Source of the DNA: Marchantia polymorpha subsp. ruderalis
Taxonomy: Eukaryota > Streptophyta > Marchantiopsida > Marchantiales > Marchantiaceae
Reading direction: 5' to 3'
Assembly (NCBI GenBank): GCA_037833965.1
Contig: AP031355.1
Coordinates: 11,371,501 to 11,435,500 of the forward strand
DNA: 64,000 nt
The notes under the pieces were generated by a model. That model made no database searches and had not been told where the DNA came from. It saw nothing but the letters and a program-made list of their open reading frames with translations. Numbering within the stretch: the first letter of the stretch is position 1; every line of letters starts with the position of its first letter. Shown here one piece after another: positions 1-64,000 of the stretch. The position numbers and the translations under genes were made by a program.

Positions 1-1160
1 ATAATATCTTGCATATAAAAGAAAAAATATTATATATTAGGTTTTCATTTTAAAAAATGAAAATATAATGCACAAACCAAACTAAACCAAACTTTTGAGT
101 TTATACCTAAAATTTCAATTTTTATATATTTTGTTTCAATTTTAGAAAAAAATTGAACCTTTATTTTATAAAAATTATAAAATTATATATTATTATTATC
201 ATCAAATAATTTTTATAAATTAAAATAAAATAAAAGATGACACACATCATCTTGTGTTCTCTAGATAAAACCATGTAATTTTAATTAGCTTTGAGTTATC
301 GAATTCATGATTAAGATCGTAAAAATATATTTTATGATTTGTGAAGTGTGATGTTGAGCTGAAGGTTATTAGATTGTAATGTACAAAATGTAAAATTATG
401 AATATAAAATGATATGAGATTTAGAAAATGCAACTGATTATATTATTTTATCAATATTTGATGTTTTTTTAGATAATCTTTGAATTTGATTGATATACTA
501 CTTCTATGAAAGTTTTATGAAGCAAAAGATAAAATATTAGGATCTCAGTTATAATTATTTATTGTTTCTTACAATGCATTTTGAAACTTGACGATATTTT
601 TTTTTTGCTTTATTATTAATGCCAAGAATTTGTATGTGTATATTTCATAATTATTGCTATTTCAAGCTATTCTATAATAGAATATAATATTCTATTCTAT
701 AATAATAATTTCTATTATTTCATTATAGAAATTTTTATTTTGCAACGAGTATCATTTCTACGTGAGTATTATTGAAACTTGGCTTGTTAAAAATTTTGAT
801 TTTAACTCTCTACGACCAAGAAATGTGTTCTGATGGGAGTTTAAACTCCAAATCAAGTTAGAATGTTTTAGCTTTAGTATAGATCAAAGTGTCATTCTTC
901 AATCTTATTAATGGAAAAATTTAAAACAATGAAAAATCTTTAGAAACTTGATTGTAACATATTTAAAATCATAATGAAAAATTTAAGACTTCAATAAAAT
1001 GAGCTACACAAGAATAAAAATTAGAGATTTTTCTTAATATTAAAAAAAAATGAACTCAATTGCATAATTTGAATGTTTTCAAACATATTTTTAGAATTTT
1101 AAATTATTCAAAATTGTCAATAAAATAATTACATCTTTAAATTTTTTTCGTTAAAAAAAT
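1..1160. other. AT-rich intergenic DNA, no gene seen
   Basis: This stretch is strongly AT-rich, with many short A/T runs and stops in every frame. A cluster of short AT inverted repeats lies near 665-735. I see no gene, RNA or clear transposon domain before the LTR that begins at 1161. Confidence 0.6.
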
Positions 1161-1485
1161 TGTTAGAATGCAAATGACTCCCTACTTTTTCGGAACCTGT
1201 ACACAATGTCCTAGCTATTAAGACTGAGATTACTAGTAGTTAGAATGTATAACAACTAGGGATACGTCCCTTGAATCGGTGCGTCCCACGACAGAGGTGT
1301 GTCCCACTGTCATGAACATATACTTTTTGAGAGTTGCAATCCGTGTGACTCTCATGACCTTTGGTCTTATCCAGATTGGGTAATTAAAACCAATCTGGAA
1401 CGCATGTTACCATCCATCAATTAAGCTTCAATTCTTCCTCAACTGCGACTAATCTCTCACTCTCAATTGCTCATCTGATCTAACA
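1161..1485 (+). repeat. Ty1/copia-type 5' LTR
   Basis: The 325-bp segment starts TGTTAG and ends CTAACA, so it has the TG...CA ends of an LTR with matching inverted tips. It is followed at once by a primer-binding site. It is richer in GC than the flanks. I found no matching 3' LTR in the window, so the element is truncated or its other end is too decayed to see. The LTR call rests on the ends and on the PBS and gag remnant that follow. Confidence 0.75.
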
Positions 1486-1497
1486 TGGTATCAGAGC
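1486..1497 (+). promoter_or_regulatory. Copia primer-binding site (initiator tRNA-Met)
   Basis: TGGTATCAGAGC directly follows the LTR. This is the standard plant Ty1/copia primer-binding site, complementary to the 3' end of initiator tRNA-Met, where minus-strand DNA synthesis begins. Its position with no gap after the LTR supports the LTR boundary. Confidence 0.85.
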
Positions 1498-1868
1498 AGG
1501 TTTCATTCTGATTCAAGGACGCTTGAATCCAAAAAGCCAGGAGTACGTTTTTCGCTGTGAACCATCTCTGCGACACCTGAGAAAGCAATTACAAGAGATT
1601 CCGACACCCCACCAGGCTTTGAAATTTGACTCTAAATTTGAGCAAATTCGATCGACCAAACCCGTTTAATACTTGTCAGTGCTGATATGAAGCATTGTGG
1701 AGCCCGAATTTCAGAAATTCTTTAAAATTTTGAGCAAAATTTCAAAGTTCATGCAATCCAAACAAGAAATTGACGAAAATTTTTGTTTCGCAAATTTTTT
1801 TAAAAGTGGGATCAATATCCTGCACCACACCGTGAAGAAGCTGTAAACAAGCAGACGTTGCGAGGAAG

Positions 1869-2137
1869 ATGACTACTCAAGTACCTTACATCCGATACCC
1901 ATTTAAGTATCTTCTCAAATTCGATAGGAAACACTTTCATGCATGGAAAGACTAGATGAACTGGCTCTTTCAAATGGAAGGACTCAAGGAAATAATTCAA
2001 GAGATCGAGCTCCGACCTACTACTCCCCCGATTTGCGACCGGAACACCTGCTTGTGGCGTAGGGAGTAAGAAGGCATGGGACGAAAAGAATCTTCTTTCC
2101 TTAGCAATGTTGAACAATCAGTGAATCGAATGATAAT
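1869..2137 (+). pseudogene. Broken copia gag fragment
   Basis: Reading from the ATG at 1869 gives a peptide with the copia Gag N-terminal pattern: a K-F-D-R segment, then HFHAWK, then a hydrophobic stretch. A stop falls right after HAWKD, and a frame change is needed before a KAWDEKN segment near 2070-2090 that also fits Gag. The frame is lost after about 2137. This is a dead copy of the capsid gene belonging to the LTR upstream. Confidence 0.65.
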
Positions 2138-5100
2138 CAATTATGAAAGATTTGAATGCAAAAGCATAGTATAAATTTGATGAACACAATCAAAATTGAA
2201 AAAATATATCAATCATGAAATTTTCAATGTAATAGTTGCATTGTTGATTATAAAATACGTTTACAAAATAAAGCAATGTCAATGCAAAATTGGTAGAAGA
2301 ACAAGTAAACATCAACAATGAAGAAGAAAATAACATACAAATAATTGGTATAAAAAACAAGGTAATGATCACATGACAAAAAATATTACAACATAAAATA
2401 ATAATAAATCAATCGATGTAGTTTTAATATCAACAAAATTGCAATAGTTACAAAAATAATAAGTGTAGATACTACAATGATTATTATTGATAGCTTTCTC
2501 TAGAATGTATATGAAGCTATTATAAATCTATGAACTATGCAAAGTGATATTGTGCTTATATATTTACAAAAAAAGAAAAAAATAGCAATAATATGTTGTC
2601 ACATGATTATGAAGAAACATATGATGAAATCTTATCTCTTTGATGTGTTAATATGAAAAATGAAACTTGAATCAAGATTATCAAAATTATAAAAAATGAC
2701 TACATTTGATACAACCATTAATGATCAAAATAACGATAAAAACTAGATCTCATGATACATATTTGAAAAATTATGTATCATGTATTAAAGTAGAGGTGAC
2801 TTGAAATTATAAATAAAAACATTTTAGGAATATTTTTTAATCTTCTTTGATACAATTCATATTTAAAATTATTTTAATTTCCGTATAATTTTCATGCAAA
2901 AGATTTTGAACATATAATTATTTTTCATATTTCATGTGATGCAGTTTAAGACTTAACAATGATATTCTGTTTTCATAATAACGGTGTGTATTTTATTGTG
3001 CCAAGTATTGCATTATTTAATATTTAATTTTTCTATTTATTTTTAATTTTATATAAATGCAATATGAAGTATTTCATTCTTTAAAGTTATGGTTTATTTT
3101 TTTTTGAAAATTTTTGAAGAAAAAAAATTCTAATTTGTGCGAATCAAAGTAATCTGGTTCCTTCATTAATTCTTATATATATTTCTCATATTAGGACTAA
3201 GTAGTGTATTCGACTACGTGTTTTAGAAAAATTAAATAGCGTTTTTTTAATATAAATAAGATGTCTATTTTATATATATATTCATGAAAAAATTATAATC
3301 AAAAATTTATTTTTTGCAACAAATTCAAAAATTTGAAAATTAAAATTTGAAACTCAATATTATTTGAAATTCTAGCAAACTCAATTACATTTTGTAAGTA
3401 CGTAAGCTATATAACCTAACAATATAAACTAAGCACCAACTTACAATTTAAATATTTTAAGTGATATACATTTTTAAATGAATTATCAAAATTGAAAAGT
3501 AAAATTTAAACCTATTCTGTTGAGTCGTACTTTGATTCATTTTAATTCTTTTGCAAGAATTTCAAAAAATCAAAAATCAATTGTGAAATTTATTAATCTA
3601 GATTCCATATCTGACCAAAATTGTAGTCTTTTTTATTTCAAATTGAGGATTGAAATTTATTTGAAATAATTTTGACTATATCTTTTGTTAGCTTGTGAAA
3701 TAAATTCCAAGACAAAAGACAATAATGTTAGGATTGAGATTTGAGTGGTGATTTTAAAAAATTTGAATGAAGATTAATAATAATAATAAATCTGGTCAAT
3801 GTGTCTCAAAATTTCTTGTTTAAATTTTTTACCCAAGAAATTAATGATGATGTATAAATTTTGAAGTAGAGTTTTTATCATCATTTATAAAAACTTAATT
3901 CTTTATTTTTTATTTCAAATATTTTTTTAGTTATAATTAATTTTATATTATTAAATCTAATTATATAGGATAAATTAAAATTTAAATATAAAATTACATA
4001 TAACCTACCTTGATTAATGTAGATCTGTAAATGACATGAGATATAACTTAAGTTTTTGAACATATTAAATTTAAATAACATTGAATGAAGTTTAACATTT
4101 TTGGAGATGAGAATAGGTTTTAAATATACTACAACGGTTATAGTATAACCTGTTACACTAGATTTATATCTTTATTATATATTATAAGGGAAAAATAATA
4201 TAATCTTGTTTATGCTAGTGTACATTATTTTGTATGATAAAGTTTATTTCACTAGAGCTTGATTCATGTTTAAAATCCTAGTATGGTCTATCATTAAATT
4301 TTGTATCATTTTTTTCACATGATTAGGTAGTAAATGATATTTTATTTGTCATAAAAAATTTGAACTATTTTAGAAGTGATTCACTTAAAATTTTTTTAAC
4401 GGTATATCATAGAAATTTTTTTGATGTTAGAAGTCATGGTTTCAAGAATTATTTAAAATCTTTGTAAATATTCAAATCTAATATTATGTTTGATTTGAGA
4501 GTATCTTTTATTTTAGATTCAGATTTTTGGATCTATCAAGATCATATTGCTAATATGTAAAAAAAACTTCTTATACACATTATAAACGTTAGGAGTCAAA
4601 TAATAATAATTTACTTATATATAAAAGATTAATGAAATCATTAAAATTTGCAGTGAGCAATATTTGTGAGACTGTTTTCAATAATCTATCTATAAACAAT
4701 TAGGTTCAAATTCAACAGATTGTTTCATGTAAACATTCAATTCTAAAAATCGATAGAGATGTGACATGAAAAAAATAAAATTGAATGTTTATTTGTAAAA
4801 AATCTACATTTGATTTTAGAAATATTTTTTTGTTCTATCATGGACTCTATTTCAACTTCTACATCTATTTATTAAATACCACAGATCGATTCTTTGCATG
4901 TTTACTGTATTTCATATCTTGATATCGATATTCCTGTCTACAGCAAAATTTCATTTATTTTTTATAAAATAATTATAATATTTTTTTTCAAAAATTTTGA
5001 TGGATTTGTTTTGAAACATTTATATTATATTCCTTTTTTTTGCTAGACAAAACATAAAATTGCATATTACACGCATTTCAAGATAAATGCATTATCATCA

Positions 5101-6380
5101 TCAAACTTTGTTTTGATATCATGACCTAAAAACTGAGTGAACTAGCACATAAATTATACCTTGCGTATCATTTGATTTGATGATAATAAATAAATTTGTT
5201 GATCTCTATCATCAAAACCATATTTTCAAAAAAAAGTAGTTGTCTTTTGCTGTTTAGTAGTTTCTTTCATCTAAATCAAACTTTTTCCTTGTGTCATTTT
5301 ATTAAATTTATAATGATGAATCTCATCTTCAATAACATATATGAGTAAAACTATACTTGTCCGTGCGGAAAAACTAAGATACATCTTTATATATATTTAT
5401 TGATATCAATTTTTTTAGAGATAAAACTTAATACTAACAATCATTTTAGAAAATATAGCATCATATAGCCTAAAATCATTAACATTATTTGCATAGTCAA
5501 GAAAATAACACTTCTTATATACAAGATACAATTTGGTCATGATATCTTTAGAATCGAGAGAATAATTTGAAGATCAAATATTTTCAAACATCTATCATTA
5601 ATCATAGGTTTGTGACTTAAATTTAAATTGAAAGATAAAAAAAATTACCTGATCATTGCAAAGATAACAATCTCATCAAAAAACTTATATAGTGTAGTAG
5701 ATTTGTTTAGTATAGTATGTAAGTCCAACATTGTATGGTATAAAGTCATAACAACATCAATCTCTTGGGGAGTATAAATCATAATGAGATTATGTGTGAT
5801 TCTTGTAAGTTTGCATAACTTATAAACCTCTAAAAAATATAATCTCCGCGATTATCAAAATGTAGATATCTCACCTTGTACTGGCCTACTTCCAACTTGG
5901 AGTTCTTAACTTTCAAATATCATATATTCTTAGATTTTTACCTGAGAAAGTATACTATACAAACCTTGATAATTTCAGGTTTATGTGATCGTGGTGCAAC
6001 TAACAAGTTGCAATAAGACCTCATGATAGATAGATAGGTTCATAGTTGGTTTTCCAATATATTTCCATCTACGAAATATTCACTTCAGATTACTTACTTT
6101 ACAGATACTCAAATGAGATTTATTGTACCATGGTTGAATGTAACAAGGTCAAAAGCTCAAAAGTCTCTTGTTCCGAGACTAGCCATTGTCAAATGGTAAT
6201 GGGTTGTAATGCTAGACTTTGAACATGGACTTTCTCTTCCTGCTAGAAAATGATAACTTACCAATCAAATAATGGAGAAATCATGACCTCTACACTCTAT
6301 CTCTACTTGGAGTACATTTAGGGTAGTAAACACTAACTGAAGTAAGTAGAGCAAAATAGGACAAGTTCAAGTAGTGTCAA
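2138..6380. other. AT-rich repeat-type DNA, no gene seen
   Basis: About 4.2 kb of very AT-rich sequence in which all frames are dense with stops. It follows the broken gag and may be its decayed continuation, but I could not identify reverse transcriptase, integrase or a 3' LTR. The longest open stretches are about 60 codons of low-complexity, hydrophobic sequence and are not believable genes. Confidence 0.5.
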
Positions 6381-8054
6381 ATAGGGGTGAATTGGCGTAC
6401 ACTGATATCAGATGTGTACTTCAACTTCTGATTCTGCTCCCCACTTGGTGTGAAGCTCCAAATGTGCATCCCATTTCATCGTAACCTTGCGTCTAGTTTG
6501 AAGTCACCTCTCAAACCCCATCATCTATTTAGTGACGCGGCATTGTAATTGCTGAAGAGTATGCATGTTGAGTAGGGTCTAACTACAAGATCTGCGTGAT
6601 TATAACACTGACGATGTATCTAACATGCTGAGCATGATTCTCCATCCTTCTTCTCTGTATTCACCAGAGCTAAAACATTTGAAGCTTGAGAGGGACAGAG
6701 GAAGATTTCCATTCCGACTTTGGGCCGAATATCCATTTCTTTCCGGCCTCATTCACGACTGCATGGTGTCCAACATACAGCATTCGGACCAGAATTGAGT
6801 CTGTAGACTGTGGACAGAAGTATCTCCAGAGCTCCTGGTTTACACATGCAATTGGGCCAACTTCTGAACCGGAGTTGTAGATATGAATCTGCTACTCCGC
6901 TCTGCTTCCAACCTTTAACCACTTAATTTCAGCAATCAAAGAAAGTTTCAAGGCTCTAACGATCGACGATTATGCTTTGTTTCACCTCCTCGGAGTACGT
7001 TATGACAGAGTGCAGTTTTCGTGCAGTGCGACATTTGAAGCCCAATTGGTATTCAGTCCTGCGTTGATTACTGTCGAAGCAACGATGCACTAGCGGCAGA
7101 CCATCGAGCGAATGTAGCTCCGTCCAGCATCTGTCCATCGTTAAAGGCCTTAACATCTTGACGCGCAGGTTGGAATGTCGGCACCACATCCCTTCACCTA
7201 CTACTTCAGTCTGCTCGATTATTGAGAAAGACTCGTTGTAGAGCACACAGAGACCGCGAACGATTATGTATGAAGACACAAAGCTCCAGGTGAAATTCAC
7301 GTAACCTCATGAATGCAACTATGGACCGATCTTGGGTTGACTTCCTGGTCCACACGTGGACAACCAAATCACTTCATTGGCACATGTGCAGGAGTATGCC
7401 TATGCTATCAAGGCCATCTATCCGCTTTCATTATACCTGCTTCCTTGAAAGGCAATTCACCGAGACACGACAGCCATGCAAATGCCATTGACGCAATTGT
7501 TGTGCAGATTAGTGTATGGAACGGTGCATCATGACCCACCATACGATGCACTCATCGCCGTTCTGATCTCGATCATGTCATGCTGCATGATTCAGATGCA
7601 GACGATCAAGATGACACAAATACCCCACGCCGGAAAGGTACAGCCAGGTCAAAAACAAACAACACCCAACCCTCAACTCCAGACAGAGCGGTGGCAAAGT
7701 GCCAAACATGTGTTGAGTCATTACAGGATTTAAATGTGCGTGACCTAGGTACTTGGCAATGCGCCAAGAGTTCCTACAAAATTATATCCTCCATAATTCG
7801 TTGCTGCTGCACGAAATACAAGGGGATCAAAGCCGATGCCCTGATATGAAACAAGCTGAACAACAAGAAAGCAGCCGGCACACTTAGAAATCCATCTCCC
7901 ATAAGCCACGATTTCTTTAGTTGGAGACCACCGAGTGACACTCAAATATCTACGAGAGTATCACGTCTCTAAATCCCAGTTCACTGATATACGCGAATCG
8001 TGTTCCCGTCATAGGCACCCAACTGAGTGACAGACGCTTCGGAAAGTTTAAGAA
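6381..8054. other. Gene-like composition downstream of ASD, no gene resolved
   Basis: Base composition shifts from AT-rich to balanced near 6380 and stays so up to the ASD stop codon. The right end (about 7950-8054) is probably the ASD 3' UTR. Open frames of 60-114 codons occur on both strands, the longest on the minus strand at 6956-7300, but none shows a domain I recognise and none dominates. It could hold a long UTR, a noncoding transcript or a decayed gene. Confidence 0.35.
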
Positions 8055-9233
8055 TTATAAAAGCTTCTCGGCGATCTGTACTGCATTCAGAGCTGCCCCT
8101 TTGCGTATTTGGTCTCCACAGACAAAAATGTCGAGTCCGAAGTTGCCCTTCTGAGAAATATCCTTCCTGATTCTTCCGACAGCCACGTCGTCCTTGCTGG
8201 ATACCTCGAGAGGAGTGGGAAAATTATTGCCCGAACGATCATCGACCACGACGACACCTTCTGCTTTGGAAAGAATCTCCCTGGCGGTATTCTCATCCAG
8301 TTCTCTCTCGAACTGCAGATTGATGGATTCGGCGTGGGCCCTCATCACAGGCACTCGGATGCAGGTCGCTGTCACCAAAACCTCCGGGTCGTTCCAAATC
8401 TTCCGGGTTTCTTTGACAAGTTTCATCTCTTCCTCGTTATATCCATTTCCCGTCACCGCCGAGTTGTGAGAGAAGAGGTTGAAGGCGTACTGGCGATTGA
8501 AAATGTTGCACGTCGGCTCTTGTCCATCCAGGACCTCGCGGGTTTGTTGCTCGAGCTCGGCCATGGCAGCGGCACCAGCTCCGCTAGCCGCTTGATACGT
8601 ACTGACGACCATTCTCTTGACCTTCGCGTGGCGATGAAGAGGAGTAGCGGCCATCAGGCAGATAATGGTAGAACAATTCGGGTTCGCAATTATAGCTCCT
8701 TTCTTGTTACTGAGCTTTATGTGAGCCATTGCATCGGCATTGACCTCCGGAACAATGAGCGGCACTCCGTCGACCATTCGGAATGCAGAGCTGTTGTCGA
8801 CCACGATGGATCCCATTTCTGCTGCCAGAGGTCCATACTCCTTACTGATGGAACCCCCGGCACTGAAGAGGGAAATGTCTATCCCCTCGAAACTTTCTTT
8901 GGTGAGCTCCTCAATCTCGTAATCGCGACCCTCGAACGAAATGTGCTTGCCGGCTGATCTCTTGCTCGCCAGAAGCTTCAACTTGCTGTAAGGGAAGTTG
9001 CGTTCCGAGAGCACGGCCAGAAACTCCTGTCCCACTGCACCGGTCACACCCACCACGGCGACGGAAGGGCCACTCTCGGTCAATCCCATGCGCACCGCGC
9101 GCGGCCTGCTCGCAATCCTCGACGCAGAAATTCCTTGAATCTTACGCCCGCTGAGCTTCGATCCATACACAGAGCTTCTCAGAGTGACTCCGCTGCCAGC
9201 CAGAGCGCCCATCTGCACCGAAAGAGCTGCCAT
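8055..9233 (-). CDS. ASD: Aspartate-semialdehyde dehydrogenase, plastid-targeted
   Basis: The enzyme reduces beta-aspartyl phosphate to aspartate semialdehyde with NADPH, the branch point to Lys, Thr, Met and Ile, in the plastid stroma. The 392-residue product has a basic, Ser/Arg-rich N-terminus of about 50 residues that fits a transit peptide. Then come the Rossmann nucleotide motif GVTGAVGQ (62-69), the catalytic-cysteine motif NPNCST (Cys187) and the C-terminal CGDQIRKGAALN signature. I chose the Met at 9233 because the frame stays open for another 135 codons upstream (to 9638) but that part is a low-complexity Arg/Ser-rich run with no family match. The gene has no intron. Family membership is secure; plastid location is inferred from the N-terminus and from plant biology. 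Confidence 0.95.
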   Translation of the reverse strand: MAALSVQMGALAGSGVTLRSSVYGSKLSGRKIQGISASRIASRPRAVRMGLTESGPSVAVVGVTGAVGQEFLAVLSERNFPYSKLKLLASKRSAGKHISFEGRDYEIEELTKESFEGIDISLFSAGGSISKEYGPLAAEMGSIVVDNSSAFRMVDGVPLIVPEVNADAMAHIKLSNKKGAIIANPNCSTIICLMAATPLHRHAKVKRMVVSTYQAASGAGAAAMAELEQQTREVLDGQEPTCNIFNRQYAFNLFSHNSAVTGNGYNEEEMKLVKETRKIWNDPEVLVTATCIRVPVMRAHAESINLQFERELDENTAREILSKAEGVVVVDDRSGNNFPTPLEVSSKDDVAVGRIRKDISQKGNFGLDIFVCGDQIRKGAALNAVQIAEKLL

Positions 9234-9950
9234 TCTTGCGCCCCGACACGAATCGCTCGATGCTTTCGCCTGCTGCTCGGCCAAATCGATTTCCCTCCTC
9301 TCTCTCGCCAAGGGAAGGGATTCAGGGCTCCGATCGCTGGCGACCCTGCGGATCGAAGTTCGGGACGATGCCCTAGGAATCAACTTGCCACTCGATCTCA
9401 CACTCGCAATCGTCGCCTCCCGCCGGAGATCCTGTCTCGGTAACTGCGACCGGGAAGTCCGAACGCGCAACGCTGCGACGCTTTCTTTCCCAGTCACAAT
9501 AACTCGTCCCGCGAGAGCGCTCTTTGCACCGAGGAGGTCGGTCTCGTCGCGACGTGGGGTCTCGAGCGCCGAACCATCTGTCGGGGCCGACCTGATCTGT
9601 CCGAGACTCCGTCGCTTTGCCTTGTGATGTAAGCCCAAGCCCCTGAGTCTTCGCGCGGGATTTCCCGAACGTCATCCATTTGCACAGAAGGCTCTCCCTC
9701 CCTCGAAGGATGTCAGGAATCGGGATGGGGCTCCAATAATACGATCCATATTACCAGAACTACTGGGCCGAGACACCATCTTTGCTTGAGCTGGACGTCT
9801 AGGACAAACCATTGTGACATTTGAAGTACGAAATCGAGGCATTAAAAAAATGATGTGCAGTACAATTGGCAATAGGAGGAGCTGCAAAAACTTGATGCCA
9901 AGACTAAATAAAGTCTTGGCTTCAAGACTGCAAAATTATGACTTTTTTCC
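9234..9950 (-). promoter_or_regulatory. ASD 5' leader and promoter region
   Basis: A GC- and CpG-rich stretch upstream of the ASD start. The ASD frame remains open to 9638, giving an Arg/Ser/Asp-rich leader that is most simply read as 5' UTR kept open by high GC. An N-terminally extended protein cannot be excluded. Composition falls to AT-rich near 9890, which probably marks the upstream edge of the gene. No clear TATA box stood out. Confidence 0.4.
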
Positions 9951-12134
9951 TAGAGGTGGTGCTTTGTTACGACATGTGTAGATCTTTCTGTTTAGATTGT
10001 GCACAACTTTACGTGGAGATTTTAAATGCATCGCGTTTGTCGTTATTTCTTTTTATTCATTAGTAAAGTAACGCAGAAAACGAATTTCAATAAGCATTAG
10101 CTGAGACAATAGATGTCTATATAAAAATTTAAATAATTATTATTTGGATCTATAACAAGCATTAGTAATATTATCGGACGTCCCCGAAGGGACATCCGAT
10201 AATGGAATTATTCCATGACAGTATAAATTGGTGTGATCCAAATCTCTTGCCAATTGCTCGTAGCAAAATTGTTCAGTGTTTACAGTAGAAACAGAGATTT
10301 ATCCAAAGAGGAATTAGTACCTTCTCATCACTTATGTTAAAGCTAGATAGGTGTGTGCAAGCATAATACATAGATAGCACATTGAGTACATAGGTCAATT
10401 ACCGATATTTGCATCTGAAGTATGTTTAGGGTCGGCAACACAATCAGGACAATCAAGGTTGAAGGGATAGAAACTCACGCAATTATTACTTCAGGAGCAA
10501 TTTTGAGTTCTAAAGATGGAAAAGTGTGGTTAGGTTACATTATTTTCAAATGTAAAGATATGGCTTTTTGAAGCTCAAAATGAATTTGGCATGATTCTAA
10601 TATGTTACTATGTTGGAATCATCAAATGAAGGTGATCTGAAATATTTGAATGTAAAAAATTTTGAATTTTTGGTCTACTTACCTTCTTTTATAATCAATA
10701 GCCTAAATTTATACAAAATAACTAAAGATAGAAGATATAACAAGATAAATCAATTGCTCATGATTAGTAGATTATTTAGCTAACTATCGGATATTCAAAT
10801 AAAAACAATAATTTTATTTAAATGAGTTATTATATTCAATCTCTTAAAATGGATTGAATTTCAACCTAATTTTGTTTTTTTAAAATATATACAAATAAAA
10901 CATACATTGTACAAATAACTCAAATTTCAAAGTTATTAGTTCAATTTACAAAGTTGTTGTCACAATTTATATTATATGTTTTAAGTTTTAAAGCCTTAAA
11001 TTTTGGTAAAAAAATTTAAATTAAATCAATTTTCAATTCTAATACTTATATATAATAGTGACACTTTTCACTTTTTGTACTTTATACAAGAAGAAATTTA
11101 TTTCATTTTTTTAAAATAAATATATATCATAGTGACACTTTTAGTTGATAAATCTTGAAATATTAAAAAAAAAAAAAAAATATCTACATTTTCAAATATT
11201 CAATCTAGAATTTATTCAAATTTCGATAAGCAATGAGAAATTAATTCAATATTTTTAAAATTTTCAAAGTTTCAATGAAGCATAATTTGACTAAATTTCA
11301 TAAAATTAGTGCATATTATAATTCTTTTTTATTCATATGAATATTCATAAATTTTTTAATTTATGGTGAATTATTTGATAATTGATAGAAAATTTCAGAT
11401 AAAAAAAATAATTTAAGCTGAAGTTTCTGAATATAAATCAATAATATCATACATTTTCATTCTATTAAATTATTGAAATTTTAATATCAATATTTTAAAT
11501 TAAGTGAAAAAATATCAAAAGCACATTTTGTAAGTCAAATTGATATTATTTAGCTTAATTTTCAGTTGATCTTCTGCGTTTGATTATTTTGCAATAATTT
11601 TTTTTTCAAATAACATACTCAATGATATTTTTTACAGGAAATTATATACTTGTTTATATTTTAGAAGTTTCAAGCAAGGCTATGCAATCTCTAAGTAAGT
11701 CAATGATGATGGAAAATATATTTTGTTTTCAATTGTGACCGTGCTAGGACCTACGACTCCTTCAAAGTAGCTACCATTGATGAACACGTCGAATTAGATC
11801 ACTTGACGCGACCAAAAAAGAATTTAAAATTTCAACATGTCTTATTACCAGAGAGTCAAATGCAACAATATCATATTATTGAGATGATTACTTGATGGTA
11901 TCATATTGTAACACATATTGTTTAGTGTGATATGTCTTTTTACCCAATAGAATCCCATTGTTTACGCATGTCATCCATGTTCTATTATCAATCAACTGTG
12001 ATGCTAGCAATTCTGATTGATCTACATCGTGGATAGCGGGGACAGTCTCCGTAAGCCAGATGCTTGTTACTAGCTGCACAACATGTTGGAAGAGAAGGTG
12101 CTTCGTGTCGTAGTGCTGCTGCAAACATGGATCC
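9951..12134. other. AT-rich intergenic DNA
   Basis: Very AT-rich and poor in open frames. The only distinct structure is a palindrome at 10170-10203, listed separately. Two short direct repeats containing TAGTGACACTTTT lie near 11057 and 11130. No gene or transposon domain was recognised. Confidence 0.5.
10170..10203 (-). repeat. Palindrome resembling the 5' end of U6 snRNA
   Basis: Two 15-nt arms separated by CGAA pair with a single mismatch. Read on the minus strand from 10193, the sequence GTCCCTTCGGGGAC is followed by GTCCGATAA. This matches the start of plant U6 snRNA as I remember it, apart from one base. The match stops after about 23 nt, so no complete U6 gene is present. A TTTATA lies about 34 nt upstream on the minus strand, but the upstream sequence element typical of plant snRNA genes is not seen. 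It may be a truncated U6 pseudogene folded back on itself, or a chance palindrome. Confidence 0.45.
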
Positions 12135-12340
12135 GGGTAGATCCTTCAAAGAACCCGAGGAGTTCAAGGAGGCGTTCAATCTCGCGGCATTGTGCGAGAA
12201 GAGGCCCCTGCATCCCTAAAGTACGTCAGTTGTGACGGGTAGATCCTTCAAAGAACCCGAGGAGTTCAAGGAGTCGTTCAATCTCGCGGCATTGTGCCAG
12301 AAGAGGCCCCTGCATCCTCAGAGTACGTCACTTGTGACGA
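12135..12340 (+). repeat. 102-bp tandem duplication, two copies
   Basis: Copies begin at 12135 and 12237, each with GGGTAGATCCTTCAAAGAAC, and differ at only a few bases. The period of 102 is a whole number of codons. On the plus strand each copy reads GRSFKEPEEFKE and then AFNLAALCEKRP or SFNLAALCQKRP. The first copy has an in-frame stop where the second has Gln. The unit could come from a coding exon, but I do not recognise the protein. Confidence 0.8.
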
Positions 12341-12385
12341 GAGAGTACATGCTCGAGGGCTAGAATTGTTGTTCATCACTCTTAT

Positions 12386-12598
12386 GAACAAATCTCGGTT
12401 TTAGAACTTCATTGTAGTGTGTCATTGGTCAAATCCCAAAGGTTAAAACAAAACACGAACAAATACTGGTTTTAAAACTTGATTACAGTGTGTAATCGAT
12501 ATAATCCCATACTATAAAACAAAAAACGAACAAATCTTGATTTTAGAACTTGATTACATTGTGTTATCGGTGTTATTCAAAAGGTTGAAACAAAACTT
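12386..12598 (+). repeat. 71-bp tandem repeat, three copies
   Basis: Units start at 12386, 12457 and 12528 with GAACAAAT and share the pattern GGTTTTA-GAACTTGATTACA-GTGT followed by an AAAACAAAAC tail. The copies are diverged but exactly spaced at 71 bp. No coding frame runs through them. Confidence 0.8.
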
Positions 12599-13967
12599 GA
12601 TAAGTCCCAATAAATAATTTATGTTATCATGAGATCTCATAAGACAATTTACTCCGTGTTATAGGACTATACATTATTCACTATTATTGAAAAGTATTAG
12701 TTTTCAATAACAACAATCAATGTTGTACAATAACATTACATAGCACTCAAATATGTTATTTGAATTTTATATTACTTGACATATTATTTTGTTATTTATT
12801 GTTGTGTTTTTTGATATCATTTTTAAAATATATCATCATCATATACATATCATAATAATAATTTAATATTATTATTATTAAATTTACTAATTTCAAAATT
12901 CTATCTTGTAATTTAAATTAAATTAGAAAAAAATCATCAATTGATGTGAAATAGACATTTATAATCTATATGCAATTTCAATTCAATATGTGATATTATG
13001 TTCCATGAACTTATAATTCATCCAGAATTCCAATGTCATGTTCTGATTATATATACACAATATTATATTATGAGACATGCATGGGTAAGTAAAACATCCA
13101 ATCCAATTATCCCACTACAATAAACACAACTCTTTAGATATTAATAGTGGCTCCGATTCCGGGTTCAAATCAGTGAGAGTATACTAATGACAATTAGAAT
13201 TGTAGATTTAAGAGTATTGTAATCAGGGACTGCATTCGGGTTCTCATTATATGTACTGCATCCGATTTGGAGATTACACGTTAAAATGTGATTCCGATGC
13301 GTTCTGTTCTAACAACACGTAAAAGGTTAACATTTGCCACTGCTCGACAATGTGTGCTGTGTGCATTTGGCCCGTGAGGGAGTCAAGATTTGCCTGAAGA
13401 TAAAATGTGTTTCGCAGTGTAGTCAGAAGATACTGTTCAAGTACTGGAGAGATCCAGCAGCAGATGACAGATAGACATTCATCGTCCCGTGCTTCTGATG
13501 CAAACGTCGGATTTCCGGAAAGCGTGAAATGAAAGGGGAGGGCGATAAGACAAACACTCACTGGATTGGCATTCGGAAATGGAGGGCAAAAGAGAAGCAT
13601 GGGACAAGAACGATCTAAAATGGAACCGGACTCCTTGATGTTGTCGTGATTCGAAACATGCGAGGAATCCATTTTTAGGACTCCTGCCTGACACATGAGA
13701 CCTAAAATTCGATGAAACATGGAGGAGTCCAGAGACACGACAGGGCTGCAGTTCTCCCAATCACGTACACATACTTATCAATCCCTTCACAGATGGCCCT
13801 ATTGACCTAGTTCGCTGAGGCAGATGCTAGATTCCACTCCAGCTGCTATGGCTATGAATCGCTTTGCTTAAAATATATGAGAGTACCGACCTCCTCCCTT
13901 GAGCTCTCAGAGATGCAGAAGAGTTCCGGTGACCAGCCGGGTTGTCATGTTCGCTTCCCGCCAGTCC
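12599..13967. other. AT-rich spacer, then BCCP 3' flank
   Basis: 12599-13130 is AT-rich and featureless. From about 13130 the composition becomes balanced up to the BCCP stop codon at 13968, so this part is probably 3' UTR and downstream flank of BCCP. A 154-codon open frame on the minus strand (13274-13738) lies inside it. Its product has no recognisable domain and I do not treat it as a gene. Confidence 0.45.
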
Positions 13968-14870
13968 TCATGGCTTTATAATGTACAGAGGTGATTCGAT
14001 CGAGACGGGCTTGCCATCTTCAGCTACGATTTCCAAGATGGTTCCCGACTGATCCGCCTCGATCTCATTCATAAGCTTCATAGCTTCGACAATGCAAATA
14101 ACCTGGCCCTTGGTGATTTTGTCGCCCACCTGGACGAACGCTGGCTCACCAGGTGCAGGACTTCTATAGAAGGTTCCGGCCATGGGCGACAGCATAGGGG
14201 GATACAGCGAGGCCGGAGCCACTTGTGGAGTTTCAGAAGCGGATTCGGGAGCAGGAGTTGCATCGGCCCAGGCAGGGCCTTGAGGTGCAGCAGGTGGGGC
14301 AAGGTACTCTGGGTAAGAAGTGTGCGCCATGACATGCGGCCCAGGAATCGATGATGGAGGAGGTGGCGGTGGTGGCAGCGCCTCCTTCTTCCTTATGACG
14401 AGTTCGTAATCCTTGTGCTTCATTTCTAGCTCGATAATGTCTCTCGAATCCACCAACCTCACCAAATTGGTTACATCGGCCATGAAAGAAGAAATCGAAG
14501 GATGGGTTTTGTTTAAAATCTTGGCCTCTGCTGATCTTTCCTCCTCGTCCGCGATGGAATCAGCATCCAGGCCGCCAGCGGAAGTGACGACGCCGTGGAC
14601 ATTGTTCAACCCAATCTGATTCACCGGGGAAGCACAATTAATTACTCGAAAGCCCTCAAGTTTCTTGGCCCTTCGAGACCGCCCGACGGAGCAAATGGGG
14701 GCCGACAGAGCGTTTGTGGAACGCAGGCTCAAGGTGGTGGCAAGTCGCGACAGCACGAGCCGCATTCCAGGTCTCCCAGAAGTAGATGAAAGAATCGCTC
14801 CAATCTTCCTGGCTTCTGCTGCGCCTGCCCCTGCCCCTACCAGACCCGCTGCTGCCTGTGCGTACGCCAT
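13968..14870 (-). CDS. BCCP: Biotin carboxyl carrier protein of plastid acetyl-CoA carboxylase
   Basis: This is the subunit of the plastid heteromeric acetyl-CoA carboxylase that carries the biotin group between the biotin carboxylase and carboxyltransferase sites, supplying malonyl-CoA for fatty-acid synthesis. The 300-residue product has an Ala/Arg/Ser-rich N-terminus suited to plastid import and a conserved middle segment around residues 127-162 with DIIELEMKHKDYELVIRKKE. A flexible Pro/Ala linker with a run of seven prolines comes next, then a C-terminal biotinyl domain from about 223 with SPMAGTFYRSPAPGEPAFV. The biotin site is VEAMKLMNEIEAD, with the modified Lys at 265. The gene is a single open frame with no intron. 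The start is the first Met of the frame and suits the expected length. Confidence 0.95.
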   Translation of the reverse strand: MAYAQAAAGLVGAGAGAAEARKIGAILSSTSGRPGMRLVLSRLATTLSLRSTNALSAPICSVGRSRRAKKLEGFRVINCASPVNQIGLNNVHGVVTSAGGLDADSIADEEERSAEAKILNKTHPSISSFMADVTNLVRLVDSRDIIELEMKHKDYELVIRKKEALPPPPPPPSSIPGPHVMAHTSYPEYLAPPAAPQGPAWADATPAPESASETPQVAPASLYPPMLSPMAGTFYRSPAPGEPAFVQVGDKITKGQVICIVEAMKLMNEIEADQSGTILEIVAEDGKPVSIESPLYIIKP

Positions 14871-16000
14871 CTTTACTTCCAGTTGCTCCCGTTCCTCTCC
14901 GCGATCCTGCTCACTCTTCCTTGTTTCTTAAACTTCAAGATTCAGCCTTCTGACCGACTTCCTCTCCGCCTGCATTCCTCCTGTCGCCGTGATCCTGCCA
15001 TTTCTTCCGTTTCTTGATGGCATGTGCAGTTGGCATGCGCCGGAGACGACGGGAGGAAATTGCCTCTCGTTTCTTTACTTTTCTCTCGACATTTCTCAAG
15101 TGCGGATCACAAACGCTGTCTCGTAATTATCGGCTCGAGCTCGAGCGCTTCTCTGATTCCTGTCAGAAGCATCTACCAAGAACAATCACAAATCATCCGC
15201 ATTTGCAGAGCGCCCTTTTTTCCACCGAAGCCTCGCTTGGCAAAGTTATGGAAGGAGACCAGTGCCCTTTGAAGGCTATCCGGTGTTCCAGTAGAATCCT
15301 CAAGAAATCTCTCCCCAATAATCCGATAAGAAAAATGCAACGAAAATCCAGTCGTGCTCGTCATCATGGGCATGCAATCGCCACGACCTTTTTGTCTACC
15401 CCGTACAGGAGCTCACACGTAGCTTTTGCTACTGTATTGAGGAGCTCCACTGCTGCCCAACATGTGCCCTGCCAAAGTCGCTTGCAACGCTGTGAAGTCA
15501 CAAGAGGGTGTCATGTACAACGTCGAATCACAGATCCAGATATTTAAGATTCGGCTTTCTTCCACAGCTTTCAGCAAGTGCATTTATGAAGTTACATCAC
15601 AGGCCTCTTCCAGTTCTCTCAGTGGCTCTGGGCTGGGATCTGGTCAGATCACGAAGACATTGCCTTTTCTCCGTAGGTTCCTTGTTGGCTATTACGTTTC
15701 GTTGTTCTCTGCAAATGTATTTTTATTGCTCATATCTGTGAGCTTCTCCTCGAGATTCTTAATGCTTCCGAACAGTCGACAATTGCAGGCAGGTACGTTA
15801 GATTTCGGAGATCAAACATTCAAACATTTCTTTCAGTAGAAGACATAAATGGCGGTTTTTGCAATATTTCTGATATCACACGTGAATTCTTCTAAAGCAT
15901 TCAACAAAACTTAGATGGACGAGGAACATAGACCTGCTTTATACCATTGGGAATAAATATATGCGCATTTTCTCTTCCAAGAAGAGAGATAGAACACTAA
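14871..16000. other. BCCP 5' flank, no further gene resolved
   Basis: 14871-15010 is CT-rich and probably holds the BCCP leader. The rest has gene-like composition and overlapping plus-strand open frames (15014-15547 and 15462-15839), but their products are basic, low-complexity and match nothing I know. A divergent transcript is possible but unsupported. Confidence 0.35.
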
Positions 16001-17844
16001 CTCTCTTCCTGTAGATGGTTCTGTAACGTTGAAGTAACTAGAAGTTTAAACATATATAATATCAACATAATATAACAATTTTACACTTCACAAAATACGG
16101 ATTATCTCATCTAGAATTTAATGTCTAACTCATGTAATCTTCTTTTAATTTTGAAAATTTTTCTTAGTATCTTTATTTTTTATTTCAAAAATTATCCCGT
16201 TATTCTAATTTTATCTGTTTATCATCTTTTTATCCGTGAAAATATTTTCCTGAAGTTTATGATCATGTGCCCCATGGCACTTAATCATGATACTCCATAT
16301 ACAATAATTGGATAACTGATTATTATTTTATTTCTTCACAAATACAACCTAATAAATAGGAGGTTGACATGCTTCCACCATTGAGCTATGCATACATAGT
16401 TACTTTGTGCTCCACCTAATGAAGAAAGTAGATGTTTCATGCTCAACGAAAAATTTCAAGTCTAAGTCTGGAGACGTATCTTGACTGATACTCGTCATAT
16501 CAGGTTATTCTCATATGAAAGTAAGGTGAAGTGAATTCCAGACTGAATACTTTGCTTCAAAAAGTTGAAAATCCTCCTTACAACAACATAAAGCTATAAT
16601 CATTATTGCCATCTATAGTTTCATTTACCTTCTCAACAATTACCTCAAATAAGTCAATTCCATAAATCATATGTGATGTCATCTCAATTTTTATTTTTGT
16701 GTTGATCGAACGGAATCCAAGGACCAATAACCTGAAGAAGCACTTTATAGAAGAGTGTTGGTTCTATGTCGTCGATTTTGTCATTATCATAATATCTTCC
16801 ATTATCTGCATAAGAAAAGTTCCATAATATAGTTACTAAATTAGATTGTTGAAGCTTTGCTTCTCTTCTCTGCTTGCCTGGTGATCATCGGCAGGAGCAA
16901 ATTAACATCTAAACAAGAAGACTTTTTCTTCTTCGAACATGTTACGTTTCTTCCTTCCTTTCTCAGTAACTACATCGATGGAGACAAACGAAGGGGCTTG
17001 CAAAGAGTGTGCTAATGGTAATTGTTATGGGTATTGAAACTGAAGTCACAAACATCGAAAAATAGACGAGATGTGAGACCTTGACTTCAAACTGACGTCT
17101 ATGGCTGGTACTTTGTACTTGACGAATCCAGTTTTCCAACTTTATGAAAGGATCACATTCCACCAATGATTGACAAGTTGGAGTCAAATGAAGATGCAGG
17201 AGTCATAAAGCCAACTGCATTTTCTCCGGTGGCTTTTTTGATTTTGGATGAAGGGTGTAAGCAAACTTCTCAAAGTTTCTTATTATCTGCTGCTACTTGA
17301 TAGCAAGTGTTACTTTCAAATTTCATTGGTGCAACTCTTGATCTAATGGCTCACAAGTCCATGCCTATAAAAGAGTCTAAAGTTGTACTGTTTTCAAATT
17401 ATTATGTGTAATGAGATATCTTATTCTTTACTAAATAATCACTGCAAAAAAATATGTAAGGTACTACTAATACCTTAGATATCAAATGAGCTTTGTAAAT
17501 GACATAGCATTGGCATGAAAAATAATAATTTGGTTCTTTAAATATCAAATGTGTATGAAAATTGATAGTAACAAACAAAATAAACATGAAGCTATCAATC
17601 AGATCATATATATGTTTTAAGAATTTTCTTTTATGAAATAATAAAAATAAAATGATTTAAAAATTACATTAAATTGAAGATTCTTCTATGGATGATTAAA
17701 CTATATGATGGTATGATTGTGCATTCTGCATATCATCAAGGCTATTTTAGGATTCTTGATAGTGCCACATTTGTTACATTCCAGAGTTTTTTTTGTTCAT
17801 TTTCTACATAAGTGTACCATTTTTCATGGGCAATAATAATTTTT
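16001..17844. other. AT-rich intergenic DNA
   Basis: Mostly AT-rich with no dominant open frame. A short segment near 16850-17230 is less AT-rich and may be a retroelement remnant, but I could not assign a domain. No gene called. Confidence 0.4.
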
Positions 17845-17931
17845 CCGGGTTTGAAGAAGCTCCGAAGAAAGTCAGGTTAGAGAGCCGTGTGATGGGCGAC
17901 TATCCCGTACGGTTCGGAGAGCACTTAAACA
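17845..17931 (+). mobile_element. Organelle-type group II intron fragment with intact domain V
   Basis: 17882-17915 is exactly 34 nt and folds as group II intron domain V. There is a 9-bp lower helix starting GAGCCGT and closing ACGGTTC, a 2-nt CC bulge at 17905-17906, a 5-bp upper helix, and a GCGA (GNRA) tetraloop at 17896-17899. The catalytic triad AGC is at 17883-17885. The flanks (GAAGTCAGGTT-like upstream, GGAGAGCACTTAA downstream) resemble plant mitochondrial introns as I remember them. No intron ORF or exons remain. The likeliest origin is mitochondrial DNA copied into the nucleus (NUMT). Confidence 0.85.
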
Positions 17932-18865
17932 TTGTAAAATTGAATAAATTGGATATGTTTGACGGAGCCATATGTATTATGATTAAAGTTAGATTTATAC
18001 CTAAGATGATGAAGCACTTGATATAATTGAGAATGTTAGATACAACGGAATAAATAAACATATAGATATATATATATATATATGATGTAGAATCATTTTT
18101 TGAAAAAATTTATTATTCATTTTTTATATATGATTATTTAAGGTTTACATGGTACTATTTTCTCACAAAAAATTTCAAGTCTTTGCAACGTTTAATAGTT
18201 GAAGTGCACGAGTGAAGATTTAGAGTGAGAATAAAGTGAAAAAGTTCAAAATGGAGAGGTAAAAATTCTAATAATGACGGAAAATATCGTTTCAATTAGC
18301 TTGGAAGGTATTGTAAAGACGAGTAGAGTACTCGTCATTTCACAACTATTTACACTTCAAAGCAAAATGACTTTGCTGATCTACTCAATAGGACGGTGTT
18401 GAAAAATTGTAGAGTATGTTGAGTCAACCTCGTATACTATACAAATTTGGACTTAAACCATCAATACTATGGTTTATTTGATAAATATTTATATTTCAAC
18501 TACAATTGATTTCTTATCATAGTGTATGCTAAGTCACACACGGATGGCTAATTAGAATGAATTAAGAGTCTTTAGATGTGATTCATATTTTTTCACTTGG
18601 AAAAAAAATAGTTCCATGTTGAAGCTATTAAATGAAATTTTCTTGGATATGCTACCATTGGAAAGCTTATAGATTATAAAATCCCGTAACTTGTGAGATA
18701 ATTGTTGGTAGAATTTTATTTTCAATGAACCAAAAGTAATAAAAAAAAGGGAAAAAATGTTTACACTTCTGCTACTAACATGGACAAATTTTTCTTCCCG
18801 ATACTATTGAATGAGAAAGATTAGTTATTATATATTTAATAGCATGTCACAAGTAGAAAATCCTA
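17932..18865. other. AT-rich DNA between intron fragment and copia remnant
   Basis: AT-rich with a (TA)n microsatellite near 18066-18083. No gene or domain seen. It may include decayed 5' parts of the copia element that follows. Confidence 0.45.
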
Positions 18866-20530
18866 TGAGGAGCAACTCAAGAAGCAAGCAATCGTTGTTG
18901 AACTCTTGATTATAGCCCTAGAAGATCAAGATCAAGCTGAAACAACTTCTATAAGATTTTCAAGTAGATTTAGGAGAGCTTTTGAAAGATATGAAATATG
19001 GGTCAAATTTTCTTTGCTTGAAGATAATGATATTGTTACATAGCAAAAAAATGATGATGGTTTGATGTTAGAAGAAGTCTCAACTTCTTTGTATAATGAA
19101 ACTTGAGCTTGTGAAGCCAAGTTTGAATGAAATGTTGACATTAACAAAGATGCAATTACTTGAGTACAATGAGACAATTGAACTGGTGTAACATCTTGAA
19201 AATCAATCTATTGTGAATTGCAAATGGGTGTAAAAGTTGAAAGATGATTCAAAAGAGGAGTATAAAAAACTTCATAAAGAAAGTCTAGTAGCCATAAGAT
19301 ACACACGAGAAAATGATTTGGATTACAATGGGGTGTTTTTTCAATAGCTAAACAATCTACAATTCGGCTGATTTATGCAATGATGACGTGTTTTAGATCA
19401 AATGGATGTTGTTATAGCCTTTCAGCATAAGACATTGGTGGAGATAATCTAAATGAGACAATTTCAAGTATTTTCTTAAAATAGCAAAGAGATATGGATG
19501 TGTAGACTACTTAAATCTTTGTACAAATTGAAGCAATCTCTCAACAATGAAATAAGTGTTTTGATGAATGTATAGAAGCACTTGGATTTGCACGGAGCAT
19601 CTATAATCAATGTGTTTATATGAAACTTGTTAGCAATTCCACTTTTGATTATCTCATCCTAATGTTTAATGATGATATGTTTATTCTTGCTAAAAAATAA
19701 TTCAATATCGATAAGTTCAAAGCTCAATTGGATGATGAGTTTCGGATGAAAAATCTAGTCAAAACGAAGAAGATTATTGGCATGGATATCAAGGAAAATA
19801 TCAATCAAGCTTTGATTAAATTAAATCAAGTACATTGAGCAAGTGCTTGCAATATTCAACATGACACATGTAAAGCCGTGAATGTCTCATTGTCAACTCA
19901 TACCAAGCTTTTTAATGTTCAATGTACTATTTCAGATGACTATAAAGATGTCATGTACAAAATTCTTTATGATAAGGGAGTATTAAGATTTATCTACTTG
20001 ATGATTTGTATTAGACCAGAGCTATAATCAAAGTAAATATATACATGTGCAATCCAAATAAGATACGTTGGGAGGCCGTTATTTGAATTCTTAGATACCT
20101 AAAAAATTCAAATTATGTGGAATTATTATGTGATGATAATTTAGAAAAATCCAAATTCTTGATAGACTTTGTAGATGCTTATCATGGACAAAATTAAAAC
20201 AAGAAAAGTCTACAAAAGAATATGTCTTCACACTCGAGGTGAATGCATTTGTTTGATATCTACTTTGCAAAGATGCATTTTTTTTAGTCAACAACAAAAG
20301 CGAATTATATGACAGCAGTGTAATCTACAAAGGATGCAATTTAATTGAACAAGCTTATTACAAAATATGGGATCAAAAACATATATGGTTAGTCTTCATT
20401 GTTATAGTTGAATTGTCATTCATCTTATCACTAATCAAATTATGGATCGTAGAGTTAATCACGTCGAATACAATTTTCTTTGGGAAGCAATGTTAGAGAA
20501 GATGATTGACCTAGTCAAATTGCTAGAGTT
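18866..20530 (+). pseudogene. Decayed Ty1/copia polymerase (reverse transcriptase and RNase H)
   Basis: Pieces of copia Pol appear in the correct order but in shifting frames. They are a linker ending FERYEIW near 18950-18985, the RT start KSLVAIRYTREN then LDYNGVFF near 19285-19340, DQMDVV near 19400, and LLKSLYKLKQS near 19510. These are followed by a segment ending FNDDMFILAKK near 19660-19700, KLDDEF-type FKAQLDDEFRMKNL near 19720, and RNase H-like sequence to about 20520. Several frameshifts and stops make it non-functional, and the active-site YVDD reads FNDD. LTRs were not found with confidence; the 3' one may lie just past 20490. Confidence 0.8.
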
Positions 20531-22121
20531 GCACTTGAGTTTTCAAACAATATATAGTTGTAGTTAGGATTTCTACTCTATGAGGAGAGTGATCGAAACT
20601 CATCTCAAAACTTCTAGCTCATTTTTACGAAATCGCTTCAAGAGAGTACTTGTAATCACGCTGGCTATGGAGATGAAGTAAAGCTTCTTGATTATTGTTT
20701 TTCCTTGTACACGATGATTGAGAATACAAGGTAATTTCTGACATTTTTCAAATGTTGATGTATACTAAAAGAAATATATGTGTCTTTTGAAAGTATCATT
20801 TAATTCAGAATTTAAAATGGGCATGAATCTTATATAAATTCAATATTATAAACATGATTAAACATATGGTATAAAGGCCATATGTTTTGAATCCATTCAT
20901 TATTTGTAAATAAATGCAAGAAAGAAATACATAACTTACAAAAGTAAGATAAGAGTTATGTAGCTTTGATGTAATCTCCAACATGTATCAATAATTCATC
21001 CAACAAGATTGAAACTATCATGTGGTTGAGTCTAGCAAAGGCTTTTTTACATCATAAGGTACAAACTCTTCATACTTAGTAATTCAATATTATACTTATA
21101 TACTTTTTATAACAATGTTACCAAAAATCTCTCAAATCTCTATAATTACAAGAGAACAAATATTTAAATAAATATTTATTCAATTGAAAATAAGAAAATA
21201 ACATTCTAATGTAGACATAATATCAAATCAATCATTTAAAAAAAATATATTTCATGGAGTAAATGCATGAGCTACAAAATAAGTAAGTGTAGATTTAAGA
21301 TGTATGATGTTACAAAGCTCTAAATTATAACATGATTGGGATTCTAATTGATCACATGATTTTGTAGTTACATCAAGAAATATCAATAAAACTATGAACT
21401 TAATTTGAATGAATCTCAAAGTGATACTTCTGATGTAATGGATGTATACACATGACTATATCAAATGGTCTAGTCATAATGTTTGTGTAAAAAGCTCTAC
21501 ATAACTGTTTGAGGCAAGAATTAAAAGACAAGTATCTATAACAAAACACTTAGACAACACAAAACAAACAGAAGTATCACATAATACTCCAAATTTTCTG
21601 CTCATATATACAATTGCACATCCCTATAACATCCTACCTCGAATAACAAATGCTAACTTTCAAGACATTTAGAATCCCAAAACCGTCATAACTTTGTATT
21701 TAAATGTTTTTTCATTTTCCAATCAAATTGTATTCGAAGCACTGCAGGAAAACATAAGCGGTAGGAACCTCTCATATTCAAACACAATAATTTGAAATCC
21801 AAGAAGCAGGCAATATAGTAATGTTTCTGAACATAGTTCTCCATTGTCTTTAAAGTGGGTAACCACGGAAACTAATCGAAGAATCAATATAACTTATTTT
21901 CACTACCAAGATTCGTCACAATATATGCTCAAAGTGATAATATTCTCCGCATCCTACAGATATACTTTCTCCCATTAGCTGTAATTTAGTCAATTGGAGC
22001 CATCAGTAACCACGAGATAGTGTTCACTTCTGAGTATCAAAACTCCAAGTAGCAAATCCATACCAAAAACAAAATCCAATGAGAATTTGCGCCTAACGAA
22101 AATAGTAACATATAAAAACAA
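20531..22121. other. AT-rich intergenic DNA
   Basis: AT-rich, short open frames only. It probably includes decayed 3' sequence of the copia remnant. Nothing else supported. Confidence 0.45.
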
Positions 22122-22827
22122 AAATTGTTAAATACACCACACTTTTTATTAAATACACAACACACCACACCTCTCTATCAGATTACTGCATCGGGTACCC
22201 ATACCCGAAACCCGAACCAAACCCGCCCGAACCGATGGGTATGGTTCGGGTTTGGACCAAGCTAGAAAGGTCCGGTTCGGTTTCGGGTTGGACTTTTCTT
22301 AATATGGTTTAGAAATAGGGTTACGTTTAAAAATGTAAATTAGGGTTACTCTGTACAAAGGTCGTGGAGTATTTTTTGATTTGACACAGTGCTAATCGCA
22401 CTTGTTCTCTTCGTCCATTACTCTCGAGGTTTCTCATAGGTGACAATGACAATTGAGATGAGTTCATTCGGGTCCAGTCGGGTATCAATTCATAGGCGAC
22501 TTGGGTTCGTTTCGGGTTTCGGTTTTGTCCCTTTGGATATCGTTCGGTTCCGGGTACCACAAGCGGAGAATACGTGGGCATGGATCTGGTTCGGGCATGC
22601 TTTTGAGGTGTGATGCAGTACTCGGCTCTCTATCCCAACACTACTCACTCTCACTCCCCCACAACATCTATCCCTCCTTGAGGCCTTGGTGGGGCCGGAT
22701 CGATCTTGCCGCCTCGTAACGCCCCGAGGGAGCAGACACTCTTTTCCGCCGTATCCCCAGCACCCTACCCCCCTGCTTGGAAGGGTGTGTGTGTGTTTAG
22801 TAAAAATTGTGGTGTATTTAACAATTT
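22122..22827. mobile_element. Non-autonomous DNA transposon with long terminal inverted repeats
   Basis: The left end reads AAATTGTTAAATACACCACA and continues into an A/C-rich tract to about 22170. The right end at 22784-22827 is its inverse complement, with a GT-rich tract then GGTGTATTTAACAATTT. The arms match over about 44 bp with a few differences, giving an element of about 706 bp. The interior is GC-rich with many CCCGAACC / GGTTCGGG words on both strands and has no transposase. Target duplications cannot be fixed because both flanks are A-rich. The superfamily is unknown. Confidence 0.75.
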
Positions 22828-25800
22828 AAAAAAAGAATAAAAAAATGTTTCCATCAAAGTTCTAATTTCAAGCACCAAGTGCTTAGATTTTGGAATTCTA
22901 TATTCCCAGTGGCCGCTATTACAAGAAGTCTCTCTTCTTCAGAGTTCAATGAGCCATCATCACAGTCTAAGTGTCTGTTCTACCTCTAACGCACTCATTT
23001 TTTGATATTCGTAAATAAGATCTGGAGATAACACCACGCATCATTGCAACGTATCCCATAAACCGCCATGCTCTCGGTTTGTTGTCAACATATCGCAGAA
23101 AACCTGTGGGAATTCCAAATCACAGCGCGGGACCATATACTAGATGTGACAGGCGTGGTTCAGTCTCACGAAATATGTACGAAATCTCGTGGCGAACGCC
23201 CGAGTGCTAAGGCAGATGACTGCAATTCCTTTCACCTTAATCATTGCCCACTTCTCTGGGGAATGATGAATTGCGAATAGTGAGCTAAGAGGTGTTAGCG
23301 CAAGGTATTCGGCTTACTTACGTCGTGAGGAAAATCCCTTTTGTAACCTTTTTGGATTATGACCAAATTTCGATTCATTTTGGCAGCAGTTTAGAGTCTA
23401 AACTGCGTGTGTCTAAACATTAGACCCACGCTGACACCATATATTCGACTTTCTAGATAGTGTTATCGTCGCTTAACAGTGGTCATCTCCTACAGGCCTG
23501 GTCCGCGTTGTTGTTCAAATATTTGATTACTTCCTTCAACAATTACTCGTGTACAGCTAGCGTTTTTGTCCCTTCACGCTTCTCAGTACGACTCTACTTG
23601 GAGCTGTTTCTTACTCCACACAAGCTTTTGTTGTGACATTCAAGCTCAGAGAACATCATCTTGAATGACAATGGAAGTTGGAATATAAACGTTTGGTATG
23701 CTTTCCTTGCAGCGATACTTTAACTCAAACCTCGTTTCACTGCAGAAATACAAAGAGCATGAGAGACTACTCATACCTATGCAGAACAGTAATATAGTTA
23801 TTTCTGATCGGTTGTCGTGTCTGCAGTTCTGATGTGTAAACTTCGCCAAGTCGGAATTGATTCTTGTGAAATATTAGCCCGATTGCAAGGTTAGAGAAAG
23901 GAATTCAACTTCTCCCGACACTCTTTAGGTCTGTTCACCAGTTTCTATTGAGAATTCATGACAGCAAATTGCGCACTCTAGTTGCAATCGACCGAAGACT
24001 GGTTAGAAACCATTAGGATGGAGGTATGATCCGTACTTTCTCCAACGACTTTACATCTTTACCTTCCTGGAGAATTCAATGACTAGCAGACTTCAAACAA
24101 TTGGAAAGACATGAAAGCAACACTTCAAGCACCTCCAATTGGGAATATAGCATCAACCCGAGGAAGTCCAGTGGCATGTCACAAAACAGCTAGGAATTTT
24201 CCACGTTTGCTAGTAGAAAAGATACTAGTAGAATCTCCCAGGGCTAATACAGGCAATCTTAAGTTTCTTCAGGATCTGGAGGGAAAAGCAAACCAAACAT
24301 ACCGTTCTGACCTCCTGCCAACTTACCAGGTAGAAGAGTGATATCTTCTTCTCATATTGACAAAAACCGTGAAAGAAGCTGCGTGATTCCCACATGACTT
24401 ACGACGTTGAGTAAAATTCTTCCTCAAACATGGAAGAGGTGCAGGCTGTTGATGGTCATTATTTGCTATGAAAAAGAGGGACCAACCGCCAAGATAGACT
24501 TGGATATCACCATCAAGATGCAGCTGAATAAATTCGGAACAGAACATTCCTAACCAAAGAGCTCCATGGTTTCGAACCTGCACTCATGAGGGAATATTTG
24601 AGGAAACCAGTAATATAGGTACTTCTGATCTAAAATGTTTTGAGTTAGGTGCCATAACCGCTACCAAAACTAAGATACATCAAAGAGTAAACGGAAAAAA
24701 ATGTGAGCAAGAGCCATTTGAATTGATGACCTCCCGGTCATACGATAAGTGGGAGGCTTTAGGGCCTTACAGCTCATTGTGAAACAATGGAAACCCGAAG
24801 TTCACAATTGATCATCTAGAAACCAAAATTTGAGTTTCCTGCCTAAAATCTATGTCTGCCTTAAGATTACAATACTATAGATGATGAGTGTCTCATGAAA
24901 GAGGATCAAAGAACATCATCCAGCTGGGCTTAATACAGATGAACAATTCAATTTAGTCTTTATGCTCCGGCAACACAGCAAAAATTGCTCTTTTTGTTTG
25001 AATCAATCCTCTAGTGTAACCAATTTCTCTAATCTCCATCCCTCTGATTCGAAACCCTGTTCCAGTTTTGTCCCCTTTCAGAACACAGGATTTTGCCCTC
25101 AATGATGAAGGCGCCTTTTCCCATGCTGTGGAGAGATTTGACTTGGTGTAAAATTCTAAACTGGATTGGTTGTCAGTAAGTAAACATGCATCTACACAGT
25201 TTCTCAAGTCTATCAATCACTCCACGAGCATCAATATTTGGCTTATAGTAAAGAAGTGAAGCCTCTTCCTCCTAAACAAGTCCATCCGTACCTTCTGTCG
25301 AGTGATATCGCTCAACTGTCTAAGTTTCTCACAGCAGATGGACAGCTCCTCTTTATGAGTTTTCTCTCAAATTATGACAGAAAAAATCTGAATGCTGATC
25401 ATTTTGCCCATATATGTATAGTCGGCAACTGGACGCCTAAAAAGAATATGCAGCATCATGGTAACAGCGAGTCATTACGCCATACTAGATAATCTGTACA
25501 TCAAGAGGTAACGGTGGATCCGAACACGAAGTACAACGTCCTCCTGCAAGAGGAAACAGAGAACATGAATGAGACAAGAAAAACTCACCATTCACAAACC
25601 TATCATGCCAAATATCATATCCTATATGCACATCAGCATTAGACAGAGGAGTCTTACAGAGGGTTAAACAACTCCTGCCATCCAAGTTTCTTCCCGTCAA
25701 CACGAGGGATTGCTAGTCTAATGTATAACCTTAAGACATAGCAACCTGTCAAAATTGGTATTTTCAGCGTGTATTTCAAACTGAACAATAAACTAGAGGA

Positions 25801-27452
25801 AGACTACTAGTCCACTATAGACGTGAAGATCAACTTAACCGTGACATTAATCTGGTGAGACTTGCCAGATCTTCAGCTAAGCAGCAAGGCCTTCACACCT
25901 CGAGCGCATTACCTAAACGAGCGAAAAAATATTCTCATAGGAGGGATTCTTGTTTACTCAAACGAACTCCTCTAAAAAGTTCGAGAACAAAGCCTTATGT
26001 AAATTCCAACAGAAGCACAACTACATCATGTTTTTGATCACAGACACAATTAATAAGGCTCCAGAAAACTCAACACCGTAATCCACCCCACCTAATTCGG
26101 TTTCTGGGAGTCCCCAAAACACCCAATGGTATTTTCACCATAGGCATCCAGGTCACATTTAGAGACTTCTCAACAACAGCGCTTCAAAACATAGCAAATC
26201 GCAAACGACGGTAGGCTATTTGTAGCGGAGTACATAGACATGGCAACTTACTGCTGCCATAAACTATACGTACAACGACATTATCTTAGAGAGGGGATGT
26301 TGACAACCCCACTGTGAGCCAATTATATTCTGCTGTAAGAATAAAGCCTTTTGACTGATAACATTTTGTAACTAATCATGTAACCCTATAACTATGATCT
26401 AAAAATCTCTAGATTAAAATCCTTGTCCCAATTTCAACTACAAAGAGTTCCGAAACAGGTAATTTTGAATGGAAGTCCAGGATTGTGCAAAGTCACTTGA
26501 TCCTTCATTCAACTTACTAAACCATCTCTACGACTTACATCTAAACTAGACGAGTATGCAATGGTTTACAGTCTACTAGAAGCAACTATCACATAAAAAC
26601 TTGAACATTTCAGAAAAAATCCTCAGATCAAGAAGTTCAAGAAAATCTTCGTAAATTTGAGACGGGTGACAAAGGTAATTACTAGCACTCCCAGAAATTG
26701 GATGGGAGGAAGCAAACATCGCATTAAATAACGTTGTTCCTACGACACGCTGGAGATCGAAGGCATCATCCTCAGACGTTATCTCCGTAACTGAGACGTC
26801 CGTAGCATAGAGCCGCAAAAACTTCAAATTTAGCATGGAGCTGAGCCTCTAATTCTGAGAGAAAGATTGGGAAACGTTTTGTAACCAGTAGTTTTGTCCA
26901 GAGAGGATATAACTTTCTGTTCGATAACCGATTATAGGCACCTCTTTCTCTAACATGGAAAGATTTTACGTTTTTCTGTTGGTGGGGTTTAGGTTTACAC
27001 GAACCAATCTTCAGCTAAAGCCGAAGACAGCTGCACTTTTTTTGTCATTGTGATTGGGCATCTGTTATCATAATATACCAGCTTTTCGGCTGAGATTTAG
27101 AACCTTAACACTGATCTCATCCACAACAAGAGGACCCCACTATACTTCGACTTTTTTCTCTCGTCTTCGACTTTTCTTAGAGTACTCATCCCTCCAGTAG
27201 AAACGCCAGTGGTGCTAATAATTGAGTTGTGCGATGAAGACACATCCTACTCTGGTCGATAAGTTTCTTCCTCCGTTCTAGTACATTAAAACGAGAAATT
27301 TCTAAACCACATTTCTAAGCTTTGATAATGAAATAACAATTCAGATAAAAGCGTATGAAATGGGACACACCGTGCAGCTAGAACTTCCATAAAAAGTAGA
27401 TTAACCTTTAAACACACTCCCTGGCGTACACACCTGAGAATCCCTAATGCAT
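22828..27452. other. Gene-like composition with unresolved coding-like segments
   Basis: The composition is close to that of the neighbouring genes and unlike the AT-rich repeats. On the minus strand several open segments look protein-like: 26576-26836 (starts MLNLKFLRLYATDVSV), around 25640-25730 (IPRVDGKKLGWQELFNPL, then a GTAAG donor), and 24953-25216 (ends RAIFAVLPEHKD). I could not join them in phase or recognise a family. They may be exons of an unrecognised minus-strand gene lying just 3' of the NAC gene, or a decayed gene. Confidence 0.3.
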
Positions 27453-30061
27453 TTAGGTGCTGGACAGGCTGTCACTATTGTCATTCGGATCAATACTCCT
27501 CATCACTTCCGATGCTTCCTGGGAAGTTAATTTCAGGTCCTGTGATTGAAATCAAAGACAATAAGGATTTGGTTCACACCATGCATCCAGCAACCATAGC
27601 AATACTGTGTGGATAAAGATTTCAGTTCCCTATGTAGAAAGAATGATTTTCCTGTCAAAAATCTACTTTACAAGAACTTAAGATAAGAAACTTACTTGAA
27701 CAAACACATCAAAATCATAACGAACACAGAAGTAGAATATACCGGGAAAATAGCTGGAGGCGTACTCAAAAGATATTCATCAAAAGTATAAAAGTAGTCG
27801 GTATGCGGATTGAAGTGGTAAGGTGTGTCGAGAAGACCGTCAACACCACCACCACCCTCGATATCAAGATTAGCATCCCAATCCCAAGAAATCGGCAGGA
27901 GCTCTTCGTCGCACTCTAAATCAGTCAAGCCGATCACATTCCCCTCTGTATCCATGACGGGATATGGTTGCTCATGATAATCATCTCGTGGAGGATATTC
28001 AACCGCCGCCATGGCATTTTCATTTTGACACGACTTTCCAGAAGTGGAAACTTCTTCATACAAGTCAGGCGAACCATTCTCAGAAAAAAGTTCTTCAAAA
28101 GGAACAGACTGCACCAATCCACCACTTTGAAGACTTCCAGTCTTCACACAAGGAGTCAAGCTCTGCATCATCCAAGTGCAACCACTTGAAAGACTTAGTT
28201 TTAGGGCATTTCTTCTTCTCGACATCAACTTAATGCTGGTGTTAGAAAGAAATATTTTCTTCGTAAGGCGTTCAGATAAACCATGAGACAAGACGTTAGT
28301 CTACGACCGCTGTCACATGCATCCTTCTTACACTCCATTATAATTATCGTGGGAGCCGCTAAAACACTAACTTCCACTCCCAGCGTTTTCAAACTCTGTA
28401 GCTATGACAAAGAACTTGTGATGATCACCTGCGGAAGCCTGTGAGATATTCCGAGGGTGGATGTCAGCTCGGAAGTTAAGTGGTCTGATTTTCCCATAAC
28501 AGTCTGCAATCGAACAGATCAGATAGGGCCTAAGCATTAGAATGCACAAAAGAAGCATATGCCGTCAACGGCAAGTCGATATCGTCGGGAGGAAATAAAA
28601 GACTGGTCTACATTCACTGACTAATATCTACAAGTCAACACTACCAGAGAGCTTGCTTCGCGTTGTTCAGAAGAGGAGCAGTGTGAAAAACAAAGACGAT
28701 GCAGGGATGCATAATTCCATGGGAAGGAAAAACAAACTCTTACCATTTCAGAGCCTCTCCCAGACTGCGTTGGTGTCCTAGTGGTTACCGACTCTGGAGG
28801 TGCTTGCACTGGAGGAGACGCTTCCCTTGTTCTATGTCGAGAGAACTGGGGTCTGACGGGTGCATCTCTTTTCGGGGTAATAAGAGTACCCCTTGACACA
28901 TCACTAACACTTGCCCCAACGACGATTTCTCGATTAGATCTAGGCTGGGGTTGACATGTTTCGGCCTTAGAACTATTACCTTCGGCAAATACACCGTCAT
29001 ATTGCTTTCCTCCCGTACACTGCCGAGGTTGCTTTTGGAAAAAAACTTTACATACAACCAATTCTCCATCTCTCTCCTCTTCCTCAGGTCCTAAATGGTA
29101 TTGATGCAATATCCAGTTGGTTTTTTCCGACTTTGCTTTCTTTTTCCCTGAATATAGGTTCCTGTAAAGTACCATTATCTTCTTCCAACCCAAATGTTGA
29201 CCACCATCAAGAACTGGCCTCGTTTTCCCAGTTTTGTGCCAACGTGTTTCCACTCCTGATTCTTCATCCTCGTTATGGATCTTACGACGCTTCCTCGTAC
29301 CAGTTGTGTAGGCCTTGGCTGGTTTATGGAAGAAATGACGGCTGCTTCCGTCTGTCTTCACACCTGCAGACGCACTGATCATATGAGAAGACTTGGATAG
29401 TATTGGATGGAGACCTTATATGAAAAAGACCAAGCTCTTTATGCAGTGAAGGAAATGGACACTCACCAGGAAGGTTCTCAGGATGAGTCTGACAAATCCC
29501 ATCATTGCCGTCAAGGTGAGAGATAAAGTCATCGATTCTAGGATGTGAAACCTCCTTCCCGACTCCCACCTTAGCAGCAAGATGTCGCAGTAGTTCCTCG
29601 TCGCTTGGGTCAAAACGAACCCCAGCTGGAAGGCCAACCCAATCCATAGCCTGCAATTCTACCATCTGACTGGGTTCAGAAGTAATTATCCTACCCCTCA
29701 TTCCTATTCTCATCCTCATGCCATACCTTTAATACATACGAACACTTAACTTATGATTAAAGATTACTGCAGGCTTCATTTTCAGTACAGATAAGCTTCG
29801 TACGTAGTCCAAAGGTACAAAGGGATGGGAGAAAAGGTATACCGTCCTCCTGCCAACATGATGGCCACAAGATGGACAATCTTCTCTTACTTCCAGGCCA
29901 GGGAGTGCAGTTGTGTCATCCTGAGCCAGACTGTAGGCATCATTACGCTGGTGAGTAGCATTATCAATTTGACGAACCAGCTGATCCATGAATCGACCCC
30001 ACCTGTCTGAAAACCGATGAAGTGGTCGTGAGAGTCTGCCAGAAATCGGTCTGTGTCTCAA
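27453..30061 (-). CDS. SOG1: SOG1-like NAC transcription factor (DNA-damage response)
   Basis: SOG1 is the plant regulator of the DNA-damage response, phosphorylated by ATM/ATR at SQ sites. Exons from splice signals: 30061-29843, 29650-29467, 29363-28744, 28503-28429, about 28228 or 28217 to 27743, and 27539-27453. Exon 1 ends with CPSCGHHVG, matching the Cys-rich box before the NAC domain in SOG1. Exons 2-3 give the NAC core [70 protein letters not shown] and [11 protein letters not shown]. The C-terminus is acidic ([16 protein letters not shown]) and the last exon has an SQ motif in LTSQEASE. The start is uncertain: the first in-frame Met is used, with another at 29989. The fifth exon shows a frame conflict described in the findings. 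Confidence 0.88.
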
Positions 30062-32180
30062 CCTCAGTGAGTTATATCTGAATGTGTGACAAACAAAGAG
30101 ATGTCTACAAGTACCTCTCGGGAGAACATTTTACTTCCTTGATCCGTTCATGATTTCCTACATGCTCCATTCACAAAAAGGTAAATGTATCCCTTCGAGT
30201 CTCGCGAACCAAAAGACATAGGACTTCATACGACGATTCCAAGCATTACAAATTTCCAACTACGACTCCGGGCAGGGTTGAGGAAACAGCGTACAGAATC
30301 AGTTGAATTCCAATTTCATTGTGCTCTACAGCTGAACTGACTAAAGGAAAAAAAACCCGTGCCTGTGCCCCAAATTCATTACTTCTCTCGGCTACTCTTG
30401 AGAAAGCAATCATTTCAAAACCGTTCCTTCTCACACTCTGATAACGATTGATGACTTTTGGGCAGGTTAGACGAAACACAGATACCACTTGTCCATTACA
30501 GGAACTGATAGAGCTCACTCCGAGCATGCCAGCTTAAAAAAATTAGCCTCCCACTATGTTCGGAAATTCAAGCATTCTTATCGGGAGTGATATGTAGTGA
30601 GAGGGTCAAGCTAGACATCTATCTCCATCTTCACCTCGATGATCTCGATTCTTCATTTGCTCAGGGTCAGAGAGTGTTCGCGTAACTATTCAAGGCAAGC
30701 TTGGAGGGATCCACAAACTCGAAATCCGCGGATAATCAACACAGACAGAAAATCTACGTGATCGGCGCAATATGATGGGGCGAAGCCAGCCAAGAAACCA
30801 CACTACAACCCCCTGCCGCTTCTCGGAGTTACGGCAAATCCGATAGACCGAACTTGTGCGCCGAAAATTCCCTCCGTTCCAAGAAACTTACACATCATCT
30901 CTCGCTATCCTGAGATTGTCCAAACCATCACCCCACACACCAAAGGAATTGAAACGAAACACTCACGAGTTTCGCGAGAGGCCAGCGGCTCCGTTCAGCC
31001 GTTTTCAAACGATGTAAACAACGCTCCAAAGTACACCACCGATTCCACACGCGCAGAACCGCTAAACCCCTCCGTTCCTCTGCGCGTCTTCCCTAAACCC
31101 CTAACACCCGTTCCTGGATTTGCAGCTCGAATGTTTGACACCACTGTCCCCACTCCTCTTCCACCCGCAACGCAGGCAACACGAAAGATGGCAATCTTCG
31201 GCGCAGTCCGGTTGCGGATGTCAGAGGAGCGGGCTGCAGAAGGAGTCTGCAAGCGCTAGCTAGTAACCATGAGCACCAATCTTCTCGACTCGCTCGACCT
31301 CAACTCATCGACAATCAATCAATCAATCTCGCCAACAACGACGGAGCTCCAGACCGCCCGCCCGCCCGCAGCAGCAGCAGCACTAGTTCTCCTCCGCCTC
31401 CTCCTCCTGCTCCTCGTCTCCGCTCCGTGCTCAAAAAACAATCGGACAGAGTAAAAGCGCAAAGGCGAACAAGTAGAGCGAGCGCAAGACTCAGATCAGG
31501 CTCGGACGCGCAAAATTCCCAGCGTCCGCCTCCAGCTACCCGCAGCTACCTTTGGGTTCGGATCCGGACCGAGTTTGTCCTGTTCCGGCGAATTCCGAGT
31601 TGGCGACGCTCCGGTGCGACGCCAATTCCATGAAGTGTGGCACGGAAGCTACCGAATAATATATTGTCCCGTTCTGACATGCCTCTGCTCGTATGAACAT
31701 CCCAGAATGCACATCCCAGCCCAGCCCCAAATGACCAGTTACAGACGTGAGACGAGTTTATCCTCCGGATCGTAGGGGTCGCGGGCTCATCTTCTGCGGA
31801 CTTTGTCTCTGGCGCGTGCGTATTTTTTAAAACCCTCGTTTATTGCTTGCTCGTTGGCTTGATGCAGCGAGTCTCAGCAATTCCTCATCCTTGCCCTCTA
31901 AATTGCTCCCTCTAAGCAGGTCGAATAATCTAGCCCCCGCCGAAGGTTCCCCCAACACAGTACTGTACGTCGAATGTGCTGCGATTGTAGCTCCCACTGC
32001 TATTATTCCACATCTTCGCTTCTGCGCCATTTCTGTCCATTCTGCCACGCAGTTTGGAATCCAACGGTCGGATTATCAACCGATTTGTCTGATTTTGTGA
32101 ACTCAGATTGATAAAAATATTTATGTCCCAATTATGTGTTCATTTTATACCCGAGCCTGTTGAGCCTTCCGAACAAAATA
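30062..32180. promoter_or_regulatory. SOG1-like gene upstream region
   Basis: This is upstream of the NAC gene and has gene-like to GC-rich composition, peaking at about 30950-31600 with many C/T-rich and CG words. It may contain 5' UTR exons or the promoter. Short open frames occur on both strands, including a plus-strand one at 31269-31454 rich in Ala and Leu, but none is convincing. A separate divergent transcript is possible. Confidence 0.35.
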
Positions 32181-32219
32181 ATTTTAGTCTCACCGCTTCA
32201 GGAGCGGTGAGACTAAAAT
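32181..32219. repeat. Perfect 17-bp inverted repeat, 5-nt loop
   Basis: ATTTTAGTCTCACCGCT at 32181-32197 pairs base for base with AGCGGTGAGACTAAAAT at 32203-32219 around the loop TCAGG. No matching gene lies next to it. It could form a stable hairpin in RNA from either strand. Confidence 0.9.
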
Positions 32220-32567
32220 GTCGAGAAGCGAGTCGAGCGAGAGAGAGATGCATTCATTCAATACAAATCTTGGTCACGGGGAAATAATGATCAAAAATAA
32301 AAAAATTTAAGGGTATCGAAGATTGAAGGCTTGTTTTTTTTTTTTGGTTGAAATAAAACTTCTCGACGAAGTAAACGACAGCGGTAAAAGTACAACCCAT
32401 GATTCTCAGTAACCCCTACGATAGCCTCAGAGTCTACAGTACCCAACTGCTCTCGGTTTGGCTCGGTTACCTCTTCGACACGCTACCTTTATTAGCACTT
32501 ACACTCATCCCAGTTTCATCAGCGTCCCAGTAAACATATGCCACGTGCATGCGATTCCTCCTTCGTG
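32220..32567. other. Intergenic spacer
   Basis: No gene seen. A CACGTG G-box followed by CATGCGA lies near 32541-32553. A T-run is at about 32334-32345. Confidence 0.4.
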
Positions 32568-33358
32568 CACCCGGTGGTGGCTTCCGACATGGCACCTGAG
32601 GTTCGAGTTATAGAAACCTGGTGGTTTCCACCGTGGCACCCGATGTTCGAGTTAGAGAAACCCGGTGGTGGTTTCCACCGTGGCACCCGATGTTCGAGTT
32701 AACCACACGACCGGCAGCGGCAGCGAATCCTCGCTTGTTATTGGCACCCGAGCTTCCCCTTTACCACACGGGAGTGAGTGGCAATTTGATATATCCTAGG
32801 TGGCAAAGAAATCGACTTCTCCAAACTACCAGGCACTTCCGACTGGAAATCCGGTTTTTCCGAAATATATCGACTCCACGTGTACTTTCACGCCTTCTGG
32901 AGTACTCTTCCAAAGACTTCTCACCGCTGCGTTGTAATTAGTAGAGATATTTTTCCCTTTTCACTCCAAAGACACTACCTGTAGTGTGGTAGAGGTTATG
33001 GAATTCTCTCCAGCTGGCCAACTTAGGCCTACGAAAACCTGGTTTTCTTATAGCCAGGAGGTTGGGGCCGGCTGCCGGTAGTAAGGGCCTTACCACACTA
33101 CCCGAAACCCGCTGTGGCTTCCAACGTGGCAACCTAGGTTCGAGTCAGAGAAACCAGGTCGTGGCTTCACCCGACGTTCGAGTTAGAGAACCCGGTGCTG
33201 GCTTCCAACGTGGCACCCGAGGTTCGAGTTAGAGAAACCCGATGGTGGCTTCCAACGTGGCACCCGAGGTTCGAGTTGGAGAAACCCGATGGTGTCTTCC
33301 TACGTGGCACCCGGGGTTCGAGTTAAAGAAACCCGGTGGTAGCTTCCAACGTGGCACG
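32568..33358 (+). repeat. 47-bp minisatellite in two clusters
   Basis: The unit reads roughly TTCGAGTTAGAGAAACCCG, then GTGGTGGCTTCCAACGTGG, then CACCCGAGG. Cluster 1 spans 32568-32705. Cluster 2 spans 33106-33358 with full units exactly 47 bp apart. ACGTGGC falls at 33124, 33208, 33255, 33302 and 33349. Cluster 1 units carry CCGTGGC or CATGGC instead. The 400 bp between them is not repeated but contains an 11-bp inverted pair, GTAGTGTGGTA near 32982 and TACCACACTAC near 33089, which may mark a small insertion. Confidence 0.85.
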
Positions 33359-33569
33359 CTGAGATGGAATTAAATGGCGCGAGGCAGAAGACGGTATTCC
33401 TGCTGTATAAACGGAGCAGACGCGTTGCGTGTTGTTGGAAAGTTTATACAACTGTTGGTAGTATGCGCAGATGCTGCTGGGCTTTCTGGATCCGATGATC
33501 CACAATCTGCCTTGCGGCCCAAAAGTCAAGGTTCCGGAGACCGCGAGCAACAGCGAGATTAAGATGCAA

Positions 33570-33960
33570 GATCCTCTCTTCGTTTCTCTCACCACTGTAC
33601 CCCTATCCACCGCATTCCCAGCCTCGAGTCAGGGAATGAACTCAGGCGCCCCCGCTATTATAGCCCAACACCGGGAACCAATCAAAGTATTGAATGGATG
33701 AAACCGAAGTGGTTTCTCTGGCGAGTCCTGTCGTACCCTCTCCCGCTCTCCCTATCCACCGCATTCCAAGTCTCGAGTCACGGGATGAAATAATAAACCA
33801 TCTGATGCACCAAACCATAAGGAGCCGTTCCAGCATTACATGGATGAAACCAGATTGGTTTCTCTGGTTACTCCTGTCTGATCCTCTCCTGGTATTCCTA
33901 TCCATCGCATTCCAAGTCTCGAGTCATGGAATTAAACAAGCAACTTATCCAGCAAGAAGC
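33570..33960 (+). repeat. About 147-bp tandem repeat, three copies
   Basis: CTATCCACCGCATTCC (third copy CTATCCATCGCATTCC) begins at 33603, 33752 and 33898, each followed by a CTCGAGTCA word and a GGAATGAA or GGGATGAA variant. A second shared block, GGATGAAACC then GGTTTCTCTGG, lies between copies. Spacing is 149 and 146 bp. Short open frames run across the repeat on both strands and are not believable genes. Confidence 0.8.
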
Positions 33961-35387
33961 AAATAGTACACAAAGTGTAACATGGATTAAAACAGATTTG
34001 GTAAATCAAGCCAGCACACAATACCAACACGTCCTGAAAGTTGTCTTATTCAAATTAAAATTTCACATATTATATCGTATTCTTGAAATTCCTCCCACTT
34101 AGAATATTTCAAAATATCGCTATTCTCATTAGTATCCTTCAAATTCTAATACCAATTTGTAGTTTTGATCAATGTTTACAAATATAAATGTTTCCAAAAA
34201 AATAATCACTTGAAATGTGTGGTTCACATCCACAAGATTATATCCATGAAACAATTTTTCAATTGAAATTTGCTACACAATTTCAATTGAATTTGTGTAA
34301 AAGAAACTTCTTCCAATCTTAAAATATAGCGGTAGATTAAATAATCTGACTAATCAAATCTACACTAATTTGAATTAATCAAAACCTAAAGTAATTCATA
34401 GCGTACTGTGCATTATAATACAGACTACTAAATATGTTATTTTGATGCAAAGTTTCTCTTACAAAGGTCCTAAGCAGATATTATGAAGTAAATGTATATT
34501 GAATACCTAATTTGAATAGACTCAAATACATATAAAGTCTCAACCTTTGATATTCAACCATAAAGATATATTCAATGACCATTTGATTAAACACGTCATT
34601 GAAATATTTTTTTCTTCAGATGATTGTATCTAGTTGAAGTTTTCAACAGTTTAATTCTAAAATGTTGAAAACTTACACTAAAATGTTAAAAATCTCACTT
34701 TAAAAATGAAAATTTTATAATAAAAATGATTTAAACATAGAAAATTGAGTTTAATGTATGAAAAAAATACTCATAACTTGTGGATACAACTTGTTGTCAT
34801 ACTAAATTTCCGTGAATCATTTTGGTATATAAGATAATAGGCTGAAAGATAGATTTTTATACATACAAATCAACATAAATAAATATATATATTGTAAATT
34901 AAGTCATATAATTCAACCACAAATAGTTTAAGAATCATAATTATAATATTTATTTTTGCACGCATTTACTCTTAAATTTAACATCCAAATCACAACAAAA
35001 AATAATTGCAATCAAGATACTAGATCTTGATTATTTGAAGCATTACATTATTTCCAATGTAGAATTCAATTTCATATTACAAGCTTTGCAATGTACATAT
35101 TATTCTTCTAGATCTATCATTTTCATAAATTTTATTTCACAAGTTTTAGATTATTCGCTATGTCATGAAACTAATAGAAAAATCTCTTGGTACACTTAAA
35201 CTTCATGATTTGGGGTACAGCGATGTGGGTCATTATTTCCGCGCTCGTTGCTGTGAATCGTGCGAGGATGGCTTGCAAGCGGGAAATGTCAGTTAAAACT
35301 TGGAAGACAAGTAATTGTTTGGGGAAACAGGGAGTACTGAATAGTACGTCTATCAATGGCTTTATTCTACATTCTGCAACGTAGGTA
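33961..35387. other. AT-rich DNA, no gene seen
   Basis: 33961-35160 is AT-rich with no open frame. A short balanced segment at 35165-35385 has overlapping 61-65 codon frames on both strands and no recognised product. Confidence 0.45.
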
Positions 35388-35416
35388 TAAAGGTTAGGGT
35401 CATTCCCTAACCTTTA
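35388..35416. repeat. Perfect 12-bp inverted repeat, 5-nt loop
   Basis: TAAAGGTTAGGG pairs exactly with CCCTAACCTTTA around TCATT. It lies in intergenic DNA and belongs to the set of short near-perfect hairpins discussed in the findings. Confidence 0.9.
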
Positions 35417-35478
35417 CACATTTGAATGAGTTTCAAATCACACATCCAATATTTCTCTTGAGTGTCTATACAGCACTA

Positions 35479-35619
35479 CTGCTTATCGGGTGTGGTACAC
35501 TCTGGGAATTCTCTTTTTTTTTGTTATCATAAATTTATTGTGAGTAAGAAAATAAAATTCCCAGAGCGTACCACAGATGACTTAACAAGAGTGTACCACA
35601 GATGAAGTATCATAAGCAG
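35479..35619. mobile_element. Small fold-back element of about 140 bp
   Basis: The outer ends CTGCTTAT (35479) and ATAAGCAG (35612) are inverse complements. Inside, GTGGTACACTCTGGGAATT at 35492-35510 pairs with AATTCCCAGAGCGTACCAC at 35556-35574, 18 of 19 bases. The GAG-GTACCACAGATGA block of the right arm is partly duplicated. It has no coding potential and fits a MITE-like or fold-back insertion. No clear target duplication was seen. Confidence 0.6.
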
Positions 35620-36474
35620 ATCGAGTTAATGACGACTAGTTACGTACAAGTTGTTCAACCCAGCATTTGAGTTGGATTATCTTATTTTACAAGACTAAAC
35701 GCCGGCTTATGCGTCGATTTGAGTATTACAGGTTTAGGTATATACGATACCGAGCGAGGGGATTGTGCTTTTCCATTTGTTTGGAGTTTATTTTCACATC
35801 TTCAATTTATCGTAACTTTTTGCTGGTACTGAAATTTGGAATTTATTAAACAGTTTATTCGTCGTCAGAGAAACAGAATGAAATCTGAGAACACGCTCAG
35901 TTGCTGCATACAATCTGGAATGCAATAAACCATGATTCCAATTAATGATTTTGAAAATCGGAAACATGCGTAACAACACTCTCAAGTCCATTTAAGAATG
36001 GATATATCTCCCCGAACAGAATAGGATGCATGTTTGATTCGAAGTACTGGAGCTCGTACTGACGAAGTGGCTCAAGAGTATGCACTCAGATCCAGACACT
36101 GACAGCGAGTGACCATTTAGAGTCGGGCTCACCGTGGTGACGATGATACATTCCATGCGGACAGAGGAGAAAGAAGGAGAAATAGAAGGAGAGGGAAGGC
36201 AGTAAGAGGTGATGCAGGCAAGCAAGCGGGAGTCTGAACGTGGGCCGGCCACTACAAGGGGTCGGCAAATGCACTGAAGCACTTACATCCGGAGGATCGT
36301 CCAATGTCGCATGATTGTGATTCTTCCACTTGTCCACGCCATGAGTTCGGAACTTGTATGCCTTTCGATCGCTGCGGGACCAAGCGAGAGTAGACAGGGA
36401 TGTGAGAGACACGATGATGAGAATATGATCGATTTCATGATCTTCAAACAACAGCTCAAGAGAATCAAGAGATC
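35620..36474. promoter_or_regulatory. CCDC61/VFL3 upstream region
   Basis: No gene resolved. From about 35990 composition is gene-like, and this part probably includes the promoter and 5' UTR of the CCDC61 gene. Short minus-strand frames (35992-36549) look like shadows. Confidence 0.35.
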
Positions 36475-37866
36475 GTGAGCAATTGTGCAGAGAGGATGGA
36501 TAAAGATAACGGAGAGCTTCAGGAGGCTGAACTTGTATTTCAGCATCACACTTACTACGTGTGTATGCGTGAAGCTAAAGGAGTCACTTTGTCCATCGAG
36601 GCCGAACGGAAATCCGATGGATGTCGCTGGCGAGGAGACTTCACCTCCCGATACATTGAGGAGATTACACAGCGGGTTGGCAACCTGAAAAGCTTCAAGA
36701 CATTTGTGGAGATGTTAAAGTGCGCTATCTTTCGAAAATCTAGTGCTTTACACGTGGATCTATTGACATATCACGATCTTGAGAAGCTTACCGTGAGGAG
36801 GGGAGCGGGTGATTCTCATTCGGCACACTCCCACAGCGCCTCAGCTTCAGACAAAAGGTACCTCATCTTGACATATGTCACCGAGTTTGATAGAGTTCAT
36901 TATCCTTTGCCCCTTATACACGAAGATAATGCAGAACCCGAAGCTTTGAAAAGATGCATTCAAAGGCTCCGGAGCGAACTCGACTATATGAAGGCTCAAG
37001 TGCGCAAGAGTGACTCCCATCCTCGTTCACCTGATATCACAGCTAGGGCTTCTGATCAAAATGGCAACATGTGTCACGGGGAATCTCAAGTGCACGGAGA
37101 TCCAGCCGAAAGAAGAGGTTGTAGCATGGATGAGGCAGAAGCCAACCAGAGAACTATTGCGAAATTGTTGAGGAAAAACAGTATCCTCATGGAAGAGATA
37201 AGACGAGCCAAAGATGTGGAACAGAGAATGGCAGCCAAGCTGCAAGAACAAGCTTTTGAGATAGGTCTTTTGAAAGGACGTTTGTCGATGAGAGGAGTCC
37301 GAGACGTGTCGCCCGCTCCATCCCGCAGCTTCAGAGATATCTCACCTGTTCGAAGCAGGCCAAGACTATACCCGGACAGTCCCAGCAGGCCAAGACTGGC
37401 TAAAAGTCCAAGTCTCGAATCAAGAAGTGCAACAAGAAAGCTGGCGTCCCCTTCCATATCGCAACAAGGTTCTCGATCATCTGCGTCGCTCCCAGGCTCT
37501 AGATCCTCGTCGTGCCCAGCATATCGGTCCAGAAGCGGATCCGTTGATTATAGCACGCGAGAAAAACCACCAACACTCCCGCGACCATTCTCGACGAGAA
37601 CCACTTTACCAGCGAAGGAAAGGAGCACCGGGACTTTCAGTTCTAAAGCCTCGCGACCTTTGTCTTTCTCCTCGCAAGGTTCCAGTGACGACTTCAGATC
37701 TAGACTGCTGTCACACAGTCGGGCCGACAAAGAAAAAGCTGAGAAATTGAACAGGAAGATTTCCCCTAGACCCAGGACCATGCATGCCATGTCTGTTGAA
37801 GTGGAGGAAATTGATTCGAGGCTCTACGCACTTTGTAATTACTTGAAGTCGTCGCATGGCAAGTGA
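36475..37866 (+). CDS. CCDC61: CCDC61/VFL3 homologue, basal-body protein
   Basis: CCDC61 (VFL3 in Chlamydomonas) builds and orients basal bodies and their fibres. The 463-residue product starts with the XRCC4-like head domain (about 20-160), shown by WRGDFTSRYIEEITQRVGN, then LKSFKTFVEMLKCAI, LDLLTYHDLE-type HVDLLTYHDLEKL and KRYLILTYVTEFDRVHYPLPL. Coiled-coil segments follow at about 163-180 and 222-273. A Ser/Arg/Pro-rich tail (about 280-420) with many SR and SP pairs comes next, then a short conserved C-terminus with EIDSRLYALCNYLK. The gene has no intron. The Met at 36496 is an alternative start. In plants this gene is expected only where flagellated sperm exist. Confidence 0.92.
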   Translation: MSNCAERMDKDNGELQEAELVFQHHTYYVCMREAKGVTLSIEAERKSDGCRWRGDFTSRYIEEITQRVGNLKSFKTFVEMLKCAIFRKSSALHVDLLTYHDLEKLTVRRGAGDSHSAHSHSASASDKRYLILTYVTEFDRVHYPLPLIHEDNAEPEALKRCIQRLRSELDYMKAQVRKSDSHPRSPDITARASDQNGNMCHGESQVHGDPAERRGCSMDEAEANQRTIAKLLRKNSILMEEIRRAKDVEQRMAAKLQEQAFEIGLLKGRLSMRGVRDVSPAPSRSFRDISPVRSRPRLYPDSPSRPRLAKSPSLESRSATRKLASPSISQQGSRSSASLPGSRSSSCPAYRSRSGSVDYSTREKPPTLPRPFSTRTTLPAKERSTGTFSSKASRPLSFSSQGSSDDFRSRLLSHSRADKEKAEKLNRKISPRPRTMHAMSVEVEEIDSRLYALCNYLKSSHGK

Positions 37867-40448
37867 ACACGCATGGAGTGCCGATAATCGACGATGACAC
37901 GGCCACGTTTTGCACTCGTTTGCAAGATCCATGGTCTCAGGCCTAGCGATAACTCGAAGACAATGCCGTTCCAATTTCTGCAGACCATCCCGGCATGCGG
38001 ACTGCGGGAGAATGTTACAGTGGCTTCAAAACAAGCTCTGTGTTGGATGTGCATAAATTCTACGAACGAGTAAGCAGATACTTCCAAATTGTAAGTCAGC
38101 CGAGCTGCTTCTATGACCAATGTTGTGAAACGATTTTGCTATATTCCGTCAATAGCCATGAAAATCCGTTTTCCTCACTGTGTTAAGCAGAATCGACCAT
38201 AACTACTTCTCTGGGCGAAGGCACGCAAGGCTGGCGTCGAGTTCTAAGCCATGAACATATCTGAAGCACAGCATCAGTAACGTGCACGGAATTCTGGTGA
38301 ATCAAGCTTCAGTCACATCCAATTACCTGAACTGGTAGAGCGCATTATGTCTCCTGCAGACATTACCTTCGGGTCTTAAAAAGTATTGTAACCTTTACAA
38401 AATATCTGAACATCTGAGCTTTACACTGGAAATGTTTCCAGTTTAGAACCAATGGCATAAAGAAATGTTTATGCAGTACAATATGAGACTCGGTTATGAG
38501 CCCTATGTGCGCTTTGGAACTGCGGATTGAAAGAGTTGAAGAACTATTGACTTGAATTCATGTAGTACAGTTGACTCAATATGAGAAGTTTGAATTCAGT
38601 GCTTTGAATAATAGTTTTCTCAAACTTATCTCACAAGGTCTATCAATATCAGTGTATGCTCACAATTTGCAATTGTTCTATTCAATGTCTCTGGATCCAA
38701 AGCATGCATTCATGTAAGATTTACAATTGAGACGAAATGTAACATGAATATTGCGACCTGGTTCTTGGGGGCACTTGTAGAAGTGGAAGAAGTGGCCTCG
38801 AACAACTTGAAGGAATCCAGTTTCACTTCCTAAAGTGAAACTGGATTAATAAAACAATGTGCATTACTATGTTAAAACCATTATGATATATACATATCTA
38901 TCTACTTGTTTATTTATTTAAGGAAAAATTACTTACAAAGTTCTATATAGAATTTCCAGAACATCTTGGCGTGGCTGGTATCTTTTTGGGACAAAACTGC
39001 ATATGTTGTTCATTGAAGTGTTTCCGAGCAATTGTTTTGACGCTGAAATTACAAAGTGGATGTTTGCATGCTTGTTCATATATATATATAACATCTTCAA
39101 GTAAAGGTTCACATGAAATGATTTGAAATTTTTAAAAAGATTTCATACACCCTAAAGTGCGTGGAAGATTATTTTGGATGATATTCAAGAGGTAGAGCTC
39201 TTGTAAGTCCATCCTTACTCGCTCCACTTCGAGTATAAAGTAAAGGGGGTCCAATTTAATACGTGTTGGATATATTATTTTTCTTCTATCCCTAGAACTG
39301 CTTTATTTCGGTCAAACGTGTCGGAGACCCAACCGGGAACATTACTCGCCACGTTGGCTCGAACGCGATATTACCGTTCGGTCGAAGGGGTTCGTAAAGA
39401 TCGGGAAGGGGATATACTTGTCACCCGCTCGGGAGAGAGAGAATCTTTTGAATCAACTTTTCCCCCGGTCAGTAGTCGGACAAAACGTTGGGTGCCTAAA
39501 CATGCGCGGGCTGTTCTCAGCTGGCGCTTCGTGAGCGCTTCGAGTTTTGCGGACTCTAGCCAGCTTCCAGCAATGTGAACATTTGTTCGGTCGCCAACCC
39601 AAGCTGCCGTCTCTTCTGTATGTTCCTTGGCCCTCGCCACAATCTCCTGTACACGAACTCAATTCACCAGTCTTGAGGACGGCGCTTGGCTGCGGGGCAT
39701 TAAAATGTATGTCAGGGCGGGAGATGAAGCCCATTCAGACTTATGAGCACATTCCTTCCGTTCGGAGGCACATCTGCAAATTCCCCGTCAGGTATGGATT
39801 TCGGTATGATCAGCTCAATCTCTGCCCACAGAATGCCAGCTTTTTTTGTCCGAGTGGTGCACTTTTATTATTACGTAAGAGTCTTCTGGGTCTGAGTCAT
39901 GCTGTCTTTTTAGGTTTTGCACCGTCGAAATCAGGCATGGCCAGGCCACTGAGGCCTGCATTTGCATGCTCCCTGCTTGAAGATTAGTGCCCTTGGTAAA
40001 GCTTTGCATCCTGAATCCTGAAGTTTTACATTGTATGTTGCAGTATGAGGTTTGATGACATGAGAGTGTCGTTCGAGTTTCAGAAGATGAGAAGAAGTTT
40101 TGGATTTGGTTTTGGTTTCACATACTTTGAAAGTGTGGCGCATCTTGTGAGATCTCAAGAACAGGGGCCCAGTTTGTTTCTCAATTGGTTTTGACCTCTG
40201 GGTGCTTGCTCCACGACAAAGACCTCTGTGAAACGTACGAAGAGAAAGTTGTGCTGCAACAACAGTCTGAGGCCCAGTCAACCTCCCATCCTATATATTT
40301 GAAACAAGGAAGGTGGAGTTGAATTTCCAGCAATAAGACTCCGTTCTAAATGATTCTTCTCGATATTCATCCGAAGAGCTCCTTTTTGGAATCAGCATGT
40401 TCATGTCTGAGCTTGTAAATCAAAATATTACTTTTTCATCTCTTTAAG
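37867..40448. other. Intergenic region between CCDC61 and HARBI1-like gene
   Basis: The first few hundred bases are probably CCDC61 3' UTR. A perfect hairpin lies at 38814-38847. 38860-39290 is AT-rich. 39300-40320 is balanced to GC-rich with open frames up to 146 codons (39547-39987, +) that show no domain. This part may be leader or promoter of the HARBI1-like gene. Confidence 0.35.
38814..38847. repeat. Perfect 15-bp inverted repeat, 4-nt loop
   Basis: AATCCAGTTTCACTT pairs exactly with AAGTGAAACTGGATT around CCTA. Intergenic, no associated gene. One of several such hairpins in the window. Confidence 0.9.
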
Positions 40449-42558
40449 ATGGACTTTAGCTTGGTTTTGATGCTCTCTAGCTTACTACAGCTCCAGGATA
40501 GCTTGGAGTCTCCAAGCTCAGATACATCCTCACCTGCTCCATTACTGTTCTTCACCCTCATTACCGTGTTGGCCCATGCTGCGGCTCTTTACGCTGAAAC
40601 ATCTGGGGATTATTGGAGTACTGAGCAGCAGAAGACTTTCCGAAGTTTGATCACGGAGCAGATGAAGACTTTGGACCCTGCGATCCGGGACACTCAGTGG
40701 CGGCAGGCCTATGGCATGTCATTTCCTCTCTTCGTGATGATTGTGGACGAGGTGAAACCCTTCCTCCTCAAGCAGGAACTGTATGGCGGTGAAACTATGC
40801 CACCTGATGCTGCAGTAGCAATGGTTCTATATAGGCTGTCAAGTGGGCACAATTTGAGAAGAATCGCTTCGGAGTACAAGACTGGATCTGCAACCATTAC
40901 GAAATATACTGATCTGGTTACTAAGGCTTTAGCCACCAAGCTGTATTCAAAGTATATCAAGATTCCAAGTGGTGAAACTCTTGCCGAAATTATCACTGCT
41001 TTCAAGGACCGCACTGGACTCCAGAACATGTGTGGAGCTATTGATGGGAGTCATGTGAAGATCCACAAAAGACCTGACAAGGAGTATTCTCCTGGCAATT
41101 ACAAGGTAGGGCTGAATGACATGCGAACTCTTTCCGCGAGATATATATCTTAAGTGAATGAGAATCACCTGCCAGACTCCCATCTTGTTACCACTTCTGT
41201 TCATTCTCTTGTTCAACTTACATCAGACTGGTCACTAATGGATAGTCTTCCAAATACGTCTCACTCCTATGGTTCTGCTTCACAAGAACCACTGCTCCTA
41301 ATAATGCTCGCACTGAGCAGCTCAAACAAGTGCTTCCTGTTTAAATTCAGTCATGTTTTCTTCCGCTTGTATTAAGTAATTATACTTGGTCTTGCTATAT
41401 AAGTATTTCCATGTCCATACACCATGTGGCTATTCGTTTCCAAGCTGATCAAATTATTTCATAAAGGCAACCCACAAGCTTCTATCAAAAGTAGAGTAGA
41501 ACTAAAGCTTGATCTAGTTTTTTAGTCATTCTTTTAATCGTACAACTTACACGCTCATCATTGAGTATATCGTTTGTTATGTTGACCCCGTAATCCTGCA
41601 TTTGATTTGTGACCAGTAATGTAGACAATATCTTCCACCATCACTTTATTTCAAACTGCTAATTGCAGAAGCCAGTTGTATCAACCTTTGATTGTGTTAT
41701 CAAGTTACTGTAGATAAAATCATACTCAATTATGATATAAAATGTAGTCTGACATTTGGAAATTCCTCCCAAGCCATACCTTGATAACCCATCGGACGAA
41801 AAAGAGTTTATGTTTTAGCTACTTCGCACCTCCTTCCCTCTTCTTCCCATGCATCTTCCTTACTCTTGCTTCTCCTCTCCTCTGGTACGAGCACATGTCG
41901 CCAGAGCGCGGGGTCAGTGGTCATTAACGGAAAGTGTTGGTCCGGTTGTGTATGTCAGTGCCGACATCACTTTTTTGCAGTGCTTCTACAAGTCGTGTGT
42001 GATCATCGAAGGATGTTTTGGGACGTGTGTTGTAAGGCGGCTGGGAGCACCGATGATGCAACTCATCTTAGAGGAAGTTCTCTTTTCCAAAAGCTGACAA
42101 ACGGCGAAGTTCTGGTCGACACACATGTTCGGATTAAGGGCAACCATATCAGACCGTACATAGTGGGAGACTGGGGGTACCCGCTTTTCTCGTTCCTGCT
42201 GACACCGTTCACAGGCAACGGAAGTGGGACACCGGCCCAAAACTTCTTCGATGAGCGACTGATGAAAGGGCGAGCGATGGTGGAAGAAGCGATCAGCTTG
42301 CTGAAAGGGAGATGGAAGATTCTGCAAAACCTCAACGTTGGTTTGAACTACGCGGCACAGACTGTCGTAGCGTGTTGTGTGCTGCATAACATATGCATGC
42401 TGGCCGAAGAACCTGAGCCTCCGGTTGCTCCTGATCCTAGTGAGAACGGGCCCATAGCCAGGGCCCTCGATACCGAAAGGTCCTTGAACTACTTTGGAGA
42501 AAGCATGCGGCAACTTCTTCTAGAGGACCTGCAGGAGAGAAATAGGAACATGTTTTGA
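40449..42558 (+). CDS. HARBI1-like PIF/Harbinger-derived nuclease
   Basis: This belongs to the DDE_Tnp_4 family, which includes active PIF/Harbinger transposases, HARBI1, and domesticated plant ALP1. Two exons, 40449-41105 and 41959-42558, join in phase 0 across an 853-nt intron (donor AAG/GTAGGG, acceptor GTCAG/TGC). The join gives NYK-CRHHFFAVLLQVVCDHRRMFWDVC, the expected family block. The product is about 418 residues, with a helix-turn-helix region around 120-165 (RLSSGHNLRRIASEYKTGSATI). The catalytic residues are all present: Asp199 (GAIDGSH), Asp251/252 (TDDATHLR) and Glu328 (RAMVEEAISLLKGRW). I see no terminal inverted repeats around it and no disabling mutation. It is either a domesticated gene or a transposase whose ends lie further out. 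Confidence 0.88.
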
Positions 42559-44281
42559 TCCATCTCAATCTCGACTTCGGTGCCTGCTTCATCATCTCGT
42601 GGTAACCACGACTTGTAAGTGAGCTTGACTGTTTCGTTTTAGGTCATTAGTGGCTAGGGGCCACGATGTGTGTTAGAGCAAGGTTACTTTTGTCAGTTTC
42701 AAGAATGAACGCCTCATCCCGTGTTACTAACACTACTTTCAATTTTACAGGAAGCTTGGGAAGTTGTGCAAACCGCATTCTTTTGGGAAGAGGTACTCCT
42801 GTCCGGATTGTTCAGTCCGGGATGTCAGCGGCCCCGTTGTTATTTCTGCCTGGGTGGGCAAAGGTTTAGGAATGCAAGTGATCTTGCTTGAGGTGGGCAA
42901 CACCTTCAAGAGAGATGAGCCTGCAGAAATCCACCTATTTATCTATACCTCAAATCCACTGGTCTATACGTAGTCATCATGCCCAGTTGTTGATCCGGAA
43001 GTCTCAAATTGGATGGATGACTCTCCCATCCAACAACCCGATCTTCGTTGGCATGGATCATCTGTACGCAACTGCTTTCGCATCATATATATATATCTCG
43101 TCGATTGAAGGAGACCCCGCATTTCCAGGCTTCATTTTCTTTCCGTCCGTTCTTTTCTTAGTCACATTGAATCATACGGCTAAACAAATTCATTTTCGCG
43201 AACGAAGATATTTGCAATTGCTCATCTCTGCTCGTTTTGGAAATATTGCTGTATACTTGTTATTTTTCGATTCCGACGTAGTGGTTTGCATGGAATGACT
43301 CGCAAACATATCGAAGATACCTTCTTCTCGGCAACTGGTGTCTCAAAGATGACATGTATTTTGCTGGTCTATGGTTAGATAAAACAGAAATTGGACTCTA
43401 CCATGTATCTGGTGAGTTCACGCCACACGTTCTTCGGTATATCTCGGTAACGTTTCACAGGGCAAATTCACAAAGTTGAGAACGGCTAGTTCTGTCTCGT
43501 AAATGTGGACTTGAGATGTAGTCACAGGCCGATCTTACCTTACATTATTGAGACTGAATGTATTTCAGACTGCATGTGCGCCGAAGCATAAGTCGTTACT
43601 TTCCTTCCAGCTTCTATTTTTCAATCTAGTTAGAGACAATCTATGATGTCATTACATCTCTAGAACTCTTCGAAAACTACTGAAGACAGTGCCGAAAATG
43701 AGGTATAAAAGAGCTGCGAAGATACCAATTGTTGTAAAACTACAAATATGCCTAGATCTGGAACAGTGTATCACACATTTGTCAAACTGCACGCCCCGTC
43801 ACACAACTATATCCATTGAGAAAATGCTTTCCATTTTCCGAGTGATAAGTGTAATTTATGTATTAAGTAGTGGAGAATGAAAACATCCGGTAAAAAGTAA
43901 GCCCGGTTGTGTCCTTATCGAAACGCAATACCCTCCATTGAATCTTTGGTCCCTTTCACGTAATGTTACTAGTGCATTGACTAATGGAGTTCGAACACAC
44001 GTCACACGAACTCTACTATCATCTAACATCCTGTGTAGACAGCTCTAGCATTAGTCAATATGAAGCAAAGTATTGTTTTCTCGAGACGGATGATCACAGG
44101 GTTTTAAAGAACAAGGAAAGTATTCTTCACTTCTCACCACGTACATCTCATATCATACGATAATGACAGATGCATTACAGTACTGTGAAAGTCCTTCATC
44201 GCAGAAATAGCTCAGAGCAGAAAGACTCAGAGCGGGCTGTAGACCCAACACTTCACCTGAAGCGGCCATACCCAAAATGGC
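42559..44281. other. Region between HARBI1-like gene and rhomboid gene
   Basis: Both genes end here, so it holds their 3' UTRs. A 15-nt near-palindrome TCGTGGTAACCACGA sits at 42597-42611. A fold-back pair (ATTGACTAATG near 43976 and CATTAGTCAAT near 44049) flanks GAGTTCG/CGAACTC. Open frames such as 42888-43298 have no recognised product. Confidence 0.4.
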
Positions 44282-46891
44282 TCAGAGCCGCCATTTCAAA
44301 AAAGCGATGAATCCTGTAACAGCTCCTCCCAGGTGAGCAGCGGGGCTAGTTCCATGCTTATTCCCCTGCAAAAGAGATAGTGCAAATCACTTTCGAAACT
44401 CGGTTTTCAATTCAGAAGGCATTACGGATATTCAACAGCAAAACCTTGATTACAAACAAGTTTTCGTAAGGGACGTCTGGCTTACATAAAGTGTGAACAT
44501 TAGTATGGAACATTCCGGCTAGTATAGTTAGATCACTCACGTCAGTGGCTGCCCATAAGTCGGAGCCGATGATTACGAGTCCCTGCACAGCAATAAACAC
44601 ATAGGTCTGAATAAACACATAGGTCGCTGGCTGTCAATCACTCACTGGGATCCATAACACTTCACTCCCTTATATTGCAGCACACCGACCGAATTTTCAA
44701 GGAAGATGGAAGACGTACAAATAGAGCGGCAGGAATTGGGAGGATCATGTTGAAGTAAATGATCCGCTTTGGGAACAGAAGAATATCTAGGAGCATGATC
44801 GCGTTAACTGCCCCACTCGAACCCTGAGAAGAGCCACGAAAGACGATGAGTTGGGTTACATAGTTCGTTGGCTTTATCCAATAGAACAGCACGATGGGTG
44901 TGCGTGTATTCACACATAAGTATCGATCATTCAGTAGGTCAGACACAAAATGGAAAAACCAGATTTGTGTAAAAGAGATTCTAAGAATACCAGCAATCCG
45001 GGTGAATATTGAGTGCGTCTTGACGGATAACCCTGCTCAACAATAAATCATACTGTTAGGGTCGACACAGGTGTACCGAGAATGGCTTGCTTAGCTCAAG
45101 CCTTCCTTCCGTTCTTTCATCTTCAACGAACTGGTAATTCTGTACACATCAATTACTTGAACCGTATGAAGTTTCAATAAGAATTGTAGCAAACTTAACA
45201 CGGGGAAAATCGGTGAAATCTCCTACACTTACTTGAAAATACATAGCCCCCGCAGTTCCTTTCACAAGGACACTAGGAGTGCTAACAAGAAGTTTTCTAG
45301 CTTTCATCCAACTAAAGTTTTAACGAGTTTTCTTTGGCTTTTACTATGTCAGAAAATGTACCTCAAACCATGGTTTCAGATATGCCCAGTACGCCATATG
45401 GGAAAGTGATCCGACAACGCCACCAGTCAAGTAGAGCAAGATGAGTTTTTGACCGCCAAATATTCTAGCAATCTGTGCCAAAAACAAATCACAAAATTAA
45501 AATGGCATCCAGGGCTAATGTTCAACAAAACCGACGAAGGCGATTATAAAGAGTTAAAGAATGAGTAAAGTTGCAGCTGCATAAGCGTACGCACCTATTT
45601 AAGGGGAACCCTAAACCCTAAACCGACACATATTCAGTATAATCTACTCATGTGTTTGAAAAACGAAATCGTGGTTATCTCAAAGAAAAAGACTACCCCA
45701 TTCCTCCCTGACATATTTTCTGGTATGAACAAGAGGGCGTGATGAAGGCCATTGACATAATGATGAAACTTGCGACATATATAGGATGGGCATAATACTG
45801 TGGTAAGGCAACGAAAGAGCTCATGAATTACACCTAGTTCAGTTTACCTCGTTACCAAAAAAGTAGAGACCAATCATATTCGAGAGCAAGTGATGTAGTT
45901 CGTACTGGCTAAATGCACTCGTCACTAGAGTGTGCAAGCGACCGGACCTCAGAGCTGCAGCAGAGGCCTGTTCAAGCGATTACAGCAAGAACTTAAGTAC
46001 GAAAAAGCAAAGACAGTCTTCTTATGCATCTCAAAGCCTGTAGAAAATATGTGTGAAAGAACTATCACGTAGAATAAAAATTCGGAAAACTGACCACAAA
46101 GTTTGACTGCATAAATGTGGGACTCAAAATTCGCCAGAGAAAAAAGATGCCAACATTAGCGCCGATCAGCAGTCCCAATGCCAACTCAGGACCAGCGTAA
46201 CCACCGCCCCTGGAAGAAGAACACATCATTAGCGATAGAAAAGACAGGAATTTTGCATACCCATTTCATTCCACATAGCATCATATAGCAATGAATCAGC
46301 ACGATGTATTCCTTTTGGCTGCTAATAGCGGAAAAACCTCCAGGCCGATAGTGGAGGGCTGGTCAGAGGATCCGATCATCGGGACCTTGCTAAACTGGTG
46401 AAAGCGTAATTTAATCCCAAAAAGCTTCAAATTCTTGTTCTAATAGTTTCTCAAATCTTGGCACTAAAGTTTTTTGAGAATTTGGAGGTGAAGCAGAGGG
46501 CATGCCATTTACAAGGCTATGGGGGGCCTTGCCCGAAGTGTCTGATGCCAGAGCCGCCAAAAGGCCCCACAATCCGACCCCTCGGTCTCATCCACTCCAG
46601 CTCTTTCATCGTATTCTTCGTCGACTCCATGCGCGACCCCCACATACTCCGCCTGAAAATAATTCCTGAAGCTTTGGTTTGATTGACGACCGAAGTGGAA
46701 GCAAAAGAAATCGAATAAAATGGACTCAAACCGCTACATCTCGGAGCAACAATTCCACTCCTAGTCAGAGGTGTGGAAGAGTTTGGAAAATGAGAATATG
46801 GTGTCCTCAGGTGTCGAGCTAGGTCGCCTGATCTCCTCAATAAACACAGAATGTTATCTTTGCTGCTTCTTGCAGCAATGCAGAACCCCAT
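44282..46891 (-). CDS. PARL-type rhomboid serine protease, organelle-targeted
   Basis: Rhomboids cut transmembrane helices inside the membrane. Exons from splice sites: first exon about 46891-46530 (3' end uncertain), then 46209-46095, 45967-45848, 45472-45362, about 45303-45266, 44823-44719, 44582-44541 and 44365-44282. The first exon encodes an Arg/Ser-rich targeting sequence. Next comes GLLIGANVGIFFLWR (helix 1), LHTLVTSAFSQYELHHLLSN then MIGLYFFGNE (the HLLSNM helix), a Gly-rich helix (LTGGVVGSLSH), and TPSVLGSSGAVNAI, whose GSSG holds the catalytic Ser. The C-terminus SPAAHLGGAVTGF holds the catalytic His. Both active-site residues are intact. The closest plant relatives I recall are mitochondrial/plastid rhomboids of the RBL12 group. 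The small fifth exon's 5' splice partner did not resolve cleanly. Confidence 0.87.
45607..45624 (+). repeat. Short telomere-type repeat (CCCTAAA)
   Basis: AACCCTAAACCCTAAACC gives about 2.5 units of the plant telomere repeat, inside a rhomboid intron. The same word is the telo-box of plant promoters, but its intronic place makes a role uncertain. Confidence 0.6.
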
Positions 46892-49800
46892 AATTCTCCG
46901 GGTCACAACTTTCGCGGATCGAATCGATGCAAGAAAGTGAAATCCCGATACACCTTGATGTGCAGCAGCCCTCGGAGCAATCAGCTCCCCGCAATTGATC
47001 GCGACTTGCACAGCGACGCGATCATGAGATTGTGGGTCTGTTTCTCGAGCGCACCAAGAATACGCTGACTGTCGCACAGTCCCTTGAGCCCAGCCACGTC
47101 CACCTTGGCCTCAAGTTCATCGACACATGACCAAATCGCCCACTCGGTCAAAGATGGACATTTCGAAGATGATTTGCATTCCATGATTTGAAATCATGGA
47201 ATTACTGAAAATTTTGATTGTTTTAGATCATTGAAATTTTTTATTTTCGAACCACTGTACATATGTAATATGCAAATTGGTCATTCATAAGTAATTCATA
47301 CAAAGCACATGGAACAAAATTGTTATAGAAAGACTACTAAAGTACATACCATTAATTAAAAGTTTTGGAGGTTGAGTCATTAGGACAACGTGAAAATATT
47401 AACATGCATGCAGTTATTTCATCTATTCACGTCATTATCACTTACAGAACAAGGGGTCAATTTTTATTTATAACATGACAAATTTGTCAATTGAAGATAT
47501 TACATTATTTGTATTTTTAACATGTGTAATGTACGTCTTTTGCACATGTATGTGTTACAATTTTTAGTTCGGCAATCCAAAAACCAATTACATATTTTTA
47601 TTGAACTTTAATTCTCTATTTAAATTGTAACTGTGGTATAGTTGTATATTTCTTAGAAAGGCATTTCCCAACTTTAATAATGAGTTCAACTCTTAACATC
47701 TTACAATATGAAGGAAAAGATTTTTTTACACAATACTTATTTTGAATTAACTATCATCTGAATTCGGATTTAATCAGATATGAGGAGTTACAAACAGAAA
47801 ATTTTCATCATTTAAAATATATATATGTTCAAGAATTAGAATCGGATAATCATATTGAATCGAGTATCCCTAAACATATATAAATTAAAGAATGTTGCTA
47901 TTTTATCATGATAACATTCACATTTTAGCTTAATAGAAATCGGCTATTATCTTATTTCATTTACATAATATATTCCACAGATTTATAATATTGGATTCTT
48001 TCATACACATATTTTTTTTGGGACCTATATAAATTTTAAAAATGAATGGAAGTATGAGAGTTGGTGTGATTGTTAGATTTTTCAAATTTCAATATTTTTG
48101 GAACATATGTGAGTAGTTTTGAGTGTCTAAAGGGTTTAGAAAATATTTAAATTTATTGTTGTGATTATTGATTTCTTTAACACCTTTCATGCCACTATAA
48201 ACACACGATGCCTGTTCTTGAATAAAAATGCAATGATGAAGATGCTCTCAAATCTGAATGGATCTGATATCATATCAGTTTATTTTCTATCTTTCAAACA
48301 TGTTAAATTCTAATATATTTAATAAACATAAAGAATACTCAATCATCAACATCACAAACTTGTTAAGAAAGAAAATTCAACAAAAATCATGGTCTAGATC
48401 ATATTTAGAAGTGTAAATTTAACATAAAATTTAAAATTAAAATTGAAATTTTTTGACAAGTTTTTTACATGTTAGGAGTAATATTTGATTATAAAGATAA
48501 ACTCAGTAGTCGTTTTATTAATTCAAATTTTATATTTTTTCATAACAAGAATAAAAGATTGATATAAAGTTTCTCAAGCATGATAGAATTGCTTGATCAA
48601 GTAAGGCTTTTCTAAGATACAGATCATAATACTTCTCAACCCCTTTTCATAAAATTTTGCAACAAGATGATTTTGTTGATCATGAAAGAATTTTTTCTAA
48701 GTTTTTTTTGCAATAAAAATAAAAGAAAATATGAAATGTTTATATTTTATTTTAAATTAGTGTTTATCTTAAATATAATTCATATTTTGAATATTTTTAC
48801 TTATTTCATACAGATACTGATTCACAAACTCTATCTCACGCTTATTCAGAATTCATAGTAATAGCACGTACTTGCATCAAATTTTCTTCTTAATTTGTAT
48901 ATTATAGATTCATATCTAACAAATCACGAATGCTGTATATGATGTGTTAGCAAAGTATTGATGTTGCGTTGAAGACATACATAGGGAGTGAAATGAGTAT
49001 TTTGAAGTGTGACTTTACTTGTTTTTCAAGATTGTAATCTTTCCAATAAAGCATAATTTAGAAGTTGTATGAAAAGTATATACGGAAAATTTATTTTAAA
49101 TAAATTTCAAAAAAATGTTAGGTTCAATATAACTCATTTAATAATCAGAATGAAATTATTTTTAATATCAAATATTCTACGTTCTATACAGGAATATAAA
49201 GGAGATTCAGGTGCACATATTTCATTACATACCAAACATGATTTATCTTTGCAATGATACTCTGATTTCTTTCGTTGCAAAAATGGCAATTCCAATTCCG
49301 TGATCCTGAAAATCTATATAATTGAAAAAAATTCTATTATGCTGAAGATGTCTAAGCTGTCTAAAGCTAAGTTTGTTCAAGCTGTTCAAGCTCATCAAAG
49401 TTATGGTTACTCCACACCTTATTGAATTTGATGGTATGAGCAGATAAATATTTCCTAATTTGAACCTTTCATTCTAGTCTCTGAAAATATTAGAGTTGAC
49501 TTATTCCAAATATTCTCTTAACCCTAAGAACATTTAATTTTCAGATTTGATGTAATAATGTTAAAAATGTGAAGATGAAAAAAAATGAAGTTAGATTTGT
49601 TAATATTAATGCGGATCTTTCTTTATAAATAATTCAGCCGCATGAATTTTAACTGACCGGTGATTCAGTTTATGGACAGATGCTCCGGGAATTAATGTGA
49701 TTCATTTTCTACAAAATTTCATCACTTATTGAACAAAGGAGAAGAAACTCAGATGACTCAGACAGTTTTTTGTTCTTCCTCGGGGATGTTTAACTCGTGA

Positions 49801-50049
49801 AGTTTCCAATTTGCACATAAAATTGTGTCGGTAGATGACGATTCGTTCATTCAAGAGAAATTCAATGCAGGGCCATTTTTCTTCAATTGTGATAGACGTT
49901 TTTGTCCATGAATTTTGAGCTTGCACAAAGTTGCCGTGGCCTTTTTAACAACTTGTGGGTATAGAGAAAGTAAGAAAGTGCTCAAAATTAGACAAATTCG
50001 CACAAAGCTAATCAGCGCATATTATTGATGGGAGCTGAAGCGCTCAGTC
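46892..50049. other. Rhomboid 5' flank, then AT-rich intergenic DNA
   Basis: 46892-47175 is GC-rich and is probably leader or promoter of the rhomboid gene; its frame stays open upstream to 47077. A perfect palindrome (47178-47202) marks the change to about 2.8 kb of AT-rich DNA with no gene, domain or clear repeat. Open frames there are under 67 codons and of low complexity. Confidence 0.5.
47178..47202. repeat. Perfect 12-bp inverted repeat, 1-nt centre
   Basis: ATTCCATGATTT pairs exactly with AAATCATGGAAT around a single G. It sits at the sharp boundary between the GC-rich rhomboid upstream region and AT-rich DNA. Confidence 0.9.
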
Positions 50050-50777
50050 ACCAAAAGCGGCAGTGCAGATGTGGCCCGACAGATTAGACCATCCGACAAC
50101 TCGAGCAAACCAAGGTTTCAAGAAGAGCCCACAAGAGAAAACGGGGCCAAATGGACACTTAAAGAGGAGGAATTGGAGGAGGAATTGGAGGAAGTGTTGG
50201 AGGGAGCGATTCCCCAGGAGTAGTAGCGTAGGTGGGACCGTCCACGTCCACGTCCCACGGACTCTTTCGTGTTTGCGGTCCCGGCCCGTCGGACCTTCGT
50301 GCTTCCATGCCGGGCAGCGCAACGAGGGAGGGAGGGAGGCGTCGACCCCTCGGCTCGGCTCGGCCCGCTGCTCTTGTGCTCAGTCAGTCCGCTCTCCTTG
50401 AGAAGGCCGAGCTCGCCCTCTGATCTGCTCGGCAGAGCGTCAGTCAGATCGATCGATCCATCTCCGTCTGCGTCTGCGTCTGCGCGCGCGCTCTCGATCC
50501 AGATCCGCAGTCCCGGCCGGCTCGCAAGGCCTTCGATTCGATGCGCAGGTCGAGCTATTTGAGGGTAGTTTTGGAGTGCCCCGCAATTTGGTGTAGGTTT
50601 GGTTGTGGAAATTGGTGACAGGAGTGGTGTCAGATTGGGCGAGCGCGAGATCTATGGCCGCGCACTGTTGATCGAGGAGGAGGAGCGCCATTGAGGAGCT
50701 GCGGGCGTTGTGCGTCGGAGGCGGAGGAAATATTGCCAGGATAGGGAAGTGCGAGGCGGTGGTGGACAGCAGCGGCG
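50050..50777 (+). promoter_or_regulatory. GC-rich promoter and 5' UTR of coatomer beta
   Basis: Composition jumps to GC- and CpG-rich directly before the COPB start. It contains AGGAGGAATTGG repeats (50165-50200), GAGGGAGGGAGG (50326-50340) and GCGTCTGCGTCTGC simple repeats (about 50468-50485). Such a block is typical of a highly expressed housekeeping promoter and leader. Exact start of transcription cannot be read. Confidence 0.5.
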
Positions 50778-53700
50778 ATGGAGAAGACTTGTACTCTACT
50801 CGTTCACTTTGACAAGGGCACGCCCGCCCTTGCCAATGAAATCAAGGAGTGGCTGGAAGGCAGCGACACCAGCAAAAAGGTCGAGGCCATGAAGAAGGCG
50901 GTGATGCTGCTTCTGAACGGCGAGACTCTACCGCAGCTTTTTATCACCATTGTGCGGTACGTGCTCCCGTCGACGGATCACACGATCCAGAAGTTGCTGT
51001 TGCTGTACCTGGAGATTATCGATAAAACGGATGCTCACGGGAAGATATTGCCCGAGATGATTCTGATCTGCCAAAATCTGAGGAACAACTTGCAGCACCC
51101 GAATGAGTACATCCGAGGTGTGACACTCCGTTTTCTTTCTAGATTGAATGAGGCTGAGTTGATTGAACCCTTGATTCCCTCAATTCTAGCTAATTTGGAA
51201 CATCGCCACGCATTCGTGCGAAGGAATGCTATCCTGGCAATGATGGCTATTTACAAGCTGCCCCAGGGAGAGCATTTGCTGTGTGATGCTCCTGAGATGA
51301 TTGAGAAGACTCTTTCCACCGAGCAAGATCTTTCCTCCCGGAGAAACGCGTTCTTGATGCTTTATACTTGTGCCCAAGATAGAGCTGTCAGCTATCTGTT
51401 GAGCCATCTGGAAAGCGTTTCCGGATGGGGAGACATTTTGCAAATGGTGGTTCTGGAGCTCGTCAGGAAAGTGTGCCGGACGAATCCTGGAGAGAAGGGA
51501 AAGTACATCAAGATCATTATCTCCCTTCTCAACTCCCCTTCGACCGCGGTCATGTATGAGTGTGCCGGCACTTTAGTTTCTCTTTCGTCGGCACCTACCG
51601 CCATCCGAGCTGCAGCCAACACCTACTGTCAGCTTTTGTTATCTCAAAGCGACAACAATGTCAAATTGATAGTGTTAGATCGCCTGCAGGAGCTCAAGGC
51701 TTCACACCGGGAGGTGATGGTAGAAATGATTATGGATGTATTGAGGGCTCTTTCCAGCCCAAACCTTGACATTAGGAGAAAAACCTTGGACATTGCTCTA
51801 GATCTGATCACTCCACGAAACATTGACGAGGTCGTTATGACTCTGAAGAAGGAAGTTGTGAAAACCCAAAGCAAGGAGTTGGAGAAGAATGGGGAGTACA
51901 GACAAATGCTCGTGCAGGCAATCCATTCATGTGCTCTGAAGTTTCCGGAAGTGGCCAGCACTGTTGTGCATTTGCTGATGGATTTCCTTGGAGACAGCAA
52001 CACTGCCTCTGCTGTAGATGTTGTCTTCTTCGTGAGAGAGATTATTGAGACCAATCCGAAGCTCCGCGAGTCGATTATCACCAGACTGCTGGACACCTTC
52101 TACCAGATCCGGTCCTCAAGGGTGTGCACTTGTGCTTTGTGGATAATTGGAGAGTACTGCTTATCCTTACCCGAAGTCGAGAGTGGTATTTTCACAATCA
52201 AGCAGTCACTCGGGGAGCTTCCATTTTTCACCGTTGCCGATGAAGGAACAGAAGGTGAGGGTGGCAAGGCGGGCAATCAAAGTACGAAGGGATCTGGTGT
52301 CGTACCTCCAGCTTCTTCAGCTTCATCTAAGCGGCCGGCCGTTCTTGCTGATGGCACATATGCTAGTCAGAGTGCTGCTGCTGAGATTGCAGTTTCAACA
52401 CCTCTGTCCGGAGGAGGATCAGGGGCTTCTGCAAATTTGAGAGCGATTTTGTTGACAGGAGATTTCTTCCTGGGAGCAGTCATTTCCACAACCTTGACGA
52501 AGCTCGCGCTGCGTCTTGAGGAAGTCTCCTCTCAGGCTGTCAAAGTGAACAAAGTAACTGCGGAGATCCTGCTCATCTTGGTGTCCATGCTCAGACTAGG
52601 AGAGTCACGCACTGTCCCTCCTATTGACGACGATTCTTATGACAGGATTTCTCTGTGTGTGAAAATTCTTTCAAGCCCTGATGATGTCATGAGAATGGTG
52701 TGGTTGAAGTACTGCCGTGAGAGCTTTGTGAAAATGATTACGGAGAAACAGCACCGTGAGACAGAGGAATCCAAGGCCAAAGCGCAGGTTTCCAATGCCC
52801 AGCCCGATGATCTTATCGACTTCCATCATTTGAAGAGCAGAAAGGTTAGTTTTCAACTGAACGTTGAGGTGTTTTAGGTCCTTCCTCTTCCTAAGTATAT
52901 CATAACGTCAAAAACTACTGCACTGTTAAACCTAGTTGATCAGTATTTGGTTACAATTGGATGCGAGATTCTTCCCGCTTAACATATGTTTCTTTACTTA
53001 TCTTATAATAGTTATGTTTTCCAAATTATCTGTACAGATATTCCTAAGCCGATTCATGTGTAACTAAGCGTGACCCTGATGCATACAGGGAATGAGCCAG
53101 CTCGAGTTGGAGGACGAAGTCCAAACTGACCTCAAGCGAGCCACAGGAGAGTTCACAAAAGATAGCGACAACACGAGGAAACTAAATAGAGTCCTGCAGC
53201 TAACAGGATTTAGTGATCCTGTATACGCTGAGGCCTACGTGACTGTTCATCAGTATGATATAGTTCTCGATGTTACTGTCGTGAATCGCACCAACGAGAC
53301 TCTACAAAATCTTTGCTTTGAGCTTGCCACAATGGGAGATTTGAAGCTCGTTGAGCGCCCTCAAAACTACACTCTGGCCCCAGAGACCAGCAAGCAGATC
53401 CGAGCAAATATCAAGGTGTCTTCCACAGAAACTGGAGTTATCTTTGGCAACATTGTGTACGAGACAACTAGTGTGCTGGATCGCAATGTGGTTGTCCTGA
53501 ACGACATCCACATCGACATTATGGACTACATCTCTCCAGCTTCATGTCCAGAAGTGGCCTTCAGAAATATGTGGGCTGAGTTCGAGTGGGAGAACAAGGT
53601 ACGCTGTTCGCTTATATCTTTCTATTCTTGGTCGACTTGTACTTTTGCCACTTTTTATGCTTGTTTTGTATAGCGTTAGCTGCTACATTTGTAGGAGTAA

Positions 53701-54702
53701 TGAGCACGAGCTTAAAGTATCTGACGAGTGGAGTTCACATAATGTTATCCGTGTCGGCTCTTCGCTCACAATGTTTGAGCTTTCGCATATGTTTTAATTG
53801 CATTCAGTTTCGTCACTCGTAGATATGGACTTCAATTATTCCATCTATACCTATCTCGTTTCATACGCTCAACACGAAGCTCCCTAGTTATCTGCTTCCA
53901 ATCTATCGCTGATAAAATAGATTTCAAATTATTTTGTTTTATCTTTTATTGTAAGAGTGATTTGAACGGTATCCAGTGGCCTTCCTTGTCGGCTGTCGAC
54001 TTTGTTACCTGATTTTAAAGACCTGACTAAGACGTTTTAGGTCTTGAGACTGTTCAGATGAATGTATATCTTGAACTTTTCTTTATTGACCTGATGTGAG
54101 CACGCTGATCTGCGAATCTTGAATTTGAAGGTGGCCGTCAACACAACAATTCAAGGTGTACAAGAGTTCCTGGAGCATATTGTTGCGTCAACTAACATGA
54201 AGTGCCTCACTCCACCGTAAGTCCTTGGATTCACTTTTAATCTACTTATTTTTTTTGTTTATTTCATTTGAACCTTAGTATATTTTCTGCCCTAGGCTAT
54301 GGGCAGTCATAGCAGTGAGAACTGGAGCTAAGCTTAAAGTATGTGCATCGAGTCAACAGTTCCAAAAGGAATATAAGAAATTTCCTCAGTTTTTTATTCT
54401 ATTTATATGGCAGGAGTTAGCAGTATGCAAGTGCTGTTGTTTTTTTGGGTCTGTAGTCCGCTGCTTACAATCAGCTTGAGATGGGAAATTGCCTTGAGTG
54501 CAGGTCCGCTTTGGATGGTGATTGTGGATTTCTCGCAGCGAATCTTTACGCCAAGAGTGTTTTCGGTGAAGATGCTCTGGTCAATGTTAGTGTTGAGAAG
54601 CAACCGGACGGAAAATTGAGCGGTTATATTCGCATTCGTAGCAAGACTCAGGGCATTGCTCTTAGTTTGGGGGACAAGATCACCCTCAAGCAAAAGGGTT
54701 AA
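50778..54702 (+). CDS. COPB1: Coatomer subunit beta (beta-COP)
   Basis: Beta-COP is a core subunit of the COPI coat that moves cargo within the Golgi and back to the ER. Four exons: 50778-52844, 53089-53598, 54131-54216 and 54504-54702, giving 953 residues, the usual beta-COP length. The phases fit (0, 0, 2) and all donors are GT, acceptors AG. It starts [20 protein letters not shown]. An adaptin-type HEAT-repeat region runs to about residue 500, then an acidic and Ser/Ala-rich linker. The coatomer beta C-terminal and appendage domains follow, with [28 protein letters not shown] and [20 protein letters not shown]. It ends TLKQKG-type LKQKG. The first exon alone carries 689 codons. No defects seen. 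Confidence 0.96.
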
Positions 54703-56729
54703 TTTTGTGGTGGGAGACGCCAACTTTCAGCTTGTGTTGGCAGAAATTAGTTCGTTTAGTGCCAGTCGACATGGTGACTGGTCGCAGTTGGTCAATACCT
54801 CCGCATGATTCCACGAAATTGAGAGTCAACATTGGATTGGAAGCATCAGTGTTTGGAAGAACCTCTCTCCCTAGTTGCGATCAGATGATCTTGCTTCCTT
54901 CGTCCAATCAAATGAGGTTCCTTCTTGTACTTAACTTGAGTAGGCTTAATTTTTTTGACAAATTTCCTATTATTGATTCACCAATAAAGTTCTTTAGATC
55001 AGGTGACAGACGTTTTTTGTAAACCGATCGGTGTTCACACACTTTCTTGCATCCCTTCAGGTCTGTGTGCATGGATGGTGATTCTCAGTTTATTCCAGTT
55101 TTTTGTTGGAATTTAATGTTTCTTTTGCAGTGGATGAATGTTAACAGCGGGTCGTGTTGTATGTCTTACCTTTTCAAACAAAACACAATATGAAAGAGTT
55201 TCCTGAGGGGAACAGCGAATGGTTGGTGTAAAGGCTCTCTCTTGCAAATGTGCAGGATAGAGCTTTCTATCTTCTTGCCGAATCTGGTTCGGATTATTCA
55301 TTAGTTCTATTGCGATTTGCGAACTTCCAGTAGCGTGTCCATCATCCACAGCAGTCGTTCCAAGCGCGAGAGACCTGGGTCTTCCCTCATAACCTGTTAG
55401 ATATGCTTACATACTGAAGAGCCCATGAACAGCCCAGGACAACAGGAGTTTGCTTTTGATGCGATATAAACAAGTGGATTCTATGTGCAAACTAGAAGTA
55501 GTGCACTAGGATTATGATGCTTGGTATTTACGGATCAAGTTGTTCGTTAGTGGCAGAATATTCCTATTGTGGGTGAGTCCATCTTTTCACAGAAGAATTT
55601 TGAGCAGCGGCCTTGAAGGCAGTGCTGGTAGTCATGGTAGTCATGCCTGTTCCACTCGTATAGACGTTCTTTTTTTAATCACGCTATCCTGGATCAAAGC
55701 ATTTAACAATAGTTCTATCTCGTGTTGCAGAGATACTAGTGAAGAGATTGTCTTGTCTGTTCACAATAACGTTATTTTGAGCGCCGAGGTCGTTTTATTG
55801 CATCGTCGCGTTTCGGTTTCACATGCGTGGGTGGCAGTATATTGCTGACTTGGGTCTGGCTTTTGTCTGGGGACTTTTGTCTGGCTACCGACTACAAATA
55901 ATAAGAGGGTGGAGGCTTTTTCTTATACGATGTTTCATCTACGTGATGCATGAACCCCAGCGGGTCAGGGGAGTGTTGGAAATTACGTTTATCTCATCAG
56001 GTTAAGCCAGTATCAAAACCTAAAGCGAAACAGATGAGGTCGAGTGCTGGGCATGAGCACCGTATTCGACCTTGACGAAGATCCTGTGCGACTGCCTGTA
56101 ATTTGCCCGAAGTTATGAAGATGGTGTTCAGTTCTACCCCGTGCCAATCAGGGAGAGTATCAAATTGCAAATTTGGAAGCCATCAAGCGAGCCAGTCCGT
56201 ATACAGGCCTTCTCCTGACGTGCGCACCGTCGTCGAGGGCCAGATTCTTTCTCACATTCTGCCGAGTGGATATTTCAATTATCCGTTGCAACTGTCAACT
56301 TGATTGACCATCTCGTATACCTTCGAATACTGAGGCTATGCGCTGGAACGGTGGCGTATCGAGCATTTGAAGTCATGAGATTTCTCTCGTGTGGTATCTC
56401 AGTCTTCATACATTGAAGCACGTCGAAGGACATGCCTTGACTAGAATCTTGGATTTCGTTCGAAGTATTTTCTCTATCTGGTCTGTTCTGAGCAGAATCG
56501 ACGGAGTTATTTGCAGAGGCAGATACCAGCGCACCTCTTTGATGAAGTGGGAACGCAGACTTGCAACTCTGCACTTAAATGAAGCTCGCATTTCCTTCCA
56601 AATTTGCTTCTCCGCGTATCCATGACCTCGTTATTTCATCCGTGTGAAGCTTTAAGTCACGTCTTTAATAGCTGTCCACAACCAGAAAGTTACGGCAGGA
56701 CATGATTTCGTCCGAGATGGAACCCATAC
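54703..56729. other. Region between COPB and IFT80
   Basis: This probably holds the COPB 3' UTR (first few hundred bases) and the IFT80 promoter and leader (last few hundred). In between, open frames up to 105 codons occur on both strands without recognisable products. No RNA gene or repeat stood out. Confidence 0.4.
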
Positions 56730-59700
56730 ATGAAAATCGGTTTCTTTAACAACACCATCTTCTCAGACACTGACCTCGTTTCAGCAGTCGGATGGAACCT
56801 CGCTGGCGAAGTGTACAGCTGTAGTGATGACCACACTATTTGGAAATGGAGCAGGAATGGCGAGGCTCTTTGCCGAGTGAGTCCCTATGACCAATTTGTT
56901 TCAAGAAATTGAAACAACCCAAGAGCTAGAATGAGAGTACAGTCGATCAAGGATCGACTGCCGTGGTAGTTGTAGCTCAGAAATGAAGCACAGCCAGCCA
57001 AGAACAATAATGTGTTGCTCTCGGTTGGGCAGGTTTGTACCGTCACCGAGACAAGTTTTACAGACCTGCAATGGTATCCATCGATCTCCCAGCGACATCA
57101 AACTGGTTCCAAAAGCGAGATGTTTGTCGTCGGTTGCACTGACGGTAATTTCTTCGTCGTATCGTCCTTTGCCACCAAACGAAACATCAGTCACTAGGGA
57201 AGTCGTCAACGAGAAAATTCTCTGTTGTGATTTGTAGGCAGTCTCTTACTTTTTCTTGGATCTGCGGCGGATATTGAGCACGAAATGGATATTTTAAAAC
57301 CGTCCTGGTGACATAATGAGCTGCATCTTCCGTTCGCCATGCGCAATTTAGTGAAAAAGGAGGGATCGGAGAATTAAGTACGTCCCGTGCAATGTTCGAT
57401 TTTTCGATGATTTATATCCACACCTCGAAGGGTCAGTGCAGTTTTGCTGAGTCCATGAAAATCGTCTTGAATGGACTGAATTGGATCTAGATTCACAAGC
57501 AAGAACTGCTTGCCTTGAGGTCATCGTGTCTGAATGCTAGAGCTTTTGGGACTGTACAGTGGACGTTCGCCCAGGTCTGAATTGGTAAAGGACAGACACT
57601 TGCACCGATCATGATTTCTCGAAATATGACAGCGAAGATGGGATTAGGAAGGTGAAAGAAACTATACACAAAGAAATTATGCACTGAATGTAGAAAAGGG
57701 TTTCTTGAGAGCCTGATCTCATGACTAATGTAGGGGCAATTCAAGTCATGTTATGAATGAGGCTCAGTTTACACTAACAATGGTAATCTTCATCTGAGCT
57801 TACATTGAGGCCAAGATGACACGTGAGAGATGGCAGGTTCGTTTCTCATTATCAGCAAAGGCGGTAGCAGGGAGAAGCGAGTCGAGGCACATGAAGGGGC
57901 TGTCATCTGCCTCCGATGGAATTTCGAAGGTAGTGTTTCAACCTTATTGCAGTTTATCGAATTACTTCCCTGATGTGTGTGTCAGCACACATTATCCAGC
58001 TCGTGGACTCGCAGCTCAGCGCCACCTTAACCTCTTGCAGACTTAAAGCTGGCAGTTTGATCTACAGGAACCGCTTTGGCAACAGGTGGAGAGGACGGCA
58101 TTGTAAAAATCTGGTCTCAAAGTGGAATACATAGATCTACTCTGGCAACAACAGGTTAGCCAGTGCACGGCAGGCCTTTCTCGCGTCTACGGTAGGATAG
58201 AAGCAAAGACACTGTCAACAAACAAAGCTCTGACTCTAACACCCCATTCTGCTTGGGAGACAGACCACACTGAGGGTTTTAGAAATCTCTGGTCTGTCTC
58301 CGAACCCGAATGGAGTGTCTAGACACAGACGGCAGGTTGATATAACCCTCATAGGACGGTAGAACGATTTGTTTGAAGTCTGTATACATCGAACTCTTGA
58401 GAAGTTTGCCTTGTCTGGAAGTAACATGTTTTCGCAAATACACTGGGATTCGATCTTGTTGTGTTCGTTGATAATTCCGCGCACTGCAATGCGACATAGC
58501 TTTACGGGGATGTGTGTGTGATCCGTTCTGTAGGGTACTCAATCTATGCCATTGCATGGGGTCCAGACTCCGATCAGCTTCTATTTACCCATGGTACTGT
58601 CCTCGTCATTAGGCCCATTCAGGTACTACGACCTTGACTTTTGCAGGTCGTGCGTAGTTTTGAATTGAGAATCAGTCGTATGATGTATTCCACAGTTACC
58701 TTCAGAAAGTGTCTCAGAACTTCGAAGAGGGATAAGTGATGTCAGGCATAAGTGTCTACCACACAGGGTTAGCTAGCATCCTCTGTGTTCTGAATAGGAC
58801 ATTTTGAATGACCTCAATCGTGATGTTCAGTCCACATCCAAGCAAGTGGAGTGGGAAGGCCATGAGTCTCTGGTGCTGACACTGGACTGGAATCCTGTCA
58901 ACAACTGTATTTTATCAGCTGGAGAGGACTGTCGTTACAAGGTAAGGTTCTTTAAGGTGCAACATTGTAGTTTACGAGAGTTTCACTGTACAACGATCTC
59001 AAGTCTCCATGCGTAACTGCAAACGTGAAAATGTGAATCTCCACATAAGCCCGCCTTAAGACTGCCTTGATTTAGTTATGCAACTCACAAAGCTGAGCAG
59101 GAGAATGTCAGGTTTGGGACTGCTATGGCAGGTTGTTGTACAGAAGCTCGAAGTTTGATTACAGTATCACGTCCGTCGCGTGGTGTCCATCTGGTGAATT
59201 GTTTTCTGTGGCCTCCTTCGGCATCGTACTTCTATGCGATAAGTCGGGGGTAAGCAACTGGAAGATCTGGGCTGAAATAGAAATGTCATTCATATCAGTC
59301 GATGTTACTCGTGACAACTAGCTCTGACTTTTTTCGGCTGAGTTGACAGTTGAAAAGCTACCATGTCAGATGAGCTAAGGCAGAGTAATGTAGTATTTGC
59401 AGAATCTCATTCAGTTCCTGACTGGACTAGCGATATTCACTGTGCATATTCAAGGTCTGAACTTTAGCTGTGTTTACGATGTTGGCTGCTGAAAGTTCTT
59501 TCTGCTCTATTTATCCTGTCCTGCTGATGGTTCATGTGGATTGTACCGATTTTGTTGGAACCAGTGGGTTTTTTCAAAAGAAAGATTGGATACGGGGTTG
59601 ATGCAACGTCTTGCATGGAGCAAAGATGGGACACAGATCGCAGGGGCTGCGGGAAATGGATGCGTCGTTTTTGGACAGCTTGTAGCCAGGTGTGTCTCAG

Positions 59701-62700
59701 GTTCGGTCGAGTGAGATTCTAGCACCTAGAATCGAAATCAGTTTACTCTGCTGACAGCAATTTCACATATATCTTCTCTGCAATCCAAGTGACTGATTGC
59801 ATACATATCAGTGGAAGTAAGAAAAGCAAAACACCTGATGGCACTAATGATATTGAGCATGTCGCAGACAAGTAGAGTGGAAACGGATTATTGCTACTCT
59901 AGAAGAATCCAATCGAATACGAATTCAGGTGAAGAAGTGAGCCCATCTTATGCTGAATGAGTTGTGTTTATGATTAAGAAAATTGCCTCGTATGTTAGTG
60001 GATACAGCACTCTCTAACTGCAGAGTGGAACAAGATGACCAATTCCAAACCTTTTTATAGAAGTTTAACTTGAACATACAGGATGTGCTCAACGAGACAG
60101 TAGAGGAGCTGGATTTCCGGGACAGAATAATCAAAATGAGTCTGAATGCTAACCATCTAGTTGTTGCGACTGCAACACAGGTAATAGAATAAGCTCCTCG
60201 TGTTTCTAGAATTTGATTTGAAGCAAAAATTGCATATAGAATTCACTTGAATTCGACCCTTCATTTCTGGGGACCTCAGCATGTTTTACTTACAACTGAA
60301 TATGGGATGTTGAACAGTGCTGCATATACTCGACCTCCAACTGGAACACCCCACATATATTTGAAATCAAGGACACCATAATTCTGCTGAAGCTTTGTCG
60401 ACGCTACTTTTTAATGGTGGATGCTTTCTGCGGGTTGCAGCTGTTCACTTATGAAGGCCGTCACCTGTCTAACCCCAAATATCAGGGTACTCGATTTGAT
60501 GTTCTCCACCTTCGTCACTTCCAAGTTTTCTTTTCCACCAAGAGCCTCCTTGTCGAATGAACTTTGTCTTCGTTACATAATGAAAAAGTAAGAATGAGAG
60601 ACTAGAAGATGCAGAAGTGCAGGGAAGAAAAAGTGACCAGAACTAGGATGCACATTGCAGGCTTACGTGCCGAGTCGTTGAACGACCAGATTGTCAGCTT
60701 ATCGGACGACATTTTGGCTATCACTGACCATTCCGATAACAAAAGTAGGCTCTTCAAAACTCGTTTTAAGTCTGCATTTGAAGTCCGCAGTCTTCATTTC
60801 ATTCGAACACGAAACGCTGATAAATATTTCTGAGTATTGAGTCTCTAGAATCTCTAAAAATGTTTTTCCTACTCGATAATGACAGGATATGGTCCCTTCA
60901 CATCGAGTACCTCTGATCATGAAACACCTTGTTTACATTATTGGCAGAGTTTAATTTTTGAGTTTAAAGCTCAACTTTTGCTGTATATTTTTCTACCAGT
61001 GAACACTGTTACTAGCAACGCCTAGCCAGGGCGCTGGTGTAAAGTCTTCACGTCATGACAGGGAAATACAAATGAATACAGTCGTATAGGAAGAAACGCT
61101 GCTATCAATTATAGTGTTTCCTCTTGCTGCATTCTCTAACATTGCGTCTACATGGGGTAAATTCATGCTTCCAGCTACTTGACTCACCAACTGTTGATAT
61201 GTTTCTAAGTTTGTTCCCCATTATCTTTTGGTTTCCGTAGTTGCTCGTATTGGATGTATCGTATATGCACCTGCTAGGATTCACCTGCCTTAGTTATCTC
61301 GGATTAAAGGCTATTGACTAGACATACGAAAATATCTCATTTTTGGATTAGCATTTCCTTTTCTGAAATCAGTGGATTCATGTTTTGCAGCTGTTATATT
61401 CCTTGATGCTAGTAAAGGAAAACAAGTGGGTGAATTGGTCCGGCATACTTTAGAAATTGTGGTCATCTCTTTGAGTCAGATGCGATCATCAACCGATCAG
61501 AAACTCATATTTATCGATCGGAATCAAGACCTGTACATCACCCCCATTTTTGTAAGGCTCATCATGTAACTTTCTGGGATTGAAACAACGATTCAATTGG
61601 ACCTTCTTTCCCTAGCCCTCGATACATTCTTCGATGATCAACACTTCTGCCAAATGCATCTTGAATTTTCTAGCACGTGAGGCTGTAGGCACTACTTCTG
61701 GTCGCATCTCTTTCCTTGCGCATATGTTTTTCGTGACTTGGATTTACACGGTTCGTGAGGCCAACTCGTCTTTTTGCATTCTACAAGTGCACACAGTGAA
61801 GTACTTTAAACCTGTTCTATACTTTGCAGATACCCTTTGCAATAGCCATCCTTCTTAAACAGGAGAAGAGAACAATCACGCATTTGAATATTGGTCATGG
61901 CTGCAGAGTGTAGCATTGTTTAAGCTGGCAACCATGATTGACGATGCAATATGGAATGATAGCATCGATATCCTAGCAGCCGTTTCAAATCAGAAAATGA
62001 TTGTGTTGTACTATCCACATGCTGCGTATGTGGACAAAGACCTTTTGAAGTATGTCAAGCTCACGAAGGAGTGGTAAGACATACCTTGGAGGATGGCAAA
62101 TATTCACTTGAAACACCGTTTTGGCATCGATATGCCAGTACGTTCCTATAAGAGATATTCTTGAAAGTGGTACCGGTGCAGATGGCTATGTCCTATTGGT
62201 GGCCTACTGACAAACATTTGCGTTGTCTATCTTACTATCTTTCACATGGAATATGCAGTCTTGTGGGAGAAAATGCCAAGTTCCAAAGTTTCCATGGCTC
62301 AAGATGCACTATTCGCCGGAAGGATGGAGCAACTTATTTCACGGATATCTCACCATATGCGTTTCTGCTATTTGAGCATGTTGTGCTCAAACAGTGGGAT
62401 CAAGCCATCAGGCTGTGTAGATATGCGAAGGTAGACTTCTAGAACTTGCTTTTACCTGCGAGAAACAACTACAAGACTTTTTTGATATCTGCCGAGAGTT
62501 TGGGTATTGTGGAAGTTGCACCAGTCAGTGTGTCTTAACTCTCAGAAGTCATGTGCGTGTGATCTATAATGCAGGACAACATTTTATGGGCCTGTTTGGC
62601 AGCGATGGCTGTCGATTCAAAGGAATTAAATACAGCTGAGATGGCATACGCTGCACTAAACGAGGTGCGTCATCTCTCCACACCAGACAGCGAGGTGGCG

Positions 62701-63684
62701 GAATTAACTCATCTGAACGTGTGTACATTGGCTTTGTGGTTACATGTCGTTTCAATTTGTCCGTATGGTCCATAAAAGCTTGCGTTCTCCATGATAATTC
62801 AGTTTGGATTTTTCACTCTGTAGTAAGCTGCTATCTGCTTCTTGCCATCCGTTGATGTTTACTATCACCTTTTGAAGTAAGTAAACCGATTGAATCATAT
62901 CTACTCAACACTTTGTGTCTTGGTCTTTGAAATATCCTCGTAAACTGAAGGTTGTAGTCATGTGACATTGCAATAGAACTTTTTACATTAAGACGGTCGG
63001 TGTATGTTTCTTCATCAAATTGGTCGAAAGTTGCGGTGTCTTTCTACAAGCGCTCTCCCTTTCCTCCTTCCCAATGTAATTGACGCTCCCTGGACGAAAA
63101 ATTCATGCTTCGATTAGAACTGGCTGCTCTGGTTTGCGTGTGTATTCATCTATCTCGGAAGCGACGTCTATAGCAAGTCAAGTACCTTCAGAATGGAAGA
63201 GTAACTAACTGTTCTCTTGATGGAATATATAGGTGGATAAAGTGCACTACATGTTACATGTGAAGGACCTGCCTTCTGAAGACGCTCGCCAAGCAGAACT
63301 AGCTCTCTTTAAGAGGAGACCAGAAGAAGCTGAATCAATATTGCTGCAAGCAGGTCTCATTTACAGAGCAATCAAGATGCACACCAGGCTTTTCAACTGG
63401 GACAGGTTAAGATCAATCCAAATATGCCAAGTTTCAGATGAATCATAAATTACGCGTACTTGACCAGGTGATCAATTTTTTAATAATATCCAGGTCACTT
63501 ATTATCTGTTCACCTGCAAAGAAATACTCCACGTGCTACTGAGATTGATTTCTTTTCCAGGGCGCTAGAGCTAGCATTGCTTCACAAGCAACACTTGGAT
63601 ACAGTTTTGTGGATTCGTCAACAATATTTAAAGAGAACGCATGTGGAGGAAACCAAGCAACAGTTTCGGCAATTAAACCAGCAG
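56730..63684 (+). CDS. IFT80: Intraflagellar transport protein 80 (IFT80), 3' end beyond window
   Basis: IFT80 is an IFT-B subunit that carries cargo along the ciliary axoneme. Eighteen exons fit in phase: 56730-56876, 57033-57163, 57856-57929, 58068-58154, 58534-58622, 58831-58941, 59112-59249, 59565-59689, 59868-59928, 60082-60180, 60318-60486, 60661-60744, 61391-61551, 61907-62073, 62259-62430, 62575-62664, 63233-63405, 63561-63684. The product follows the animal protein from the start: LVSAVGW, YSCSDDHTIWKW, VEAHEGAV, GGEDGIVKIWS, AIAWGPDS, LSAGEDCRYKVWD, SVAWCPSGELFSVASFG (WD40 propellers), then LLQAGLIYRAIKM and NWDRALELALLHKQHLDTVL (helical solenoid). The last coding exon(s), about 60 residues in animals, lie past 64000. 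No stop interrupts the model. Confidence 0.92.
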
Positions 63685-64000
63685 GTTGGATTCACAAGTG
63701 TAGCGCAGCTTTTGCCTGCCATTGAATTGAAAACTTGATTTGTTCAAAAAGAATAATCGCATCCGTTCCCATGATCCATTTTGATTCCCTTGTCATTGAA
63801 TTGAAAACTTGTTTTGTTCAAAAAGAATAATCGCATCCGTTCCCATGATCCATTTTGATTTCCTTGGGTTTTAATTCTTTACCCATGATCCACTTTGATT
63901 CTCTTGGGCTTTAAATCCTTTATCACCGGCTTTGTCAAGTCTTATCCTAAATTAGTTATTGTTTGGAGAAGTTCTTGGAAGTATCGAACCTGCATGTGAC
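63685..64000 (+). repeat. IFT80 intron with 74-bp tandem duplication
   Basis: ATTGAATTGAAAACTTG followed by TTTGTTCAAAAAGAATAATC starts at 63721 and again at 63795, so the period is 74 bp, and the copies are nearly identical. A third partial copy, CCCATGATCCACTTTGATTC, follows near 63882. No IFT80 exon was found before the window edge. Confidence 0.8.

Follow-up and report, generated by a model that had tools for sequence, protein, structure and literature searches.

A short, probably mitochondrial group II intron fragment with an intact domain V in a nuclear repeat of Marchantia polymorpha

The hairpin at 17882-17915 is a true group II intron domain V (D5) of ordinary origin. We read it, with a probability of about 0.92, as part of a simple short NUMT, one of many in this genome, in which a nuclear repeat contains ~84 bp derived from the 3′ portion of a mitochondrial group II intron of a plant, probably a liverwort. 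This reading draws on the fold of the hairpin, the boundaries of the insert against its sister copies, an empty site, many sister fragments, and a related D5 next to mitochondrial exons, all observed directly. The window, the whole 64,000-nt stretch analysed, is located at C6:11371501-11435500 of a 31.4-Mb contig, a nuclear chromosome with nuclear-type genes. Finding a flawless domain V on a nuclear chromosome does not by itself point to a nuclear group II intron or to selection, as RF00029 matches at least 48 places here.

Fold and model match of domain V

The 34 nt on the plus strand contain the AGC triad, a GCGA (GNRA) tetraloop, and a 5-bp distal helix. The minimum-energy fold gives the proximal helix 8 bp (8 + 5 pairs), and counting the U-G pair beside the bulge yields the textbook 9 + 5 arrangement with the 2-nt bulge CC. 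Parts of a published account give this architecture for domain V: a length of 34 nt, two helices of 9 and 5 bp, a bulge of two nucleotides, and in most cases a GNRA tetraloop (PMC10012718). The fold energy is -14.9 kcal/mol compared to a shuffle mean of -8.1 (z -3.12), and none of 200 shuffles folded as low. With RF00029, which models D5 and D6, the segment scores 38.9 bits (E 5.3e-6 for 801 nt scanned; E 3.8e-4 in a whole-genome search), just under the gathering score of 40. As the Rfam default scan of the whole window applies this gathering threshold, it returned no match; a tRNA scan with bacterial settings likewise found none. The D6 half of the model falls on flanking sequence with long insertions, and the score remains under 40 because domain VI is absent.

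Fold and covariance model thus agree with the original prediction, which had placed a domain V at exactly these positions (34 nt, AGC, GNRA, 9 + 5 bp, 2-nt bulge), the ninth pair being the U-G. It had also taken a covariance-model score below threshold as a sign of chance or of a different origin; 38.9 is formally below 40, and the missing domain VI accounts for the shortfall.

Table 1. Features of the insert and its host repeat (window positions)
Feature	Position	Strand	Description and evidence
Whole organellar insert	17843..17926	+	~84 bp; own-genome matches, copy alignments, empty-site paralogues
Intron sequence 5′ of domain V	17843..17881	+	39 nt, identical in L005, L008, L009, and L010
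Group II intron domain V	17882..17915	+	34 nt, AGC triad, GCGA loop, CC bulge; fold, RF00029 38.9 bits, genome-wide list
Sequence after domain V (GGAGAGCACTT)	17916..17926	+	homology to other copies stops here; domain VI absent
Left part of host nuclear repeat	17675..17842	.	partial paralogues on C6, C7, and C8; 69-81% identity
Right part of host nuclear repeat	17955..18400	.	66-80% identity to dispersed paralogues

Extent of the insert and its host repeat

Homology to other copies in the same genome starts at 17843 and stops at about 17926, which delimits an organellar piece of ~84 bp (Table 1). Its ends are uncertain by a few bases, with a shared T run on the left and possible filler on the right. 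Domain VI with its branch-point A is missing, homology ending 11 nt past D5, and so are domains I-IV, the intron 5′ end, and the flanking exons, the sequence 5′ of 17843 being host repeat. None of the 18 genome matches to the intron maturase (PF01348) lies inside the window, in line with the absence of an intron ORF noted previously. Because domain VI, the upstream catalytic domains, the exons, and a maturase are all missing, the fragment is predicted to be unable to splice or move.

The surroundings had been described as organellar-looking, a description that applies to 17843-17926 only; the flanks are part of an AT-rich repeat dispersed in the nuclear genome, with 66-81% identity to its paralogues. 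Three C6 paralogues match the left and right repeat parts in order and without the insert. L073, L074, and L075 read through the homologous site without it and represent empty sites, L076 lacks the insert too, its alignment taking in the left flank and the start of the right one, and L077, the fifth stretch compared, gave no useful alignment. No target-site duplication is visible at the window copy; the ~69% identity of the empty copies to the window locus leaves room for a small one. Sister copy L002 likewise has empty-site relatives (L041, L042, and L043).

The original prediction also placed the hairpin among decayed retroelements. The dispersed repeat is there, and its retroelement nature stays at the level of plausibility because the sole domain match sits under the curated cut-off: one of eight frames around the insert and leftward of it matched below E 0.01 (RVT_2 at 19701-19838, E 0.0017). 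Nor is the window purely repeat DNA, since four of the six long window frames tried match protein domains. These are ordinary nuclear genes with adaptin N-terminal (50745-52877), NAM (28621-29415), biotin/lipoyl (13968-14927), and semialdehyde dehydrogenase (8055-9671) matches.

Sister fragments across the genome

Comparing 17780-18040 with its own 241-Mb genome gave 18 other matches, 15 of which overlap the insert and three of which lie in the right flank; among the 15, L012 and L015 are one duplicated segment and L013 is the D5 of another intron. L005, L002, and L003 extend the same intron, each with different nuclear flanks. In these three and in L012/L015, the organellar sequence, either the same or from its neighbourhood, spans some 200-560 bp, and L005 is possibly a mosaic. 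In copies running past the intron 3′ end, compared to name the host gene, the shared sequence goes on and no gene was assigned. Exact linker or D5 patterns had no matches in viral contigs and genome contigs.

L012 (C9:1312400-1316500) and L015 (C9:1252200-1256300) form an inverted duplicate of ~4 kb, with the copies ~60 kb apart and 93% identical, and contain several short stretches resembling other mitochondrial fragments. L003 and L080 seem to represent a second variant of the window's intron, in which part of domain V is deleted and which leads into shared downstream sequence; it may be a degenerate copy of the intron residing in the mitochondrial genome.

A 561-bp query around the D5 of intron copy L005 found at least 40 matches, itself included (the best 40 of 58 candidates), compared to 33, itself included, for a 561-bp control stretch of the cox2/nad4L insert L013 (31 of 31 candidates scored). 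Longer queries gave at least 40 for the D5 intron (best 40 of 59 candidates) and at least 42 for the control (best 40 of 68). Judged by first-look candidates (58 vs. 31), the D5 stretch may be up to ~1.9 times as frequent, a point against the plain NUMT reading. Short mitochondrial pieces are thus scattered widely, the D5 region exceeding the control by a factor of about two at most, and the control stretch is scattered on a similar scale. Genome-wide, RF00029 matches at E ≤0.1 number at least 48 (57 of 18,856 candidates scored), 31 of them over the gathering score. Ranked by E-value, the window piece comes 35th among those listed, and three of the listed places sit in L013.

A mitochondrial donor

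L013 (C3:6149200-6153300) is a mitochondrial insert with three RF00029 matches at 55-60 bits. It includes exons of nad4L (PF00420, E 2.1e-17) and cox2 (PF02790, E 2.2e-15), and in an alignment across its middle domain V, 39 of 42 nt agree with the window piece; by our reading, this D5 would belong to an intron near the nad4L 3′ end. Two intron junctions bound a cox2 exon of 153 nt, a length that we take to be the spacing of the cox2 introns i97 and i250. cox2i250 is present in liverworts and in Closterium, according to parts of PMC10012718. Adjoining L013, a long open frame at L060:2860-6333 on the minus strand matches a reverse transcriptase (RVT_1, E 2e-14) and reads like a group II maturase piece joined to nuclear sequence.

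A second connection comes from L012/L015, where a fragment of the window's intron occurs together with a 118-bp piece resembling the mitochondrial insert of L013. Such nuclear copies are our grounds for inferring a mitochondrial donor over a plastid one, and likewise the intron's identity. With this qualification as to the donor, the NUMT origin proposed in the original prediction is supported by the short intron piece, the lack of a maturase in the window, the empty-site paralogues, and the many sister fragments.

Divergence and age

Across 11 typed rows, the majority sequence and the window piece disagree at one of 84 positions, in the D5 bulge, and the 50 nt outside D5 show no change. In the same rows, L002 differs from the majority at 8 and L004 at 10 of 84 positions. 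D5 is disrupted in L002, L003, and L080 and altered in L004 and L006. By its sequence, the window copy appears to be comparatively young for a NUMT, and a single difference in 84 nt fits the recent transfer suggested at the outset. Since the piece differs at just this one position, its intact fold needs no special retention. The companion suggestion, that the fragment is kept for some reason, finds no footing, the 50 nt outside the hairpin being as unchanged as the hairpin; with the lone change inside D5 and none outside, the hairpin is not conserved beyond its neighbours.

In L007 (C2:15838679-15841741), the whole D5 fold is kept with a double change of a paired C-G to U-A. This could be read as constraint; it may also be chance, both changes being of the C-to-T type, or L007 may derive from a paralogous mitochondrial intron. 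C-to-T changes are common in nuclear organelle DNA.

Mode of insertion

The donor stretch would have begun upstream of domain V in the mitochondrial intron and stopped just short of domain VI, and these ~84 bp were most likely captured into the nuclear repeat as filler DNA during end-joining of a double-strand break. We favour end-joining because no target-site duplication is visible, the junctions of L002 share short stretches, neighbouring multi-fragment insertions occur, and published accounts describe such events: simple and complex numts with end-joining hallmarks appear in parts of PMC6215612, and junctions with micro-identities of 1-7 bp in parts of PMC7037861. At the L002 insertion, comparison with L042 shows an 8-nt overlap of the two matched parts, and comparison with L041 a gap of 4 nt between them.

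Seven of the 14 non-duplicate copies carrying the pre-D5 stretch (L008, L009, L010, L011, L012, L014, and L017) break within ~10 nt of the 5′ base of the D5 hairpin. Such clustering is not obviously predicted by random breakage and counts against a plain NUMT; it was spotted after the fact, and the minimum match length of the search favours such ends. A genuine gathering of fragment breakpoints at the D5 5′ base seems very unlikely to us. If true, mitochondrial nucleic acid would physically fragment at the hairpin, or a template jump would occur there, on capture by the nucleus, and the ends of NUMTs would record this.

Alternative explanations

Whether the hairpin is a domain V at all, and whether its donor was a mitochondrion, can be weighed on the model matches and the company the sequence keeps. 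A chance resemblance of a 34-nt hairpin to domain V gains some room from the shortness of the segment and from an Rfam score slightly under the gathering score, but the local and genome-wide E-values, together with the homology of the entire 84 bp to other fragments, reduce its probability to a practically negligible level. We regard a plastid-derived piece (NUPT) as very unlikely. Group II introns occur in plastids too, and RF04357, the model of plastid ndhA/ndhB D5, gives a weak alignment; its 23.1 bits are, however, far from the gathering score of 53, and both the nad4L and cox2 exons that accompany the related D5 in L013 and the pairing seen in L012/L015 argue for mitochondria.

A nuclear mobile element that descends from a group II intron and spreads D5 copies by reverse transcription would be consistent with the number of places matching the 561 bp around L005 and with L002 stopping within a few bases of the apparent intron 3′ end. 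Against this, copy ends vary on both sides, copies cover different parts of the query, L003, L078, L079, and L080 share sequence past the presumed intron end, and the control mitochondrial stretch is similarly scattered. No clean target-site duplication was found at the two insertion sites examined, a point weakened by the 8-nt overlap in one comparison. Overall, we consider such an element highly unlikely. That D5 is retained in the nucleus because it has a role there, such as that of a structured RNA, is extremely improbable: the intact fold, the agreement with the majority of copies at 83 of 84 nt, and the paired double change in L007 would suit it, but the only change of the window piece falls inside D5, leaving no excess conservation of the hairpin, and D5 is broken in three sister copies. 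The short mitochondrial NUMT remains our preferred reading.

Significance and comparison with known systems

On its own, the 84-bp fragment is of little significance; it is ordinary and looks non-functional. The scatter of short mitochondrial pieces could serve studies of organelle-to-nucleus DNA transfer in early land plants. The surveyed part of the literature on liverwort and Marchantia NUMTs, on group II introns and numts, and on mosaic insertions contained nothing on this intron, and literature searches with stretches of the window sequence found none.

As with known NUMTs, short organellar fragments lie dispersed through the nuclear genome of a plant, empty sites exist, and multi-fragment insertions occur nearby. 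Nothing essential sets the locus apart from them; the window piece happens to include a complete catalytic hairpin. With plant mitochondrial group II introns it shares the domain V architecture, and with their degenerate 'fossil' copies inside plant mitochondrial genomes, described in parts of PMC10012718, its degenerate state. Unlike those fossil introns, the window copy is nuclear, and it retains neither exons nor domain VI nor anything upstream of the 39-nt pre-D5 stretch.
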